Of a DNA stretch of 64,000 nt, positions 1 to 64,000 are shown in pieces; within the stretch, counting starts at the first letter, position 1, and each line of letters opens with the position of its first letter. A program made the position numbers and the translations under genes. This DNA is from Synechococcus sp. PCC 7336. GTDB lineage: Bacteria; Cyanobacteriota; Cyanobacteriia; Thermostichales; PCC-7336. The stretch spans positions 1,783,268-1,847,267 of the forward strand of contig NZ_CM001776.1 in the NCBI RefSeq assembly GCF_000332275.1, in the 5' to 3' direction. The notes beneath the pieces are model-generated. The model did not search any database. It saw only the letters and a list, made by a program, of their open reading frames with translations, and was not told the DNA's origin.

Positions 1-16
1 TTTTCTCAGAGAGATT

Positions 17-1261
17 ATGAGTGACTTCCAAGATCTGATTTCCTCCTGGTGTTTGCAGGAGCAAGAGCGGATAATTGCTGCTTTGTGTGACTATATCGGC
101 ATCAATACAATCTCGCCGAATGAATATGCTGCGCTCCCTTTCCTGACTCGGTATCTCGAACCTCTCGGTTTCCAGTTCGAACGTCGAGCCATTCCTGAGG
201 CATTCTGGACTCATCCCGAACGTTGCCCCGCCCCCCTCTCAAAATTTGGCGATCGCCAATATATCCTACGCGCGACTAGACCGGGCACCATTGGTAAAAA
301 GCGTCTGGCCATCAACTGTCACCTAGATGTCGTTCCGCTAACTTCTGGCTTTGAAGAGGGCTTTAAGGCGCGATGGAAAGGCGATTCAATTATTGGCCGA
401 GGTGCTTGCGATACTAAGGGAAATCTGATGATGTTTGCGGAAGCCATCCGCTTTCTCGATACGCAAGCGATCGCTATCCCAGACGATCTGATTCTCGATT
501 TGGTTGTCGAAGAGGAAATCGGCGGCAATGGCGGACTGGCTTCTGTTCTGAGTGGCCTGGATGCAAATGCAGTGTTGGCGCTAGAACCCACAGGATTCGA
601 AGTCTTTCGAGGGCATCGAGGTTGTATCACCTTTGAAATCAACTTGTTCGGACAGTCCACCCATATGGGGGCAGCAGAAACTGGATTGAATGCGATCGAT
701 CTAGCCTTTATGGTGATTCAAAGATTGCGAGCAATGGAGGGAGAACTCATTCAAGCAGCTCGACAGCACGAGGCTTTTGCCCGTTGGAGTAGACCTATCC
801 AAATCAATGTTGGTCAGATAAAAGGGGGAGAGTGGCACGGTTCCGTACCAGAACACTGTCAACTGCTGGGCAATCTCGGATTCCTGCCCCATTACGGCTT
901 GGAAGGAGCAAAAAAAATGTTGGATGGGCTTTTAGCTGAAACGGTGGGTGCGCAGGAGGGAGCTCGCTACGAGCTGACCTTCCCCGGCTTGCACAATGAA
1001 GGCTGTTTGACTGCAGCTGATGACCCTTTTATTCATACTTTTATTGAGGCAGCTCGTTGTGCTGGCTTGGAAATTGGGCGAGTCGATGCTTGGCATGTGA
1101 GTTGCGATTGCCGTCATTACAGCCGAACGCTGGGCCTGCCTACCTTAATTTTTGGCTGCGGACAGCTAGAACGCGCCCATAGCAATAACGAGCAATTGAT
1201 GCTCGCAGATCTCTATCGAGGCATTGGCATTATTTGCGAATTTCTCAAGCGAGGATTGTAG
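17..1261 (+). CDS. M20 family metallopeptidase (ArgE/DapE-type deacylase)
   Basis: This 414-residue protein looks like a cytosolic zinc hydrolase of the M20 family, which removes acyl or amino-acid groups from small amides (acetylornithine deacetylase, succinyl-diaminopimelate desuccinylase and relatives). Visible family features are the CHLDVV motif (His102, Asp104), the bridging Asp132 in GACDTKG, the Glu pair in VVEEEIGG near 165 and a late His (about 388) in RAHSNNE. A dimerisation domain should lie around residues 200-310. A GAGAG stretch sits just ahead of the ATG. The substrate cannot be told: the sequence fits the broad ArgE/DapE group but not clearly either enzyme. The next gene starts 91 bp downstream and is functionally unrelated. 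Confidence 0.85.
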   Translation: MSDFQDLISSWCLQEQERIIAALCDYIGINTISPNEYAALPFLTRYLEPLGFQFERRAIPEAFWTHPERCPAPLSKFGDRQYILRATRPGTIGKKRLAINCHLDVVPLTSGFEEGFKARWKGDSIIGRGACDTKGNLMMFAEAIRFLDTQAIAIPDDLILDLVVEEEIGGNGGLASVLSGLDANAVLALEPTGFEVFRGHRGCITFEINLFGQSTHMGAAETGLNAIDLAFMVIQRLRAMEGELIQAARQHEAFARWSRPIQINVGQIKGGEWHGSVPEHCQLLGNLGFLPHYGLEGAKKMLDGLLAETVGAQEGARYELTFPGLHNEGCLTAADDPFIHTFIEAARCAGLEIGRVDAWHVSCDCRHYSRTLGLPTLIFGCGQLERAHSNNEQLMLADLYRGIGIICEFLKRGL

Positions 1262-1352
1262 TCTAAAATTCGAGATCTTAACTCTTTCGTACAATCGTTC
1301 CTACTAGCCATTCTGGGGATAGAATTCTACTGAGTAACTGGGTTGCAGAAGT

Positions 1353-2855
1353 ATGAGTAGACTGTTGGGTCTATTGGCAGGTGGGCTAGCATGTGCCGGA
1401 CTGGCGGCATGTAGTGGCGGCTCCAATCTGACTCCTTTTGAAGAATCCGACACCGAAAATATCGATCTCGTCATTTGGTGGAATCAGGGGTTTCTGCCGG
1501 AAGAGAACGCTGTGATTACCGAACTCTTGCAGGCGTGGGAGAGCCAGAAAGAGAGGGAAACGGGAGAGGACATTACCACCGAGCTAATTTTGTTAGATCA
1601 CGACAATCTTTTGCAGAATGCAGTCAGAGCAATAGAACTGGGCGACCCTCCCGACATGATGTTTGGATGGGATGCTGAGGAATCGGGTCTGATTCCTCAG
1701 TTGGCCTGGGAAGGCCATTTGGCAAACGTTTCGGATTTAGTTGAACCGCTCGATCTCAGCTCTGCTGTCAAGCAAGCAGTTACTTATCACAACAATCAGA
1801 CGGGCGAAAGCAGTTACTTTTCGGTACCGCTCGGCCAGCAAGCAATTTATATCCATTACTGGAAGGGACTGCTGGAGGATGCCAATCTGAGTGAAGCAGA
1901 TGTGCCTCGCCAGTGGGATGACTTTTGGCAGTTTTGGCAGGATGCTCAACTAACGCTCTCGTCCGCCCGCGAGGGGGAACGGGGCGCGCAAGACGAAGGG
2001 GTTTACGGTCTCGGGTTGAGCTTATCCGACTCGGGGACAGATCTGTTTTGGGCCTTCGAACAATTTCTTGAGGCTTATGGGGCTCGGTTAATTAATAGTA
2101 ACCGAGAACTGCAGTTGGACAATCCCAAAGTGCGAGAGGGAGTGACAAAAGCGATCGCACAATTTAGAGATTTTTATCTCAATGGTTTCATTCCACCTGA
2201 AGCAGTTATTTGGTCAGATTCGGGTAATAATGCGAGCTTCTTGAATGGACAATTATTGATGACAGTAAACCCAACTCTGTCGATCCCACTGACTCAAAAA
2301 TTACCAGACTCGGCCTACAATGCCCCGTCAAACGAGCGGTATTATCATAATATTACAACTATTCCTTGGCCGCTGAGTCCAGATGGCACCTATATCCACT
2401 CCATCATTACGATTAAGCAGGCAATTGTGTTTGAGAACGCCCAAAATCCCGATCGCGCCCAGGATTTTCTCGCGTTTCTCTTACAGCCCGATAACTTGAG
2501 CCGCTTTGTTCTGGAGGGGAACAAGGGCCGGGTTCTGCCTGTATTGGAATCTCTCCTAGACAGTCCAACTTGGTCGAACCCAGACGATCCCCATCTCTAT
2601 GCTGCGGCGAGACAGATGCTAGGGCCAATCCGACCGACCTATCAGGTGCTCAATCCTGCTTACGGCGAGGTTTTAGCCCAGAATATTTGGGCTAGAGCAA
2701 TTCTCAGTACCATCCCCCGACAGATCCTCACGAGAAATAACTTCTCTGAAGAAATGATGGGTACAGTTCCCCCCGAGCAAACCCCTGAATCAGCTGCTAT
2801 ATGGGCACTCGATCGAGTCAGTCAAATTATTTCAGATTGGGAGATAGGGGGGTAG
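1353..2855 (+). CDS. Extracellular solute-binding lipoprotein (ABC sugar-type, family 1)
   Basis: This 500-residue protein has a lipoprotein signal peptide, with a hydrophobic stretch followed by a LAAC lipobox around residue 20, so the mature protein should be lipid-anchored on the periplasmic side. After that it resembles family 1 solute-binding proteins of ABC importers (UgpB/MalE type): an early VIWWNQGF strand, a GDPPDMMFGW segment near residue 98, and aromatic residues suited to sugar binding. The family delivers oligosaccharides or glycerol phosphates to membrane permeases. No permease or ATPase gene is adjacent, so it is an orphan here and must use partners encoded elsewhere. The ligand is unknown. 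Confidence 0.8.
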   Translation: MSRLLGLLAGGLACAGLAACSGGSNLTPFEESDTENIDLVIWWNQGFLPEENAVITELLQAWESQKERETGEDITTELILLDHDNLLQNAVRAIELGDPPDMMFGWDAEESGLIPQLAWEGHLANVSDLVEPLDLSSAVKQAVTYHNNQTGESSYFSVPLGQQAIYIHYWKGLLEDANLSEADVPRQWDDFWQFWQDAQLTLSSAREGERGAQDEGVYGLGLSLSDSGTDLFWAFEQFLEAYGARLINSNRELQLDNPKVREGVTKAIAQFRDFYLNGFIPPEAVIWSDSGNNASFLNGQLLMTVNPTLSIPLTQKLPDSAYNAPSNERYYHNITTIPWPLSPDGTYIHSIITIKQAIVFENAQNPDRAQDFLAFLLQPDNLSRFVLEGNKGRVLPVLESLLDSPTWSNPDDPHLYAAARQMLGPIRPTYQVLNPAYGEVLAQNIWARAILSTIPRQILTRNNFSEEMMGTVPPEQTPESAAIWALDRVSQIISDWEIGG

Positions 2856-2876
2856 CCTATCAATCGGCTCATCTTT

Positions 2877-4169
2877 TCAGAGACTCCAGTATCTTAGATG
2901 GGTGGGAACTCGATTGGGATGAAACACAGATTTAATATCCATCAATACCCCTCCTGGACGCAGGCGATCGAACAGTTCCTGTTTAGGGACTTCTAGATAG
3001 AAACGATGGGGGACGGCAAGAATAAGACAATCAGCATCATAGATATCTTGCCACTCAATTAGGTTAAATTCGAAGTTTTGGTGAGTGGATTGCGGATCTG
3101 CTAAAGGATCGTGTACCCAAGGTCTGACCCCAAATTGCTGTAGCTCGGATACAATTTCTGGTACGCGGCTATTGCGCGTATCGGGGATATTCTCTTTAAA
3201 GGTTAGTCCTAATATAAAGATTCTTGCATCTGGAACGGGTAGATCGGCCTGAATCAATAATTCGATCGCTTTTTGCGCGATAAAGGTTCCCATCCCATCA
3301 TTCACTTGCCTGCCAGCTAAAATCACATGCGGTCGATAGCCTAGCTCTTCTGCCTTAGCCGTCAAATAGTAAGGATCGACTCCAATGCAATGACCTCCCA
3401 CTAGACCGGGAGTAAACTCTAAAAAGTTCCATTTGGTTTTGGCCGCTGCCAAGACATCTGCCGTTCTAATTTCTAGGCGATCGAATACCATCGCAAGCTC
3501 ATTCATTAATGCAATATTTAAATCCCTCTGGATATTCTCAATCACTTTTGCAGCTTCAGCAATTTTAATCGAATCGACCAGATGCAGTCCTGCCTCGATC
3601 GCCATTCCGTAGACAGTCTTCAATCGCTGCAGTGTCTCTCGATCTTCAGCAGAGACAATTTTAACAATCTTCTCCAAAGTTCGATTCTTGTCGCCCGGAT
3701 TAATCCTTTCAGGAGAATAGCCGAGCTTAAAATCAATTCCTTGCTTCAAGCCAGAAGTGGTAGCTAGGATTGGGCCGCAAATTTCCTCTGTTACTCCAGG
3801 ATAGACCGTAGATTCGTAAACTACAATATCGCCAACCTTTAAAATTTCCCCAATCATTCGGGATGCATTCTGGATGGGCTCTAGATTGGGGCGATTATTT
3901 GAATCAATTGGGGTTGGAACGGTGACAATAAATAGATTACAGCTTGCCAGATCTTCGAGTACAGACGTAATTTGTAGATTGGTCGATCGCAAGCTCTCTT
4001 CACTAGCTTCAAGAGTCCAATCGATACCATCTTTTAAGGCTCGAATCCTGTCAGAATTAATATCGAATCCAATCGTTTCAGGGAAATGCTTTGCAAATGC
4101 TAATGCCACCGGCAGTCCGACATAGCCAAGGCCAATGATACCGATGCGATTTCCGTCTAGCACTTCCAT
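2877..4169 (-). CDS. Nucleotide sugar dehydrogenase (UDP-HexNAc/UDP-glucose dehydrogenase family)
   Basis: This cytosolic NAD-dependent enzyme of about 430 residues oxidises C6 of a UDP-sugar to the uronate, feeding polysaccharide or capsule synthesis. The N-terminal Rossmann motif GIIGLGYVGLPVA and the motif GGHCIGVDPYYL, with the catalytic Cys, are clear. The C-terminal UDP-binding domain includes LGLTFKENIPDTRNS. These features fit the WecC/TviB/WbpA branch (UDP-N-acetylhexosamine dehydrogenases) better than plain Ugd. I chose the ATG at 4169 because AGAGAAG lies just upstream; a TTG at 4199 would add ten residues. It is convergent with the solute-binding gene and no other polysaccharide genes are close. 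Confidence 0.85.
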   Translation of the reverse strand: MEVLDGNRIGIIGLGYVGLPVALAFAKHFPETIGFDINSDRIRALKDGIDWTLEASEESLRSTNLQITSVLEDLASCNLFIVTVPTPIDSNNRPNLEPIQNASRMIGEILKVGDIVVYESTVYPGVTEEICGPILATTSGLKQGIDFKLGYSPERINPGDKNRTLEKIVKIVSAEDRETLQRLKTVYGMAIEAGLHLVDSIKIAEAAKVIENIQRDLNIALMNELAMVFDRLEIRTADVLAAAKTKWNFLEFTPGLVGGHCIGVDPYYLTAKAEELGYRPHVILAGRQVNDGMGTFIAQKAIELLIQADLPVPDARIFILGLTFKENIPDTRNSRVPEIVSELQQFGVRPWVHDPLADPQSTHQNFEFNLIEWQDIYDADCLILAVPHRFYLEVPKQELFDRLRPGGVLMDIKSVFHPNRVPTHLRYWSL

Positions 4170-4463
4170 ATGACTTCTCTTGCGTGACTGAAGATTCAAT
4201 CGAGTAAATAAGTGTAAAGCATTTGAGACATCTCGACTGAACTTTTGACGAGCTAAAGGATTCGATCTCGGCTAGAATCATCTGATACGAGTCTCGAGCT
4301 TTTCGGGAGTGAAGCCAGCTGTGGCTATTATTACTGATATCTTGAAGACATTTACACCCTCTTGAGGGGGGTTAGTGAATGAAGAGGTAGCTTACTCGGC
4401 GACGACAGTTCTTATTCGAAGGAGAGTCACCACATCGATCGTTAAATAGGTATTTATCCGTTT

Positions 4464-5468
4464 ATGTCGAGTCTCACTCAGGCCCTGATCGGCACGTATA
4501 CCCCTTTGATTGGATGGACTGTCTTCGGGGCGATTTTGGGCCGTCAGCTACCGAAAATTGTCCCCAAGTATATTGGACTGTTTCTGTTCTGGATAGGCGT
4601 TCCCATCAGCACGATCGCCTTTATGCACGACGCCGATCTGTCGGGAATTATTCTGATGGTTCCCGCTACTGCCTGGGTAGCCATTCTCGTTGGAGCAGGA
4701 TTTGCGCTACTTTGGATCGATCTAGAGCTGAATGAAGAGAGAGTCCGACAGCTCACAGAAGGATTGAACTTGCCAGCAGAAGCGTCGGAGGCTGATTCGA
4801 GCGCTTGGCCGGGAACCACTCGCGGTAGCTTTTTGCTGGCGATGATGGTGGGCAATACAGGCTATATTGGCTTTCCAGTGATTTTGAATCTGTTGGGGCA
4901 GGAGTATTTTTCTTGGGCTTTGTTATATGACTTTTTGGGTACAGATTTTGGCGTACAGGTGCTGGGGGTTGCGATCGCGGCTCGATATGGATCGCGCCAT
5001 CTGAACCGTGGCGCGATCGCCAGAGTCTTTCGCGGTCTACTCCTAGAGAATCCGGCTCTGTGGGCTTTGGGCGTCGGCTTGCTGCTGCGCTCCGTGCAAT
5101 TTCCCAATCCAGTCGAGAGCAGCTTGAACTTCTTTGCGTGGAGTATCGTCAGCCTCGCCCTCATTCTGATTGGCATGAAGCTCGGTCAGTTGCGATCGAT
5201 CGAGAAATTTGGGCAAGCCATCCCTACTGTGTCGATCAAAATGCTCTTAGTCCCGCTCGTGGTCGGCACGGCATTGATGTTTTTCGACGTTACGGAGCAG
5301 CAACGGTTGGCCATGGTGCTGCAAATGGGGATGCCGCCAGCCTTTGGAACGTTGGTCTTAGCAGAAGCATACAATTTAGATCGAGATTTAGCGGTGTCAG
5401 CGCTTGCCATGGGAACGGTAGTCCTTTTGTTTACGCTGCCAATCTGGTTATTGCTGTTCGGAACTTAG
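4464..5468 (+). CDS. AEC family transporter (auxin efflux carrier-like permease)
   Basis: This 334-residue inner-membrane protein has about ten hydrophobic segments in the five-plus-five layout of the auxin efflux carrier (AEC) family. The central loop (about residues 90-115) is polar, and the second half begins near GSRHLNRGAIARVFRGLLLENPALWALGVG, typical of the family. Bacterial members export or import small organic acids such as malate, but none of these residues reveals the substrate. It stands alone, with a 294-bp gap before it and 76 bp before the sensor kinase; a link to that kinase is possible but unproven. Confidence 0.8.
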   Translation: MSSLTQALIGTYTPLIGWTVFGAILGRQLPKIVPKYIGLFLFWIGVPISTIAFMHDADLSGIILMVPATAWVAILVGAGFALLWIDLELNEERVRQLTEGLNLPAEASEADSSAWPGTTRGSFLLAMMVGNTGYIGFPVILNLLGQEYFSWALLYDFLGTDFGVQVLGVAIAARYGSRHLNRGAIARVFRGLLLENPALWALGVGLLLRSVQFPNPVESSLNFFAWSIVSLALILIGMKLGQLRSIEKFGQAIPTVSIKMLLVPLVVGTALMFFDVTEQQRLAMVLQMGMPPAFGTLVLAEAYNLDRDLAVSALAMGTVVLLFTLPIWLLLFGT

Positions 5469-5544
5469 ACTAGAACGTGAGTTCCAACCGATCGCAGATT
5501 GCATCCCATCCATCTCCCGAGCCTCCATCTATCGAGACATTGCG

Positions 5545-8337
5545 ATGACCATCTGGAAAAAAAGTCTGCTGGCACAGCTCGTTGCCTATTTTTCGTTGTT
5601 GTCAGTTGTCACCATCTGCATTGTGGCAGGGGCTGCCTATCAGCGGGCGCGCGATTCGCTCTTGGACTCTACCCGGGATCGCTTGCGAGTGGCGGCTTCC
5701 CTCAAGCAACTTCAGTTGGGAGATTGGGTGGATCACCAGCGCAAGGACGTGCTGTTGCTCGGCGAATTAGATCGAATGCGGTCTCTCGTGCGAGAGATGA
5801 TTTTGAACGAACCGGAAAGCGAAGCCTATCGAGGAGCAGCACTTCAGTTGAGCCGATATTTCGAGAGGGTTAGCCAAATCAAGCCCAATCTGAATAGCTT
5901 GCGCGTCACCAGTAATGGTGGATTTGTCGTGTTTGCCTCAGAGGCTTCGCTGCAGGGGGCCCGCTACCAAGCGCTCGGATTGCCGACCACTTACTTTACA
6001 GCAGCAACTGTCAATAGCATTGTGCCGAATTTTTACCTGAATGAAGGGGAGGCTGCCATCACATTTGCCACCCCCGTTTTTGACAGTCAGGGGGAGCAAA
6101 TGGCCGCGATCGCCGTTGACCTAGATTTAGCTGAAGTGGATACCCTCATTCGCGAACGCACCGGTCTGTGGGAAAGTGCCGAAACCTATTTGGTCGGTCG
6201 ATCGGGGGAACGGTTTGCGTTTATTTCGCGGGACGACTCAGAGGATAGGGACGCAGCAGCAGAGTCGGTGGCAGAGCCCGTCAGTCCGGCCATTGAAGCG
6301 GCGATCGTCGGACGGGGCTCGGGTTGGGGTCTCTACAAGAATTATCAGGGTGTGCCTGTCGTCGGGGTTTACCAATGGCTGGACGATCAAAATGTGGCCC
6401 TGTTGGCGGAAGTAAGCCAGCACGAGGCGTTTGCCCCCGCTCGCCGTCTCGCCCGCGAGATTCTGCAGATCGGATTGAGTTCGGCAGGGTTGCTGTTGGT
6501 GGGGGTTTACCTGCTGTCGCGGCGCATTACCCTGCCAATTTTGGCGATCGCCCGATCTGCCAATCGCCTAGCCAACGGCGATCTAGACTGCCAAGTACAC
6601 GAGTTAACGCAAGACGAAATTGGCCTGTTAGCCAAATCCTTTAACCGCATGTCCCAACAGTTGCGGGAGTTGGTCAACAATCTCGAATTGCAAGTGGCCG
6701 AGCGCACCCAAGCACTAGAAATCAGTAAGAAGGAAGCGGAGGAAGCTCGAATCTCGGCAGAAGCTGCCAACGCAGCCAAGAGTTCTTTTCTAGCCAATAT
6801 GAGCCACGAACTTCGAACGCCGATGAATGCCATTATTGGCTATAGCGAAATGCTGATCGAAGAAGCAGAAGAATTAGAACCGGAAGAATTTGTTCCAGAT
6901 TTGCAAAAAATTCGCACTTCGGGCAAGAACCTCTTGGAGTTAATTAATGGCGTGCTCGATCTCTCCAAGATTGAAGCCGGACGGATGGAGTTGTATGTCG
7001 AGTCGGTCGATCTATACAAGCTCGTGCAGGAAGCGTGCGTACCCATTTATCCCTTAGCCAGCAAGAACGACAATGTATTGGAGGTGGAGTGCCCCGAAGA
7101 TATCGGTATGGTGCGGGTAGACCTTACCAAGGTCCGTCAATGTTTACTCAACCTGTTAAGTAATGCCTCTAAGTTCACCCATGCAGGCCAGATCGTCCTG
7201 AGTGTGAAGCGCATTGCGGTAGCGGGGGAAAGCGACACGATTGAATTGCAAGTGCGCGATAGCGGCATTGGCATGAGCCCCGAGCAGTTGGATAAGGTGT
7301 TCGATGCTTTCAGTCAGGCAGATGCCTCCACCACCCGCAAGTACGGCGGGACCGGCTTGGGGTTGGGAATTGCCAAGCAATTTATCGAGATGATGGGGGG
7401 GACGATCTCCGTCACCAGCGAACCGGGTGTGGGCAGTACCTTTACCGTCCGCTTACCGGCAGAAGTGGATCGCGAGCCGAAGGCTGCTGACCGCTTGTCT
7501 GGATCGATGGCCAATGGCTTGCGCCCTGGCGAAGCGCCAAAAGTCTTAGTCATTCACGATCGCTCCGAGGTGGGGCAAGAGCTCCAAGAGTTTTTAGCCA
7601 AGTCTGGGTTCCAGGTCGAAATGGCACCTCCCACCCAAGCTGCGCTCGATCGCGCTCGGGAAATCAAACCCGATGCCATTACCCTCGACGTTCTCGACTC
7701 CCAAATGAACAGTTGGGATCTGCTGTCTGCTTTCAAACAGGATGCGACACTGCAGGCGGTAGCGGTGATATTAGTGTCGATTCAGGATCTAGACCAATGC
7801 GGTTATGCGATCGGGACAACTGATTATTTGACCAAACCGATCGATCGCAAGTACTTGGGCTCATTGCTCGAACGGCAGGCCGAGAACTGCGACAATCAAA
7901 TCGTGCTGGTGGTGGAGGACGATCTCGACACCCGCGATACGATTGTCCGCTTGGCGGAAAAGTACGGCTGGACGGCGGTGGAAGCAGCCCACGGTCGCGA
8001 GGCGCTGCAGCAGTTGCGCCAGACCACTCCCAGTCTGATCCTGACCGATATTGTGATGCCAGAAATGAATGGCTTCGAGTTCCTCAATCTGCTGCGGGCT
8101 AATCCAGATTGGCGATCGATTCCTGTGGTTGCGATTACTTCTAAAGAGTTGAGTAATGCCGAACGGCAGCAGCTTCAAGGCCAGGTTCAATCGGCGGCCA
8201 ACGCGACAACATGTCTCGTGGATGGGTCGTTCGAGCAGGTGAAGCAGCAATTGTTGAATGTCCTCTCGGCCCCAGCCAAGGCGAATACGGCCCCAGCCAA
8301 GGCGAATACGACTTCAGCCAAGGCGAATACGGAGTGA
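5545..8337 (+). CDS. Hybrid sensor histidine kinase (Cache-HAMP-HisKA-HATPase-REC-REC)
   Basis: This 930-residue membrane sensor kinase begins with a transmembrane helix (about 10-32), followed by a periplasmic Cache-like domain (about 40-290), a second transmembrane segment (about 305-325) and a HAMP linker. The dimerisation box FLANMSHELRTPM carries phospho-accepting His421. The ATPase domain has an N box (LLSNASKFT), DSGIGMS and GGTGLGLGIAKQF. Two receiver domains follow, with likely phospho-Asp715 and Asp835. The first receiver is weak: it starts VLVIHDRSE, without the usual acidic pair. The C terminus ends in a threefold heptapeptide repeat (APAKANT). The response regulator 88 bp downstream is a natural partner. 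Confidence 0.9.
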   Translation: MTIWKKSLLAQLVAYFSLLSVVTICIVAGAAYQRARDSLLDSTRDRLRVAASLKQLQLGDWVDHQRKDVLLLGELDRMRSLVREMILNEPESEAYRGAALQLSRYFERVSQIKPNLNSLRVTSNGGFVVFASEASLQGARYQALGLPTTYFTAATVNSIVPNFYLNEGEAAITFATPVFDSQGEQMAAIAVDLDLAEVDTLIRERTGLWESAETYLVGRSGERFAFISRDDSEDRDAAAESVAEPVSPAIEAAIVGRGSGWGLYKNYQGVPVVGVYQWLDDQNVALLAEVSQHEAFAPARRLAREILQIGLSSAGLLLVGVYLLSRRITLPILAIARSANRLANGDLDCQVHELTQDEIGLLAKSFNRMSQQLRELVNNLELQVAERTQALEISKKEAEEARISAEAANAAKSSFLANMSHELRTPMNAIIGYSEMLIEEAEELEPEEFVPDLQKIRTSGKNLLELINGVLDLSKIEAGRMELYVESVDLYKLVQEACVPIYPLASKNDNVLEVECPEDIGMVRVDLTKVRQCLLNLLSNASKFTHAGQIVLSVKRIAVAGESDTIELQVRDSGIGMSPEQLDKVFDAFSQADASTTRKYGGTGLGLGIAKQFIEMMGGTISVTSEPGVGSTFTVRLPAEVDREPKAADRLSGSMANGLRPGEAPKVLVIHDRSEVGQELQEFLAKSGFQVEMAPPTQAALDRAREIKPDAITLDVLDSQMNSWDLLSAFKQDATLQAVAVILVSIQDLDQCGYAIGTTDYLTKPIDRKYLGSLLERQAENCDNQIVLVVEDDLDTRDTIVRLAEKYGWTAVEAAHGREALQQLRQTTPSLILTDIVMPEMNGFEFLNLLRANPDWRSIPVVAITSKELSNAERQQLQGQVQSAANATTCLVDGSFEQVKQQLLNVLSAPAKANTAPAKANTTSAKANTE
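8268..8330 (+). repeat. 21-bp tandem repeat, three copies, at the 3' end of the hybrid kinase gene
   Basis: The unit GGCCCCAGCCAAGGCGAATAC occurs twice without change (8268-8288 and 8289-8309), then once with changes confined to its first bases (8310-8330). It is in frame and adds the heptapeptide APAKANT/TSAKANT just before the stop codon. This looks like a recent in-frame expansion of a disordered tail. Confidence 0.95.
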
Positions 8338-8425
8338 TTGAGAAGCGCGATCGCCTGTCAGGCGGGAAGCCTCTGGACGGGATCGCTTGTCAATGTGAAT
8401 GTCTCTTGAGAGAACCGGAAAACCA

Positions 8426-8788
8426 ATGTCTAAACTCTTGATCGTCGAAGATAACGAAATGAATCGGGATATGCTATCCCGCCGCTTGAAGCGCAAAGGG
8501 TTTGAGATTGCGATCGCCGTTGACGGCAAGCAAGGGTTGGAGATGGCTCAGTCTGAAGCCCCCGACTTGATTTTGATGGATATGAGTTTGCCCGAGATTG
8601 ACGGCTGGGAAGCGACGAAGCGACTCAAGGCAGCGGCAGAAACCAGTGGGATTCCAGTAATTGCCCTAACTGCCCACGCGATGGATGGCGATCGCGCTAA
8701 GGCGTTAGAGGCGGGCTGCGACGATTACGACACCAAGCCAGTCGATTTGCCCCGGTTATTGGGAAAGATTTCAGCCTTACTGGGATAG
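8426..8788 (+). CDS. Single-domain response regulator (CheY/DivK-like)
   Basis: This 120-residue receiver-only protein shows all conserved positions: the acidic pair Glu8-Asp9 in IVEDNE, phospho-acceptor Asp52 in LILMDMSLPEIDGWE, Thr82 in IALTAHAM and Lys104 in DTKPVD. There is no output domain, so it probably acts as a phosphotransfer partner or allosteric signal. It follows the hybrid kinase by 88 bp and is likely co-transcribed. I chose the ATG at 8426, which begins MSKLLIVEDNE; an upstream in-frame ATG at 8399 would add nine unconserved residues. Confidence 0.9.
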   Translation: MSKLLIVEDNEMNRDMLSRRLKRKGFEIAIAVDGKQGLEMAQSEAPDLILMDMSLPEIDGWEATKRLKAAAETSGIPVIALTAHAMDGDRAKALEAGCDDYDTKPVDLPRLLGKISALLG

Positions 8789-8864
8789 CTTGTTTTTTGA
8801 GCCCTCGTTTCCCTTGGAAGCAGCGTCCTAGCTTGTAGAAAGGTATCTCCAGCAAGGGTGATTT

Positions 8865-9383
8865 TCATGAGATCAGTTTATACCGGCGAGCAATCGTGTC
8901 ATTCAGAACCAGAACAGAATTTGGGGACATATCCCACGTTCTTACCATCGGATAAAGTGCTTTCCTGAGAGCATCTTGCAAGGGTTGCAACCAATCCTCT
9001 TTATGTCCTTTTATGATTAATGTCAGGCGAAAATCAGCTTTGTCTATAGCAAGATTTTGAAAGGATTGGGGCAACTCACAACAGGTGGAAGAATGGCGCT
9101 TCAAGTAAACTGCCATAAATAAGGCCAGCGAATTTGCAAATTTCTCGCAGATTTCTTTGATGAACTCATCAAAGCTTGGCTGTGTCTGAGGTTTTGGAGA
9201 GCTCGACTTTGCCTCAATAATATAAAACTTGGTGTTATGACTTGGATGTAGAAGTAGAAACTCTGCAATCCTCACTCTAGATTGGATATTTTGATAGGAT
9301 CTACTCTTCTCAATATAAAATAAATTGCCTGCCGGATGTAGCCCAAAGTCCATTCCAGACTCAGAAATAGAAATGGTGTTCAT
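8865..9383 (-). CDS. Small protein with possible PD-(D/E)XK nuclease-like core, coupled to AAA ATPase
   Basis: I do not recognise a named family for this 172-residue protein. Its first 65 residues have a restriction-nuclease-like order: a glutamate-bearing helix (Glu41 in RIAEFLLL) followed by a hydrophobic strand ending in IIEAKSS (Glu57, Lys59), the E-x-K arrangement of PD-(D/E)XK enzymes. This match is by eye only and may be chance. The start codon overlaps the stop of the upstream ATPase gene by four bases (ATGA), so the two are translationally coupled and likely work together. The sequence is more AT-rich than flanking genes and contains no GCGATCGC octamer. Confidence 0.6.
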   Translation of the reverse strand: MNTISISESGMDFGLHPAGNLFYIEKSRSYQNIQSRVRIAEFLLLHPSHNTKFYIIEAKSSSPKPQTQPSFDEFIKEICEKFANSLALFMAVYLKRHSSTCCELPQSFQNLAIDKADFRLTLIIKGHKEDWLQPLQDALRKALYPMVRTWDMSPNSVLVLNDTIARRYKLIS

Positions 9384-10396
9384 TGTAAAGCCAGCTCCAC
9401 CTCGTCTCGATATAGTTGAATTGATTCATTGACGATCTGATTTTCCGGCAATCCATTTTTGAGATTGGCAATGCTCCAATTCTCATTTTCTACTGAAATT
9501 ATTGGAATCGATAAAGAATCTTTCTTCTGAGCAATCAGGAATAGCTTTTTGATTACAAAGTAAGAGTGACTTACCATGAAAAATTGAATTCCACAATTCG
9601 CCAGTATAGCTACAATTTCGAGCAACCTTGAAATTGCCGCTGGATGTAGAGCTGATTCTGGCTCGTCAATAAAGATAGCTGAATTTGGGTCGAGGTAACG
9701 ATTCCCCAATAAGGTATCAAGAATTGCAATCTTTTTGACGCCCTCTGCTGTCAAACCAATAGGAAACTTTTGATTTCCTTTCTTGAACTGCCAATGTCTT
9801 GATTTTTCGTCATACTCAACCTTGCCGCCGAGCATTTTACTTAGGCTTTTTCTCGATTGAGCAAATTCCTTGTAATTCTTGCCGCCCTTTGGAGGTTGGC
9901 GCAGTGCTCGTGCTAGATCGAGATAGGTATCGTCGAATCCGAAGCTCTTGCTCAGTTCCCTCGATTCCAAAATGATGTGATGTAGAGAGAGTACTTCTTT
10001 TGTCGGGAGAAAAATCGAGTTGCTCTCTCGAGGCGAGACATGATTTTTCAAGGTCTGGATACTTTTGGTGGTATCTTTACCAAATTCGTAGAAAAACTCT
10101 CGACTATCAAAGCTGAGCTTGAAGGATAGAGGTTTATCTGCTCCCTTACTCACGAGATCGCCGATCTTTTCTGTCTCAAAAGTCCAATACAGCTTATCTG
10201 CGAGAATTTCGGCAGCATTGCGGGGTTCCTGGCCTCGTTTATACTCTTCTAAAGTTCGAATAGTGCTATAAAGAGCTTTAAGCAGGATGGTTTTACCTGT
10301 TCCATTCCCACCAATAATTAGATTGATATGCCCTAATTTTTCACACTTAAACTGAGGGATTGGCCCAAAGTTCTTAAGTTCAAAACTGTCGATCAT
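9380..10396 (-). CDS. AAA family ATPase (ABC/SMC-like, OLD-type without visible TOPRIM)
   Basis: This 338-residue ATPase begins IDSFELKNFGPI, typical of the AAA_15/AAA_21 group related to OLD and RecF. It has a Walker A motif GGNGTGKT (residues 29-36) and a late Walker B/D-loop block SAIFIDEPESALHP. A VSHSYF sequence follows as the switch histidine. It ends shortly after that, so there is no C-terminal TOPRIM nuclease as in OLD proteins; the nuclease-like role may instead be carried by the overlapping downstream gene. Such ATPase-effector pairs are common in phage defence modules, but that role is inferred. It is the first gene of a two-gene minus-strand operon. Confidence 0.85.
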   Translation of the reverse strand: MIDSFELKNFGPIPQFKCEKLGHINLIIGGNGTGKTILLKALYSTIRTLEEYKRGQEPRNAAEILADKLYWTFETEKIGDLVSKGADKPLSFKLSFDSREFFYEFGKDTTKSIQTLKNHVSPRESNSIFLPTKEVLSLHHIILESRELSKSFGFDDTYLDLARALRQPPKGGKNYKEFAQSRKSLSKMLGGKVEYDEKSRHWQFKKGNQKFPIGLTAEGVKKIAILDTLLGNRYLDPNSAIFIDEPESALHPAAISRLLEIVAILANCGIQFFMVSHSYFVIKKLFLIAQKKDSLSIPIISVENENWSIANLKNGLPENQIVNESIQLYRDEVELALQ

Positions 10397-10640
10397 CGAT
10401 TGTGTCCCTACTGTAGACAGAGGCAGGCAAACCTACCAGATGGCGGCTAGAAGCCCGATCTCGTTAAGTTTTCAGCCAAAACTAGGAGTTTGACATGAAA
10501 GCTCTCTCCCGTTTGTATGATGAGCTGTGTCGTCTATAGGGTCAATCCGGTGGCTTGCGTTTTTATCCAGACACCCAGATGAGCCAAAATAGATAGTGTT
10601 CTGTCGGTGGGTGCGAGCCCGCCGTTTCGGGAGATGTGCG

Positions 10641-12032
10641 ATGACAGCTCAGATAGCGGTAGCCCCCATTCAAGACCTCATCCGGCAGCAACGGACCTTG
10701 TTTGGCACGGGCCAAACCAAACCAGCAGAATTTCGGATCGCCCAGTTGCAAAAGCTGAAGCAGGCAATTGTCAGCTATCGAGATGCGATTGTGCAGGCAG
10801 TCAAAGAGGACTTGGGCCGCCCCCCCTTCGAAGCCTATTTTGAAATTGCCACCGTCAGCGAAATCAATCTGGCCCTCAAACAGCTCAAGTCTTGGCTGAA
10901 GCCTCGACGGGTGAGAACCTCGATCGACCAGTTTCCCTCCTCAGCCTGGGTGCAGCCAGAACCGCTGGGGGTAGCGCTGATTATCGGCCCCTGGAACTAT
11001 CCCTTTCAACTGATGATTTCGCCGCTGGTGGGGGCGATCGCAGCGGGCAACTGTGCCATTCTCAAACCCTCAGAACACGCCCCCAAAACCGCTGCAGTGG
11101 TGGCAGAGCTGATTCAGTCTGCGTTTGAGCCCAACTACATTGCGGTGGTGCAGGGGGGAGTGGAAGTGAGTCAGCGGTTACTGGCAGAGAAATACGATCG
11201 CATCTTTTTTACTGGCGGCACGGCGATCGGTCGCATTGTCATGCAAGCCGCTGCCAAGCATTTGACTCCAGTAACGTTGGAGTTAGGAGGCAAGAGCCCC
11301 TGCATTGTGGATACAGACATTCAGCTCGAACATACGGCGAGGCGAATTGCTTGGGGCAAATTCATTAATGCCGGACAAACTTGTATCGCTCCCGATTACC
11401 TATTGGTCGATCGCCGCATCAAAGGGGAACTGGTGGAGGCGATCGCCCAGTGCATTCGAGACTTCTACGGCGACAATCCGGCAGACAGTCCCGACTACGG
11501 TCGCATTGTCAACCAGCGGCATTTCTCTCGTTTGGCGGCATTTCTCGACAGTGGCGAGATTGCGATCGGCGGGCAAACCGATCCCGGCAGTCGCTATATT
11601 GCTCCAACAGTTTTAGATAATGTCAGTTGGGACAGTTCGGTGATGCAGGAAGAAATCTTCGGCCCGATCTTGCCGGTGCTGGACTACGGCGATCTGGATG
11701 AGGCGATCGCCCTCGTGAACGACCGACCGAAGCCGCTAGCCCTTTACTTTTTCTCGCAGGATCGGGACAAGCAAGCCAAGGTGTTGGAGTCTACGTCATC
11801 GGGTGGGGTGTGTATTAACGACACCGTTATGCATGTAGGAGTGGCGGGACTGCCGTTTGGTGGGGTGGGAGACAGCGGTATCGGCAGTTACCACGATAAA
11901 GCGAGCTTCGATACGTTCTCCCATTACAAAAGCGTGCTCAAAAAGGGCTTTTGGCTGGATCTCAAATGGCGATATGCCCCCTATACAGAAGCGGGGTTGA
12001 AGCAGATTAAGCGCATTGTGACGGGCAGTTAG
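10641..12032 (+). CDS. NAD(P)-dependent aldehyde dehydrogenase (ALDH3-like)
   Basis: This enzyme of about 463 residues oxidises aldehydes to carboxylates. Family signatures are VALIIGPWNYPFQL near the cofactor site, the catalytic Glu in TLELGGKSPCIV, the catalytic Cys in NAGQTCIAPDYLL and the EEIFGPILPV segment. The length, WNYPFQ motif and C-terminal hydrophobic tail resemble class 3 (fatty aldehyde) dehydrogenases; cyanobacterial members act on long-chain or apocarotenoid aldehydes. I start it at the ATG at 10641 (MTAQIAVAPIQ), because the 15 residues from the upstream in-frame ATG look random. It is a single-gene unit, convergent with the threonine aldolase gene. Confidence 0.9.
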   Translation: MTAQIAVAPIQDLIRQQRTLFGTGQTKPAEFRIAQLQKLKQAIVSYRDAIVQAVKEDLGRPPFEAYFEIATVSEINLALKQLKSWLKPRRVRTSIDQFPSSAWVQPEPLGVALIIGPWNYPFQLMISPLVGAIAAGNCAILKPSEHAPKTAAVVAELIQSAFEPNYIAVVQGGVEVSQRLLAEKYDRIFFTGGTAIGRIVMQAAAKHLTPVTLELGGKSPCIVDTDIQLEHTARRIAWGKFINAGQTCIAPDYLLVDRRIKGELVEAIAQCIRDFYGDNPADSPDYGRIVNQRHFSRLAAFLDSGEIAIGGQTDPGSRYIAPTVLDNVSWDSSVMQEEIFGPILPVLDYGDLDEAIALVNDRPKPLALYFFSQDRDKQAKVLESTSSGGVCINDTVMHVGVAGLPFGGVGDSGIGSYHDKASFDTFSHYKSVLKKGFWLDLKWRYAPYTEAGLKQIKRIVTGS

Positions 12033-12091
12033 TTCCTGCCGGAGCGATCGCCTCAGTTAACGGCCGAGCGAAGCTGCTAGCCCTATCCTTT

Positions 12092-13159
12092 TCAAGGGAT
12101 AACCTCTTCCGTTGCGGTTTTGAAGGCGCAGACTTCTGTCAATGCGTCCGCCACTTTATCTTTCACTTGCAAAATATGCTCGCGAGTCACCATCAAACTG
12201 GTGACGGCCCGGAGCGAGTGGCGATCGCGAGCAAAGAGCTTCACGCCGCGATCGCCCAAGGCTTGTGCCAACAACGGTGCGGGGACATCCAAACAGCGAA
12301 ACACCACGATATTGGTTTGCACTGTCGACAGATCCACCTCAATCCCGTCCACCTCGACCAATTGCCGCGCCAAGAGCTGAGCGTTTTCGCGATCTTCGCA
12401 CAGTCGATCGCGATGGTGTTGCAGGGCATACAGTGCTCCGGCCGCGATCGTGCCCGCCTGTCGCATGGCTCCCCCAAACATTTTGCGGAATCGTCTGGCT
12501 CGATCGATCGTCTCGGACGAGCCTGCCAGTGCCGACCCCACCGGAGCTCCCAATCCTTTGGAAAAACAGACGCTGACAGTATCGAACGGCTCGGCATAGT
12601 CAGTTGGCGTAATGCCAGTGGCCTCGCAGGCATTCCACAGTCGCGCGCCATCCATGTGTATGGCCAGCCCCCGCTGCTGGCAGACCTCGGCGATCGCCTG
12701 TATGGCCTCTAGCGGAAAAATTGTGCCCCCGCCGCGATTGTGGGTGTTTTCTATGCAAACCAATGTGGTTGGCGGATAGTGAGGGTTGCCCGATCTCAGC
12801 ACGTTGACCAAGTCGTCGGCAGCGAAGACCCCTTGCCGCCCCGATACCAACCGACACATTACTCCTGACAGAGCTGCCGGAGCGCCACTCTCGTAGTAGT
12901 AAATATGGGCTTCCGATTCCAGCACGATTTCATCTCCCGGCTGGGTGTGCAGTCGCACCGCCACCTGGTTGGTCATGGTGCCGGAGGGCATATAGACTGC
13001 CGCCTCTTTCCCCAACAGTTGGGCGACATCAGCTTCGAGTTCTTTGACGGTGGGATCGTCGCCGAGCACGTCATCGCCGACGGCGGCATTGGCGATCGCC
13101 AATCGCATTGCAGGGGTGGGCTGCGTAATGGTGTCGCTGCGGAGGTCAATAGTCGCCAT
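12092..13159 (-). CDS. Low-specificity L-threonine aldolase (PLP enzyme)
   Basis: This PLP-dependent enzyme of about 355 residues cleaves L-threonine or allo-threonine to glycine and acetaldehyde. It starts [16 protein letters not shown], a hallmark of the family, and carries the PLP-binding Lys in [26 protein letters not shown] supplies the cofactor-contacting Asp. The open frame runs to 13366, but the conserved N terminus fixes the start at the ATG at 13159. It is divergent from menF, with about 220 bp between the starts for both promoters. The enzyme is cytosolic and not obviously linked to its neighbours. Confidence 0.9.
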
Positions 13160-13379
13160 AACTGGGGGAGTTGTGCTGGGATGGGTCAAGGCTATCTCAT
13201 CGCCATCAAAGTGAACCTGAGTTAAGACTCGCAGGTGACGGTCGCTCCACAAGGCACAATGTGTGTGCGAGCTGGGGTCTGTCGATCGCGGTCGCCGCTC
13301 AATCTCGGTCATACTGAGCTGAGTGGAACTGTCGGAATAACTGGCGCCACTGCCAAGTTTTTGCACCTGTTTCCTGTCG

Positions 13380-14798
13380 ATGCAAGTAACCCTGCCTTCC
13401 CACGTGCCAGTTCTCGATCGCCGATGGCTCCATCGGCTACTGGCTGAGTGCCAACAGCAGGCTCGCCAGACTCAACACTCCCAAATTGCCAGCATTGCTG
13501 TGCCGCTGCCCCACCTCGATCCCCTAGCAGTATTGGCGCAATTACACCACCCCGACAGCGTTCACTTTTATTGGGAGAGTCAACACCAACTTCAGGCGAT
13601 CGCCGCAGGGGGAGCTGTGGCGCAATATCGTGCTGGCCAGGGGAATCGGTTTGCCGAAGCCCGTCGCTTCATTCGCACCACCCTCGCCAATAGCCGCACG
13701 GAAGGATATCTGGATCTGCCTCGGGCGGGGATCCATTTTTTAGGGGGCTTTACCTTTTTTCCCGAAGCCGAAGCTGCGGGCCACTTTCCAGCAGCCACCC
13801 TGTTTGTGCCCCGCTGGATGGTGGCGCGCCATGCCGAGGGCTGTGTGGCAACCCTTTCGACATCAATCGACGAACAGAGTAATTTAGCTGCCGAGATTGC
13901 CGGTTTGGCAGCCTTAGAGCGATCGCTGCAAGGGCTGGCCGCAACCCAATGGCCGGAGTCTTATTCCATTCCAGCGCCGCTTCAACTGCAGCAAACCCCT
14001 TCCACGGATGAATTTCGGGCTGCGGTGACAGGGGCCCTAGAGGCGATCGCGACGGGCGAGCTGCGCAAAATCGTTCTCGCCCGAGCCGTCGATCTGATCG
14101 CCCTGCAACCATTGAATCCCTTTCAGTCTCTGGGCAATTTGCGCCAGTTGTATCCCAACTGTTACGTGTTTTCGTTAGGAAATGGCAGCGGCCAGCAGTT
14201 TATGGGGGCCAGCCCAGAAGCCCTGATGCACGTTCACCAACATCGCTTGGCCATTGACGCGATCGCCGGTTCTGCTGCCCGAGGAGCAACGCCAGAAACC
14301 GATCGCCATTTGGCTGACGCACTCCTCAACAGCAGCAAAGATCGCCTCGAACATCGCGTGGTAGTAGACGCGATTGTGCAGCAACTGGGCCAGCTCGGCA
14401 TCTCGGCAGCGGCGGCGGCCAGCCCCAGTCTGTTGCAACTACCCAATATTCAGCACCTCCACACCCGCATTTGCGCCCAACTGCCCGCCCAGTTACATCC
14501 CTTTAAGGTACTGGCTACCTTGCACCCCACCCCTGCTGTCGCGGGGGTGCCCCGCCCCCTAGCCTGCGATCGCATTCGCCAGTGGGAATCGTTCGAGCGG
14601 GGGCTGTATGCAGCTCCGCTGGGATGGATTGATGGGGCGGGTAATTGCGAGTTGGCGGTGGCAATTCGGTCGGCGCTGGTGGATGGCGATCGCGTGCGCC
14701 TGTGCGCGGGGGCCGGCATTGTGGCGGGGTCCGATCCCGAGCGCGAATGGGCGGAGGTGCAGTTGAAGCTGCAGGCACTCGTGCGGGCGTTGGTGTAG
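13380..14798 (+). CDS. menF: Isochorismate synthase MenF
   Basis: This 472-residue enzyme converts chorismate to isochorismate, the first committed step to phylloquinone (vitamin K1, the A1 quinone of photosystem I) and menaquinone. The C-terminal chorismate-binding domain shows TGELRKIVLARAVDL, FMGASPEALM, AGSAARGATPE, HRVVVDAI, LATLHPTPAVAGVPR and GWIDGAGNCELAVAIRSA, which together identify the isochorismate/anthranilate synthase family. The gene is followed almost directly by menD, so the two likely form an operon. The N terminus is less conserved; the start chosen is the first ATG of the frame. Confidence 0.9.
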   Translation: MQVTLPSHVPVLDRRWLHRLLAECQQQARQTQHSQIASIAVPLPHLDPLAVLAQLHHPDSVHFYWESQHQLQAIAAGGAVAQYRAGQGNRFAEARRFIRTTLANSRTEGYLDLPRAGIHFLGGFTFFPEAEAAGHFPAATLFVPRWMVARHAEGCVATLSTSIDEQSNLAAEIAGLAALERSLQGLAATQWPESYSIPAPLQLQQTPSTDEFRAAVTGALEAIATGELRKIVLARAVDLIALQPLNPFQSLGNLRQLYPNCYVFSLGNGSGQQFMGASPEALMHVHQHRLAIDAIAGSAARGATPETDRHLADALLNSSKDRLEHRVVVDAIVQQLGQLGISAAAAASPSLLQLPNIQHLHTRICAQLPAQLHPFKVLATLHPTPAVAGVPRPLACDRIRQWESFERGLYAAPLGWIDGAGNCELAVAIRSALVDGDRVRLCAGAGIVAGSDPEREWAEVQLKLQALVRALV

Positions 14799-14803
14799 GG
14801 GAG

Positions 14804-16555
14804 GTGGTAGATTTTCGCACGATGAATGCGGTATGGGCGTCGGTCGCGATCGAGACCCTACGGCGCTTGGGGTTGGAGGTGGCTGTCATTTCCCCCGGCT
14901 CGCGCTCGGCGCCGCTCGCGATCGCCCTAACGCAAGACTCTCGCATTGAAACGATTCCAGTGCTGGAGGAGCGCTCGGCGGCCTTTTTTGCCTTGGGCAT
15001 TGCCAAGCGGACCCATGTGCCTGTCGTGCTGGCGTGCAGTTCCGGTACCGCCGGAGCCCACTACTATCCCGCTCTGATTGAAGCCCGAGAAAGCTGCGTT
15101 CCCCTGCTCGTTTTCACTGCCGATCGCCCCCCCGAATTGCGAGATTGTCACTCCGGCCAAACCATCGATCAAAACGGCCTTTACGGCCGCTATCCCAACT
15201 GGCAAGCGGAACTGGCGACACCTTCGCTCGAACTGGGCCAACTGCGATACCTGCGCCAAACGATCGTGCAGGCGTGGCGGCGAGCTCTCCATCCCAGCCC
15301 CGGTCCCGTCCACCTCAACATCCCCTTCCGCGATCCGCTCGCCCCGATTCCCGACAACAGCGCTGCAAGTTTAGCAACCCAGTTTCCAGCCAACTTTTTC
15401 GATGGCATTGTCCCTTGGACCCCGCCTCGCCTGTCTGTGGCAGACAGTGCCGAATTGCCGATCGCCCGCTGGCGCAGTTGTACCCGAGGCGCCATCATTG
15501 CCGGTCCCGCCCAACCAGCCAGCCCCGAACGCTATTGCCGCGCGATCGCCCGTATTGCCCGAGCTCTCGGTTGGCCCGTGTTAGCCGAGGGTCTTTCCCC
15601 CCTGCGCAACTATGCCGATCTGGTTCCCAGCCTCGTCGCCCACTACGACACCATCCTGCGCAACCCTCAAGCCGCCACAGCTCTACGTCCCGAACTCGTG
15701 CTGCAATTGGGGCCGCTGCCCACCAGTAAGGAACTGCGCAATTGGCTGGCTGCATGCGATCCGATGAGCTGGCAAGTGGAGGGAGGCGATCGCAATCTCG
15801 ACCCCCTGCACAACCGCACGATTCCTCTGCCCATATCCGTGGAGCAGTTGAGTGAAGGGCTGTCTGAGGGGTTGCAGAAATCGTCGGATTATCTCGATCT
15901 TTGGTTGGAGGGCGATCGCCAGATCGGTGCCGCGATCGACCGAACCCTGCGATCGCTCGATCGCCTGTGCGAGAGTAAAGTGGCTTGGATGCTTGCCCAA
16001 ACTCTGCCCGCGCGCACGCCGCTATTTATTGCTAACAGTACCCCCGTCCGGGATGTGGAATGGTTTTGGCGACCGGGGCGATCGCGGGTACAGCCCTATG
16101 TCAATCGCGGTGCTAACGGTATCGACGGCACTCTTTCAACCGCTCTGGGCCTTGCCCACCGCCACCGCAGCAGCGTCTTACTGACAGGAGATTTAGCGCT
16201 TTTGCACGACACCAACGGATTGTTGAGTGCCAAGCGACTGGACGGTCACCTCACCATTGTGGTTGCGAACAACAATGGTGGAGGTATCTTTAACCTCTTG
16301 CCCATTGCCCAATTCGAGCCCCCCTTCGAAGACTATTTCGCGACTCCTCAAAACATCCCCCTCGATCGCCTCTGCCACACCTACGGCATCGAGCATCGGG
16401 GGATAGCCACTTGGGAGGAATTTAAACTGGCCCTCAAAACCTTACCCCAGACTGGCGTGCGCTTGCTGGAGTTGCAGACCAATCGCCAGTTGGATGCCGC
16501 TTGGCGACTGGAGCAGTTTCGGCGCTGGTCGGGGGAACTCGATTTAACCTTCTGA
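14804..16555 (+). CDS. menD: SEPHCHC synthase MenD (TPP enzyme)
   Basis: MenD is a thiamine-diphosphate enzyme that joins isochorismate and 2-oxoglutarate in the second step of phylloquinone synthesis. The frame begins VVDFRTMNAVWASVAIETL and continues into VISPGSRSAPLAIAL and SSGTAGAHYYPALIEA, typical of MenD. The TPP-binding region includes the GDLALLHD segment and VVANNNGGGIFNLLP. I chose a GTG at 14804, five bases after menF stops, because homologues start at this VDFR segment; an ATG at 14822 would be six codons shorter. Its last 12 bases overlap the convergent DCC gene. Confidence 0.9.
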   Translation: MVDFRTMNAVWASVAIETLRRLGLEVAVISPGSRSAPLAIALTQDSRIETIPVLEERSAAFFALGIAKRTHVPVVLACSSGTAGAHYYPALIEARESCVPLLVFTADRPPELRDCHSGQTIDQNGLYGRYPNWQAELATPSLELGQLRYLRQTIVQAWRRALHPSPGPVHLNIPFRDPLAPIPDNSAASLATQFPANFFDGIVPWTPPRLSVADSAELPIARWRSCTRGAIIAGPAQPASPERYCRAIARIARALGWPVLAEGLSPLRNYADLVPSLVAHYDTILRNPQAATALRPELVLQLGPLPTSKELRNWLAACDPMSWQVEGGDRNLDPLHNRTIPLPISVEQLSEGLSEGLQKSSDYLDLWLEGDRQIGAAIDRTLRSLDRLCESKVAWMLAQTLPARTPLFIANSTPVRDVEWFWRPGRSRVQPYVNRGANGIDGTLSTALGLAHRHRSSVLLTGDLALLHDTNGLLSAKRLDGHLTIVVANNNGGGIFNLLPIAQFEPPFEDYFATPQNIPLDRLCHTYGIEHRGIATWEEFKLALKTLPQTGVRLLELQTNRQLDAAWRLEQFRRWSGELDLTF

Positions 16556-16993
16556 GGCCGGTTCTGCCGGGGCAGTTTCGGGGAAAGGCTGACAACTGCC
16601 CGATTCGCAAGCTGGGTAGGGAGACCTATAAGTGGCCGATCGCCGACCGAACCAAGCATAGCGATTGTCTCGAATCTGCTCGTAGGCGCGATCGCCCATC
16701 CACTTCATTCCCGGCAAAGCTCGATAGGCGGCCACGAGGGGCGCACTTGCCGGAAACCGTCTGGCTAATTCTTCAGCCGCATCGCTACCCTGCCAGCGGC
16801 GATCGCGATGCTCGCCATCAATCACCAGCATCCCCATCTGGCAATCCCGCTCGCTCGCGCCAAACTCTGCTTCTAGTTGGGGATATTGCATCGGCACGTA
16901 GACAAATCTCTGTCCCCGATCCAATTGCTCCAACGCCTGCACCAGCGTGACGCAGAGATTGCAATTGCCGTCGTAAATCACGATATCGACCAT
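16544..16993 (-). CDS. Thiol-disulfide oxidoreductase DCC family protein (DUF393)
   Basis: This 149-residue protein begins VDIVIYDGNCNLCVTLVQAL. The YDGxCxxC pattern is the defining motif of the DCC (DUF393) family, thought to be thioredoxin-fold thiol-disulfide proteins. The remaining sequence, with GMLVIDGEHRDRRWQGSDAA and the LARRFPASAPLVAAYRALPG segment, also fits. Its substrate is unknown. The gene is convergent with menD and overlaps its end by 12 bp, so both stop codons lie within each other's coding sequence. Confidence 0.8.
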   Translation of the reverse strand: MVDIVIYDGNCNLCVTLVQALEQLDRGQRFVYVPMQYPQLEAEFGASERDCQMGMLVIDGEHRDRRWQGSDAAEELARRFPASAPLVAAYRALPGMKWMGDRAYEQIRDNRYAWFGRRSATYRSPYPACESGSCQPFPETAPAEPASEG

Positions 16994-17458
16994 TAGAGTC
17001 CCCCTTATCGGTTCGCTTGCTTGCTAACAACCTAGCTCGGGATGCGCGGCAAAGCTCGGGGTGTGAATTGCTGCACGGACGATGGGTACATTGGAGCGGG
17101 ACGCCGCTTGCGTTGCAATCGATCGACAAAGCGACCCAGTTTTTCACCCTCGCTCCTACTTCCATCAGTCACCCAATCGCTGGAAACCAGATCGTATTAT
17201 TTTTACGCTTTATTGAGGTTTTATATATCCCGAAGAGCTTGATACTTTTTTAATAAAGATAAAAATCATATCCAATAGAAATCATTTATTTAGATTTGTC
17301 TATCCTCTGTAGGACGGCAATCGAGTGATAAATTGTCTCTGTTATCAATTTCAAACCCTTCAAGTCAGGCTTCTCAGACTGTGCAACGCATGTTCCATAT
17401 GGATTTAAGCAACTGGAGTGAAATTGTGTGCCTTGCTTTAAAGGGAGGGCAAGTATAG
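16994..17458. other. Intergenic region upstream of the CHASE4 kinase gene
   Basis: These 465 bp hold no convincing gene. The stretch from about 17190 to 17300 is markedly AT-rich and probably contains promoter or regulatory DNA. A GGAGGG ribosome-binding sequence lies about 10 bases before the kinase ATG. No strong terminator or RNA gene was recognised. Confidence 0.5.
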
Positions 17459-19861
17459 ATGCAATTTCGCTTTCCTCGACTCAATTTAACCACGCGACTC
17501 CTCTGTCTGACGGCGCTCGCCGGTAGCTTTACCGTCATTTCTCCCATCGCGATTCAAATTTGGGCCAATGCTCGCGTACAGGAAAGTAGTGAAAAAATTG
17601 GCCGCGATCGCCTGCAACGATCTCGCGGCACCATGAGCCTATATGCAGCACAGCTAGAGTCCGCTGCGATTGATGAAGCAACTTGGACCGAAATGAGGGA
17701 TTTTACGATTACGCGAGATCCCGAATGGGCTAGGGCAAATCTTACCGACTGGGTGCCGGATGCTCTAGACCTAGATTTGGTCTTGGTTTTATCGAAAGAA
17801 GGCGAACTGATTTACGAACTCGAGGCTGCTGACTCAGGTACTTCTTCTCTCGCTCGAACCGAAGTTCAATTTTGGCAAGACGTCTACTTCAATCTGCCTC
17901 TGTTTCCCGCCACATCGACATTTTGGCAACGACCGGAAGGCATTTATATGGTTGCGTTTGCCAAAATTTCAACCTCTGACGACCACGAGGGCAAACTTCC
18001 CCCCCACGGACTCTATATGGTAGGGAAGTTAATAGATAGCGAAATGCTCGCCGAAATGAAGTCCCTCACCCTCGAAGACTATATTCTCCGAGATGCTGGC
18101 GGAACGGCGATCGCTGGCACCTTGCCAGAGGAGTTGGATGACCGCCACCTGCCCGAGTTATTTGAAAATTCAGCCGAGTTGCTGGACTCGATGCCCGACT
18201 CTGGCACGATTCTAGAACATCGCACCGGAACTGGACTCTTGGCGGGAGATCGATTGGATGGCATTTTGCCCCTCAGAGATCCCTTCGATCGACCCCTCGG
18301 CATGTTAGAAGTCGAATACACTCTGCCTTCTTGGTATTTAGTTCCCATTCAACTCAACTTGGCCTGGATTAGCCTGTTTGGAACGGGGGGACTGTTATTT
18401 GTTGCCAGTTCCTACTTGCTGGTTCGATGGGTGTTAGCACCGGTCTCTCAAGTGCAAAGGGCGGTGGTTCAATTCAGCGATTCGCCCGAGCCCACTTGGG
18501 ACTGCAATTTACCCCCCGGAGACGCGATCGGAAGCTTAGCAATGGCCTTCGCAACCTTGGTCGAGCAGCTACAAGTCCAGGCAAAGCAGGCTTGGGGGTT
18601 TGGCAATATTGCCAGTTGGGCCAACCAATCGACCGAGTTTCGGCACACTTGGCCTAAAGTGGGCCAAACCATTTGCACCATGCTCGCCGCGAACGACGTC
18701 ATCATCTTGAAGCATGATGCTGAAGGGGAGCTGGAAATTTTGTATACTACCTTATCTCCGCTGCAAGACACCTGGAATGCCGATTATCTCTCCGAACGGT
18801 TGGCCTATTTGCCCAAGCTTCGGGATGGGGAGAGCGTTGCCCTGACGGATATCGACCGAGATACGAGCCTGAGCGATACCAGTCGTACGTTTCATCGCAG
18901 CCTCGGCATTGGCGCGATCGCCGCCTTTCCCCTTTGGGAAGAAGATCGCGTTTGTGGCAGCCTGATTGTCTGTGCTTCTGCCCCCAAGAACTGGAATGCC
19001 GCCGAGCTGCGATTGCTCGATAATGTCGTCGAGCAGTTGGCTGTTGCCTTAGAAAAGCAACAGTTATTCCGAGAAACGCAACAGCAAGCCAAGCAATTGC
19101 GAGAATACAATCGCTCGCTAGAAGATCTGATTTCGGCTTTGGGTCACGATTTGCGCAACCCCCTCTTTTCTCAGAAGATCGCCTTAACTGCATTGGTCGA
19201 GCGCTTGGAACACCGATCCGAAGCAACTGATGATAAACCGGCCCAATTGCTCAACTCAGCTCGCAATAGCTTGCAAATCAATCTTTCCCTGAGCAATTTG
19301 GTCGAAAATTTACTCAATATCTCCCGCTATCAAGCTGGTCAGAAACAGCTTGTCTACGCCCCCCTGAACTGGGAGCAGACGATCGCCGATGCGTATCAAC
19401 TGTTGGAGCAATCTCTATTAGCTAAGTCACTGCAATGGTCGGTTAGCATCGCCCCCAATTTGCCTGCGATCGAGGCAGATGTCGTAGAGATTGGTCGCAT
19501 CATTCAAAATATGCTCTCGAATGCCATTCGTTTTACCCCCTCCGGCGGACAGATTTCTGTCTGTGTAGATGTCAACTTTGATGGCATTTTCTTTAGCTGT
19601 CGCGATACGGGCAAGGGCATTTCAGCCGAAGCCCAGAAAAATTTATTTCAGCGGTTTTATCAGGCAGGTCGGTCTAGCGAAAAGGGGGGAACCGGAATGG
19701 GGCTCTATCTCTGTCGGAAAATTATCGAAGCTCATAAAGGTCGCATCGGTGTCGAGAGTCAGGTCGGACAGGGGAGCACATTTTGGTTTACCTTGCCAAT
19801 ATCGACCCATTACCAATGTTGTACAGATTGCGAGCTCCAGTTAAATGCTAGCCCCTCCTAA
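17459..19861 (+). CDS. Sensor histidine kinase (CHASE4-HAMP-GAF-HisKA-HATPase)
   Basis: This 800-residue membrane sensor kinase has a first transmembrane helix at about 10-32, a CHASE4-like periplasmic domain (about 35-275), a second transmembrane helix at about 297-325 and a HAMP linker. A GAF-like domain (about 385-540) leads into the kinase core. His563 in ALGHDLRNPL is the phospho-acceptor. NMLSNAIRFTPSGG, CRDTGKGIS and GGTGMGLYLCRKII form the ATP site. The gene overlaps the start of the LuxR-type regulator by 17 bp, so the two are coupled and form an obvious signalling pair. The stimulus is unknown. Confidence 0.9.
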   Translation: MQFRFPRLNLTTRLLCLTALAGSFTVISPIAIQIWANARVQESSEKIGRDRLQRSRGTMSLYAAQLESAAIDEATWTEMRDFTITRDPEWARANLTDWVPDALDLDLVLVLSKEGELIYELEAADSGTSSLARTEVQFWQDVYFNLPLFPATSTFWQRPEGIYMVAFAKISTSDDHEGKLPPHGLYMVGKLIDSEMLAEMKSLTLEDYILRDAGGTAIAGTLPEELDDRHLPELFENSAELLDSMPDSGTILEHRTGTGLLAGDRLDGILPLRDPFDRPLGMLEVEYTLPSWYLVPIQLNLAWISLFGTGGLLFVASSYLLVRWVLAPVSQVQRAVVQFSDSPEPTWDCNLPPGDAIGSLAMAFATLVEQLQVQAKQAWGFGNIASWANQSTEFRHTWPKVGQTICTMLAANDVIILKHDAEGELEILYTTLSPLQDTWNADYLSERLAYLPKLRDGESVALTDIDRDTSLSDTSRTFHRSLGIGAIAAFPLWEEDRVCGSLIVCASAPKNWNAAELRLLDNVVEQLAVALEKQQLFRETQQQAKQLREYNRSLEDLISALGHDLRNPLFSQKIALTALVERLEHRSEATDDKPAQLLNSARNSLQINLSLSNLVENLLNISRYQAGQKQLVYAPLNWEQTIADAYQLLEQSLLAKSLQWSVSIAPNLPAIEADVVEIGRIIQNMLSNAIRFTPSGGQISVCVDVNFDGIFFSCRDTGKGISAEAQKNLFQRFYQAGRSSEKGGTGMGLYLCRKIIEAHKGRIGVESQVGQGSTFWFTLPISTHYQCCTDCELQLNASPS

Positions 19862-20507
19862 GATTGTTCGTATTGTGGTGGCAGACGACCATGGCGTTTT
19901 GCGGGATATTCTCTGCGATCGCCTGTCTGACGAACCCGACTTTCAGATTCTCCAAGCCTGCTCCAACGGCCAAGAGGTTATGGATATCGTTCGGCAAGAG
20001 GAAGCCGATCTGATCTTGATGGATATTGAGATGGATGTGATGGATGGCATTACTGCCACGCGCCAACTCAAAACTGAATTTCCCCAGATCGCAGTGCTTG
20101 CCCTAACGGCGATCGATCGAGATAGTGCGGTGGCTGAGATGATGCAAGCTGGGGTAGATGGTTACTGTCTCAAAACCCTAGAAGTGGATGACTTAATTAG
20201 GGCCATTCGTCTGGTCAGCCAGGGAATTATGTATATTTCTCCAGAGATTGTCGGGCGGATGCGCCAGATCGTGTCGTCCCAATCCACCGCTACCGACCTC
20301 AGCAGCGAGATGGTGAAGCTAACTCAACGAGAATTAGAAATCTTACAATCGATTGCTCGGGGCTTTAGTAACGGCGAGATTGCGGAGTCTCTCAGCATTT
20401 CCATCAATACCGTGCGGTCCCATGTCAAAAACATTTTGAGCAAGTTTGGCGTCAGCAATCGGGTTGAAGCAGTTTTAAAAGCTCGCAAGCTCCATCTGCT
20501 CGATTGA
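19845..20507 (+). CDS. LuxR/NarL-type response regulator
   Basis: This 220-residue DNA-binding regulator has an N-terminal receiver domain with the acidic pair in VVADDHG, phospho-acceptor Asp60 in LILMDIEMDVMDG and a Lys near 110 in YCLKTLEVDD. The C-terminal LuxR-type helix-turn-helix (about 155-215) contains TQRELEILQSIARGFSNGEIAESL and SINTVRSHVKNILSKF. It starts 17 bp inside the end of the kinase gene, which marks it as that kinase's partner. Target genes are unknown; nothing adjacent is an obvious regulon member. Confidence 0.92.
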   Translation: MLAPPKIVRIVVADDHGVLRDILCDRLSDEPDFQILQACSNGQEVMDIVRQEEADLILMDIEMDVMDGITATRQLKTEFPQIAVLALTAIDRDSAVAEMMQAGVDGYCLKTLEVDDLIRAIRLVSQGIMYISPEIVGRMRQIVSSQSTATDLSSEMVKLTQRELEILQSIARGFSNGEIAESLSISINTVRSHVKNILSKFGVSNRVEAVLKARKLHLLD

Positions 20508-21068
20508 ATCTCGTTCAAAGATGCCTACCGGCTTGTTGCTGCAGGCGTTTTTGCGAACCTCGTGTTACGAGAAAATTCTATCGTATCTTTTCTAAACCCC
20601 ATCCAGATTGAGATCTGGAGTTTTCAGACATTGCACTCGGCCCCCTAAACCCCCCATCCTGGGGGATTTAGGGGATAAATGCAGCGGTTAACAGCGTTAG
20701 TGAGAGGGATTAAAAGATGCCTCATTAAAACTACAGGTTTCTGACTAGACTCGGTTTGTGGGGGGATAAAGGACTAGTCCTGAAACTAATCCCAGGATTA
20801 GTGTGACGGTCTAGTGCGATCGCCTTTAAAAGAGGATGTATCTATTGACACAGCGTGCGAATATAATACCGTTGAGATCGGTAATTACTAGCACTCAATT
20901 CTTCACTTGACTGGACTGCGGCCAACGCCAGAATTGCTTATCTTGGATGAGAAGATTTAGCCCGCAAGCAGGGTAGTTTAAATTTGAGAGATCCAAGATT
21001 TTAAATTCTAACAATCAATCGGCCTAGTTCAACTTAGGTAAAGTCTATTCTCAAGGAATGCAGTTACA
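20508..21068. other. 561-bp intergenic region with repeat S1
   Basis: No gene is visible here. The first part holds the dispersed repeat at 20591-20757 (listed separately). The remainder is ordinary intergenic sequence, AT-richer towards 21060, and probably carries the promoter for the frameshifted small gene and the PatA-like gene. Confidence 0.6.
20591..20757 (+). repeat. Dispersed repeat family S, copy 1 (about 167 bp)
   Basis: This copy runs from TCTAAACCCCATCCAGATTG to ACTAGACTCGGTTT. It includes a GC-rich hairpin made of CCCCCTAAA-type and TTTAGGGG-type arms. Almost the same ends recur at 62224 and 62490, and the hairpin with the AATGCAGCG segment recurs near 58950-59108. It has no coding capacity and looks like a small non-autonomous element. 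Confidence 0.8.
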
Positions 21069-21436
21069 ATGCCTATATTTTCAAAAAAAGAACGGACTAA
21101 AGGAGATCTGTATCGTTTGATTAAAGACATTGAAAGAACGTTTGAATTGCATCAAGACATGAATTTTGATATCTCAAACAACCGGTTTCATTCTTGCATT
21201 AGTGCTTTAGAGTCCCGCCATCAGTTGCTAGTCAACTCCAACTCGAGCGAGCGAAAAAGGTAGCTTCTAAGGAAATATCAACTTTATCTGAAACGCTATC
21301 AAAAGCTCGAATTATTGCGATCGCAAAATTTACAGAGCATCAATTTATAGATTGCCCCGAATCTGTTCTTCAGTTTATTTGCCTGCTATTTACTCGAATT
21401 TTTGTATTCTTTGACTGCGAGAGGATCCTATTATGA
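21069..21436 (+). pseudogene. Small unknown gene split by an apparent frameshift
   Basis: The first frame (21069-21263) encodes 64 residues starting MPIFSKKERTKGDLYRLIKD. A second frame is open from about 21203 and reads on through ERAKKVASKEISTLSETL to a TGA at 21434-21436. That TGA overlaps the ATG of the PatA-like gene as ATGA, the pattern of a coupled operon gene. Restoring a single base near 21228-21235 would join both into one protein of about 120 residues. I do not recognise the family. It could be a real pseudogene or a sequencing error. Confidence 0.45.
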
Positions 21437-22812
21437 CACCCCCTACCCTTTCTTCCTGCCACACGCTAAGAGAATATCTCGAAGAATGTAGCCGCCAGCG
21501 CTTTACAGGGGTTTTAAAGGTTTCCAACCACAGTGGTTGCACGTGGGCACTGTGGTTCTTTCTCGGCAGAATTATTGGAGATGCCGGAGGGATCGACCCA
21601 GTCGGTCGGTGGCTGCGCTCCCTCCGCCAACAAGCTCCCGCTTTAGAAGCAGGTCGGGTTGACTTACCTGTCCCCAATACCTATGGAGAATGGACTCACC
21701 ACTTGCTGGAAAAATTAATGAAACGGCAGGTGGTGGATCGAACTCGAGCGGTATCAATTTTGCGTTGCAGCATCGGAGAAACCTTATTCGATATTGCACT
21801 GCAGGAAGCTCGACTCAATTCAGATTGCTCGCCATTCGTTTATCGAGCGAGCCCCCAAGACACGCTCCATATGGAGGGTAATTTTGCCTTGCCCCTCAAA
21901 GCAGAGTATTTATGGGAGCAGGTGAGCGAGCGCGTCAAGGCATGGCTGGATTCCGGTTTAGAAGAACAATCCCCCCACCAGGTACCGATCGTCCAGAATC
22001 CGCAACAGTTACAAGAGCTGGTATCGGAGCAGATCTTTACTCGGCTGTCCGCGTTATTGGATGGCAAGCGGACTATCCGAGATGTTGCGATCGCCCTCGG
22101 CAACGACCCACTGCACGTCGCCCGAGCCCTCAAGCCTCAGTTACGGATGGGGGCTATTCGATTGGCGGATGAAACTGCCAATCCCCAACTCGGAGAAAAT
22201 CAACGGCATCCGGCGGTTGAAGAGGCAATGGCGATCGTTAGTGGCGATTCCAGTGCTCCCGACGAGGCCGTCACCGAGCTGCCCCTGCCGAGCCGCCCGA
22301 TCTCGAGTCACCGTCCAGCCGCAAACCGTCCAATTGCAAAGCACCATGCAGCCACCAGCCGTCCCCTCATCGCCTATATCGATGACAGCCCGCTCGATCT
22401 CAAGCGCATGGAAGCCTGCTTGTCGAGCTACGCTTGTGACTTTATCGGCATCAGCAATCCATTAGAGTCACTGGGAATTTTGCTAGAGAAACGGCCCGAG
22501 CTGATTTTTCTGGATCTGGTCATGCCGATCGCGAATGGCTACGAAATTTGCGCCCAAATTCGACGCATATCGATGCTCAAAAATATTCCAGTGACGATCG
22601 TGACCAGTAGTGATGGGATGGTGGACCGAATTAAGAGCAAATTTGTCGGAGCCTCTGGATTTATATCGAAGCCAATTAGCCGGGTCAAGGTAGCCGAAGT
22701 TTTGCAGCTTTATGCTCTCATCCCTGACCCTGGTGAAGGGAAACAGAGTGTGAGGAGAAATTCCCCAATTCTACCGAATCCCAGATCTAGAGCTTCTGCA
22801 GTGAATGGGTAG
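21433..22812 (+). CDS. PatA/PixG-like response regulator (DUF4388-type N terminus, C-terminal REC)
   Basis: This 459-residue cytosolic regulator has the architecture of cyanobacterial PatA/PixG/TaxP1 proteins: an N-terminal effector-like domain containing RFTGVLKVSNHSGCTWALWFFLGRI-type sequence (about residues 18-42), a helical middle region and a C-terminal receiver domain (about 320-445). The receiver has IAYIDDSP, phospho-acceptor Asp in LIFLDLVMPIANGYEIC and a Lys in GFISKPISR. Members control phototaxis, heterocyst pattern or pilus function, usually next to CheY/CheW/CheA genes. None is present here. The gene starts inside the stop of a frameshifted small gene and overlaps the next gene by 8 bp. 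Confidence 0.8.
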   Translation: MTPPTLSSCHTLREYLEECSRQRFTGVLKVSNHSGCTWALWFFLGRIIGDAGGIDPVGRWLRSLRQQAPALEAGRVDLPVPNTYGEWTHHLLEKLMKRQVVDRTRAVSILRCSIGETLFDIALQEARLNSDCSPFVYRASPQDTLHMEGNFALPLKAEYLWEQVSERVKAWLDSGLEEQSPHQVPIVQNPQQLQELVSEQIFTRLSALLDGKRTIRDVAIALGNDPLHVARALKPQLRMGAIRLADETANPQLGENQRHPAVEEAMAIVSGDSSAPDEAVTELPLPSRPISSHRPAANRPIAKHHAATSRPLIAYIDDSPLDLKRMEACLSSYACDFIGISNPLESLGILLEKRPELIFLDLVMPIANGYEICAQIRRISMLKNIPVTIVTSSDGMVDRIKSKFVGASGFISKPISRVKVAEVLQLYALIPDPGEGKQSVRRNSPILPNPRSRASAVNG

Positions 22813-23482
22813 GATGGAGGAAGGCGTCCTGACGTTTCATCCCGCAATTGCCCGACAACCTGCTACCCTAGAGAACCCGACAGACGTGGGCGATTTGAGT
22901 CGCGTCAATCGGAGCCCAACCTCCAGTACCCATCGTGTAAGTAGGTCTCGCGTGAAGCAACGCTCAGGGCCGGATTGCGAAGCACAACAGCTACGGTCTA
23001 CAACGGCCCGTCCTTCTCAACCCGACAACCGCCACATTCGCTTTTCGGTCGATCCTGCCGAAGTCGACATCGATCGGCTTTTGCAGCTCTTTCAGTACAA
23101 TGCGTTCTGGGCTCGCGATCGCCGACGCGAAGATGTCGAACGGGCAATTCAGTTCAGTCATCCCGTTGTTACTGTTTGGGATGGCGATCGCCTGATTGGT
23201 TTTGCCCGCGCCACCTCCGATGGTGTCTATCGAGCTGTGCTGTGGGATGTGGTGCTGGATAGCGCTTATCGACATCAAGGCTTGGGCCGCAAATTGGTCG
23301 AAACCCTCATTGCCCATCCCGACCTGCAAAAGGTCGAGCGCATTTATCTATTCACCACCTACCAACAAGAGTTTTACCGCCGCATTGGCTTCGACGAAAA
23401 TACCAGCACCACGATGGTGCTGATGGGCCAAACAGTGGAATTTTTACCCCCCGAAGGGGTGGAAATGCCTAGGCCACGCTAG
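22805..23482 (+). CDS. GNAT family N-acetyltransferase
   Basis: The last 145 residues of this 225-residue frame form a GNAT acetyltransferase fold. [19 protein letters not shown] is the central strand pair, and [16 protein letters not shown] is the acetyl-CoA-binding motif (Q/RxxGxG/A). [20 protein letters not shown] supplies the C-terminal signature. The acetyl acceptor is unknown. The first 80 residues are unusually polar and poorly protein-like, so the true start may lie further in, although the ATG at 22805 overlaps the PatA-like stop and would allow coupling. Cyanobacteria and plastids carry related small GNATs. Confidence 0.75.
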
Positions 23483-24794
23483 CCGGTGCAATCTGCTGCA
23501 GTGTGGGCACAAAAGTGGGATACGAGATCGAAGCACAGTCTGCCCCTCGAATCGTTGTGGGACTGTTGGCTTGTAAGGCGGCGATCGCCAAACTCATGGC
23601 GATCCGGTGGTCGCCATAGGACTCCACGACCGCACCCTCGAGCGGCTGTCCGCCCCAAATCTCCATCCCGTCAGGATGCTCTTCGAGCAGCACGCCCATT
23701 TTGGTCAGTTCGGTCGCCATTGCCGCCAAGCGATCGCTTTCTTTCACCCGCAACTCTGCTGCATCCCGAATCGTGGTTTTTCCCTGCGCAAAGGCTGCAG
23801 CTACGGCCAAAATCGGGATCTCGTCAATCAGCGTCGGAATCGTATCGCCCCCAATCTCGCAGCCCTGCAGTTGAGAAGACTGAATTCGCACATCGGCGAT
23901 CGGTTCCCCTGCTTCCTCGCGCTCGTTCTCCAATTTGAGATTTGCTCCCATTTGCTGCAGAACATCTAAAATCCCTGTCCGCGTGGGGTTAATACCGACA
24001 TTTTGCACGAGCAGGTCGGCCTCGGGAGCGATCGCCCCCGCCACCAGCCAAAACGCTGCCGAGCTGATGTCCCCCGGCACAGTCACTGGTTGGCCATACA
24101 ACTGAGCCCCGCTGCGAACTGTGGCAGTGCGAGCAGCACGATCGACGCTCAAATCAGCTCCAAATGCCGTCAACATTCGTTCGGAGTGATCGCGGGATGG
24201 GGCGGGTTCGGTCACCGTGGTTTCCCCTTCTGCCCATAACCCCGCCAGCAAGACGCAAGACTTTACCTGTGCAGAGGCCACAGGGGATTGATAGTGAATG
24301 CCTTGCAACCTCTGCCCCTGAACTGCTAGAGGGGCGCGATCGCCGCCCACTCGACCCCAAATTTGCGCCCCCATCTTTTGGAGGGGCGTAACAACCCGAC
24401 CCATCGGACGCGATCGCAATGAACCATCTCCTGTGACCGCAAAAAATCGACCCGCCTGCGCTGCCAAAATGCCCAACATCAACCGCAGCGTCGTCCCCGA
24501 ATTCCCGGCATCTAATACATCCACCGGTTCCTTCAATCCCGACAATCCCACCCCCCGCACCGTCACCAACTCCGAATTTAACTTGGAGATCTCTGCTCCC
24601 ATCGCCCGAAAGCAAGCCGCCGTACTGCGGGGATCTTCCCCCAATAGCAAGCCGCGAATGCTGGTTTCCCCTTCCGCCAGTGCCCCCAACATCAACGAGC
24701 GGTGGGAAATGGATTTATCGCCGGGAATGGCGATCGCCCCTCTGAGAATGGGACAGGGAGATACGGTCAGGCTGGAATTGTGTTCGGCAGTCAC
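23469..24794 (-). CDS. aroA: 3-phosphoshikimate 1-carboxyvinyltransferase (EPSP synthase)
   Basis: AroA transfers the enolpyruvyl group of PEP to shikimate-3-phosphate, the sixth step of the shikimate pathway, in the cytosol. The 441-residue protein has all main signatures: [18 protein letters not shown] near residue 24, [13 protein letters not shown] near 94, [11 protein letters not shown], the active-site Asp in [27 protein letters not shown] and [15 protein letters not shown]. The [10 protein letters not shown] form, with Thr and Ala-containing variants, resembles class II enzymes. Its last 14 bases overlap the convergent GNAT gene. It supplies chorismate, the substrate of MenF encoded elsewhere in this window. 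Confidence 0.95.
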
Positions 24795-24874
24795 GGCAGG
24801 GAGAAGAGATAGAGAAGGGAGCGGGAAAAAACCCTGGCTATCCTAACGCGTTTTGAGGGTTGTCCCAGCGAGCC

Positions 24875-25630
24875 TCAGCGAGGATTGGAGCGCTGGGAAC
24901 GAGCGGCCAAGCTCTGGACGCTATCGCCATAGGTCAGCCACAAACTGCCCGCCAATAATCCCAGCGTCAGCACTCCCAAACAGAGCCCCCAAAACCAAAA
25001 GGGCAGCCACAACTGTCGGGCAATTTGGCCGGAGTCCGATAAAAATCGCTGTCCGCCGATAACGGCTTCCTGCGAGAATAAATAATCCAACTGATTGAAG
25101 GTACTAATGCAGGCTTGCACCCCCAAAAATGGGACGGCAAACGCCTGCGCCCCCCGCGACCCCCGCAGGCAAACCAAGGCGATCGCCCCCGCCCAAGCCA
25201 CCACTGCCAGCACCCCGAACAGCGATCGCATCCAGATTAGCGACAGTAATAAAACCCCAGCCAGGATCGCCAGCGTGCCGCGACTGGCCCGCCGCCAGCG
25301 AGCCATCACAATCAGAATCGCTCCGGCGATCGCCGGACCCAACGGCCCCCCCGCCGCCACCAAAGCTCGCCCCAACCGACCGCCCCACACCGCTCCCGAG
25401 TGGGTGGCCAAACCACTGCCATTGGCAAATAACTCTAGCCGCTCGAAATTGCCGCCGAGTAGCAGCGCTGTCAAACCGTGGCCCATTTCGTGAAACCAAG
25501 TGGACAGGATCGTGAAGGGATACAGCAGCAGGTGGCCGAACGGAATTTGCCAAATGGTCACCGTGGCGATCGCGGCCCCTAATAGAAGAAATAACGATTG
25601 GCGGCGATCGCCGTTCCCAGTTGCAGCCAT
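24875..25630 (-). CDS. M50-like membrane metalloprotease (peptidase M50B-like)
   Basis: This inner-membrane protein of about 251 residues has six or more hydrophobic segments and a zinc-binding HEMGH motif in STWFHEMGHGLTALLLGG near residue 50. The motif, the following GGNFERLELFANGSG segment and the GGPLGPAIAGAI helix fit the peptidase M50B-like group, relatives of site-2 proteases found widely in cyanobacteria. The substrate is unknown. I chose the ATG at 25630 over an upstream GTG at 25651. It lies 80 bp upstream of aroA on the same strand and might be co-transcribed. Confidence 0.75.
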   Translation of the reverse strand: MAATGNGDRRQSLFLLLGAAIATVTIWQIPFGHLLLYPFTILSTWFHEMGHGLTALLLGGNFERLELFANGSGLATHSGAVWGGRLGRALVAAGGPLGPAIAGAILIVMARWRRASRGTLAILAGVLLLSLIWMRSLFGVLAVVAWAGAIALVCLRGSRGAQAFAVPFLGVQACISTFNQLDYLFSQEAVIGGQRFLSDSGQIARQLWLPFWFWGLCLGVLTLGLLAGSLWLTYGDSVQSLAARSQRSNPR

Positions 25631-25682
25631 CCTGCCAAGCCCCCAGCACACTTACGCCACAATAGCGGATGCCAAGGGATTT

Positions 25683-25960
25683 GCTCCCCTCGCCCAGAAT
25701 TGATGCTGCTGGCCAATTTAACATTTAGAAATATTGGCATGGTGCAAGTCCTCTGCATGGCCCTCACCCCCGGCCCCTCTCCCAAGCTTGGGAGAGGGGA
25801 GAAACAGCCGAAAATCCTTACGGGGCCTTGTTCCCCTGCCCCCAAAGTTGGGGGTAGGGGTTAGGGGAAGGGGGCCACAGGCATCTAGACAAATGGCCAA
25901 TGTTTCGGAATATGAATTTCGCCCGCAGCATCAGAATTGGGAGAGGGGCTGGGGGTGAGG
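25683..25960. repeat. Large imperfect inverted-repeat element with G-rich hairpin core
   Basis: The left arm (about 25683-25740) read in reverse complement matches the right arm (about 25895-25955): both carry GCCAAT.TTTC and GCAGCATCA blocks in the same order. Between them lies the G-rich core (25754-25890), including ACCCCCGGCCCCTCTCCC and its mirrored GGGAGAGGGG. The core resembles, in reverse orientation, the element at 49955-50142. The whole structure can fold into a cruciform of about 280 bp. It has no gene and looks like a MITE-type element. Confidence 0.7.
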
Positions 25961-25995
25961 GCTGATGAGCGCGATCGCCACCCTCATCGAAACCC

Positions 25996-26448
25996 CTACA
26001 CAATAAACTCGGGAGCCTCCGATTGTGCAGCCTGCCGACTGCGGGCATCGAAATACAAATCCTCCAGCGTAATCTCGGCCAACACCTGCTGCAGTCGTTG
26101 GGACACCCGCTGCCACACCGCTTGCGTCACCCAATCCTCCACCCGTTCGCTCTCCTCCGCCTCTGTTTCAGGCACCGATAGAGGTTCCAGCCGCTCCCCC
26201 ACCGCCGCTAAAATCTCTGCCAGTGAAATCTTCCGCGCCGAGCGCGCCAAGCGATATCCCCCCTGTGCCCCCCGCTGCGATCGCACCAAGCCCGCCTGCC
26301 GCAGCTCGATCAACAGCTTTTCCAAATAGGGGGCCGGAATGTTTTGCCGTTCGGCGATCGCCCGCACCGATACCGGCAGTTGGCTGCCTGACAAAGCCAG
26401 ATCGAGCAACGCCTTGACGCTGTAGCGACCGCGCGTAGTCCATTTCAT
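25996..26448 (-). CDS. Rrf2 family transcriptional regulator lacking cysteines
   Basis: This 150-residue protein has an N-terminal winged helix (KWTTRGRYSVKALLDLALSG, then SVRAIAERQNIPAPYLEKLL and GLVRSQRGAQGGYRLARSA), the hallmark of Rrf2 regulators such as IscR. Unlike IscR or NsrR, it contains no cysteine at all in its 150 residues, so it cannot hold an iron-sulfur cluster with the usual ligands. It may bind another signal or act constitutively. I start it at the ATG at 26448 because the extra upstream residues are not family-like. No suf or isc genes lie nearby. Confidence 0.85.
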   Translation of the reverse strand: MKWTTRGRYSVKALLDLALSGSQLPVSVRAIAERQNIPAPYLEKLLIELRQAGLVRSQRGAQGGYRLARSARKISLAEILAAVGERLEPLSVPETEAEESERVEDWVTQAVWQRVSQRLQQVLAEITLEDLYFDARSRQAAQSEAPEFIV

Positions 26449-26486
26449 CGGGGCAAATTTCCGTTCGGGTAGCACATTGTGAAACG

Positions 26487-26644
26487 TGAGTTCGACAGCC
26501 GCCTGAACCCATCCCCTAACCTCTGGCCCGCAGTTTGGGGCCAGGAGAACAGAGCCTTAGATTGAGGCTTCGATTGACTCTCTTGCTCCCCTCTCCCCAG
26601 GGAGAGGGGTTGGGGGTGAGGGCAATGCAGAGTCGTCGAACTCA
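26487..26644. repeat. MITE-like element E1 (158 bp, 10-bp perfect inverted ends)
   Basis: The element starts TGAGTTCGAC (26487-26496) and ends GTCGAACTCA (26635-26644), a perfect 10-bp inverted repeat. Inside are CCCATCCCCTAACC and the core hairpin CTCCCCTCTCCCC/GGGAGAGGGG followed by GGGGGTGAGGGC. The same order of blocks recurs at 40955-41122 and 49955-50142. It sits between the Rrf2 gene and the ribosomal cluster and has no coding capacity. Confidence 0.85.
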
Positions 26645-27118
26645 GGTTGTGAAGATCTCCGTCACCTGCCATTGTTATGCCCGAAGGCAGCCGAGTTGAC
26701 CCCTACTGCCCCCCCGCAAATTTAATTTCAAAAGTTTCTGGACAAAGCGATCGTTCCCCTCTAAAGTGGTAAAGCTGTGGAAATACAGCAAACGAGCTGT
26801 CGCAACGGATACTGTATTTCTAGCCTCGCATCGAGGCTTCGATTTACAAGTCCAGACACTTGGCAAAATCTGTGTTCTCAATGAATTCTCGATTTTGCCC
26901 ACCAGCACTCGCTGTGACGATCTCGAACCCTCAATCACTTCACCCATAGCGCATCTTCAAGGTTTTATCGAATGCTTGGAGATTGTTTTAAGACGCGATT
27001 GAGTTCTGCGATTGTAGCAGTTAGTCACCTCTGACCCATCCCATCTGGGTCCGCTCTGGATAGCTAGGAGAATTCTGCTATCGAGTGAGTGTTATCAGTT
27101 GTCAAGTGGAGGCCCAAA
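26645..27118. other. Leader region of the ribosomal protein cluster
   Basis: About 470 bp without a convincing gene precede rplC. A 7-bp stem with a 3-base loop lies at 26822-26838 (AGCCTCG/CGAGGCT) and a GACCCA/TGGGTC hairpin near 27030-27050. The cluster promoter and any leader-based control of ribosomal protein synthesis should be here. A TGGAGG ribosome-binding site ends six bases before the rplC GTG. Confidence 0.5.
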
Positions 27119-27751
27119 GTGGCTGTCGGCATTTTTGGCAAAAAACTGGGTATGACCCAAATCTTTGATGACGAAGGTTTGGCCGTCCCCGTGACCGTCG
27201 TCGAGGCCGGTCCCTGCACCGTCACTCAAATCAAGACGAAAGATACTGACGGTTACACCGCCATCCAAATTGGCTATGGTGCCGCCAAGCGCCTCAATAA
27301 GCCCGAGATGGGTCACTTGGCAAAAGCTGGGATTGAAACCCCACTCAAGCATTTGATCGAATATCGGCTCGACGAACCCGAAATTTACGAATTGGGCCAG
27401 CAACTCACCGTCGAGGCATTCGCAGCCGGTCAGCTTGTCGATATCTCCGGTACCACCATCGGTCGCGGCTTTACTGGCTATCAAAAGCGCCACAACTTCC
27501 GTCGCGGCCCTATGTCCCACGGTTCTAAGAACCACCGCCAGCCCGGTTCCACTGGGGCGGGTACTACCCCTGGCCGCGTCTATCCTGGCAAGCTCATGGC
27601 CGGTCGCGACGGCGGCAAGCGCACCACCATCCGCAAATTGACGGTGGTTCGGGTCGATACCGAGCGCAATCTGCTGCTGATCAAGGGCGCTGTGCCCGGA
27701 GTCGAGGGCGGCCTGCTGGAAATTCGACCCGCTGTTAAAGTCGGACGCTAG
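27119..27751 (+). CDS. rplC: 50S ribosomal protein L3
   Basis: L3 (210 residues) binds 23S rRNA near the peptidyl transferase centre and helps to start large-subunit assembly. The N terminus [19 protein letters not shown] and the central [14 protein letters not shown]-like segment (here [19 protein letters not shown]) are diagnostic. The start is the GTG at 27119, supported by a TGGAGG site six bases upstream; an in-frame GTG at 27089 lacks family support. It is the first gene of the S10/spc cluster here, as usual in cyanobacteria, where rpsJ lies elsewhere. Confidence 0.97.
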
Positions 27752-27775
27752 GTCGCACTGTAGGAGAGCAATCCC

Positions 27776-28417
27776 ATGGCAACTTGTACCATCAAAGATT
27801 GGCAAGGCGAGGCGGCTGGCGAGACCGAGCTGGATTTGGCCGTTGCCTCGGCAGAAAGTGCCAACCACATTGTTTATCTAGCCCTGCGCCGCCAAATGGC
27901 CAATCGCCGTCAGGCTAACGCCCATTCCAAAACCCGCGCGGAAGTGCGAGGGGGCGGTCGCAAGCCTTGGCGTCAAAAGGGCACGGGTCGAGCCCGCGCT
28001 GGCTCTATCCGGTCGCCACTGTGGCGGAAAGGGGGGGTCATCTTCGGTCCCCGCAACGAGCGCAACTACAGCCTCAACATGAACCGCAAAGAGCGTCGTC
28101 TCGCCCTGCGTACCGCCCTGCAAAGCCGCAGCGACGACCTGATTGTGGTAGAGGATTTTTCCGATAAGCTGGCTCAACCCAAGACGAAAGAAGTGGTCCA
28201 GGCCCTAGAGCGCTGGGGGGTGGGTCGGGATCAGTCCGCTCTCATCATTGTGGCCGAGAAAGATGAAAACGTTTATCGGGCAGCCCGCAACATTGCCCGT
28301 GCCAAGCTCATCACCGCCAATAATCTCAACGTGTTTGACTTGCTCAACGTCGATTGGATTGTGGCCACCGCTCCTGCACTCGATCGCATTCGGGAGGTCT
28401 ACAGTGACTCAAAGTAA
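27776..28417 (+). CDS. rplD: 50S ribosomal protein L4
   Basis: L4 (213 residues) lines the peptide exit tunnel with an extended loop. The loop sequence [20 protein letters not shown] is diagnostic, as are [18 protein letters not shown] and the N-terminal [17 protein letters not shown] segment. In some bacteria L4 also represses its own operon; whether it does so here is unknown. The gene starts 24 bp after rplC and its end overlaps the rplW start by 14 bp. Confidence 0.97.
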
Positions 28418-28703
28418 GCGCCGGTTGGCGGACGTGCTCATCCGCCCCATCATCACCGAAAAAACCAGCCAGTTAATGGAAGAGAGCAAATACACCTTTG
28501 AGGTGCAAGACACTGCCACCAAGCCTCTGATTCGGTATGCCGTCGAAGAAATGTTCGGCGTTCGCGTCACGGCAGTCAACACCTACAAGCCCGCCAATAA
28601 AAAGCGCCGCCTCGGTCGCAGCACGGGCTTTCGAGTTCGTCACAAGCGAGCGGTCGTCACCCTCGCCAGCGGCGATTCTATCGCCTTGTTCCCCGACGTT
28701 TAA
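28404..28703 (+). CDS. rplW: 50S ribosomal protein L23
   Basis: L23 (99 residues) lies at the exit of the ribosomal tunnel, where it docks trigger factor and [28 protein letters not shown] and the later [20 protein letters not shown] segment identify it. The start is the GTG at 28404, inside the end of rplD, with GGGAGG eight bases upstream; the frame is open further upstream but only by chance overlap with rplD. Confidence 0.95.
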
Positions 28704-28737
28704 GTTCTGACGCAGACCTCCACTCAACCCAGCGATT

Positions 28738-29583
28738 ATGGCCATTCGTACCTTTAATCCCTATACCCCGAGTATGCGCCAGCATACTGCGTCGGACTTT
28801 GCCGAAATTACGACGGACGAGCCCGAAAAGTCCCTCGTGACCCACATCCACGACAAGAAGGGGCGCAACAATCGCGGCGTGATTACCAGTCGCCATCGCG
28901 GCGGCGGTCACAAACGCCTGTATCGCATCATCGATTTCAAGCGGGACAAAGTGGGTATCCCGGCGAAAGTGGCCACGATTGAGTACGATCCCAACCGCAA
29001 TGCTCGCATTTGCCTGCTGCACTACAGCGATGGCGAAAAGCGCTATATCCTGCAGCCCCGCTCCCTCAAAGTGGGCGATACGGTGATCTCTGGCGAAGAG
29101 GCTCCGTTCGAGATTGGCAATGCCATGCCTCTATCCCGCGTGCCCCTCGGTACTGTAGTCCACAATGTCGAGCTGTATCGCGGTCGCGGCGCTCAGATGG
29201 TGCGCTCTGCCGGTGCGGGCGCTCAGGTGGTGGCAAAAGAGGGTAATTACGTCACCATCAAGCTGCCCTCTAGCGAAGTGCGGATGGTGCGCAAAGAGTG
29301 CTATGCGACGCTGGGCTCGGTGGGCAATGCCGAATTCGCCAATCAAAACAAGGGGAAAGCGGGGCGCACTCGCTGGGCCGGTCGCCGTCCACACGTTCGC
29401 GGTGTCGCCATGAACGCTTGCGACCACCCCCACGGCGGTGGTGAAGGCAAAGCCCCGATTGGCCGTCCTTCTCCTCTGTCCCCGACTGGCATTCCCGCTC
29501 TGGGTTACAAAACCCGCAATCGCAAGAAGGCCAGCGGCAAGTTAATCGTGCGCGGTCGCAAGCGCGGCAAGTCCACCCGTTAA
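28738..29583 (+). CDS. rplB: 50S ribosomal protein L2
   Basis: L2 (281 residues) is one of the most conserved large-subunit proteins and supports peptidyl transfer and subunit joining. The sequence [22 protein letters not shown], the [14 protein letters not shown] block and the C-terminal [18 protein letters not shown] segment, with the functionally important His, are all intact. It follows rplW by 34 bp in the same operon. Confidence 0.98.
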
Positions 29584-29644
29584 GCCACTCTCGTGCGGTT
29601 TCGGTTTTCCCCAGTTCTCGATGATATTGACTCGGTAGGTTATT

Positions 29645-29923
29645 ATGCCTCGTTCGCTCAAAAAAGGTCCATTCGTTGCTGCATCCCTGCTCGAAAAGAT
29701 AGATGCAATGAATGCGCGCGGCGACAAACAAGTGATTAAAACTTGGTCCCGTGCCTCCACCATCATTCCCCAGATGATCGGCCATACCATTGCCGTTCAC
29801 AACGGCAGGCAGCACGTTCCCGTGTATGTGACCGAACAAATGGTGGGCCACAAGCTGGGCGAATTTTCCATCACCCGCACCTATCGCGGGCACGCCTCCG
29901 ACAAGAAAGTTTCGCGCCGCTAA
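29645..29923 (+). CDS. rpsS: 30S ribosomal protein S19
   Basis: S19 (92 residues) sits in the head of the small subunit and contacts S13 and the A-site region. [19 protein letters not shown] at the start and [21 protein letters not shown] near the end are textbook signatures. It lies between rplB (61 bp gap) and rplV (14 bp gap) as in other bacteria. Confidence 0.97.
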
Positions 29924-29937
29924 AGAGAGGACGACTG

Positions 29938-30291
29938 ATGGCTACTGACACCCTAGAAGTGAAGGCGATCGCCCGGACAGTTCGCATGTCCCCCAGCAAA
30001 GTGCGCCGCGTCCTCAACCAGATTCGCGGTCGTTCTTATGCAGATGCGCTCATCATTCTGGAATTTATGCCCTACGCCGCCTGCGAACCCGTTCGCAAAG
30101 TCTTGCGATCGGCGGTGGCGAATGCCGAACACAACGAAGGTTTGGACGCAACGGAGCTCTACGTCAGCACTGCCTATGCGGACCAAGGCCCTACCCTGAA
30201 ACGTTTTCGCCCTCGCGCCCAGGGTCGCGCTTACCAAATTCAGAAAAAGACCTGCCACATCACTGTGTCGGTCAGCCCCATCGAAGCGTAA
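29938..30291 (+). CDS. rplV: 50S ribosomal protein L22
   Basis: L22 (117 residues) reaches from the subunit surface into the exit tunnel. [24 protein letters not shown] and the terminal [22 protein letters not shown] beta-hairpin are characteristic. The start is the ATG at 29938, after an AGAGAGGA site; an upstream extension of the frame overlaps rpsS and is rejected. Confidence 0.96.
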
Positions 30292-30341
30292 CTTCGTATT
30301 TCCTCCAAGCCTCCTGCATCGTTAACCAAGCGCATCACATT

Positions 30342-31097
30342 ATGGGACAGAAGATTCATCCAACCGGCTTTCGCCTGGGCATCACCAAGACTCACCGCAG
30401 TCGCTGGTTTGCCAGCCCCGATCGCTATCCCGCCCTATTACAGGAAGACCATAAGATTCGCGCCTATCTGCGCAAGAATCTCACTAATGCGGGCTTGGCC
30501 GACATCGCGATCGAGCGCAAAGCCGACCAAATCGATCTGGAAGTTCACACCTCCCGTCCCGGTGTGGTGGTCGGTCGCGGCGGTTCTGGCATCGAAGCCC
30601 TCCGCGTCGGCCTGCTCAAAGAACTGGATGGCAGCCCCGCCGCTGAAGGGGGAACCCGCACCGTTCGCATCAACGTCGTGGAAGTCACTCGCGTCGATGC
30701 CGAAGCGGCCCTAATTGCCGAGAGCATTGCTCAACAACTGGAGCGCCGCGTCTCTTTCCGACGTGTTGTGCGCCAGTCGATCCAGCGGGCTCAACGGGCC
30801 GGGGTAGAGGGGATCAAGATTCAGATTAGCGGGCGTCTGAACGGAGCGGAAATCGCTCGTTCCGAGTGGACCCGCGAAGGCCGCATTCCGCTGCACACGT
30901 TGCGGGCCAATATCGACTATGCCGAACACGACGCCAAAACGACATTTGGCATCATCGGCGTCAAGGTTTGGGTCTTCAAGGGCGAGATCCTGCCCGGTCA
31001 AGAGCTGGAAACCCGCCCCGCTCCCACCCAACAGCCCAAGCGCCGCTCGCAGCGCCGCCGTCCCACATTTGAAGATCGTTCGGCAGCTGAGGGGTAA
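30342..31097 (+). CDS. rpsC: 30S ribosomal protein S3
   Basis: S3 (251 residues) forms part of the mRNA entry channel and contains a KH domain. [22 protein letters not shown] opens the protein, the KH motif appears as [18 protein letters not shown], and the C-terminal domain includes [27 protein letters not shown] basic, low-complexity tail of about 30 residues follows, as often seen in cyanobacterial and plastid S3. Confidence 0.97.
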
Positions 31098-31145
31098 ACC
31101 CCGAGCTGACAGCCGCTCACTGCTGATGGAGAGGAACCGTACCCA

Positions 31146-31607
31146 ATGTTAAGTCCCAAGCGCACAAAATTTCGCAAGCAACAGCGAGGCCGCATGAGGG
31201 GTAAAGCCACTCGCGGCAACAAGGTTAGCTTTGGCGAATTTGGCCTCGCGGCCACCGAGCCTTCTTGGATTACCTCCCGCCAAATTGAGGCAGCCCGTCG
31301 AGCCATGACTCGATCGGTGCGTCGCGGCGGTAAAATCTGGATTCGGATTTTTCCCGACAAACCCGTGACGATGCGCGCGGCTGAAACCCGGATGGGTTCC
31401 GGTAAAGGGAATCCTGAATTTTGGGTGGCGGTGGTCAAGCCCGGTCGCATCATGTTCGAGATGGGGGGCATATCTGAGTCTGTGGCGAGAGAAGCGATGC
31501 GGCTGGCGGCCCAAAAGTTGCCGATTAAAACCAAGTTTGTGGTGCGCGAGACCCCAGTTGAGGGAAGCGCTGCTGCCGAACCTTCTACCGAGGATGGAGG
31601 TAACTAG
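31146..31607 (+). CDS. rplP: 50S ribosomal protein L16
   Basis: L16 (153 residues) helps to position A-site tRNA on the large subunit. [19 protein letters not shown], the [17 protein letters not shown] segment and [20 protein letters not shown] are diagnostic. It is about 15 residues longer than most bacterial L16 owing to an acidic, alanine-rich C-terminal tail. It abuts rpmC, with two bases between. Confidence 0.97.
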
Positions 31608-31609
31608 TC

Positions 31610-31831
31610 ATGCCGATGCCCAACATCGAAGAGGCTCGCGCTCTCTCTGACGAGGAACTGAGTGACGAAATTCTGGCGGTGAAAAAAGAGTTATTTGAGC
31701 TTCGCTTGCAAAAAGCCACCCGCCAACTGGAAAAGCCCCACCAAATCAAGTTAGCCAAGCACCGTCTGGGCCAACTGATGACGGTTGAGGGCGAACGCTC
31801 CAGAACGAAAGCTAATGCAGTGGATTCTTAA
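31610..31831 (+). CDS. rpmC: 50S ribosomal protein L29
   Basis: L29 (73 residues) is a small two-helix protein near the tunnel exit next to L23. The helix pair is seen in EARALSDEELSDEILAVKKELFELRLQKATRQLEKPHQIKLAKHRL-like sequence (residues 6-51). It lies between rplP and rpsQ in the standard order, with the start two bases after the rplP stop. Confidence 0.93.
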   Translation: MPMPNIEEARALSDEELSDEILAVKKELFELRLQKATRQLEKPHQIKLAKHRLGQLMTVEGERSRTKANAVDS

Positions 31832-31851
31832 GCGAGTGAGGGACCCCGAAC

Positions 31852-32124
31852 GTGTCTGAAACAAGTCAAGCAAAGCGCCGCAAAGAGCGCATTGGCCTAG
31901 TGGTCAGCGACAAGATGGATAAAACCATCGTGGTGGCTGTCGAGAGTCGCATCTCCCATAGCAAGTACGGCAAGATTGTGGTCAGAACCCACAAGTATAA
32001 GGCCCACGATGCAGACAATCGCTGCAAGCAGGGCGATCGCGTCCGCATTGCCGAAACCCGGCCCCTGAGCAAAACTAAGCGCTGGGAAGTTGCTGACATC
32101 CTCACCCCAGGAGCGAAGTCATGA
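31852..32124 (+). CDS. rpsQ: 30S ribosomal protein S17
   Basis: S17 (90 residues) is a primary 16S rRNA-binding protein with an OB fold. [36 protein letters not shown] and [20 protein letters not shown] identify it. The start codon is GTG. Its stop overlaps the rplN start (ATGA), showing tight translational coupling. Confidence 0.96.
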
Positions 32125-32489
32125 TCCAGCAGGAAACCATGCTCAATGTGGCGGACAACACGGGCGCTCGGCGCATCCAGTGCATCCGCGTTCCGGGCAG
32201 TACCGGTCGTCGCTACGCCCATGTGGGCGATGTGATCGTGGCGGTGGTTAAAGACGCTGCCCCCAATATGCCGGTGAAAAAGTCGGATGTGGTCAAAGCC
32301 GTGGTGGTGCGGACCGTCAAGTCGATTCGCCGCCCGAACGGCATGACGATTCGGTTTGACGACAACGCTGCCGTCCTGATCAACCCCGACCAAAACCCTC
32401 GCGGCACCCGCGTCTTCGGTCCGGTGGCCCGAGAGTTGCGGGAGAAGAACTTCACCAAGATCGTCTCGCTCGCTCCGGAGGTTCTGTAA
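32121..32489 (+). CDS. rplN: 50S ribosomal protein L14
   Basis: L14 (122 residues) forms an intersubunit bridge with 16S r[50 protein letters not shown] and [26 protein letters not shown] are nearly invariant across bacteria. It starts four bases inside rpsQ and ends one base before rplX. Confidence 0.98.
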
Positions 32490-32490
32490 A

Positions 32491-32889
32491 ATGGCCCGCA
32501 AACTCAAGCGCAGCCAAATTGCTGCCCTAGCCAAGCAGCCAGGTATTCGCGCCCATCGCAATTCCCTGCGCTACAAGATGAAAGTCAAAAAGGGCGATAC
32601 CGTTCAGGTGATTGCCGGCAGCGACAAAGGCACTGTTAGCGAAATTCTATTTACCCTGCCCGCCAGAAATATGGTGGTGGTGGACGGCGTCAACATCCGC
32701 ACCCGCCACATCAAGCCGCAGCGGGAAGGGGAAAGCGGTCGGATTGAAACCAGCGAAGCTCCCATTCACGTCTCTAATGTGATGGCTTATTCCAAAAAGG
32801 AAGAAGTGGCGAGCAAGATTGCTTATACCTTCACCCCCGAAGGGCGCAAGGTGCGCATGCTGAAGAAAACTGGCGAAATCCTCGACTAA
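32491..32889 (+). CDS. rplX: 50S ribosomal protein L24
   Basis: L24 (132 residues) starts large-subunit assembly by binding 23S rRNA. The KOW motif is in [21 protein letters not shown], followed by [16 protein letters not shown] and the [21 protein letters not shown] segment. It is some 15 residues longer than the bacterial average, mostly at the N terminus ([20 protein letters not shown]). It follows rplN by one base. Confidence 0.95.
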
Positions 32890-32936
32890 TCCCTCCGGGA
32901 GCTGTCTGGCCCTTATTTTTCTGTTGAGAACCGACC

Positions 32937-33479
32937 ATGTCACAACGTCTCAAGACGCGCTACACCGAGAAACTCGTGCCGCAGCTCATGCAGGAGCTGG
33001 GTTACAAAAATATTCACCAGGTACCCAAGCTGGAGAAGATTGTTGTCAATCGCGGTTTGGGCGAAGCCTCCCAAAACGCCAAGGCGCTGGAAGCTTCGCT
33101 AGCTGAAATCAGCAAGATTACCGGTCAGCGTCCCGTGATTACGCGGGCCAAAAAGGCGATCGCCAGCTTCAAAATCCGGGAAGGCATGCCGGTCGGTCTC
33201 AAGGTCACCCTGCGGCGAGAAAAGATGTATGCGTTTCTCGATCGCCTGCTCAACGTCGGCCTGCCCCGAATCCGCGACTTTCGCGGCGTCAGCCCCAAGG
33301 GGTTTGACGGTCGCGGCAACTACACGATTGGCGTGCGGGAGCAACTGATTTTCCCCGAAATTAGTTACGACCAAATCGACCAAATCCGAGGCATGGACAT
33401 TTCGATTGTCACCACCGCCACCGACGACAACGCCGGTCGAGCCCTGCTCAAAGCCTTCGGCATGCCCTTCGCTTCCTAG
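32937..33479 (+). CDS. rplE: 50S ribosomal protein L5
   Basis: L5 (180 residues) anchors 5S rRNA to the large subunit and contacts P-site t[44 protein letters not shown] and [23 protein letters not shown] are signatures. It is followed by a 134-bp gap before rpsH, the place where rpsN (S14) sits in many bacteria; no S14 reading frame is visible in the gap. Confidence 0.97.
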
Positions 33480-33613
33480 GTAGCCACTCTCCCCAGCCCC
33501 TTCACCCCCTTGGTATTCCGATCGTGATTCGACACACTGTACGACGAGCAACTGCCTTCCCGGCCCCGCTTCAACCCATCCGTCTCGCTCTGCAGGCTTA
33601 GAGGTAACTGCAC

Positions 33614-34018
33614 ATGGCGCACACAAACGACACTATCTCCGATATGCTCACCCGCATCCGCAATGCCACGCTGGCGCGGAAAGACGCGGTGACGCTACCG
33701 TCCACTAAGATGACCCGCAACATCGCTCGCGTATTGACCGAAGAAGGGTTTGTCGAGGGGTTCGAGGAGGCCGATGCCCGTCTTGGCAAGGACATTGTCT
33801 TGTCCCTCAAATACAAGGGCAAGCACCGCAAGCCGATCATCACCAAGCTACAGCGGGTCAGCCGTCCCGGCCTGCGGGTGTATAAGAACCGCAAAGATCT
33901 GCCCCGCGTATTGGGGGGCATTGGCATTGCCATCATTTCCACCTCTAGCGGCATCATGACGGATCGCGATGCCCGCCGCAGCGGCATTGGCGGCGAAGTC
34001 CTCTGCTACGTCTACTAA
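33614..34018 (+). CDS. rpsH: 30S ribosomal protein S8
   Basis: S8 (134 residues) is a central-domain 16S rRNA binder and, in enteric bacteria, the autorepressor of the spc operon. [20 protein letters not shown] and the C-terminal [31 protein letters not shown] are unmistakable. The gene has a GAGGT site shortly before its ATG. Confidence 0.97.
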
Positions 34019-34042
34019 GTCACCCGTTCAGGAGTTCCGATC

Positions 34043-34579
34043 GTGTCTCGTATTGGCAAGCAACCCATTCCCATTCCCGACAAAGTGACCGTCAAGATTG
34101 AGGGTCAGGATGTCGCGGTGAAAGGCCCTAAAGGGGAACTGCAGCGCACGATTCCAGCCAAAGTCACGGTGGTTCTCGACGGTGGCGAAGTCAAGGTCGC
34201 ACCGGTTGACAGTACCCGCGTCGGTCGCCAAATGCACGGCCTTTGCCGCACGTTGGTGGCCAATATGGTTGAGGGGGTCTCGCAGGGATTTGAAAAGCGC
34301 TTGGAGATTCAGGGGGTGGGCTATCGCGCCCAAGCCAAAGGAACCACACTCGTTTTGAACGTCGGTTATAGCAACCCGGTGGAAATTCCCGCGCCCGAAG
34401 GCATTCAGTTGGCGGTTGAGGGCAACACCAACGTGATTGTGACCGGTATCGATAAAGAACTAGTGGGTAACACCGCCGCCACCATTCGTGCGGTTCGCCC
34501 CCCCGAACCCTACAAAGGCAAGGGCATCCGCTATGCCGGAGAGTACATCCTACGTAAAGCTGGCAAGTCTGGTAAATAA
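34043..34579 (+). CDS. rplF: 50S ribosomal protein L6
   Basis: L6 (178 residues) lies near the factor-binding site of the large subunit. [35 protein letters not shown], the [14 protein letters not shown] block and the C-terminal [24 protein letters not shown] identify it. The start codon is GTG, with AGGAGTT upstream. It is three bases from rplR. Confidence 0.97.
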
Positions 34580-34582
34580 GCC

Positions 34583-34945
34583 ATGAAACTGAGTCGAAAG
34601 CAAAACACCCGCCGCCGTCACCAGCGCATTCGCCGCAAGGTGACCGGAACTGCAGCATGCCCCCGTTTGGCGGTGTATCGCTCCAACCAAAATATCTACG
34701 CTCAAGTCATCGACGATGCTGCTCAGCACACCTTGGTGGCGTCTTCTACACTAGATGCAGAGTTGCGTCAGGCGCTGAGCCCGGGCAGCAACCAAACAGC
34801 GGCGGCGGCAGTGGGCAAGCAAGTGGCCGAACGGGCGATCGCCGCAGGGATTAAACAGGTGGTGTTCGATCGCGGCGGCAAGCTTTACCACGGTCGTGTC
34901 AAAGCTCTAGCCGATGCGGCTCGCGAAGCCGGTCTGGAGTTTTAG
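34583..34945 (+). CDS. rplR: 50S ribosomal protein L18
   Basis: L18 (120 residues) binds 5S rRNA together with L5. [29 protein letters not shown] and the C-terminal [28 protein letters not shown] are diagnostic. It begins three bases after the rplF stop and is 50 bp from rpsE. Confidence 0.97.
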
Positions 34946-34995
34946 CTAGCCTTTTACATTGAGGCCCACTCAATCCACTTTTTAGGACATCAATC

Positions 34996-35526
34996 ATGGC
35001 TGAACGTCGCAGTAGAAAAAAGAGTCGCGAGACCCGCGAAGCTTCCGAATGGCAGGAGCGAGTGGTGCAAATTCGCCGCGTCACCAAGGTGGTCAAGGGG
35101 GGTAAGTCCCTCAGCTTCCGCGCTGTGGTGGTGGTGGGTAACGAGAAGGGCCAAGCGGGCGTTGGCGTCGGCAAGGCAAACGACGTGATCGGAGCCGTGC
35201 GCAAAGCCGTGGCGGATGGCAAAAAGCACTTGATAACCGTGCCCCTCACCTCCAGCCAATCGCTGCCCCACCGCATGACGGGAGAAGCAGGTGGCGCTCG
35301 CGTCTTGGTCATGCCAGCCGCCCCCGGTACCGGCGTGATTGCGGGCGGTGCCGTTCGCACTGTGTTGGAGTTGGCTGGCGTGCGCAATGCTTTAGCCAAA
35401 CAATTGGGTTCCAGCAACCCCCTCAACAATGCCCGGGCCACTATCGATGCCTTGAGTCTGTTGCGGACCTTCGGCTCTGTGGCAGAAGAGCGCGGCATTG
35501 AGGTGTCCAGGCTATACAGCGTTTAG
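34996..35526 (+). CDS. rpsE: 30S ribosomal protein S5
   Basis: S5 (176 residues) lines the mRNA entry channel and affects decoding accuracy. [30 protein letters not shown], the [17 protein letters not shown] segment and [21 protein letters not shown] identify it. The gene that often follows, rpmD (L30), is absent, as is normal in cyanobacteria; rplO comes next. Confidence 0.97.
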
Positions 35527-35603
35527 CGCCTGCGGCGATCGCCTCTTTTCCCCGTCTTTTTCTCCACTTGCCCGCTTCCAGTCCATCCTTTCAAGAGCTT
35601 GTT

Positions 35604-36047
35604 ATGCGTTTGAATGACCTTCGTCCTCAAGCGGGTGCCACCCGCCGCAAGCGTCGCCTCTGTCGCGGCATCTCCGCCGGACAGGGTGCTACAGGCGGTA
35701 AAGGTATGCGCGGCCAAAAATCCCGTTCTGGCGGCGGGACTCGCCCTGGTTTTGAAGGGGGACAAATGCCCCTTTACCGGCGCTTGCCCAAGCTGAAGCA
35801 CTTCACCATTGTCAACCCCAAGCACTTCACCATTATCAATGTGGGGGATCTGAACGAGCTGGAGGCGGGCACTGAAGTCAGTTTGGAGAGCTTGCTAGAG
35901 GCTGGCATTCTGACAGCATCTAATGGCCCACTCAAGATTTTGGGGGATGGCGATTTATCGGTCGAGCTCGCGGTGAAGGCGGCGGCGGCAACGAAGTCCG
36001 CTCGCGAGAAGATCGAAGCGGCTGGCGGCAGCCTCGAACTCATTTAG
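35604..36047 (+). CDS. rplO: 50S ribosomal protein L15
   Basis: L15 (147 residues) binds 23S rRNA in late assembly. [43 protein letters not shown]-type sequence fills the first 45 residues, and [16 protein letters not shown] follows. The ATG at 35604 matches the family start; an upstream ATG at 35568 does not. It is the last ribosomal gene here, whereas cyanobacterial clusters usually continue with secY, adk and infA. Confidence 0.96.
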
Positions 36048-36237
36048 AGCGCACTAAAGGCTCGCTCGATACCAAGTTCCACAGGCCCCAGAAGTAATGG
36101 AAGAACTGTGCTGGGGCGGGCGGAGCTCGAGAAAATCAGTCTCGGGACAAGCAAGAGTGAGCGAGGCAAGCGGAAAATACCGAGATTGAGCTGCCACCAG
36201 AGTTAAGATTGATGCTGCAGTTTCCGCGATCGACCCG

Positions 36238-36588
36238 ATGCAATCTCTCCCTCAAGTCTCGATCGAAGAATTTTGCGAGCTTGTCCGTGCAGTAGAAGTC
36301 GGCCAATTGCAATTGATTGACGTGCGCGAAGTGCAGGAGTTGGCGATCGCCAATTTGAACGATCTGGGGTTTCGCAATTACCCGTTGAGTGCTTACGACC
36401 AATGGAGCGAAACCATCCTGGACGAGCTCGCACCCGCCCTGCCCACCTACGTTATGTGCCACCACGGCATGCGCTCGGCCCAGATGACCGCTTGGCTGAT
36501 TCAGCAAGGGTTTACCGACGTGAGTAATATTAGTGGCGGCATTGCCGCTTGGTCGGAGAGAATCGATCCCACTCTGCCTCAATACTGA
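36238..36588 (+). CDS. Rhodanese-like domain protein (single domain)
   Basis: This 116-residue cytosolic protein is a single rhodanese domain that likely carries sulfur as a persulfide. LQLIDVREVQELAIANL is the first signature and the active-site loop is YVMCHHGMRSAQM, with catalytic Cys in a CxxGxR loop. GFTDVSNISGGIAAWSERIDP is the C-terminal signature. It resembles GlpE-type or stand-alone cyanobacterial rhodaneses. It lies 190 bp after rplO and 24 bp before the HDAC-like gene, and is probably co-transcribed with the latter. Confidence 0.9.
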   Translation: MQSLPQVSIEEFCELVRAVEVGQLQLIDVREVQELAIANLNDLGFRNYPLSAYDQWSETILDELAPALPTYVMCHHGMRSAQMTAWLIQQGFTDVSNISGGIAAWSERIDPTLPQY

Positions 36589-36612
36589 GCTCTCGCCTCT
36601 CGCCCTTCGCAC

Positions 36613-37530
36613 ATGCCTGTTCCCATCGTCTACCATTCCGACTACGTTGCGCCGCTGCCGGACGGCCATCGCTTTCCCATGCCCAAGTTCCAGCGGTTGT
36701 TCGAGATGTTGCAGCAGGAGGGCATCGCGCGTCAGGGATACTGTTTTGAACCGGAGATGCCCAGCCGCGAGTGCTTGCAACTGGTGCACGATCCTGATTA
36801 TGTGGCGGCTTATTGCGACGGCAGGCTCGACGATAAAGCGATGCGCCGTATTGGTTTGCCCTGGAGCGAGTCGGTGGTGCGGCGCACTTGTCGGGCGATC
36901 GGAGGCACGATCCTCACCGCTCGACTGGCCCTCGATCGCGGTCTTGCTTGTAACACGGCTGGGGGCACCCATCATGCGTTTCCAGACTATGGGTCGGGCT
37001 TTTGTATTTTCAACGATCTGGCGGTGGCGACGCGGGTGTTGCAACGGCGGCAGTTGGCTCGACGGATTTTGATTGTGGATTTAGATGTGCATCAGGGAGA
37101 TGGTACCGCCGTTATTTTTCACAACGACCCCAGCGTATTTACGTTTTCGATGCACTGCCAAGACAATTTTCCCGGCACTAAACAGCAAAGCTCATTGGAT
37201 GTGCCGCTACCGGTGGGAATGGAGGATGAAGACTACCTACAGACGCTGGCAGCCTATTTGCCGGATGTGTTGGCCGATTTCAAGCCCGATCTCGTTTTGT
37301 TCGATGCGGGAGTCGATCCCCATGTAGACGATCGCCTCGGCAAACTAGCTCTCACCGATACCGGCATCTATCGTCGCGAAATGCAGGTATTAAACACCTG
37401 TGTGGGGGCTGGCTATCCGGTAGCAGCAGTGATTGGGGGCGGCTATGCCAGCGATATCGCATCGTTAGTATATCGTCACTCGCTGTTGCATCGAGCAGCT
37501 GACGAGGTGTGTCGCCACTATGGCTTGTGA
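36613..37530 (+). CDS. Histone deacetylase family protein (acetoin utilisation/APAH-type)
   Basis: This 305-residue protein belongs to the zinc-dependent arginase/deacetylase fold. Active-site elements are GGTHHAFPDYGSGFCIFNDLAVA (His120, His121), zinc ligands Asp158 and His160 in VDLDVHQGDGTA, and a further Asp near 235 in LFDAGVDPHVDDRLG. Bacterial members remove acetyl groups from protein lysines or polyamines; this one's substrate is unknown. It is intact and full length for the family. Its closeness to the rhodanese gene suggests a small two-gene operon. Confidence 0.9.
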   Translation: MPVPIVYHSDYVAPLPDGHRFPMPKFQRLFEMLQQEGIARQGYCFEPEMPSRECLQLVHDPDYVAAYCDGRLDDKAMRRIGLPWSESVVRRTCRAIGGTILTARLALDRGLACNTAGGTHHAFPDYGSGFCIFNDLAVATRVLQRRQLARRILIVDLDVHQGDGTAVIFHNDPSVFTFSMHCQDNFPGTKQQSSLDVPLPVGMEDEDYLQTLAAYLPDVLADFKPDLVLFDAGVDPHVDDRLGKLALTDTGIYRREMQVLNTCVGAGYPVAAVIGGGYASDIASLVYRHSLLHRAADEVCRHYGL

Positions 37531-37677
37531 CGCAATGAGCCTGCGAATTGCATTACTGGCAGGTACTTTCGACAGTTAGGTCTATATATCCACAATAGCT
37601 CTGGGACCGCTACGGATGTATGTTTCAGAGGCGATCGCCGCTGTGATTTTGGTGCAGGGAATAGACTATCGGATACC

Positions 37678-38220
37678 TCAGGCATTCTTGCTCCCCTCTC
37701 CCCGGGGAGAGGGGCTGGGGGTGAGGGCCTCCATGACTATCTGCAACACCCCTTCCAAGTCATCAAAAACCTGTTGATTTTGCAAGCGCAGAACAGTCAG
37801 GCTATGCGATCGCATCCAAGCATCCCGCTCGCGATCCCGCTCGATTTGGGTTTGATGGATTCCACCATCCAGCTCAATGACAAGCTTTGCCGCGTGGCAG
37901 TAAAAATCGGCGATGTAGCGACCCATATTGTGCTGTCGTCTGAATTTGCCATGATTGAGTCTGCGATCGCGCAAGCATTCCCATAGAATCTGCTCGGCTG
38001 AGGTTTGATGCGATCGTAATTCACGGGCACGTTCTAAGAGTGTGCGGGGAATTTGTCGGAGCTTGCCGGTGAGGGTATTGCCCTCATCCCCCCGGCCCCC
38101 TTCTCCCTGGGGAGAAGGGGGAGTAAGATGCGCCTCTCCATTCTTGCTCCCCTCTCCCCGAGGGAGAGGGGCTGGGGGTGAGGGCTGTACCCCCAGCGGC
38201 TTCGTAATCTCCTGCATCAT
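37678..38220 (-). CDS. DUF559 domain protein (Vsr/endonuclease-like), framed by repeats
   Basis: The central 115 residues of this frame form a DUF559 domain: ARELRSHQTSAEQILWECLRDRRL, GKFRRQHNMGRYIADFYCHAAKLVIELDGGIHQ, and RDAWMRSHSLTVLRLQNQQVFDDL. The domain resembles very-short-patch-repair and other PD-(D/E)XK nucleases (Asp in ADFYC, Glu-x-Asp in IELDGG). The first 50 and last 12 residues are translations of the flanking G-rich repeat (PPAPLPRGEG and SPSPRGEG), so the native gene is likely shorter, with an in-frame start near the end of the upstream repeat. The domain is common in cyanobacterial genomes, often in repetitive surroundings. Confidence 0.75.
   Translation of the reverse strand: MMQEITKPLGVQPSPPAPLPRGEGSKNGEAHLTPPSPQGEGGRGDEGNTLTGKLRQIPRTLLERARELRSHQTSAEQILWECLRDRRLNHGKFRRQHNMGRYIADFYCHAAKLVIELDGGIHQTQIERDRERDAWMRSHSLTVLRLQNQQVFDDLEGVLQIVMEALTPSPSPRGEGSKNA
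37683..37729 (+). repeat. G-rich hairpin repeat, left copy flanking DUF559
   Basis: This copy contains CATTCTTGCTCCCCTCTCC and the mirrored GGGGAGAGGGG followed by GGGGGTGAGGGC. It is almost identical and in the same orientation to the copy at 38139-38186, so the DUF559 gene lies between direct repeats of about 47 bp. Confidence 0.9.
38081..38186 (+). repeat. G-rich hairpin repeats, two copies at the upstream end of DUF559
   Basis: Two copies of the core lie here: one inverted (38081-38123, CCCTCATCCCCCCGG followed by the mirrored GGAGAAGGGG) and one direct (38139-38186), nearly the same as 37683-37729. Both are translated as PPSPQGEG- and PPAPLPRGEG-like peptides in the DUF559 frame. Confidence 0.85.
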
Positions 38221-38369
38221 CTAACTCTAACGCATTGGTAAAGAATGTCAGATCGGAGGTCATTATAAACCGCGACTAGATTGAGATCCGTAGTTTTTCG
38301 ATCTCAGGATCGCCCCGCACTGGTCTCAGTGGTAGAATTTGGCATCTCTCGTTCGAAAATTGTCTAAAT

Positions 38370-38693
38370 ATGAAAGACGTTGCCGAACTGCACGAAGAAG
38401 CGATGGAGCTGGTAGACCGAATGCTACTGGCTCGCCTTCGGGGTGATGCCGAGGCGGTTGTATGGGCTCGTCAGGCTTTTGAGCGGGAGCGTCAGGTAGC
38501 GGATTTAATCGAGCAGAGATTTGACCTCGAACCGACTCGGTCGGTGTTGCATAGAAGCGCGGCTGCTTTGGCGATCGATTGTGGAGAGATTGAAGAGGCT
38601 AGGCGTTTAATCGAAGCCGGTTTAGCTGGATATCCTCCTGCAGGCATTGAGAAGGAGTTACAAGGCTTGTTGCGATCGGGCTCGAAAGGATGA
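38370..38693 (+). CDS. Small helical protein of unknown function (coupled to pentapeptide protein)
   Basis: I do not recognise this 107-residue protein. It is rich in Glu, Arg, Ala and Leu and is predicted by eye to be all helical; the two halves (ERERQVADLIEQRF and EEARRLIEAGLAGYP) resemble a TPR-like hairpin. It has no signal peptide. The stop codon overlaps the start of the next gene by four bases (ATGA), so the pair is translationally coupled and likely functions together. Confidence 0.65.
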   Translation: MKDVAELHEEAMELVDRMLLARLRGDAEAVVWARQAFERERQVADLIEQRFDLEPTRSVLHRSAAALAIDCGEIEEARRLIEAGLAGYPPAGIEKELQGLLRSGSKG

Positions 38694-39124
38694 AGCAATC
38701 GACCCACTTTTCGGGAGGGAATGCTGTTCGAAGCCCGCTAGACTTTCGCGGTCAGAATTTACGGGGGCGATCGTTTAAGGGGCAAGACCTGCGGGGGGCT
38801 GACTTTAGCGACGCGGATATTCGTGGAGCAAATTTTGTCAGGGCGAATTTCACGGGAGCAAATTTTAGCAATGTCACAGCGGGATTACAGCGCCGTTGGT
38901 TTCTGAGTTTACTTGCCCTCTCAGTTCTATTCGCGGCAATTTCTGGTGTGATGACTGCTTTCGCAGGAATCCTTGCTCTAGCCACCCTAGAAACCGCCCT
39001 CGCCAACCCAAAAGCCCCCGACAGCAAACGTAAAGCCAAAGGTGCCCTAGCCTTTTTCAACGGCCTTTCCATCGCCGCCAACATCAGCACCATCCTGCAA
39101 GCGATCGCCCAATTCTCCACCTAA
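38690..39124 (+). CDS. Pentapeptide-repeat protein with C-terminal membrane segments
   Basis: This 144-residue protein has about eight pentapeptide repeats of the A(D/N)LXX type in its first 62 residues (NLRGRSFKGQDLRGADFSDA, then further repeats), forming a short right-handed beta-helix. Two hydrophobic segments follow (about 66-95 and 120-140), so it is probably membrane-anchored. Cyanobacteria have many such proteins, mostly of unknown role. It starts inside the stop of the helical protein gene and ends 14 bp before the amidase stop on the other strand. Confidence 0.75.
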   Translation: MKQSTHFSGGNAVRSPLDFRGQNLRGRSFKGQDLRGADFSDADIRGANFVRANFTGANFSNVTAGLQRRWFLSLLALSVLFAAISGVMTAFAGILALATLETALANPKAPDSKRKAKGALAFFNGLSIAANISTILQAIAQFST

Positions 39125-39138
39125 ACCCCCAAACTCCC

Positions 39139-40926
39139 TCAAGTCCGATCGCCCACATAGCGAGCCAACGAATCAGCGATCGCCTCTGCCGTCCTCTGCT
39201 GGTGCTCGGGCGTAACAATCAGTTCAAACTCCTCCGGGTTGATCGTAAAACCCAACTCCAACAACACCGAAGGACAGCTCGTAGCCCGAATCACCGCCAG
39301 ACTGGAAAAGAAATGACCGTAATCCGGTTGACCCAAATCCCGCAGCAAATCTAAATGCAACGCTTGAGCCAGTGGACGACTGTGGGGAAAATACCAAAAG
39401 CTAGCAATCCCGCGCGTGTTTTCAGCATCGCCACTATCGGGCAGAGCATTGTAATGGATGCTGACAAACAGATGAGGCTCGGCATCCCCTTGCAGATCGG
39501 CACGATCGGCCAAGGGCACGAACACATCTGCCGTACGAGTCATCAACACCTCAGCCCCACGCTCGCGCAACAGAGCCGCCAACCGCTGACTGACACTCAA
39601 ATTCAGCGCCTTTTCGGGATACCCATTCGGCCCCCGCGCCCCCAAATCGATCTCGCCGCCGTGACCGGGGTCGATCGCAATCTTCAGCCCCCTCAACGGC
39701 GCGCTGGCATCCGTCTGAGGCGCATGGCGCACCCGCAACAACAACGTCGTGCCCTCATAAGTCGCCTCGTACCCCCAAGCATAATCCCGCGATAAATGCA
39801 GCTTGTAGCGAATGCGATCGCCACTCACCTGCCCCCAACTCACCGCCGTCACCAACGGATCGTCAGCATCCATCCGAAAAAAGTCCGTCTGCAACGATGC
39901 CCCATCCAACTCCAGCACGATCTGACCCGGCTCTTCTGTGACGTTGTAGGGCAACCGCACCGTCAGCGGCAAGCGCAACTCCGTCCATTCCCCCACCCGC
40001 GTCAACTGCACGCTCCCAACCGCGCTGCGGGGAGGCTCGGGCACAGACACAATCTCCGCTTGGGCCGCCGCAATCCACTTCTCCGATGCAGTCTGGAGCC
40101 AGTCATTCTCTCGCCCGACAATCTCCGATTGAGTGCCCTGCGGCCAAGGGGAGTAACGGATATAAGAACTGCTGGGACCGTTGCGGGCGATCGCATCATC
40201 GGTATTCGCCCTTGCCACCAGCGTTGCTTGAGGGTCGAGCACCCGCAGGAGGCCAGCATTTGCCGTCACCGTTTGACCGCTGGCGGTCAAGACAATTTGC
40301 GGGCTCGTTTCCCCACCGGCACGACTGTCCGGCAAGTTTGCACAGCCTCGATACCGCCCTGCTTGTACGACAGGAACCGCCTCAATCTCCCCCGTTAAAA
40401 TCGCATTTGCCACCGGCAAACTCGTCACATTCGAGTCAGCCACCAACGGCACCAACTCATCCCACAAGCGCACGCTGACATCGGCATTGGGAGTGCCGAT
40501 CGCCTCAAAGCAAACCACCTCCCCCGGTTGTTTCCACACATCCCCTTGCGGTTGGATGGTATCTGACAGCAAGCCAACGGTTGCAGGAGCCGAACGGATC
40601 GGGTTGAGGCGAGTGACCTGGCGCACGAACTGCTGAGGAGCTCCGTTGGAGGGTCGCAGAATAAAAGTAAATGTGTTGCTGCCGATCGCTAAGGGAAAGC
40701 TGGGGGCAAAGTGACCGGCGGGACTGCGGTGGATCGCTTGCCCGTTCACCGTGACTTGAGTGCGGGCGGGGGCGGTGCCGATAAAAAAGATAGACTGCGA
40801 TGCCGTACTGTGATTCTCGGGCGGATAGACAATCTGCCAGTCATCCGCAACACTCGGCCTGCCGGTGACAATTAGAGCCCCCAACAGAATGGCGATCGCC
40901 ACCCCCACCACTCTCCAGCGTTTCAT
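39139..40926 (-). CDS. N-acetylmuramoyl-L-alanine amidase (Amidase_3, AmiC-like)
   Basis: This secreted enzyme of about 595 residues cleaves the amide bond between peptide and MurNAc in peptidoglycan. A signal peptide (KRWRVVGVAIAILLGALIVTG) leads into a long N-terminal region with SH3-like and AMIN-like beta segments (to about 390). The C-terminal catalytic domain has the zinc ligands in IAIDPGHGGEIDLGARG, PEKALNL, FVSIHYNALPD and VLLELGFTINPEE. It should work in daughter-cell separation or wall turnover. I start it at the ATG at 40926, giving a cleaner signal peptide than 40941. Confidence 0.88.
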   Translation of the reverse strand: MKRWRVVGVAIAILLGALIVTGRPSVADDWQIVYPPENHSTASQSIFFIGTAPARTQVTVNGQAIHRSPAGHFAPSFPLAIGSNTFTFILRPSNGAPQQFVRQVTRLNPIRSAPATVGLLSDTIQPQGDVWKQPGEVVCFEAIGTPNADVSVRLWDELVPLVADSNVTSLPVANAILTGEIEAVPVVQAGRYRGCANLPDSRAGGETSPQIVLTASGQTVTANAGLLRVLDPQATLVARANTDDAIARNGPSSSYIRYSPWPQGTQSEIVGRENDWLQTASEKWIAAAQAEIVSVPEPPRSAVGSVQLTRVGEWTELRLPLTVRLPYNVTEEPGQIVLELDGASLQTDFFRMDADDPLVTAVSWGQVSGDRIRYKLHLSRDYAWGYEATYEGTTLLLRVRHAPQTDASAPLRGLKIAIDPGHGGEIDLGARGPNGYPEKALNLSVSQRLAALLRERGAEVLMTRTADVFVPLADRADLQGDAEPHLFVSIHYNALPDSGDAENTRGIASFWYFPHSRPLAQALHLDLLRDLGQPDYGHFFSSLAVIRATSCPSVLLELGFTINPEEFELIVTPEHQQRTAEAIADSLARYVGDRT

Positions 40927-40954
40927 CGCCACCCTCCTCAATATCTAGCAAGGT

Positions 40955-41122
40955 CACTTCGACAACTGCCTGTCTTCCAGCCTCAACTCCTCTCGCAAAG
41001 CCTGTCATCAGCCGTACCTTGAGGCTAGGAGAAATCCCAGCCAAGCTTTGCGGCTGTTCCTCCCCTCTCCCTAGGGAGAGGGGCCGGGGGTGAGGGCAAT
41101 GCAGAATCATGGAACTCAGATC
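40955..41122. repeat. MITE-like element E2 (about 168 bp)
   Basis: The left end GTCACTTCGACAACTGCCTG resembles the ends of the elements at 26487 and 49955. The right end has GGGGGTGAGGGC followed by GCAGAATCATGGAACTCAG. The core hairpin CTCCCCTCTCCC/GGGAGAGGGG lies at about 41060-41083. It fills the space between the amidase start and the chlG stop. Confidence 0.75.
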
Positions 41123-41144
41123 TAGCAAAACCAGTCTCTCGGGC

Positions 41145-42206
41145 CTAAATTCCAGCCCGAGCCATACCAAACGCCATCACCAACATGCCCAACACCAGAA
41201 ACGGCTGGGCACTCGCCTGATACTTAACATCGTTGGCAACCGGATCGCGCAAGAAGTACATATCCTGGAGCACAATCTGCGGAATCACCAAAAAGACAAT
41301 CAGAGTGGCCAACAGATTTTGACCCACCACCACCAAAAAGATCGCCATACTAATTTGAAAGACATCGATCGTAGTGACCGAAATCCAAGCGGCCTTTTGA
41401 ACGCCAAATACAACGGGCAGAGATTGCAGACCCAACTCGCGATCGCCCTCCACACTCTTGAAGTCATTCACCACCGCAATCCCCAAACCGGCAAGGCTGT
41501 AAATCAGCGTGATCGCAATAACCGTGGCATTTAACTGACCGAAGAGCGCGTGGCCCGCCCACCAAGGCAGCGCAATATAGCTAGAGCCCAAGGCATAGTT
41601 CCCCAACCAGCCATTTTGCTTCAGCTTGAGGGGCGGTGCCGAATAGATATAAGCCACGAAGATGCCGAACGCGGCTAACACCGTCATAATCGGAAACTCG
41701 TGCGCAGCCCACACATCCAGCCCAAACGCCAGCCCCAACCCCAGCAGCAGCAGCAGCCAAATCTGGGCAATCACCCGCTGGAGGGAAATCGCCCCCGAGG
41801 GAATCGGACGGTAGGGCTCGTTAATGGCGTCAATCTCGCGATCGTAATAGTCGTTCAACGTTTGAGTATAACCCGCCAGCAACGGCCCCGACATCAACAT
41901 GCAGGCCATCGATTGGGCAAAACACTCCCAAGTCCACTCGTAGCCGCCAGAGGAAGCCGCGCCGCACACCACCCCCCACATCAGCGGAATCCAAGTTACG
42001 GGCTTCATTAACTGCAAATGAATTTGCCAGACGGAGCGATCGCCCACCTCCGCCCCCTTCATGCCCAACATTTGGCGAGCTCGCGCCCCCTTCGAGGCCG
42101 CTCCATTGCCATCTTCGACAGCCGCAACCCCACTAGCATCGGGCAGCGGTATATCGACCTCCAGATCGGGAGCATTTTGCGGTTCGGGTGCAACAGATTC
42201 AGACAT
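41145..42206 (-). CDS. chlG: Chlorophyll synthase ChlG
   Basis: ChlG (about 353 residues) is a multi-pass thylakoid prenyltransferase that attaches the geranylgeranyl or phytyl chain to chlorophyllide a, the last step of chlorophyll synthesis. Family hallmarks are WIPLMWGVVCGAASSG, the polyprenyl-pyrophosphate-binding NDYYDREIDAINEPYRPIPSG (NDxxDxxxD) and the second motif in VNDFKSVEGDRELGLQSLPV. About eight transmembrane helices are visible. The start at 42206 follows from the acidic, disordered N terminus MSESVAPEPQN; the longer frame to 42380 has a basic, random-looking extension. Confidence 0.93.
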   Translation of the reverse strand: MSESVAPEPQNAPDLEVDIPLPDASGVAAVEDGNGAASKGARARQMLGMKGAEVGDRSVWQIHLQLMKPVTWIPLMWGVVCGAASSGGYEWTWECFAQSMACMLMSGPLLAGYTQTLNDYYDREIDAINEPYRPIPSGAISLQRVIAQIWLLLLLGLGLAFGLDVWAAHEFPIMTVLAAFGIFVAYIYSAPPLKLKQNGWLGNYALGSSYIALPWWAGHALFGQLNATVIAITLIYSLAGLGIAVVNDFKSVEGDRELGLQSLPVVFGVQKAAWISVTTIDVFQISMAIFLVVVGQNLLATLIVFLVIPQIVLQDMYFLRDPVANDVKYQASAQPFLVLGMLVMAFGMARAGI

Positions 42207-42330
42207 AGATCGCGATCGCAGTAACAACCATCGGCTTCTCGCTCGCTCGCGTGAGAGAGACGCTTTCATCCTTACATTTTGGCGGATTTTGCCATTAGCC
42301 GCTGGGCTTGCCAGCGTTCGTTTTCCATCC

Positions 42331-43206
42331 CTACGAAGAAGCGGGCTGAAACTTCGCAAATAACCGACGCAACACGCCATTCACAAACGCAGGAGATTCT
42401 TCCCCCCCATAGGTTTTCGCCAACTCCACCGCCTCGTTAATCCCCACCCGCTCGGGCACTGTTTGCAAAATATCGATCTCCACCACCGACAGGCGCAGAA
42501 TATCTCGTTCCACCCGCCCCAACCGCTTCAAATTCCACCCCACCAATGCTGCCTGCAAGCGTTCGTCAATTTCCCCCTTACTAGCCTGCAGCGTTTTCAC
42601 TAACTGGAGAGCATAATTGCGCACGTCGGCACGATCGGCCAACTGCACGAATTCGGGGAATGTGACCGTTGCCCCCAAGCAATTAATCGCCTTTTGCGTC
42701 GAGGCGATCGCCTCGATGGTACTCTTGCGAGCCCCCTGCAAGCGAGTTTCAAAATCAGTCAAGTACTGTGTGGCCGAACCCACCGCTAGATTGGCTTGCA
42801 TCACCGCCCCCCGCAATTCACTCAATAGGCTACTGGCTGATGGGCGGGCGGGATCGGCGGTGCGTAGGGTAGCTTCCAAACGGGCAAGTTGTTTCTGCAC
42901 CGCCTGCAATCGGGCCAGCTCGACCCGCTCCCCCACAGCTTCCCGCTTCGTTTGGGTCGCCTCCGACCCCTTCGATACTGGCTCTAGCTGCACTGGCAGA
43001 GACAATTCCCCCTCACTCAGGAGGCGATCGCCTTTGCTCAACTCATCCCCTGCCGCCCCCAAGGCATCTCGCATCTCGTCCGACAGCGATCGCACTGCCG
43101 CTACCACAAAATCTTCGAGCTGCTTGTCTTCGAGCTTGTCGGGCGCAGCCGGTAGCTGGCTGGCGGCTAGCAAAGCGAGTTCTCGGGCGACGCGCCTGGA
43201 TTGCAT
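42331..43206 (-). CDS. nusB: Transcription antitermination factor NusB with a long insertion
   Basis: NusB acts with NusE in ribosomal RNA antitermination and processive transcription. The N-terminal helix RRVARELALLAASQLP and the C-terminal half (ALVGWNLKRLGRVERDILRLSVVEID, VGINEAVELAKTYGGEESPAFVNGVLRRLF) are clear family sequence. At 291 residues it is roughly 80 longer than usual cyanobacterial NusB. The surplus is a charged, coiled-coil-like segment at about 75-150 (VSKGSEATQTKREAVGERVE and onward). It is on the minus strand next to chlG and trx. Confidence 0.85.
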   Translation of the reverse strand: MQSRRVARELALLAASQLPAAPDKLEDKQLEDFVVAAVRSLSDEMRDALGAAGDELSKGDRLLSEGELSLPVQLEPVSKGSEATQTKREAVGERVELARLQAVQKQLARLEATLRTADPARPSASSLLSELRGAVMQANLAVGSATQYLTDFETRLQGARKSTIEAIASTQKAINCLGATVTFPEFVQLADRADVRNYALQLVKTLQASKGEIDERLQAALVGWNLKRLGRVERDILRLSVVEIDILQTVPERVGINEAVELAKTYGGEESPAFVNGVLRRLFAKFQPASS

Positions 43207-43288
43207 TGCAGTAGTTTGGGAAGAGGGCTTTGCTATGCTATCAGGTCGGCGACCGCTGCATGGCGGAGGTGCCGCCCCGCACTCGATC

Positions 43289-43624
43289 TCAAGCGGTGGT
43301 CGCAGCCTGCAAGCGCTGCCTCAGTCTGGCTAAGAGTTCGTCGGGCTGCATCACCCCTTCGATGCGATCGAGCGGCTGGCCGTCTTTAAACAGCACGACG
43401 GTAGGCAGAGCCTCTATCTGCCACTGCGAGGCAATCTGCGGATACTTTTCCGTATCTATCTTCACCACCATTAGATCGTCTCCCGCCTGCCCCTTCACCA
43501 CATCCAGAATATTGGCCATAATCCGGCAGGGACCGCACCACTGGGCATAAAAGTCCACCAATACAGGCGTTTCCGATTGTTGGATCATGTCGGCAAAACT
43601 GCTAAAGGTCTGTTTCTGAGCCAC
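43289..43624 (-). CDS. trxA: Thioredoxin
   Basis: This 111-residue thioredoxin reduces protein disulfides in the cytosol. The redox motif WCGPC (Cys30, Cys33) in LVDFYAQWCGPCRIMANIL, the cis-proline in IEALPTVVLFKDG and the full-length fold are all present. The sequence looks like the m/x/y-type bacterial thioredoxins; which class is not certain. It is followed by nusB on the same strand, 82 bp away, and diverges from sppA, with about 200 bp between their starts for both promoters. Confidence 0.92.
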   Translation of the reverse strand: MAQKQTFSSFADMIQQSETPVLVDFYAQWCGPCRIMANILDVVKGQAGDDLMVVKIDTEKYPQIASQWQIEALPTVVLFKDGQPLDRIEGVMQPDELLARLRQRLQAATTA

Positions 43625-43826
43625 GCCAATCTCTCCTTTCGCTCGGGAGCTCTATGACTGCGATGGTAGCTCTCTCCTGCAGTGGTTCGGGGGATCGATG
43701 CGATTTCTTAAGCTCGCTGCAATCGCTTTCATCGACACAGGCCGAAGGTTCCCGCTTCACTCTGCCTTCAAAAAGGCAAACCCATCGCGTAGGATTGAGA
43801 CAGTTACCGCTCCCTAGGTCTATTCG

Positions 43827-44885
43827 ATGCAGCTCAATCGCATCCTGGCGATCGCCCTAATCGTGGTCTGTTTCTTTGCGGCTATCACCGCGTCGCGTCA
43901 ATCCTCTATTACGCCATCTAGCAGCGAATCCATTGCTCCCCCCAGTTTGAGTGGCGAAAGTTTTTGGCCTCGGGGCGATCGCATTGTGGCGATTTCTCTG
44001 CAGGGGCCAATCTCGGCAGACGCTAGCGGACTGATGGGGTCGCGCAAAGTTGCCGCACGCCTGCGACAACTGGCGAAAGAGGATCGCGTCAAGGGGGTAT
44101 TGCTCAAATTAAATAGTCCCGGCGGTACGGTGGGAGCCAGCCAAGAGCTGTACCGTGCGGTGAAGAAAGTGCGCGAGAACAAGCCGATTGTGGTGGCTGT
44201 GGGGGATCTGGCCGCTAGCGGTGCCTATTACACAGCCAGTGCAGCAGACGAGATTGTGGCCTATCCGGGTAGCTTGGTGGGCAGCATTGGGGTGATTATT
44301 CAAGGCATTAATGCTGCCGAATTGTTAGAGAAAATCGGCATCAGTCCCGAAACTATCAAAACCGGCCAGTTCAAAGACCTCCTTTCCCCCACCCGAGCCC
44401 TGTCCGAGCCCGAGCGGGAACTGCTGGCAGATTTGATTGACAACGCCTATCAACAATTTATTGAGGATGTGGCGCGGGGTCGCCAGCACCTACCCGAGAA
44501 CGCCGAGGCTGTTCTGAGCGAGGAGGTTATGCAAGCGCGAGAGGGGATGACAGTGGAACAGGTTCGCCAGCTCGCTGACGGACGCATTTTCACCGGCCAG
44601 CAGGCATTAGCCGCTGGTTTAGTGGACGAATTGGGCGGTATTGACGAGGCGATCGCCAATTTGCGCACCTGGATCGGCAATGACGATATCCCCGTCAGTA
44701 CCGAGTTTCCCGATCTCAATCTCTTCTGGAATCTATTCCAATCTCAATTCTCCGGCTTCTCCCCCTCTCCAGGCAACGCTCTACTTTCCCCCTCTCCGGC
44801 GATGCAGACTACTTCCAACTTGTCCGACGCACCAGTTCTGTGGCTATCCCCCTGGATGCAATTGCAGGCTCAGCTCGTTCCCTAA
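43827..44885 (+). CDS. sppA: Signal peptide peptidase SppA (S49 family)
   Basis: This 352-residue membrane-bound serine protease degrades leftover signal peptides. It has an N-terminal membrane helix (ILAIALIVVCFFAAI), the oxyanion-loop SPGGTVGASQELY, nucleophile Ser131 in LAASGAYYTASAADEIVAYPGS and general-base Lys183 in IKTGQFKDLLSP. The Ser-Lys spacing of 52 matches that of the short SppA of Bacillus. The last 40 residues are a low-complexity Ser/Pro tail ending LSPWMQLQAQLVP and are not part of the protease. A strong palindrome lies just downstream. Confidence 0.9.
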   Translation: MQLNRILAIALIVVCFFAAITASRQSSITPSSSESIAPPSLSGESFWPRGDRIVAISLQGPISADASGLMGSRKVAARLRQLAKEDRVKGVLLKLNSPGGTVGASQELYRAVKKVRENKPIVVAVGDLAASGAYYTASAADEIVAYPGSLVGSIGVIIQGINAAELLEKIGISPETIKTGQFKDLLSPTRALSEPERELLADLIDNAYQQFIEDVARGRQHLPENAEAVLSEEVMQAREGMTVEQVRQLADGRIFTGQQALAAGLVDELGGIDEAIANLRTWIGNDDIPVSTEFPDLNLFWNLFQSQFSGFSPSPGNALLSPSPAMQTTSNLSDAPVLWLSPWMQLQAQLVP

Positions 44886-44914
44886 AGTTTGCTCCCTACA
44901 TGAAAAACCCAGAA

Positions 44915-44946
44915 CGCGATAGCAGCATCTAGATGCTGCTATCGCG
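44915..44946. terminator. Perfect 32-bp palindrome downstream of sppA
   Basis: Sixteen bases starting CGCGATAGCAGCATCT are followed at once by their exact reverse complement. In RNA this would form a long, nearly loopless hairpin, and a second AT-rich hairpin with AGACT/AGTCT arms follows at about 44951-44977. There is no long T-run right after the first stem. It may act as a transcription terminator or RNA-stability element for sppA, or as a protein-binding palindrome. Confidence 0.55.
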
Positions 44947-45055
44947 CTAGAGACTTATTTAAAAATAAAGAGTCTTTTGGGAATAAGGACTTTTCAGTGC
45001 AGTGCAAGGAGTAGGCGGCAATCACCCGTCCAGTGACTCGGTGCCCAGCCTATTA

Positions 45056-45250
45056 CTAGTAGGCCAATGTGGAAAGCGTTTCTTTGAGATAGCGATGGAC
45101 GAGCACATCTAAGGAGACAGATGGGCGATCGCCTGTTGCTTCACTGGTCTGCGACTGTCGCCACTCCTGAAACCCAGAGCTTTCGGCGATCGCCTGACGG
45201 AGGGGATTCCAGACGGTTCGGCAATCTTGTTGTGAGGCAGAAGATGTCAT
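45056..45250 (-). CDS. Small conserved-looking cyanobacterial protein, unknown function
   Basis: This 64-residue protein has no recognised domain. The C terminus LDVLVHRYLKETLSTLAY looks like a short amphipathic helix of a kind I associate with small cyanobacterial proteins, and the N terminus is polar. It has its own intergenic space on both sides and an ATG start. Function unknown; a comparison across cyanobacteria would show whether the C-terminal helix is conserved. Confidence 0.55.
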   Translation of the reverse strand: MTSSASQQDCRTVWNPLRQAIAESSGFQEWRQSQTSEATGDRPSVSLDVLVHRYLKETLSTLAY

Positions 45251-45425
45251 CGCAACGTTTCGTAAATTTTTGCCACTGTTGACAGCGCCCAGTTTGCGGG
45301 TTCGAACCCTACCAACTGATGGTATCAGCTTAGTCCGAGGGGCAAAAATCCTGCAAGCGTACTGCGATACCGTTTTGACAAAATCTGATACGATGCCGCT
45401 TTTATGTCAGAGCTGAGCAACCGCG

Positions 45426-46013
45426 ATGGGATGGCGCTGGAGATTCGATAGGAACCGTTGGGTCGAGGCAGAGATAAGCCCCTGGCTGAGGCTGGGGTTC
45501 GCGATCGCCTGCTCGGGACTCTTGCTGCGTCTCGTCAGGGCTGCCACCTGGAGCGAACGAGCCATCGCTGTGACTTTAGTCCTATTTCTGTTTGATGCCG
45601 CACGCATGGCCATGGTGGATGTCGAACAGTGGCAGCAGGTGAAACGACTCCTGCCCCAAGCGGATTTGGGCGGGTTTATTCGTCCCGTCACGGTTGCCAT
45701 TAGCTCGGAACTCGTGGGTTTCCTGCTGGGCTGGCGCTGGCTGGGGGTTGGCATCGCGATCGTTTTGGGCGGTCAGCTCGCCTTCAACCTGACTGCTACC
45801 CTCCAACTCGATCCCGCCGCCACAATTCCAGTGCGACCCTGGAGCAGGCGCGATCGCTTGCCAGTTCTTATTGCTGACGCTTTAGCCTCAACCCTAGCCA
45901 TTCTTTGGATCGCGGGCGAACAGTGGTTGGGATGGTCCGTGTCGCTGCTCGGCATGGTGGCAATCTACCTAGCCATCAAATACGCTCCCGCGATGGCGAG
46001 AGCGAGATCTTAG
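45426..46013 (+). CDS. Integral membrane protein of unknown function
   Basis: This 195-residue protein has about four to five hydrophobic segments (about 25-45, 48-62, 98-125, 150-165 and 170-188) with short polar loops. RLVRAATWSERAIAVTLVLFLFDAARMAMVD is the first membrane hairpin. I recognise no family or catalytic motif. It is a single gene ending about 35 bp before the tRNA-Gln locus on the opposite strand. Confidence 0.65.
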   Translation: MGWRWRFDRNRWVEAEISPWLRLGFAIACSGLLLRLVRAATWSERAIAVTLVLFLFDAARMAMVDVEQWQQVKRLLPQADLGGFIRPVTVAISSELVGFLLGWRWLGVGIAIVLGGQLAFNLTATLQLDPAATIPVRPWSRRDRLPVLIADALASTLAILWIAGEQWLGWSVSLLGMVAIYLAIKYAPAMARARS

Positions 46014-46047
46014 TTTGCTGGGATAAAGTCTAGTTTGCTGAGAAAAA

Positions 46048-46119
46048 CTGGGGCAGATGGATTCGAACCACCGAATGGCGGGACCAAAACCCGCTGCCTT
46101 ACCACTTGGCGATGCCCCA
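46048..46119 (-). tRNA. tRNA-Gln (anticodon UUG)
   Basis: Read on the minus strand, the sequence begins TGGGGCATCGCCAAGTGGTA and folds into a full cloverleaf of 72 nt. The acceptor stem TGGGGCA pairs exactly with TGCCCCA, the T loop is GGTTCGAATCC and the anticodon loop contains TTTTGGT with anticodon TTG. The CCA end is not encoded. No integrase or attachment-site duplication was seen beside it. Confidence 0.96.
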
Positions 46120-46233
46120 ATGGCGCTTTAACACTGTAGCGACACCAAAAAACTTCTGTCAAGGCTGCCCGTGGCTCCCCTCGAACGCCAACCGATGTCA
46201 AGATAGGAAGCAACTGCGCTCGACTGGCCGCCA

Positions 46234-47886
46234 ATGCCCCAACGACCCTTTCCGCTCAAACCGATCCTGCTGACAGCGGGCGGTTTCGTGGTGTTGGAAC
46301 AAGCCATTTCCAACCTGGCCTCTTTGCATACTGCTGTTGCCCCCACCGCTCCCTGGCTGGCCAATCTCCTCACTGTGACCCTCGGTCTAGCGACGCTTGG
46401 ACTCGTCGGTTCGGGGGGATATTGGGTGTGGGTGCTGGCGGGCGGCAAGCGGTTCTCTATCTTTCCTGCCAAACAACAAAAGAGAAACCCAAAAACATCG
46501 ACTCAACTGCTGAAAGTAACCCCCGAGCGGGTGGAACGGGAGTTGGGCAACTTGGACGAGCTGCTAGAAAAGCTGCAAAACGATATCGCGCGGCGATCGC
46601 TGCGCCAGCAAGCCAAACGGATCGGTCGCGAGCTGGCGGCCAATCAATTGCGTCTAGTCGTATTCGGCACCAGTTCCGCTGGCAAAACCTCCCTGGTCAA
46701 TGCTCTCTTGGGCCATCGCGTCGGCGATACTGCCCCCACTTTGGGCACAACCCAAGCCGGAGCTATTCATACCTATGCCATTCCGGGAGTGGGAGGGAAA
46801 ATTGAAATTGCCGATACGCCAGGGCTGCAGGCGGTAGGTCTGACGGGCGAGTCGGAAGCGGTGACCCTTGCCAAACACGCCGATCTCCTCATGTTTGTCG
46901 TATCGGGGGATATGACAGCAACAGAATACGAGCAGCTCCGCACCTTAGCTGAAATTGGCAAGCGGATGGTGGTGGTCCTGAACAAAACAGACCAGTACGT
47001 TCCGTCAGACGTGCAAGAGATCGTTGACAGCCTGCAGAGCAAAACCGATCGAGTAATGCCCTCAGGCACTGTGGTTAAAGTGGCCGCCGATCCCGTCCCT
47101 ATCAAGGTGCGGCGGCACGAAGTGGACGGCACCATCGTCGAAACCTATGCCGAGCGCTTGCCCGATACGCAGGAATTGACCGCCCAACTCGGTCGCGTCC
47201 TCAAGCGGGAGGGCACCCAGCTACGCTTGGCGAATGCCTTGCAAAAGGCGCGCTCTCTTGCCTCTGGGGCTGAAGCGGCGATCGCCAGTAGCCGCCGTTC
47301 CCGTGCCGAACAGGTGATTCAACGGATGCAGTGGACGACTGCAGCGGCGATCGCCGTCAATCCTGTGCCGGTTCTAGATTTATTAGCTGCCGCTGCCATC
47401 AACGCCCGCACAATTGGCAAATTGCACGCCATTTACAATCGCAAAATCTCCCTCAAACGGGCCGAGCAAATGGCGAAATCCTTCGGACAGGTGATGCTGA
47501 AAATTGGCGGCGTTGAAGTGGCCACGCAGGTGCTGGGCAGTGCTCTCAAAGCCTCTCCCTTAATGCCGATGGGGGTTTCGCTACAGGCACTCAGTTGCGC
47601 CTACTTAACCCGCGTAGCGGGCGCGAGCTACCTCGATTGGTTGGAAAGCGATACCCCCTGGGACGAGGAGACGATGCTCGATCGGGTTAAGACTCAACTG
47701 CAGCTCGGCAGTCGCACCGAATTTATCGAGACCTTCCTGCGTCAAGCCGCGAAAGCAGCCAAGCGATCGCTCCTCCCCACTCAAACGCCCCAAACCCCTG
47801 AGGCGATCGCCGCAAGCTCGGGGGGCTCGAACGAAGTCTCTCCCGTACCCTTGCCCCGCGATCGCGCCACCGTCCAAGCTAGCTAA
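46234..47886 (+). CDS. Membrane-associated GTPase with DUF697-type C terminus (first of tandem pair)
   Basis: This 550-residue protein has two N-terminal hydrophobic segments (about 8-30 and 45-70), a charged linker and a G domain of the Era/Obg type: P-loop GTSSAGKTS at 145-153, DTPGL (G3) near 195 and NKTD (G4) near 250. The C-terminal region (about 360-480) with INARTIGKLHAIYNR and hydrophobic helices resembles DUF697 (YcjF) domains. The family is found throughout cyanobacteria and plant plastid relatives; its role is unknown but may be in membrane or ribosome maintenance. A second, similar GTPase follows after 11 bp. Confidence 0.85.
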   Translation: MPQRPFPLKPILLTAGGFVVLEQAISNLASLHTAVAPTAPWLANLLTVTLGLATLGLVGSGGYWVWVLAGGKRFSIFPAKQQKRNPKTSTQLLKVTPERVERELGNLDELLEKLQNDIARRSLRQQAKRIGRELAANQLRLVVFGTSSAGKTSLVNALLGHRVGDTAPTLGTTQAGAIHTYAIPGVGGKIEIADTPGLQAVGLTGESEAVTLAKHADLLMFVVSGDMTATEYEQLRTLAEIGKRMVVVLNKTDQYVPSDVQEIVDSLQSKTDRVMPSGTVVKVAADPVPIKVRRHEVDGTIVETYAERLPDTQELTAQLGRVLKREGTQLRLANALQKARSLASGAEAAIASSRRSRAEQVIQRMQWTTAAAIAVNPVPVLDLLAAAAINARTIGKLHAIYNRKISLKRAEQMAKSFGQVMLKIGGVEVATQVLGSALKASPLMPMGVSLQALSCAYLTRVAGASYLDWLESDTPWDEETMLDRVKTQLQLGSRTEFIETFLRQAAKAAKRSLLPTQTPQTPEAIAASSGGSNEVSPVPLPRDRATVQAS

Positions 47887-47897
47887 CCTTCTCCCCT

Positions 47898-49451
47898 ATG
47901 TCGGCCTCCTCCAGCCAGTCCACGCCTACGCCAGCGACAGATTCGCCTCCAAACAGTCCCCTCGATCGCGCTAGAGCGACATTGGCGCACGCCCTCGACG
48001 GGATCGAACTCACCCCCCAAGAGTTGCAGGTGTGCGAAACGGAACTGCGCCTACTGGATGCCCTCAAGACCAAACTGGAGCGCAATCGCCTCTCCATCGC
48101 GGTCTTCGGTCTCGTCGGACAGGGCAAGTCGGCCACAATCAATGCCCTCGTGGGCAAGCCCGCCGTCGCCACCGGAGCGGCCCACGGAACGACCCATTCC
48201 GCCACCTCGCTGCAGTGGGCCGTAAGAGTGCGATCGGCCCCAGCCAAAGCCTCTTCTCAATCCACCCCACGCGATTCCTGCCCACCCAGCAACGGCAAAA
48301 CCGCCACTGAATTGCTGCACTTGGAACTGCTCGATACCCCCGGCATCAACGATGTAGATGGCGAAACCCGCGAGCAACTGGCCTTCGATGTCGCTCGCCG
48401 AGCCGATCTCATTCTGTTCGTCATTTCGGGAGACATGACCGATTGCGAAACCCAAGCCCTCAAGCAACTGCGGCAGCTACAAAAGCCTATTGTGCTGGCC
48501 TTCAACAAAATCGATCTCTATCCCGATCGCGATCGGCAAACCCTCTACGAACAACTCACCCAGCCCGAGCTCAGGCAGCTCATCTCTCCCGACGAAATCG
48601 TGCTGGTCTCGGCCGCCCCGAAACCAGAAGAGGTTCGGGTAGAGGCTGAGGATGGCTCGGTGACAACCCTGTGGGAAGAGCAGTCGCCAGAGATCTCTGC
48701 GCTGAAAAAGCGGCTCGTTCAGCTCGTCAAGCGGGAAGGTCAAGCGCTGATCGCCCTCAATATCTTGCGCTCTGTTGATGAGGTGCGCGATCGCCTAATT
48801 GAGAAGAAACTGCACCTGCAAGAGGACAAAATTTCAGAAACAATCTGGAAATTCGTCGGCTTCAAATCGCTGGCGATTTTCGCCAACCCCTTCGTCCTCT
48901 TAGACATCTTGGGGGGCATTGCCATCGATATCGGCCTCGTCACCACCCTCGCCCGCCAGTACGGCATCGCCATGAGCCGCTACGGTGCCCGAGACCTCAT
49001 TCGCAAACTCGCCCTCAGTTGGGTGGGTTTGATTGCAGTGGAACTCTCCACCAGTCTCATGTTGGGCTTGGGCAAAACCGCTGCGTTGGGGGCAGCGATC
49101 GCTTCAGGAGGTAGCTCCCTAGCCAGCAGTTTCCCCGCCTATAGCACCGCCGGGATCGCCCAAGCTAGCACGGCAGGGCTGACCTCTTACTTGATTGGTC
49201 AAGCGGTGAGGGAGTACCTCAAAGCCAGTTGCAACGAAAACCCCATTAGCCCCAAGCAGGCGATGAAATCTGTCCTATCTCGATTGGATAAAGGCTCGAT
49301 CCTGCAGCGCATCCGCCAAGAAGTCAGCGATAACTTGGGCTTGGACAAGCTCTCTCCCCCCAATTCTGCATTCCCCCCCAGCCTCAGTCAGATTTCCAAG
49401 CGGGGTGCTCGAGCAACTCCGACATCACCCGCACCCCCCGCAACTGATTAG
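47898..49451 (+). CDS. GTP-binding protein, dynamin/Era-like G domain with C-terminal membrane region (second of pair)
   Basis: This 517-residue GTPase has the P-loop GLVGQGKSA at 71-79, DTPGI near 147, the NKID motif in [14 protein letters not shown] and a [10 protein letters not shown] segment in the G5 region. Unlike its neighbour it has no N-terminal membrane segment. Several hydrophobic helices near the C terminus ([19 protein letters not shown], then others) suggest membrane attachment there. It begins 11 bp after the first GTPase, so the two are probably one operon and may act together. Its last 68 bp overlap the convergent GUN4 gene. Confidence 0.82.
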
Positions 49452-49848
49452 TCAGCGGCAAATGTCCCTTGGGCGCGCTCGTATCCCAGGTAAACTCTCC
49501 TGGATAGCGCGTCCAGTGGTTGTCCTGCTTCCAGCCGATTTCCGGCCAAAATCGGTCCCAATTTCGATCCAAATTCTTCCAAATCTGCCGCTGCACTGAA
49601 TAGCCAAACCGATCGCTAGAATAGGCTCGCCACAAAGCATCGATCGTGCGCAAATCGGTCGTCGGCAACATCGCCACGTCAGAAAAATACAGCCACTTGC
49701 GCTTCTCCGTTGCCGGTCCGGCAAGCTTGCAGAGCAGTTGCACCGTCAGGCGATCGGCCTGCTCGAATTCTCCTGCCGCCAACAACTGCTGCAGTTGCGA
49801 ATAATCGAGGCCGCGTTCCGATTGAAGGGGGACTGGAGTTTGCGTCAT
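49384..49848 (-). CDS. GUN4 domain protein
   Basis: This 154-residue protein consists almost wholly of a GUN4 domain (residues 12-150): [26 protein letters not shown], then [39 protein letters not shown] and [29 protein letters not shown]4 proteins bind protoporphyrin and Mg-protoporphyrin and stimulate Mg-chelatase in chlorophyll synthesis. True Gun4 has a longer N-terminal helical domain (around 230 residues), so this short form is probably a paralogue. It lies close to the psaA-psaB genes, which need chlorophyll, although on a separate transcript. Confidence 0.85.
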
Positions 49849-49954
49849 GCATACAGTGACTGAATGGGGGTGGGGCGCACTATGGCAGGCTGGAGAGCAG
49901 CATTTCCACAGACGCGATCGCCTCTCAGTATAAAGTCTAGAGCACCCTTCCCAT

Positions 49955-50142
49955 GTCAGTTCGACAAGTGTCTGGCCCCCATCCCCTAACCCCTTCCCCC
50001 CTCGCGAAGCGTGGCGGCGTCAGCCGTAATTTTGGGGGAAGGGGAACAAAACGGTAGATGAAGGACTTGAGGCCGTTTCTCCCCTCTCCCAAATTTGGGA
50101 GAGGGGCTGGGGGTGAGGGCATGCAGAGTCATCGAACTCAGG
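49955..50142. repeat. MITE-like element E3 (about 190 bp) with a 27-bp insertion
   Basis: The element starts GTCAGTTCGACAAG and ends GTCATCGAACTCA. It contains ATCCCCTAACCCC, an AATTTTGGGGGAAGGGG block, and the core hairpin CTCCCCTCTCCC/GGGAGAGGGG followed by GGGGGTGAGGGC. Between 50008 and 50035 it has a CTCGCGAAGCGTGGCGG-type insertion absent from the reverse copy at 25754-25890; this insertion resembles small repeats described from other cyanobacteria. It sits between GUN4 and the psaB terminator. Confidence 0.75.
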
Positions 50143-50189
50143 TCTTCCCGGCTCTCTCACACTAACCCCGGCATCGATAGAATCTACGA

Positions 50190-50214
50190 GAAAACCCCCT
50201 GCGGGGCAGGGGGC
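50190..50214 (-). terminator. Rho-independent terminator of psaA-psaB
   Basis: On the minus strand, CCCCCTGC, a CCC loop and GCAGGGGG form an 8-bp GC-rich stem followed by TTTT. It lies about 34 bp after the psaB stop and is a convincing intrinsic terminator. Confidence 0.88.
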
Positions 50215-50247
50215 TTCTCTTAAGTCCTAGTTGAGTCTGTCAGGACG

Positions 50248-52476
50248 TCAGCCATATTGGGCTGCTGTCGAGGCAATCAGGAATGCCGCGTAGGTGAGGA
50301 TGTAGCCCACGGTAAAGTGCGCCAGACCCACCAAACGAGCCTGAACGATGGACAGAGCAACGGGCTTGTCCTTCCAGCGAACTAGGTTCGCCAGAGGGGT
50401 GCGCTCGTGAGCCCAAACGAGGGTCTCAATCAGCTCTTGCCAGTAGCCGCGCCAGGAGATCAAGAACATGAACCCGGTTGCCCAAACCAAGTGGGCGAAC
50501 AGGAACATCCAGGACCACACCGCTAGGTTGTTCATACCGTAGGGGTTGTAGCCGTTGATCAACTGAGCGGAGTTCAACCACAGGTAATCCCGCAGCCAAC
50601 CCATAATGGTCACAGAAGACTCGTTGAACTGAGCGACATTGCCGCTCCAGACTCCGAGGTGCTTCCAGTGCCAGTAGAAGGTCACCCAACCCAAGGTATT
50701 CAGCATCCAGAACATGGCTAGGTAGAAGGCGTCCCACGCAGAGATGTCGCAGGTGCCGCCACGACCGGGGCCGTCACAGGGGAAGCTGTAGCCAAAGTCT
50801 TTTTTGTCGGGCATCAGCTTGGAGCCGCGTGCATCGAGAGCGCCCTTGACCAAGATCAAAGTAGTGGTGTGCAAGCCCAGTGCGATCGCGTGGTGAACCA
50901 AGAAGTCACCGGGACCGATGGGAAGGAACAACGAACCACTGGGGCTATTGATGGCATCCAACCAACCCGGTAGCCACACATTGCCGTAATTCGGAAAGGC
51001 AGTGTAAGCCACACTATCTGGGTTGGCCAAGAGCACATCCATGCCATAGATCAACTTGCCGTGAGACGCTTGGATGAACTGAGCAAACAGAGGCTCGATC
51101 AAGATTTGCTTCTCGGGGGTACCGAAGGCTTGCATCACATCGTTGTGGACGTAAAGACCCAAGGTGTGGAAGCCCAAGAACAGCGATACCCAACTCAGGT
51201 GGGAGATAATCGCTTCCTTGTGCTCGAGCACTCGAGCCAGCACGTTATTCTTATTGGCCTCGGGATCGTAGTCGCGGACTAAGAAGATAGCGCCGTGAGC
51301 AAACGCACCCACCATCAAGAAACCAGCGATGTACTGGTGGTGTGTGTATAGTGCAGCCATTGTCGTATGGTCGGAAGCCATAAAAGCGTATGGCGGCAGC
51401 GAATACATGTGCTGCGCAACGAGAGAGGTCACAACCCCCAAACAAGCCAGGTGCCATCCTAATTGGAAGTGCAACGACTCGTTGTAGGTATCGTAGATAC
51501 CAGCATGACCGTTACCCAGAATGCCTCCAAAGGGAGTACCTTCGGGAGGGTTGTGGGCAGCCATAATCTCCTTCATGCTGTGACCGATACCGAAGTTAGT
51601 GCGGTACATGTGGCCGGCAACGATGAAGATTACGGCGATCGCCAAGTGGTGGTGGGCCATGTCGGTCAGCCAGAGAGACTCAGTCTGGGGATGGAAACCA
51701 CCCAAGAAAGTCAAAATGGCTGTTCCCGCACCTTCACCCGTGCCGAAGACGTGACTTGTCGTATCGGGGTTCTGAGCGTAGGCAGCCCAGTTGAGGGTGA
51801 AGAATGGCTTCAGACCTGCAGGGTGGGGAGCCACACTCAGGAAGTTATCCCAACCCACGTGGATGCCCCGAGATTCGGGAATCGCAACGTGGACCAAGTG
51901 ACCGGTCCAAGCCAGAGAGCTAACGCCGAACAAACCAGCCAAGTGGTGGTTGAGGCGAGACTCGGCATCTTTGAACCAACGCAACTTGGGGCGGAAGCCC
52001 GGCTGCAAGTGCAGCCAACCGGCGACCAAAGACAGAGTTGCGAGAACCAACAGGAATACAGAGCCAGTAAACAGCTCGGTATTGGTGGTCATACCGATGG
52101 TGTAGAACCAGTAGTAAAGACCGGAGTAAGCAGCATTGACGGGGCCGTAGCCGCCATCTTGAGTGAAGGCTTCGACTGCTGCCGAACCGAAGTGGGGATC
52201 CCAAATAGCGTGTGCGATCGGAGTCACACCGCTAGGATTGGCGATCCACTGCTCGAAGTTGCCTTGCCAGGCAATGTGGAATAAGTTGCCAGACGCCCAT
52301 AGGAAGATGATTGCCAAATGGCCGAAGTGGGTGGCGAAGAGTTTCTGATACAGACCCTCTTCGGTCATCCCGTCATGACTTTCAAAGTCATGGGCCGTTG
52401 CAATCCCGTACCAAATCCGACGAGTAGTCGGATCTTGAGCGAGGTCCTGGCTAAACTGTGGAAATTTAGTTGCCAT
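50248..52476 (-). CDS. psaB: Photosystem I P700 apoprotein A2
   Basis: PsaB (742 residues) forms with PsaA the heterodimeric core of photosystem I, an eleven-helix thylakoid protein that binds most antenna chlorophylls, P700, A0, A1 and half of the FX cluster. [34 protein letters not shown] opens the protein, written here only to show the family start; [18 protein letters not shown] holds the two FX cysteines. It is intact. It starts 15 bp after psaA and shares its transcript. Confidence 0.98.
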
Positions 52477-52491
52477 TAATCCTCCTTGCGA

Positions 52492-54768
52492 TTATCCGAC
52501 TGCGCCGTATCTAGCCAGGAAGAATGCCCAGGTTGTGACAATCCCTCCCAACAGATAGTGAGCAACTCCAACCGCACGACCTTGAGTGATACTCAGTGCG
52601 CGGGGCTGAATGGCCGGTGCCAGCTTCAGCTTGTTGTGTGCCCACACGATAGACTCAATCAACTCTTGCCAGTAGCCGCGACCGCTGAACAAGAACATCA
52701 GACTAAAAGCCCAGATAAAGTGCGCGCCCAAGAAGAGCAAGCCGTAGGCAGACAGAGCGCTGCCGTAGGAATTGATCACCTGGACCGCTTGAGCCCATAA
52801 GAAGTCGCGCAACCAGCCATTAATGTTCAAAGCACTGGCAGCAAAATTCCCACCTGTGATGTGGCTAATACTGCCGTCAGAATTCACCGTACCCCAGATA
52901 TCGGATTGCATTTTCCAACTGAAGTGGAAGATAACAATCGAAATGCAGTTGTACATCCAGAACAGGCCGAGGAACACGTGGTCCCAACCACTGACTTGGC
53001 AGGTGCCGCCACGTCCGGGACCGTCACAGGGGAAGCGGAAGCCCAGCTTGCCCTTATCGGGAATCAGACGGGAACTGCGAGCGAACAGAACGCCCTTGAG
53101 CAGAATCAGGATGGTGATGTGAATGGTCATGGCGTGGATATGGTGAACTAAAAAGTCCGCCGTACCGAGAGTCATGGGCATCATGGATACCTTGCCTGCC
53201 ACAGCCACGACATCGCCACCAAAAATCGGGCTGACACCAGCCTGAGCCATGGGGGCAGTATTCACAACCGTATCCCCAATCGTGGCAGCCGTTGCGGTAT
53301 GAATGCCCTGAATGAACTGGGCAAAAATCGGGCGCAGCTGAATTGCCGTGTCGGAGAACATATCCTGAGGGCGGCCTAAAGCTTGCATGGTGTCGTTGTG
53401 AACGTACATGCCAAAGGCATGGAAGCCCAAGAATAGGCAGACCCAGTTGAGGTGAGAAATAATCGTATCGCGAATGCGCAAAGTGCGATCGAGCACGTTA
53501 TTTTGATTCATCTCGGGGTCGTAATCCCGCACCATAAAGATGGCCGCATGAGCTGCTGCACCAACAATCATGAATCCGCCGATCCACATGTGGTGGGTAA
53601 ACAGCGAGATCTGAGTGGCGTAGTCAACCCCCATATAGGGATAGGGGTTCATCGCATACATGTGTTGAGCCACGATGATGCTAATGGAACCGCCTATAGC
53701 CAGGTTGATGGCTAGCTGCGCGTGCCACGAGTTGATCAGAACTTCATACAGACCTTTATGGCCTTGGCCGCCGATAAAGAAAGGATCTTTATGGGCTTCT
53801 AGAATTTCTTTGATGCTATGACCAATGCCCCAGTTAGTGCGGTACATGTGACCGGCAATAATGAACATGACCGCCAGAGCTAGGTGGTGGTGGGCTTGGT
53901 CGGTCAGCCACAACGCACCTGTCTGGGGATTCAAACCGCCATTGAAGGTCAAAAAGTCAGCGTACTCGCCCCATTGCAGGGTGAAAAACGGAGTTAATCC
54001 CTTTGCAAAGCTGGGGAACAGATCCACCATTAGGTCTTTATTAAGGATAAATTCGTGGGGCAAAGGAATTTGGTCGATGGGCACACCAGCATCCATCAGT
54101 TTGTTGATGGGCACTGCAACGTGAATCTGGTGTCCGGCCCAAGCCAGAGAACCCAAACCGAACAGACCCGCTAGGTGGTGGTTCAGCATAGATTCTGCGT
54201 TCTGGAACCACTCTAGCTTCGGAGCTTTTTTGTGGTAGTGGAACCATCCGCCGTGCAGCATCAGAAACGCCATAGCCAAGGCGGCAATGGCTGTTACCAA
54301 TAGCTGAAACTCGGTGGTGAAACCAGCGGCACGCCAGAGGTGGAATAAACCAGAGGTGATTTGAATCCCCTGGAAGCCTCCGCCAACGTCTCCGTTGAGA
54401 ATTTCTTGGCCGAAGATGGGCCAAACGACCTGCGCACTGGGTTTGATCCCAGTGGGGTCTTGGAGCCATGCAGTGTAGTTTGAGAACTTAGCTCCGTGAT
54501 AGAACATGCCGCTCAGCCATACAAAAATGACGGCCAGTTGGCCAAAGTGAGCAGCGAAAATTTTACGAGAGACGTCTTCTAGGTCGCTCGTATGACTGTC
54601 AAAGTCATGAGCAAGAGCGTGTAGGTTCCAGATCCAAGTAGTTGACTTGGGTCCGCGCGCCAGTGCGCGGTCGAAGTGACCGGGCTTAGCCCACTTCTCG
54701 AAAGAAGTAGGGACCGGGTTTTCATCAACCGTCACCTTCACCTCTCGCTCCTTCGGCGATGTCGTCAT
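52492..54768 (-). CDS. psaA: Photosystem I P700 apoprotein A1
   Basis: PsaA (about 758 residues) is the partner of PsaB in the photosystem I reaction centre. The FX-binding loop [19 protein letters not shown] is conserved, as are [18 protein letters not shown] at the N terminus and the terminal [21 protein letters not shown]. The start is the ATG at 54768 ([19 protein letters not shown]), as in other cyanobacteria; the frame upstream is open by 22 residues with no family match. A TATAAT box lies about 100 bp upstream. Confidence 0.98.
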
Positions 54769-54869
54769 CAAGAACTCCTCTCTTGCGACAAGGAACGAAA
54801 GTGCATCCAGATAGCCTTCAAGCTGAGAGCTCAATTGGCCTCAGGTTAGACTCCCAGGACTTACAGTGC

Positions 54870-54875
54870 ATTATA
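54870..54875 (-). promoter_or_regulatory. Likely -10 box of the psaA-psaB promoter
   Basis: On the minus strand, CCCTATAATGCAC gives a perfect TATAAT about 100 bp ahead of the psaA start. No good -35 box is seen at the right distance, as is usual for light-controlled psaA promoters. An RpaB/HLR1-like half-site TTTACAAAAA lies further upstream at about 54985-54994. This is inferred from sequence only. Confidence 0.45.
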
Positions 54876-55037
54876 GGGCAGCCTTTTTAGAGCCCTAACT
54901 CGCTTAACAATAATTAAGCCCTCGATCGCTGACAAGTCAATGCTTTGACCGATCGCATACCAGCAAGTCGCAATAAAAGATGGCGGTTTTTGTAAAGTTT
55001 TGAAAACAAATCTCAGTCTTGTGCCAGCGGCAAAGGG

Positions 55038-55478
55038 TCAAATATCTGTTGGAAATGCCTGAATGTCCACTGCAGATCGATCTGAGTTTGCCTGCACTGA
55101 TATTTCTTCTAGAAACTCGATCGCCAATCCGTCTGGGTCGGCGATAAAGGCGACTCGGTAAGTGCGATCGCCTATCTCCTGGAGGGTGGGGGCGAGCAAA
55201 ATCCGTACAGTTCCTAAGCTGGCGAGGGTATCGGCGATCGACTCTACGCGAAACGAGAGATGGTAGTAGCCCACATAGTGGGGATCGGCAAAAGCATCGG
55301 GGGCGGGGGCTGGTTCGGGGATTTGGATCAGTTCGATTCGGCCTGCCGCGCCTTCCATCCAGCAGGCCAAGGTGGTTCCAGTGGTGAAGCGGGTGGAGAT
55401 GGAGAAGCCGAGTTGTTCGTAAAAGGCGATCGCCCGGAAGATATCGGCGGTGCGAATGGAGATGTGATGGAGTTGCAT
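55038..55478 (-). CDS. VOC family protein (glyoxalase/bleomycin-resistance fold)
   Basis: This 146-residue protein has the vicinal-oxygen-chelate fold: QLHHISIRTADIFRAIAFYEQLGF at the start, a metal-binding His in LHHIS, YYHLSFRV in the middle and VAFIADPDGLAIEFLEE near the end, with the last Glu a likely metal ligand. Possible activities include glyoxalase or dioxygenase-like reactions; substrate unknown. I choose the ATG at 55478, since the 27 upstream residues in the open frame do not match the family. Confidence 0.82.
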   Translation of the reverse strand: MQLHHISIRTADIFRAIAFYEQLGFSISTRFTTGTTLACWMEGAAGRIELIQIPEPAPAPDAFADPHYVGYYHLSFRVESIADTLASLGTVRILLAPTLQEIGDRTYRVAFIADPDGLAIEFLEEISVQANSDRSAVDIQAFPTDI

Positions 55479-55595
55479 GGATACATATACTAGGTATAGG
55501 TGAATATGTATGGGTAAACTCTGCCCTGCCGCACTCAAGCCTACTTTACTCTTCTTCATAGATAGAGATTTCTGGCAGAAGTCGCGGCGATCGCT

Positions 55596-56459
55596 CTACG
55601 GTGCTGCAGTTGAGCGGAGATCCTCGGACTGAATTCGCTCTGCTCCCGAGTAGAGGTTAAATCGCTGGCCGCGCAGAAAGCCGATCGCGGTCAGGCCGAA
55701 GTCGCGAGCGGTGGCGACGGCTAAGCTGCTGGGGGCCGAGACTGCGCAGAGGATGGGGCCGCCAGCAGCAATGCACTTTTGCACGAGTTCGAAGCTGCAG
55801 CGCCCGCTCACCATGACGATGCGATCGCTCCAGGGCAACTCTCCCGCCAGCAACGCGGCTCCCACTAATTTATCGAGTGCATTGTGGCGTCCCACATCTT
55901 CTCTGGCTTGCAAGAGATTGCCGTCTAGATCGAACAGTGCGGCTGCGTGTAGCCCGCCAGTCGCCTTGAAAATGCCTTGGGCCGATCGCAATTGTTCGGG
56001 CAGTCGATAGATGGTGCTGGGGGACACTGCGATACCTGTTGGCAGAGGCGGACACTCTCGCAAGCGCAAGGCTTCGATGCTAGCTTTGCCGCAAACACCG
56101 CAGGCGCTGGTGGTGTAGAAGTGGCGCTCCAATGGGGCTAGATCCACATCCAAGCCCTGGCGCAGTTCCACATTGACGATGTTGTGGCGTCGATCGCCAT
56201 CCACGTCGCGATCGACGCAGTAACTCATGCGGAGGATATCGGCGCGATCGCTGACGATGCCCTCGCCGTAGAGAAAACCTGCTGCCAACTCGAAGTCTGC
56301 GCCGGGGGTTCGCATGGTGACGGCTAGGGTGCGGGCGGGACGGAGGAGGCGCAGTTCGAGCGGTTCTTCTGTGGCTAAGCGATCCGATCGCGATCGCCTT
56401 TGACCGTTTTCCACCACCCAGACGGTGGCGTTGGTTTTGCTCCCGAGGGGATGGTTCAT
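55596..56459 (-). CDS. fdhD: Formate dehydrogenase accessory sulfurtransferase FdhD
   Basis: FdhD (about 287 residues) moves sulfur from the IscS desulfurase to the molybdenum cofactor of formate dehydrogenase-like enzymes. RPARTLAVTMRTPGADFELAAGFLYGEGI and the redox-active CxxC in TTSACGVCGKASIEAL are diagnostic; the LLQAREDVGRHNALDKLVG and SGRCSFELVQK segments follow as expected. The start is the ATG at 56459 (MNHPLGSKTNATVWVV); the frame extends upstream only through a G-rich repeat. It diverges from the molybdopterin oxidoreductase gene, its likely client. Confidence 0.93.
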   Translation of the reverse strand: MNHPLGSKTNATVWVVENGQRRSRSDRLATEEPLELRLLRPARTLAVTMRTPGADFELAAGFLYGEGIVSDRADILRMSYCVDRDVDGDRRHNIVNVELRQGLDVDLAPLERHFYTTSACGVCGKASIEALRLRECPPLPTGIAVSPSTIYRLPEQLRSAQGIFKATGGLHAAALFDLDGNLLQAREDVGRHNALDKLVGAALLAGELPWSDRIVMVSGRCSFELVQKCIAAGGPILCAVSAPSSLAVATARDFGLTAIGFLRGQRFNLYSGAERIQSEDLRSTAAP

Positions 56460-56500
56460 GGCAGGAATAGGGACAGCAGGAGAATTCGATCTTGTGGGAC

Positions 56501-56549
56501 GGCCCTCACCCCCGGCCCTTCTCCCCAAGGAGAGGGGAGCAAGAGCCGG
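56501..56549 (-). repeat. G-rich hairpin repeat between fdhD and the oxidoreductase
   Basis: GGCCCTCACCCCCGGCCC followed by TTCTCCCCAAGGAGAGGGGAGC is an inverted-orientation copy of the core repeat at 26585, 37683 and elsewhere. It lies in the 196-bp gap between two divergent genes, so it may affect their promoters. Confidence 0.85.
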
Positions 56550-56655
56550 AAATTTGGATTTTTGTTCCTGCGCGCTTTGGCACAATCCAAAGAGAAAATG
56601 CTCAAAATGCGGCGGGAATAGAAACTGTTCCTATCGTAGAGAAACAGATTGCCAG

Positions 56656-58926
56656 GTGACCTGCGTGTTGAAGAAGCCGAACAAACTGTGGAATCCCAAG
56701 TTTTGGGCCAGTTGGAAGCCATTTGGCCTGGGGGAGCAATATCCCAACAATTATTGGGAGGTGTTTCGGGCTGCTTGGGTGAATCGCGATCGCCCTGCTT
56801 ATGCTTGGAAGATTCTCAATCGCGGTGTCTGCGATGGCTGTTCTCTGGGCACCACCGGCATGAAGGACTGGACGCTGGAGGGCATTCATCTGTGCAATGT
56901 GCGATTGCGGCTGCTGCGACTCAATACGATGGCGGCTTTCGATCCGAACATTCTGGCTGATGTGGAGTCTTTGCGTCGCTTGCGGGATAGCGAGTTGCGG
57001 GAACTGGGACGACTGCCCTATCCGATGCGGCGCGATCGGGGCGATCGCGGTTTTCGCCGCATTAGTTGGGAGGAAGCTCTCACGGTTATGACCGATCGCA
57101 TTCGCGCCACTACACCCGAGCGGCTCAGCTTCTATCTCACCAGTCGCGGCACGGTGAACGAGACCTACTATGCGGCTCAAAAAGCCGCTCGCGCGATCGG
57201 GACCAATAACGTCGATAATGCGGCTCGCATCTGTCATTCCCCCAGTACTAACGGTCTCAAAAGTACTCTCGGCGTTGCAGCGACCACCTGCTCTTATAAG
57301 GACTGGATCGGCACGGACCTGCTGGTGTTTATCGGTTCCAATGTCGCCAACAACCAGCCCGTTTCAGTCAAATACCTGCATTGGGCCAAAAAGGCGGGTA
57401 CCCGCATTGTCGCCATCAACACCTATCGCGAACCGGGGATGGAGCGTTACTGGGTGCCGTCTATTCCCGAGAGCGCTTTGTTTGGCACGAAATTTGCCGA
57501 GGATTTCTTTTTGGTCAATATGGGGGGCGATCTGGCGTTTATCAACGGCGCTATCAAGCATATGCTGGCCAACGATTGGGTCGATCGCGACTTTATCGAT
57601 CGCCATACCACCCATTTCGACGAATTGGCGACAGCGTTGGCGGATGAATCTTGGGAGGAATTGGAGCGGCTGTCGGGGGCGACTCGGGAGGAGATGTATG
57701 CTTTTGCCGAGATGGTGGGGCAGGCGGAAAAGGCGGTGTTTGTTTGGAGTATGGGCATTACCCAGCACGAATGTGGGGAAGACAACGTACGGGCGATTGT
57801 GAATTTGGCTTTGACGAAAGGGTTTGTGGGGCGAGAAGGCTGCGGCCTGATGCCGATACGCGGGCATTCGGGGGTGCAGGGGGGTGCGGAGATGGGTTGC
57901 TATACGACGGTGTTTCCGGGGGGGCGGGGAATTACGGCGGAGAATGCGGCGGAGATGTCGGCGCTGTGGGGGTTTGAGGTGCGTAGCGATCGCGGTCTGA
58001 TTACATCTGAAGCAATCGATCGCGCGGCGGAGGGGGGGATTGACGTGCTGGTGTCGGTGGGGGGCAACTTTCACGAGGTGTTGCCCGATCCCGATTATGT
58101 CAAAGGGGCGATCGAGCGGATTCCTTTGCGGGTGCATCTGGATATTGTCTGTTCGAAGCAGATGTTGTTGGAGCCGGGAGAGACGGTTATTTTGTTGCCT
58201 GCGACCACCCGTTACGAGGTGCCGGGGGGCGTGACGGAGACGAATACGGAGCGGCGGGTGATTTTTAGTCCCGAGATTGAGGGGCCGCGGGTGGGGGAGG
58301 CGCGACCGGAGTGGGAGGTGTTGCTGGAGTTGGCTCGACGGGTGCGGCCCGAGTGGAGCGATCGCCTGCGGTTTGAGAGTACGGCTGTGATGCGGCAGGA
58401 GATTGCGCGGGTGGTGCCTCAATATGACGGCATTCAAGATCTGGCGGCAGCGGGGGATCAGTTCCAATATGGCGGTCCCCATCTCTGTGCGGATTGGGTG
58501 TTTCCGACGGCGGATGGCAAGGCGCGGTTTTCGCCGGTTTTGCCGGTGGAGAAGGCGTTGCCGGAGGGGTGTTTTTGGCTGACGACGCGGCGGGGCAAGC
58601 AATTCAACAGTATGGTGCAGGAGCGCAAGGATGCGATTACGGGGGCGATGCGGGAGGCGGTGTTAATGAGTCGGCTGGATGGCGATCGCTTGGGGGTGCG
58701 AGATGGCGATCGCGTGGTGTTGAAAAATGATTGTGGGGAGTATGTCGGGCGGGTTTATATTGCGCCGATGAAACCGGGGAATTTGCAGGTTCACTGGCCG
58801 GAGGGGAATGTGTTGTTGGAACGGGGGAAGCGATCGCCGGAGGTGGGCATTCCCGATTACAACGCGATCGTGCGGTTGGAAAAAGTGGCGGGGGCTAGCG
58901 CTAGCGCTAGTCCGATGAGTCTTTAG
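56656..58926 (+). CDS. Molybdopterin oxidoreductase, FdhF/YdeP-like
   Basis: This enzyme of about 756 residues belongs to the molybdopterin oxidoreductase superfamily and most closely resembles YdeP/FdhF-type formate dehydrogenase alpha subunits. VCDGCSLGTTGMKDW near residue 56 holds cysteines that may form part of an iron-sulfur site, followed by SFYLTSRGTVNETYYAAQKAARAIGTNN and the GREGCGLMPIRGHSGVQGGAEMG block. The C-terminal molybdopterin-dinucleotide domain includes LTTRRGKQFNSMVQE. No ATG precedes the conserved start, so I take the GTG at 56656 (or 56665). Its client relation to fdhD is supported by the divergent pairing. Confidence 0.85.
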   Translation: MTCVLKKPNKLWNPKFWASWKPFGLGEQYPNNYWEVFRAAWVNRDRPAYAWKILNRGVCDGCSLGTTGMKDWTLEGIHLCNVRLRLLRLNTMAAFDPNILADVESLRRLRDSELRELGRLPYPMRRDRGDRGFRRISWEEALTVMTDRIRATTPERLSFYLTSRGTVNETYYAAQKAARAIGTNNVDNAARICHSPSTNGLKSTLGVAATTCSYKDWIGTDLLVFIGSNVANNQPVSVKYLHWAKKAGTRIVAINTYREPGMERYWVPSIPESALFGTKFAEDFFLVNMGGDLAFINGAIKHMLANDWVDRDFIDRHTTHFDELATALADESWEELERLSGATREEMYAFAEMVGQAEKAVFVWSMGITQHECGEDNVRAIVNLALTKGFVGREGCGLMPIRGHSGVQGGAEMGCYTTVFPGGRGITAENAAEMSALWGFEVRSDRGLITSEAIDRAAEGGIDVLVSVGGNFHEVLPDPDYVKGAIERIPLRVHLDIVCSKQMLLEPGETVILLPATTRYEVPGGVTETNTERRVIFSPEIEGPRVGEARPEWEVLLELARRVRPEWSDRLRFESTAVMRQEIARVVPQYDGIQDLAAAGDQFQYGGPHLCADWVFPTADGKARFSPVLPVEKALPEGCFWLTTRRGKQFNSMVQERKDAITGAMREAVLMSRLDGDRLGVRDGDRVVLKNDCGEYVGRVYIAPMKPGNLQVHWPEGNVLLERGKRSPEVGIPDYNAIVRLEKVAGASASASPMSL

Positions 58927-58942
58927 ACTGCTTGGTATACTT

Positions 58943-59108
58943 TGCACTCGGCCCTCTAATCCCCCAGGATGGGGGACTTGTGAGAGAGCCTCTGCTTGGT
59001 TCACTGCTCCAATCTCCGAGAGCTCTTCTCCAATCTCCAACGCCAAGCCGACACTGTGGCCAAGTCCCCCACGAGTGGGGGATTTAGGGGGCTAATGCAG
59101 CGATCGCA
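58943..59108 (+). repeat. Dispersed repeat family S, copy 2 (truncated)
   Basis: The segment begins TTGCACTCGGCCCTCTAATCC and ends GGGGGCTAATGCAGCGATCG. It lacks the outer ends of the copies at 20591 and 62224 but has an internal piece with CAAGTCCCCCA and AGTGGGGGA arms, like 62224. It fills most of the 301-bp gap before the NACHT pseudogene. Confidence 0.75.
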
Positions 59109-59227
59109 ACTGATTGATAGGCACTCTAGTTCTTCAGGGTGTGAAATGAATCGGAATGCTGGCGAATGCTGGGTGGATTGCGCGTTAACTTAAAGGCGAG
59201 TTCGTAGATTTGTTGACGCCTGCTGCC

Positions 59228-60906
59228 ATGACCGATCCCTTTACCTGGATTCCTGTTGCGACGGCTGTTTTGTCGGGGCTGATTCAGCATGTGGGTGAGA
59301 AGGTGCTGGAGCGAGGAAGTGAGAAGTTTGAGGGGGCGGAGGAGAAGAGAAGGCGCGGCTTTGGGGGGCGAATGCGGAGGCGGTGGCGCGAGAGTATGCG
59401 TTCAAGTATGGGAAGCGGCACGGGCAGTTGAAGGTGTTGCGGATGCGGGAGCCGATTCCGCTGGAGAATGTGTATACAGCGGTAAAGTTGCTGGATAGCT
59501 ATTCCATTCGAGAGTATTCCACGCCCGAGGAGTTAGAGCAGTTATTTCGAGAGAATAATCGTAGGCTGTTCTATCTGGAGATAGAGCCAAAGCTCGGTGG
59601 GCTTGCGGTAGCGAATAGGAAGCAATATCTTGCGGTGGTGGGCGGTCCGGGGGCTGGCAAGTCTACATTTTTGCGCAAGGTGGGTTTGGAGGCGCTAAGG
59701 GGAAAGGATGGGCAATTCGAGCACGAACTACTGCCTGTGTTTTTGGAGCTGAAGCGATTTAACTCTGATGAGATCGAAATTGAGTCATCTATTGTGGAAG
59801 AGTTTCGCACCTGTGGGTTGCCTCACCCAGAGGAGTTTGTGGCGGCGGCGTTGGCGCAGGGGCAATTATTAGTATTGTTGGATGGCTTGGATGAGGTACC
59901 ATCGCGCAATCTGAATCAGGTGGTGGAGAAGATTCAGGATTTCGCAGATCGATACTCGAACAATCGGTTTATTTCGTCTTGTCGGACGGCGGCTTATCGC
60001 AACTGCGGCGGGCTGAAGCAGTTTATAGATATTGCCATTGCGGAGTTTGATGGCGGGCAAATAAAGCAGTTCGTGCGCAATTGGTTTCGGTCGGACTCAG
60101 ATCGCGAGGCTGGCACGGCAGATACCTTTTTGGAGTTGCTAGAACGTCAGGAGAATCAATCGGCGAAGGAGTTGGCGCGGACGCCGCTGCTGCTGACGTT
60201 TTTGTGTTTGGTGTATGACTACTCGCAAAACTTGATGACCAATCGGGCGGCGCTGTATGGCAAGGCACTGGACATTCTGTTAGAAGAATGGGCGGCGGAG
60301 AAGCGGGACAAGATTTACGAAGGCTTCCATCCCCGCTTGGAAAAGGTGCTGCTGTCGGAGATTGCCTACCAAAGTTTTGAAGAGGATCGGCTGTTTTTTT
60401 CGGAAGAGAGCACGATTGCGCAAATTACTGAGTTCTTAGCAGAGACATTAGATGCTCCGAAGCATTTGGATGGGAAGCAAGTGTTGGATGCGATCGAGGT
60501 GCAGCAAGGAATTTTGGTAGAACGTGTGGAAGGCGTGTATTCCTTTTCTCACTTGACCTTGCAGGAATATTTGACCGCCCGCTACATTGCCCAAGAGCCA
60601 GAGCGGATAGACGCAATGGTTAAAGAGCATCTGACAGATGCGCGATGGAAGGAAGTATTTCTTTTAGTGGCGGGGTTGCTGGACCGAGGAGATTGCCTCC
60701 TGACCTCGATGTTAGAGCGTACGGCAGTGCTGAGTAGCCCCGCTGCTGCTAACACCCTGGCGATCGCCTTCCAACTCCCAAGACCTCAAACGCGGTCGCA
60801 CCTACAGCATTTGAGGCGATCGCATCCCGGCAAAGCAGTTGCTGAGAAGAGAGTTGGATTTGAGGCGATCGCCCTACCTGAGAAGCAAGCAATCGCGCGG
60901 CAGTAG
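59228..60906 (+). pseudogene. NACHT-domain STAND NTPase, frameshifted and C-terminally truncated
   Basis: The first frame starts MTDPFTWIPVATAVLSGLIQ and runs to about 59345. The reading then continues in another frame (EKARLWGANAEAVAREYAFKYGKRHG) up to 60906; the shift lies in the purine-rich stretch at about 59340-59356. The second part has an N-terminal helper region, the P-loop GGPGAGKSTF, Walker B LLVLLDGLDEVP and the Arg-rich GNARTPLLLTFLC-like sensor helix ELARTPLLLTFLCLV, all typical of NACHT. The expected C-terminal repeat region is missing; the last 40 residues look out of frame. NACHT proteins often act in phage defence. Confidence 0.8.
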
Positions 60907-60918
60907 CAGACCATGCCA

Positions 60919-61218
60919 TTACAGACCCCTGTCCTGCCACCGTTGTGGGTCCCGCTTGGCGTGAAAACAAGCAATCACAATAATCTTGTTATTTTCGACA
61001 ATGTAAAAAATACAGTAAGGGAACTTTCGGACTAAGGCTCGGCGTATTTGGCGGTGTACTAAAGGACATGCCAGTGGATGCCGTCCAATTTTAGAAAAGC
61101 AAGCATCAATCGCACGGACAAACTCAGAACCTAAACCGCGATCGCGTTCTTCGTAAAATTGATAGGCATCCTGAATATCGAGCTCTGCTTCTGGACGAAT
61201 TAGAAGTGCATAGCTCAT
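60919..61218 (-). CDS. ParE/RelE-family toxin
   Basis: This 99-residue protein has the ParE/RelE fold: LLIRPEAELDIQDAYQFYEE at the start, GLGSEFVRAIDACFSKIGRHPL in the middle and the conserved RRALVRKFPYCIFYIVENNKIIVIACFHAKRDPQRW at the end (written here in parts). The basic C-terminal strand fits a toxin that attacks gyrase or translation; which one is not determined. It overlaps the antitoxin stop by one base (TAATG) and follows it. It ends 13 bp from the NACHT pseudogene on the other strand. Confidence 0.88.
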   Translation of the reverse strand: MSYALLIRPEAELDIQDAYQFYEERDRGLGSEFVRAIDACFSKIGRHPLACPLVHRQIRRALVRKFPYCIFYIVENNKIIVIACFHAKRDPQRWQDRGL

Positions 61219-61451
61219 TACAGATTGCTTAGCCGTTCTTTAACAACCTGCCAGCTCGATCCAGCCTCTGGAGTTTGACTGTATTGCCCTAGCCGACGAT
61301 CCAGCTCTTGTTGCTGTGGCTCAGTGACAGTTACTGCTTCAGGCGTTGAGAGAATACTGTCCCAAAGGTCCTCGGCTAGCTGTATTCGCTCGGCAATGCT
61401 TATCTGGTCAATGTCAACATTCAGTAGAGGTTGCACGGTTTTTATTGTCAT
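61218..61451 (-). CDS. Addiction-module antitoxin (TIGR02574-type)
   Basis: This 77-residue acidic protein matches the small addiction-module antitoxins that usually precede ParE/RelE toxins: QISIAERIQLAEDLWDSI is the typical helix, and QQQELDRRLGQYSQTPEAGSSWQVVKERL the toxin-binding tail. The gene comes first in the operon, in the standard antitoxin-toxin order, and shares one base with the toxin start. It would neutralise the toxin and probably regulate its own promoter. Confidence 0.88.
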   Translation of the reverse strand: MTIKTVQPLLNVDIDQISIAERIQLAEDLWDSILSTPEAVTVTEPQQQELDRRLGQYSQTPEAGSSWQVVKERLSNL

Positions 61452-61565
61452 AACTCAATGGCGATCTCAATTGTAGCTGGGAGTAGTGGACTGACGGCGA
61501 GCAGTTCATTCCGAGGCATGCAAGCTGGGTTTGAAGCGATCGCCCCCCAGCAATCTTCCAAGTCC

Positions 61566-61738
61566 GAGATACCACTCCACCGCACCGAGATATTATTCCT
61601 CCGCCCTGAGATGTGATGCATCCGCATCGAGATGCCATTCCGCCGTACTGAGATGTCATTCCACCGCATTGAGATGTGATTCATCCGCACTGAGATATCA
61701 ATACACCATATCGAGATGTCATTCCACCGCACCGAGAT
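61566..61738. repeat. 21-bp tandem repeat, about nine units
   Basis: The block GAGAT recurs at 61566, 61587, 61608, 61629, 61650, 61671, 61692, 61713 and 61734, an exact period of 21 bp. Consensus between the marks is roughly G(T/A)CATTCC(A/T)CCGCACT. Because 21 is seven codons, all frames are periodic; the minus strand reads as a heptapeptide of the type MRWNDIS/VRMNHIS. It lies in the 412-bp gap before the interrupted gene at 61864. A GTG at 61732 could start a minus-strand frame, but no ribosome-binding site supports it. Confidence 0.9.
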
Positions 61739-61863
61739 AATGCGATCGAGCTTTGAGGACTAGCAAGTCAGTAGCCATTGACAATATCTCAGCCACCATA
61801 ATGCATCGGAATACACGGATTTACGCCATATGAATTAAATTTTAGGCTAAAACTCAATCTGTT

Positions 61864-62208
61864 TTGGCGACAATCGTGACCATCAATCAAAGCTACGACG
61901 AATTCTTTAGCGACGCTAACCTAGCCATCGAAGGAGCCCTAGCCAGCCCCCGCATCTTAGAAGCCCTTGCCCCCTACGGCTACCCCCAAGACCGAATTCG
62001 CGAAGGCCAACGCCTCTACACCGCCGCCCTCAACGCCCAACAATAACAGCAACGCCAATACGGCACCCAAATCGGCACCACCGCCACCCTCAACCAACAA
62101 AGAGAAACAGCCTACACCGCCTACATCCGCCACCTCCGCATCGCCCGCATCGCCCTAGAAAGCGACCCCCAATTACTGGAAGCAATGGGGGTATTGGTCA
62201 GGTCTTGA
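61864..62208 (+). pseudogene. Small protein gene interrupted by an in-frame TAA
   Basis: The frame reads MATIVTINQSYDEFFSDANL (from a TTG at 61864) through ILEALAPYGYPQDRIREGQR and then AALNAQQ, a TAA at 62044-62046, and continues in the same frame as QQRQYGTQIGTTATLNQQRE through YIRHLRIARIALESDPQLLE to a TGA at 62206-62208. Both halves are protein-like and of one helical style, so a single CAA to TAA change is likely. The alternative start is a GTG at 61876. I have a general impression of similar helical proteins in other cyanobacteria, but cannot name the family. The C-terminal part also looks short. Confidence 0.6.
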
Positions 62209-62223
62209 GGCGATCGCCCAAAA

Positions 62224-62490
62224 TCTAAACCTCATCCAGATTGAGATCTGGAGTTTTCAGACATTGCTCTCGGCCCCCTAAATCCCCCACCAGTGGGGGA
62301 CTTCCGAGAGGCTATTGGCTTCGTTCTACAACTCTAATTATCGCGATCTCCATCGCCTTCCCCGCCTCCCAACCCTCAACTGGAACTGTACTCAAGTCCC
62401 CCAGAATGGGGGATGTAGGGGGCGAATGCAGCGATCGACAGCGCTAATGGGAGGAACTCAAAACTACAGATTTCAGACTAGCTTCGGTTT
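62224..62490 (+). repeat. Dispersed repeat family S, copy 3 (about 267 bp)
   Basis: This copy starts TCTAAACCTCATCCAGATTG and ends ACTAGCTTCGGTTT, matching the ends of the copy at 20591-20757. It carries an extra internal segment of about 100 bp between two hairpin arms (CCCCCACCAGTGGGGGA and CCCCCAGAATGGGGGA), which the shorter copy lacks but the copy at 58943 partly shares. It fills the space between the interrupted gene and the stop codon of the pentapeptide protein. Confidence 0.82.
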
Positions 62491-62899
62491 AAGACTCAAT
62501 TGCTTGAATTTTATTCAGACCGAGCTGCTCGGGAGAGATGGTGCTGTCGAAGCGGGTGTAGTCGTCATAATCCGCCGCTTTCAAGTTGGCCCCCTCCAAT
62601 CGAGCCCCGCGCAAATCGGTCCCCATTAAATCGCACCCCCGCAGGTCAGCATTCGATAAGTCTGCCTCGCTGAGCAAACAACCACTCAAATCCGCCCCGC
62701 GCAAATTAGCAGCGCGCAAATTGGCTTGACTCAGATCGGCCTCCATCAGATCGGCCCCCTTCAACACCGCTTGGCTGAGATCGATGCCGCTCAACATGGC
62801 CGCACTCAAATCCGCTCCGCGCAAGTTTGCCCCAGCAAACTGCCGCGCCCCAGCAGCATAGCGATCGCATAATTCAGAAGCCGCGATTGAAGTGACCAT
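62489..62899 (-). CDS. Pentapeptide-repeat protein
   Basis: This 136-residue protein is built from about 18 A(D/N)LXX pentapeptides between residues 20 and 115 (ANLRGADLSAAMLSGIDLSQ and so on), forming a right-handed quadrilateral beta-helix. It has no signal peptide or membrane segment. The last residues KIQAIES are outside the helix. Function is unknown; members range from gyrase mimics to structural proteins. Its stop codon overlaps the end of a repeat of family S. Confidence 0.85.
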   Translation of the reverse strand: MVTSIAASELCDRYAAGARQFAGANLRGADLSAAMLSGIDLSQAVLKGADLMEADLSQANLRAANLRGADLSGCLLSEADLSNADLRGCDLMGTDLRGARLEGANLKAADYDDYTRFDSTISPEQLGLNKIQAIES

Positions 62900-62984
62900 A
62901 GCCTATCCGCCCAACTCCACCGAGTAGTTTTACCAATATTGTCAGTATCTTCCGAGATGCGGAGTTCAGCTCTGCTGCAGAGCC

Positions 62985-64000
62985 CTAACTCCCAGCCTTA
63001 TACAAGCCAATCTCCATCACCTCGTTCGTACCCACTTCAAAAGCAAATCCAATCCCCAAGGCATCGTAATTGACAAAATACAAATTGTCGCGCCTGCCCA
63101 CGCGACTGCTGAGGGGATAGGGATTGATTTCGTTGTAGCCATTTTCGCCGGGAGGACCGTAGACTTCGATGACGCGGGCATAAGTGTCGCCAATGCCGAT
63201 CCCTTCAGCGGTATAGGCGTCTGGACTCGTCATGTAAATGCGATCGGCAAAGTAGCTGCGGAAGGTGTTTCGATTGCGATAGCCAAACAGAACGTAGTCT
63301 TGCAGGTAATACAGCTCGAGATCGCTATCGGGCCGGAAAACATTTTCGCCCGATCGGCGCGGGACTTCGTCAATAAAGCCCAAGCGGCTGGCACTGGGGT
63401 TGCCCAAATCGAGCCCTAAAGAAAACCGACCGATGTTGCCCTCTTCCAAAAAAATCGAAGGACTGGGACGACGGCGATCGGGTTCGGAGCGGGGTAACAA
63501 CGTGGGGGCAACAGCCAGCCAATCGCGATCGGAGTCTAAAAACTGGGCGGGGACGATGCCGCGTTCGGTGGGAATGCCGGAAACATCCCCCAATGGGGCC
63601 GTTTGCCATTTGGCGATCGCCAATTCCACCGCTGCCCCCGACGGCAAAATGTAGAACTGCGTCTGCAGACTCGTACCCTGAGTCGGTTCTCCAGCTAGCA
63701 CCGTACTGCTACTCGTCGCCAAGCTCGCCGCCAACAGCACTGCCCCCTGACGGGTTTGTCCGTCCACCAAGACCGCGAGGGGAATTCCAGCGGCGATCGG
63801 CTGCAGGCTGCTATCCCACTCGATTTGCTCGCCGAATCGATTTTCGCTGGTGAGGATGGGGGAGATGGCGCGGGGCAGAAATAGACGAGCCACATCGGCA
63901 ACCACTTGGGGATCGTAGCCAATCGACCCCCTCAGATCCAAGACGACGCCATTGCTATAGGTCTGGAAAAAGAGCGCCTGCTTTAACTGATTGGCAGTGG
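62985..64000 (-). CDS. S41 (C-terminal processing) peptidase-like protein, degenerate active site, 5' end beyond window
   Basis: The frame is open to the window edge, so the N terminus is missing. The visible part starts ANQLKQALFFQTYSNGVVLD and goes into LRGSIGYDPQVV, like the GVVLDLRGNPGG strand of CtpA. The following IPLAVLVDGQTRQGAVLLAA aligns with the catalytic-Ser segment (GTASASE-type), but there is no Ser, and GEPTQGTSLQT lacks the Lys of FGKGSVQ. A C-terminal part of about 160 residues (RRSGENVFRPDSDLELYYLQ onward) has no match that I know. It is probably a non-catalytic relative or substrate-binding protein. Confidence 0.65.
   Translation of the reverse strand, partial: TANQLKQALFFQTYSNGVVLDLRGSIGYDPQVVADVARLFLPRAISPILTSENRFGEQIEWDSSLQPIAAGIPLAVLVDGQTRQGAVLLAASLATSSSTVLAGEPTQGTSLQTQFYILPSGAAVELAIAKWQTAPLGDVSGIPTERGIVPAQFLDSDRDWLAVAPTLLPRSEPDRRRPSPSIFLEEGNIGRFSLGLDLGNPSASRLGFIDEVPRRSGENVFRPDSDLELYYLQDYVLFGYRNRNTFRSYFADRIYMTSPDAYTAEGIGIGDTYARVIEVYGPPGENGYNEINPYPLSSRVGRRDNLYFVNYDALGIGFAFEVGTNEVMEIGLYKAGS

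Follow-up and report, generated by a model that had tools for sequence, protein, structure and literature searches.

A probable diverged member of a dispersed 21-bp intergenic minisatellite family in Synechococcus sp. PCC 7336

The window analysed here, a stretch of 64,000 nucleotides from Synechococcus sp. PCC 7336, contains a tandem array that is probably a diverged member of a dispersed, non-coding 21-bp minisatellite family that occupies intergenic regions in several families of cyanobacteria. The array consists of eight full 21-bp units on the forward strand (61566..61733) with the consensus GAGATGTCATTCCACCGCACC, and was delineated by TRF, by lag identity and by R3, a model built from other genomes. 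It is best read as a non-coding tandem array (minisatellite), from a family whose arrays gain and lose whole units of two helical turns.

GAGAT marks begin at 61566, 61587, 61608, 61629, 61650, 61671, 61692, 61713 and 61734, always spaced by 21 bp. The ninth (GAGATA, 61734..61739, forward strand) starts a truncated unit, which opens with GAGATAATGC before the sequence departs from the repeat. The exact spacing of the nine marks, already described in a preliminary description of this DNA, is confirmed and lies far above chance. Lag-21 identity is 70%, compared with a mean of 25% and a maximum of 39% in 1000 shuffles, and the array is the strongest periodicity of the window among lags 10–69. TRF reports positions 61564-61738 with a period of 21, 8.3 copies, 70% matches and 0% indels, in agreement with the earlier statement that the period is exact although the units differ; there are 29 substitutions relative to the unit consensus. 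A 63-bp period outscores the 21-bp period in TRF (78% matches). Because lag-63 identity is 79%, the units follow a three-unit higher order, a feature absent from the preliminary description. A 7-bp rhythm in the variable columns was considered and rejected (p 0.08). An RNA or DNA hairpin function was rejected, as the array folds less stably than its shuffles (z +2.1, +1.2 and +2.05), and no Rfam match was found at E 1.

The perfect seven-codon period had been taken to suggest selection for reading frame or for helical phasing, with heptapeptide potential on both strands. The minus-strand heptapeptides proposed at that time are correctly translated, but their frame is just one of two that are open across the array: frame +1 (RCHSTAP) is open over 61531-61740 (69 aa) and frame -1 (VRWNDIS) over 61448-61732 (94 aa). 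At the end of a TIR ORF, a second array in the genome is likewise read in the +1-type frame, and in frame -1 none of the changes creates a stop, versus an average of 2.5 under random placement. However, open frames are to be expected wherever a stop-free seven-codon unit repeats. The preliminary description asked whether substitutions favour synonymous sites, and no excess of this kind appears in any of the six frames. For frames +0, +1, +2, -0, -1 and -2, the synonymous changes number 6, 6, 11, 5, 9 and 9 of 29, and the probability of at least as many when the same changes are placed at random is 0.90, 0.81, 0.18, 0.94, 0.38 and 0.29, respectively. When four related loci (L092-L095) are compared in the same register, each of the six homologous frames meets a stop either in the array or in at least one of the four loci. 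The homologue of frame +1 contains stops in L093, L094 and L095 and that of frame -1 a stop in L092, while frame -2 is open in all four but has a stop in the PCC 7336 array. Neither open array ORF matches any Pfam family. A translated heptapeptide repeat thus fails on both synonymous excess and a conserved open frame, and is extremely improbable.

The ORFs around the array include NACHT, ParE, antitoxin, pentapeptide and S41 peptidase types. On the minus strand, an Unstab_antitox-family antitoxin ORF (PF09720, 61218..61451) starts 114 bp from the array and adjoins a ParE-family toxin ORF (PF05016, 60919..61218). These are preceded by a NACHT-domain ORF on the plus strand (59383-60906), and the arrangement could represent a defence or addiction neighbourhood. 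On the other side, 126 bp past the array, a plus-strand 60-aa ORF with no Pfam match (61864..62046) ends at an in-frame TAA (62044-62046), behind which the same frame runs on (61864-62205). This could be a broken gene. The window carries a further 21-bp repeat (8267-8332, 3.1 copies) that lies within a long open frame and is therefore probably a coding heptapeptide repeat.

The second array of the 5.07-Mb genome (G000) was located by a BLAST search with the first, at G000:C1:4652943-4653014 (74% identity over 72 bp, E 1.9e-5). It comprises 3.6 units with a 21-bp period and keeps the three-unit order, its ATCCGCA-type unit occupying the corresponding position. It is located at the 3' end of a TIR_2-domain ORF, before a Tn5-type transposase gene. 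In 464 kb of this genome, made up of the window and 400 kb sampled at random, there was no other non-coding array with a period of 21, 42 or 63.

Similar repeats exist in other cyanobacteria, as had been anticipated, and were recovered by profile searches and TRF. Among 388 Cyanobacteriia genomes, BLAST with the array as query retrieved no other array outside its own genome; three weak matches (G123, G242 and G307; L014-L016) contain no 21-bp array. A loose two-unit pattern led to a 21-bp array of related sequence in G358, and its matches in G202 proved to be near-identical, CRISPR-like repeats ~68–76 bp apart that are unrelated. Profile R1 was built from the PCC 7336 and G358 arrays, and a 63-bp profile (R2) was made later. 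At E<=0.05, R2 matches 48 of the 388 genomes. TRF confirmed arrays at R1 or R2 matches in 18 of the 28 genomes whose regions were checked (27 of these 28 being R2-positive), and these 18 span five families (f1, f13, f25, f32 and f33). Several genomes, such as G280, G333 and G337, have two or more such arrays. A scan of genome contigs for TGCAATGNCA-N11-TGCAATGNCA gave at least 120 stretches, and 79 of the 120 among the matches listed overlap a TRF array. Sorted by title, 39 of 80 matches listed are cyanobacterial loci, mostly from Nostoc, with periods of 21 (32 loci), 42 (4), 63 (2) and 20 (1). In the profile searches, off-period matches are L158 and L160 (20 bp) and L153 (18 bp), and no period-21 TRF array occurs at the matches in L136, L137, L140, L149, L150, L151, L155, L156, L159, L162 and L100 (G216); L134 was left uncounted, as its 21-bp TRF row begins 47 bp beyond the match. 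The non-cyanobacterial matches listed in the contig scan come from scattered phyla, and some have 21-bp arrays. Records whose titles name Acidobacteria, Planctomycetota and Cytophagaceae hold 21-bp arrays of 12 to 29 copies that match the TGCAATGNCA pattern (L194:3248-3849, L224:3279-3523 and L231:5403-5715). Such arrays are expected because a tandem array easily satisfies a two-copy pattern. No plasmid or phage relatives were found by blastn.

The pooled family unit, GACTTGCAATGCCATTGCATC, combines a 15-bp palindrome with a spacer of 6 bp. Typical relatives carry the palindrome TGCAATGSCATTGCA in every unit, and arrays of the genus g82 have just half of it. The genes adjoining the related arrays are of many kinds and vary from site to site. 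A link to NACHT, TIR and pentapeptide conflict genes was considered, but most arrays found later adjoin genes that look unrelated, and the link was retained for one orthologous site alone. The arrays probably constitute a dispersed intergenic family that extends across several cyanobacterial families.

The one orthologous site is found in six species of g82, where an Hsp20 gene is followed by the array and then, in all but G358, by a large gene. The flanks are conserved, and the array contains 9, 8, 7, 8, 4 and 2 whole units in the six species, the array of G268 (L137, ~two units) being recognised by alignment alone. The large gene is NACHT-HEAT in the three loci that were Pfam-scanned (L093, L094 and L096), with an additional TIR domain in L093 (G175); in G268 and G280 it was assigned by its similar N-terminus. 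In G358 the array is kept with no large gene seen downstream. The large ORFs lie at L093:8012-11493, L094:8011-11789, L095:3992-7336 and L096:4465-8125, and the array ends ~65 bp (~40 bp in L096) before their start. In L093, L094 and L096 it thus falls within the promoter region of what may be a defence gene. Across five g82 species the flanks show 47 gap events to 599 substitutions summed over pairs (0.078). Inside 40 arrays the aligner placed 18 gaps to 587 substitutions, a lower ratio that is no proof of missing indels because the arrays were chosen by TRF and some gaps (8 in L141) are probable misalignments.

The PCC 7336 array is probably a distant, degenerate member of this family, judging from its similarity to a model built without its genome. 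The R1, R2 and pattern searches all included the array, so that similarity is partly built into them; R3, a 63-bp cross-species model, was therefore made from 18 stretches of other genomes, leaving out that of PCC 7336. The best match of R3 in all 5.07 Mb of G000 is the array itself (61629..61681, forward strand; E 1.5e-5, 27.4 bits), and its second-best is the second array, at an E of 0.12 that is near background. In five other genomes searched alongside, the best E values were 0.034, 0.19, 0.31, 0.35 and, in one, none below 5. When profile scores were compared with those of 2000 column-permuted versions, the array gave p 0.033 with the Nostoc/f32 profile, 0.0125 with f25/f33 and 0.026 with all 38 arrays, groups whose make-up depends less on it. 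With the g82 profile, which is ascertained, 0 of 2000 permutations scored as well. Corresponding values for the second array were 0.0075 (g82), 0.087 (Nostoc/f32), 0.070 (f25/f33) and 0.099 (all). The PCC 7336 array thus has the tandem units and the lack of coding constraint expected of the family (units of 20–21 bp, or 42/63), and resembles in register a profile made without its genome, ranking first with R3 and less strongly by permutation. It keeps just the ATGNCATT part of the palindrome, and TGCAATGSCATTGCA with up to one mismatch is absent from the window and from a further 400 kb sampled from G000. The idea that arrays are seeded by dispersed single cores was rejected, such cores being no more frequent than expected by chance in the G000 sample.

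The family link has to be weighed against chance resemblance, in which the array would be an independent minisatellite confined to two copies in one genome and unrelated to the TGCAATG family. This rival shares its mechanism with the preferred reading and differs from it in the family link only. Just 13 of 21 positions agree with the Nostoc-type unit (counted by hand in the best register), the permutation values for the family link are modest (0.01–0.03), and 21-bp arrays of unrelated sequence do occur in G333 and G374. However, the two arrays of G000 are the top two R3 matches of the whole genome, and the PCC 7336 array aligns on one strand and in one register with all of the g82, Nostoc/f32, f25/f33 and pooled profiles; chance resemblance is therefore doubtful, if a possibility to be taken seriously. 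A quite different proposal makes the array the operator or silencer of the adjoining ParE/Unstab_antitox operon. Read along the minus strand, the array does lie upstream of the antitoxin start, at a distance of 114 bp, and some local regulatory role this near to the operon start is possible. However, type II toxin-antitoxin systems usually autoregulate through short operators located at their promoters. The 3-kb locus of the second array contains no recognisable operon of this type (two ORFs Pfam-scanned), nor was any toxin-antitoxin gene recognised beside the related arrays (from a listing of flanks, with part of the neighbours Pfam-scanned), and the proposal is very improbable.

The main rival is a phased operator array, which would account for both the palindrome and the spacing. 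Here each unit would be the putative site of a dimeric DNA-binding protein, repeated every two turns on one helix face, with a role in chromosome organisation or local regulation. The palindrome in each unit of typical relatives suggests this, as do the persistence of the array at the orthologous site in six species, where the intergenic flanks accumulate indels at the rate given above, and the finding that all six matches to the TGCAATGSCATTGCA core (up to one mismatch) in sampled G333 DNA fall inside arrays. More generally, the strict unit length over an old divergence, together with the shared palindromic core, would also fit selection for protein binding. In G333 and G374 the length bias extends beyond the family. 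With arrays counted as non-coding when no open frame of at least 180 codons covers them, the non-coding periods of at least 18 bp were 21 (4), 41, 42 (5) and 62 (2) in 400 kb of random samples from G333, and 21 (3), 39 (2), 41, 48 and 63 (2) in 200 kb from G374. Of these 21 periods, 18 (41 and 62 among them) differ by no more than 1 bp from a multiple of 21, although any binomial p for this proportion is post hoc. Most of the 18 arrays look unrelated in sequence to the family. Long examples in G333 unrelated to the TGCAATG family are L145:4875-5162, L319:9496-9728 and L320:13797-14012, each with 10 to 14 copies of 21 bp. Periods of 41 and 62 bp (four arrays) suit helix turns better than codons; these four, two with a period of 41 and two with 62, are the only ones that tell helix and codon apart, because 14 of the 18 periods are also multiples of 3. 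However, a single sequence-specific protein is disfavoured because the 21- and 42-bp arrays of G333 and G374 are unrelated in sequence. Samples of G000, G268, G380, G288, G031, G148 and G020 show no such period bias, both core matches in G268 fall outside arrays, and the family includes a few arrays whose unit is 20 bp (L158 and L160). The palindrome is largely lost in the PCC 7336 array, and neighbouring genes vary. A phased operator array is thus unlikely. A broader version, in which a dimeric protein or a duplication machinery measuring helical pitch would fix the unit length at two turns while the unit sequence drifts (as in PCC 7336) or is replaced (as in G333 and G374) with its spacing kept, is quite unlikely. 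Of the earlier suggestion of helical phasing, two turns as an explanation of unit length is still live, while selection for phase is unsupported by the array, whose 29 substitutions and 0 indels are weak evidence alone, given that ~2 indels are expected at the flank rate.

Arrays of the family gain and lose whole units, either one at a time or two or three together, as the differing unit counts at the orthologous site and the periods of 42 and 63 bp show. These changes probably arise by slippage or unequal recombination between units, and substitutions build up inside units whose length stays constant. Most simply, the length of about two turns may be set by the pairing of units during duplication; alternatively, spacer DNA may tolerate phase-neutral changes alone. 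As no neighbouring gene is consistently served, the default reading makes the array neither part of a gene nor an operator but a self-perpetuating repeat that is tolerated, and the array would be presumed neutral.

The known intergenic repeats of cyanobacteria are mainly the 7-bp STRR sequences, whose unit is a heptanucleotide, the LTRR sequences, with a unit of 37 bp, and HIP1 (GCGATCGC), an abundant palindrome that is dispersed singly. Plasmid iterons are direct repeats of ~21 bp with two-helical-turn spacing; no replication initiator gene was recognised beside the PCC 7336 array, however, which lies on a chromosome-sized contig and has no similar plasmid DNA among the sequences found. HIP1 is likewise a short palindrome and is present in some units of g82 arrays, but it is absent from the eight PCC 7336 units, and the family takes the form of 21-bp arrays. 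Bacterial minisatellites (VNTR) resemble the family in that arrays vary by whole units at one site between related genomes, whereas the family is strongly restricted to 21 bp and its sequence is common to unrelated sites and cyanobacterial families. The short tandemly repeated repetitive (STRR) sequences of filamentous cyanobacteria (PMC2670836) are likewise intergenic tandem repeats dispersed in cyanobacterial genomes. In the 39 cyanobacterial loci among the matches listed, mostly from Nostoc, 21 arrays of 7-bp period lie in 270 kb outside the target arrays, as for STRR. However, the unit of the PCC 7336 array is 21 bp rather than 7, its lag-7 identity of 25% is at chance level, and the 21-bp family has a different, palindromic core. 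The long tandemly repeated repetitive (LTRR) sequences of Anabaena/Nostoc PCC 7120 are also intergenic cyanobacterial tandem repeats, some with predicted hairpins (PMC2408588), and the PCC 7336 array, with its period of 21, is set apart from them on unit length. The literature searched, which excluded most subscription papers, contained no description of 21-bp arrays in cyanobacteria, nor five of the unit sequences as text. A 21-bp family common to distant lineages, frequent in Nostoc and varying by whole units could provide strain-typing markers and, of greater weight, would put to a direct test the idea that bacterial tandem repeats owe their unit length to helical pitch.
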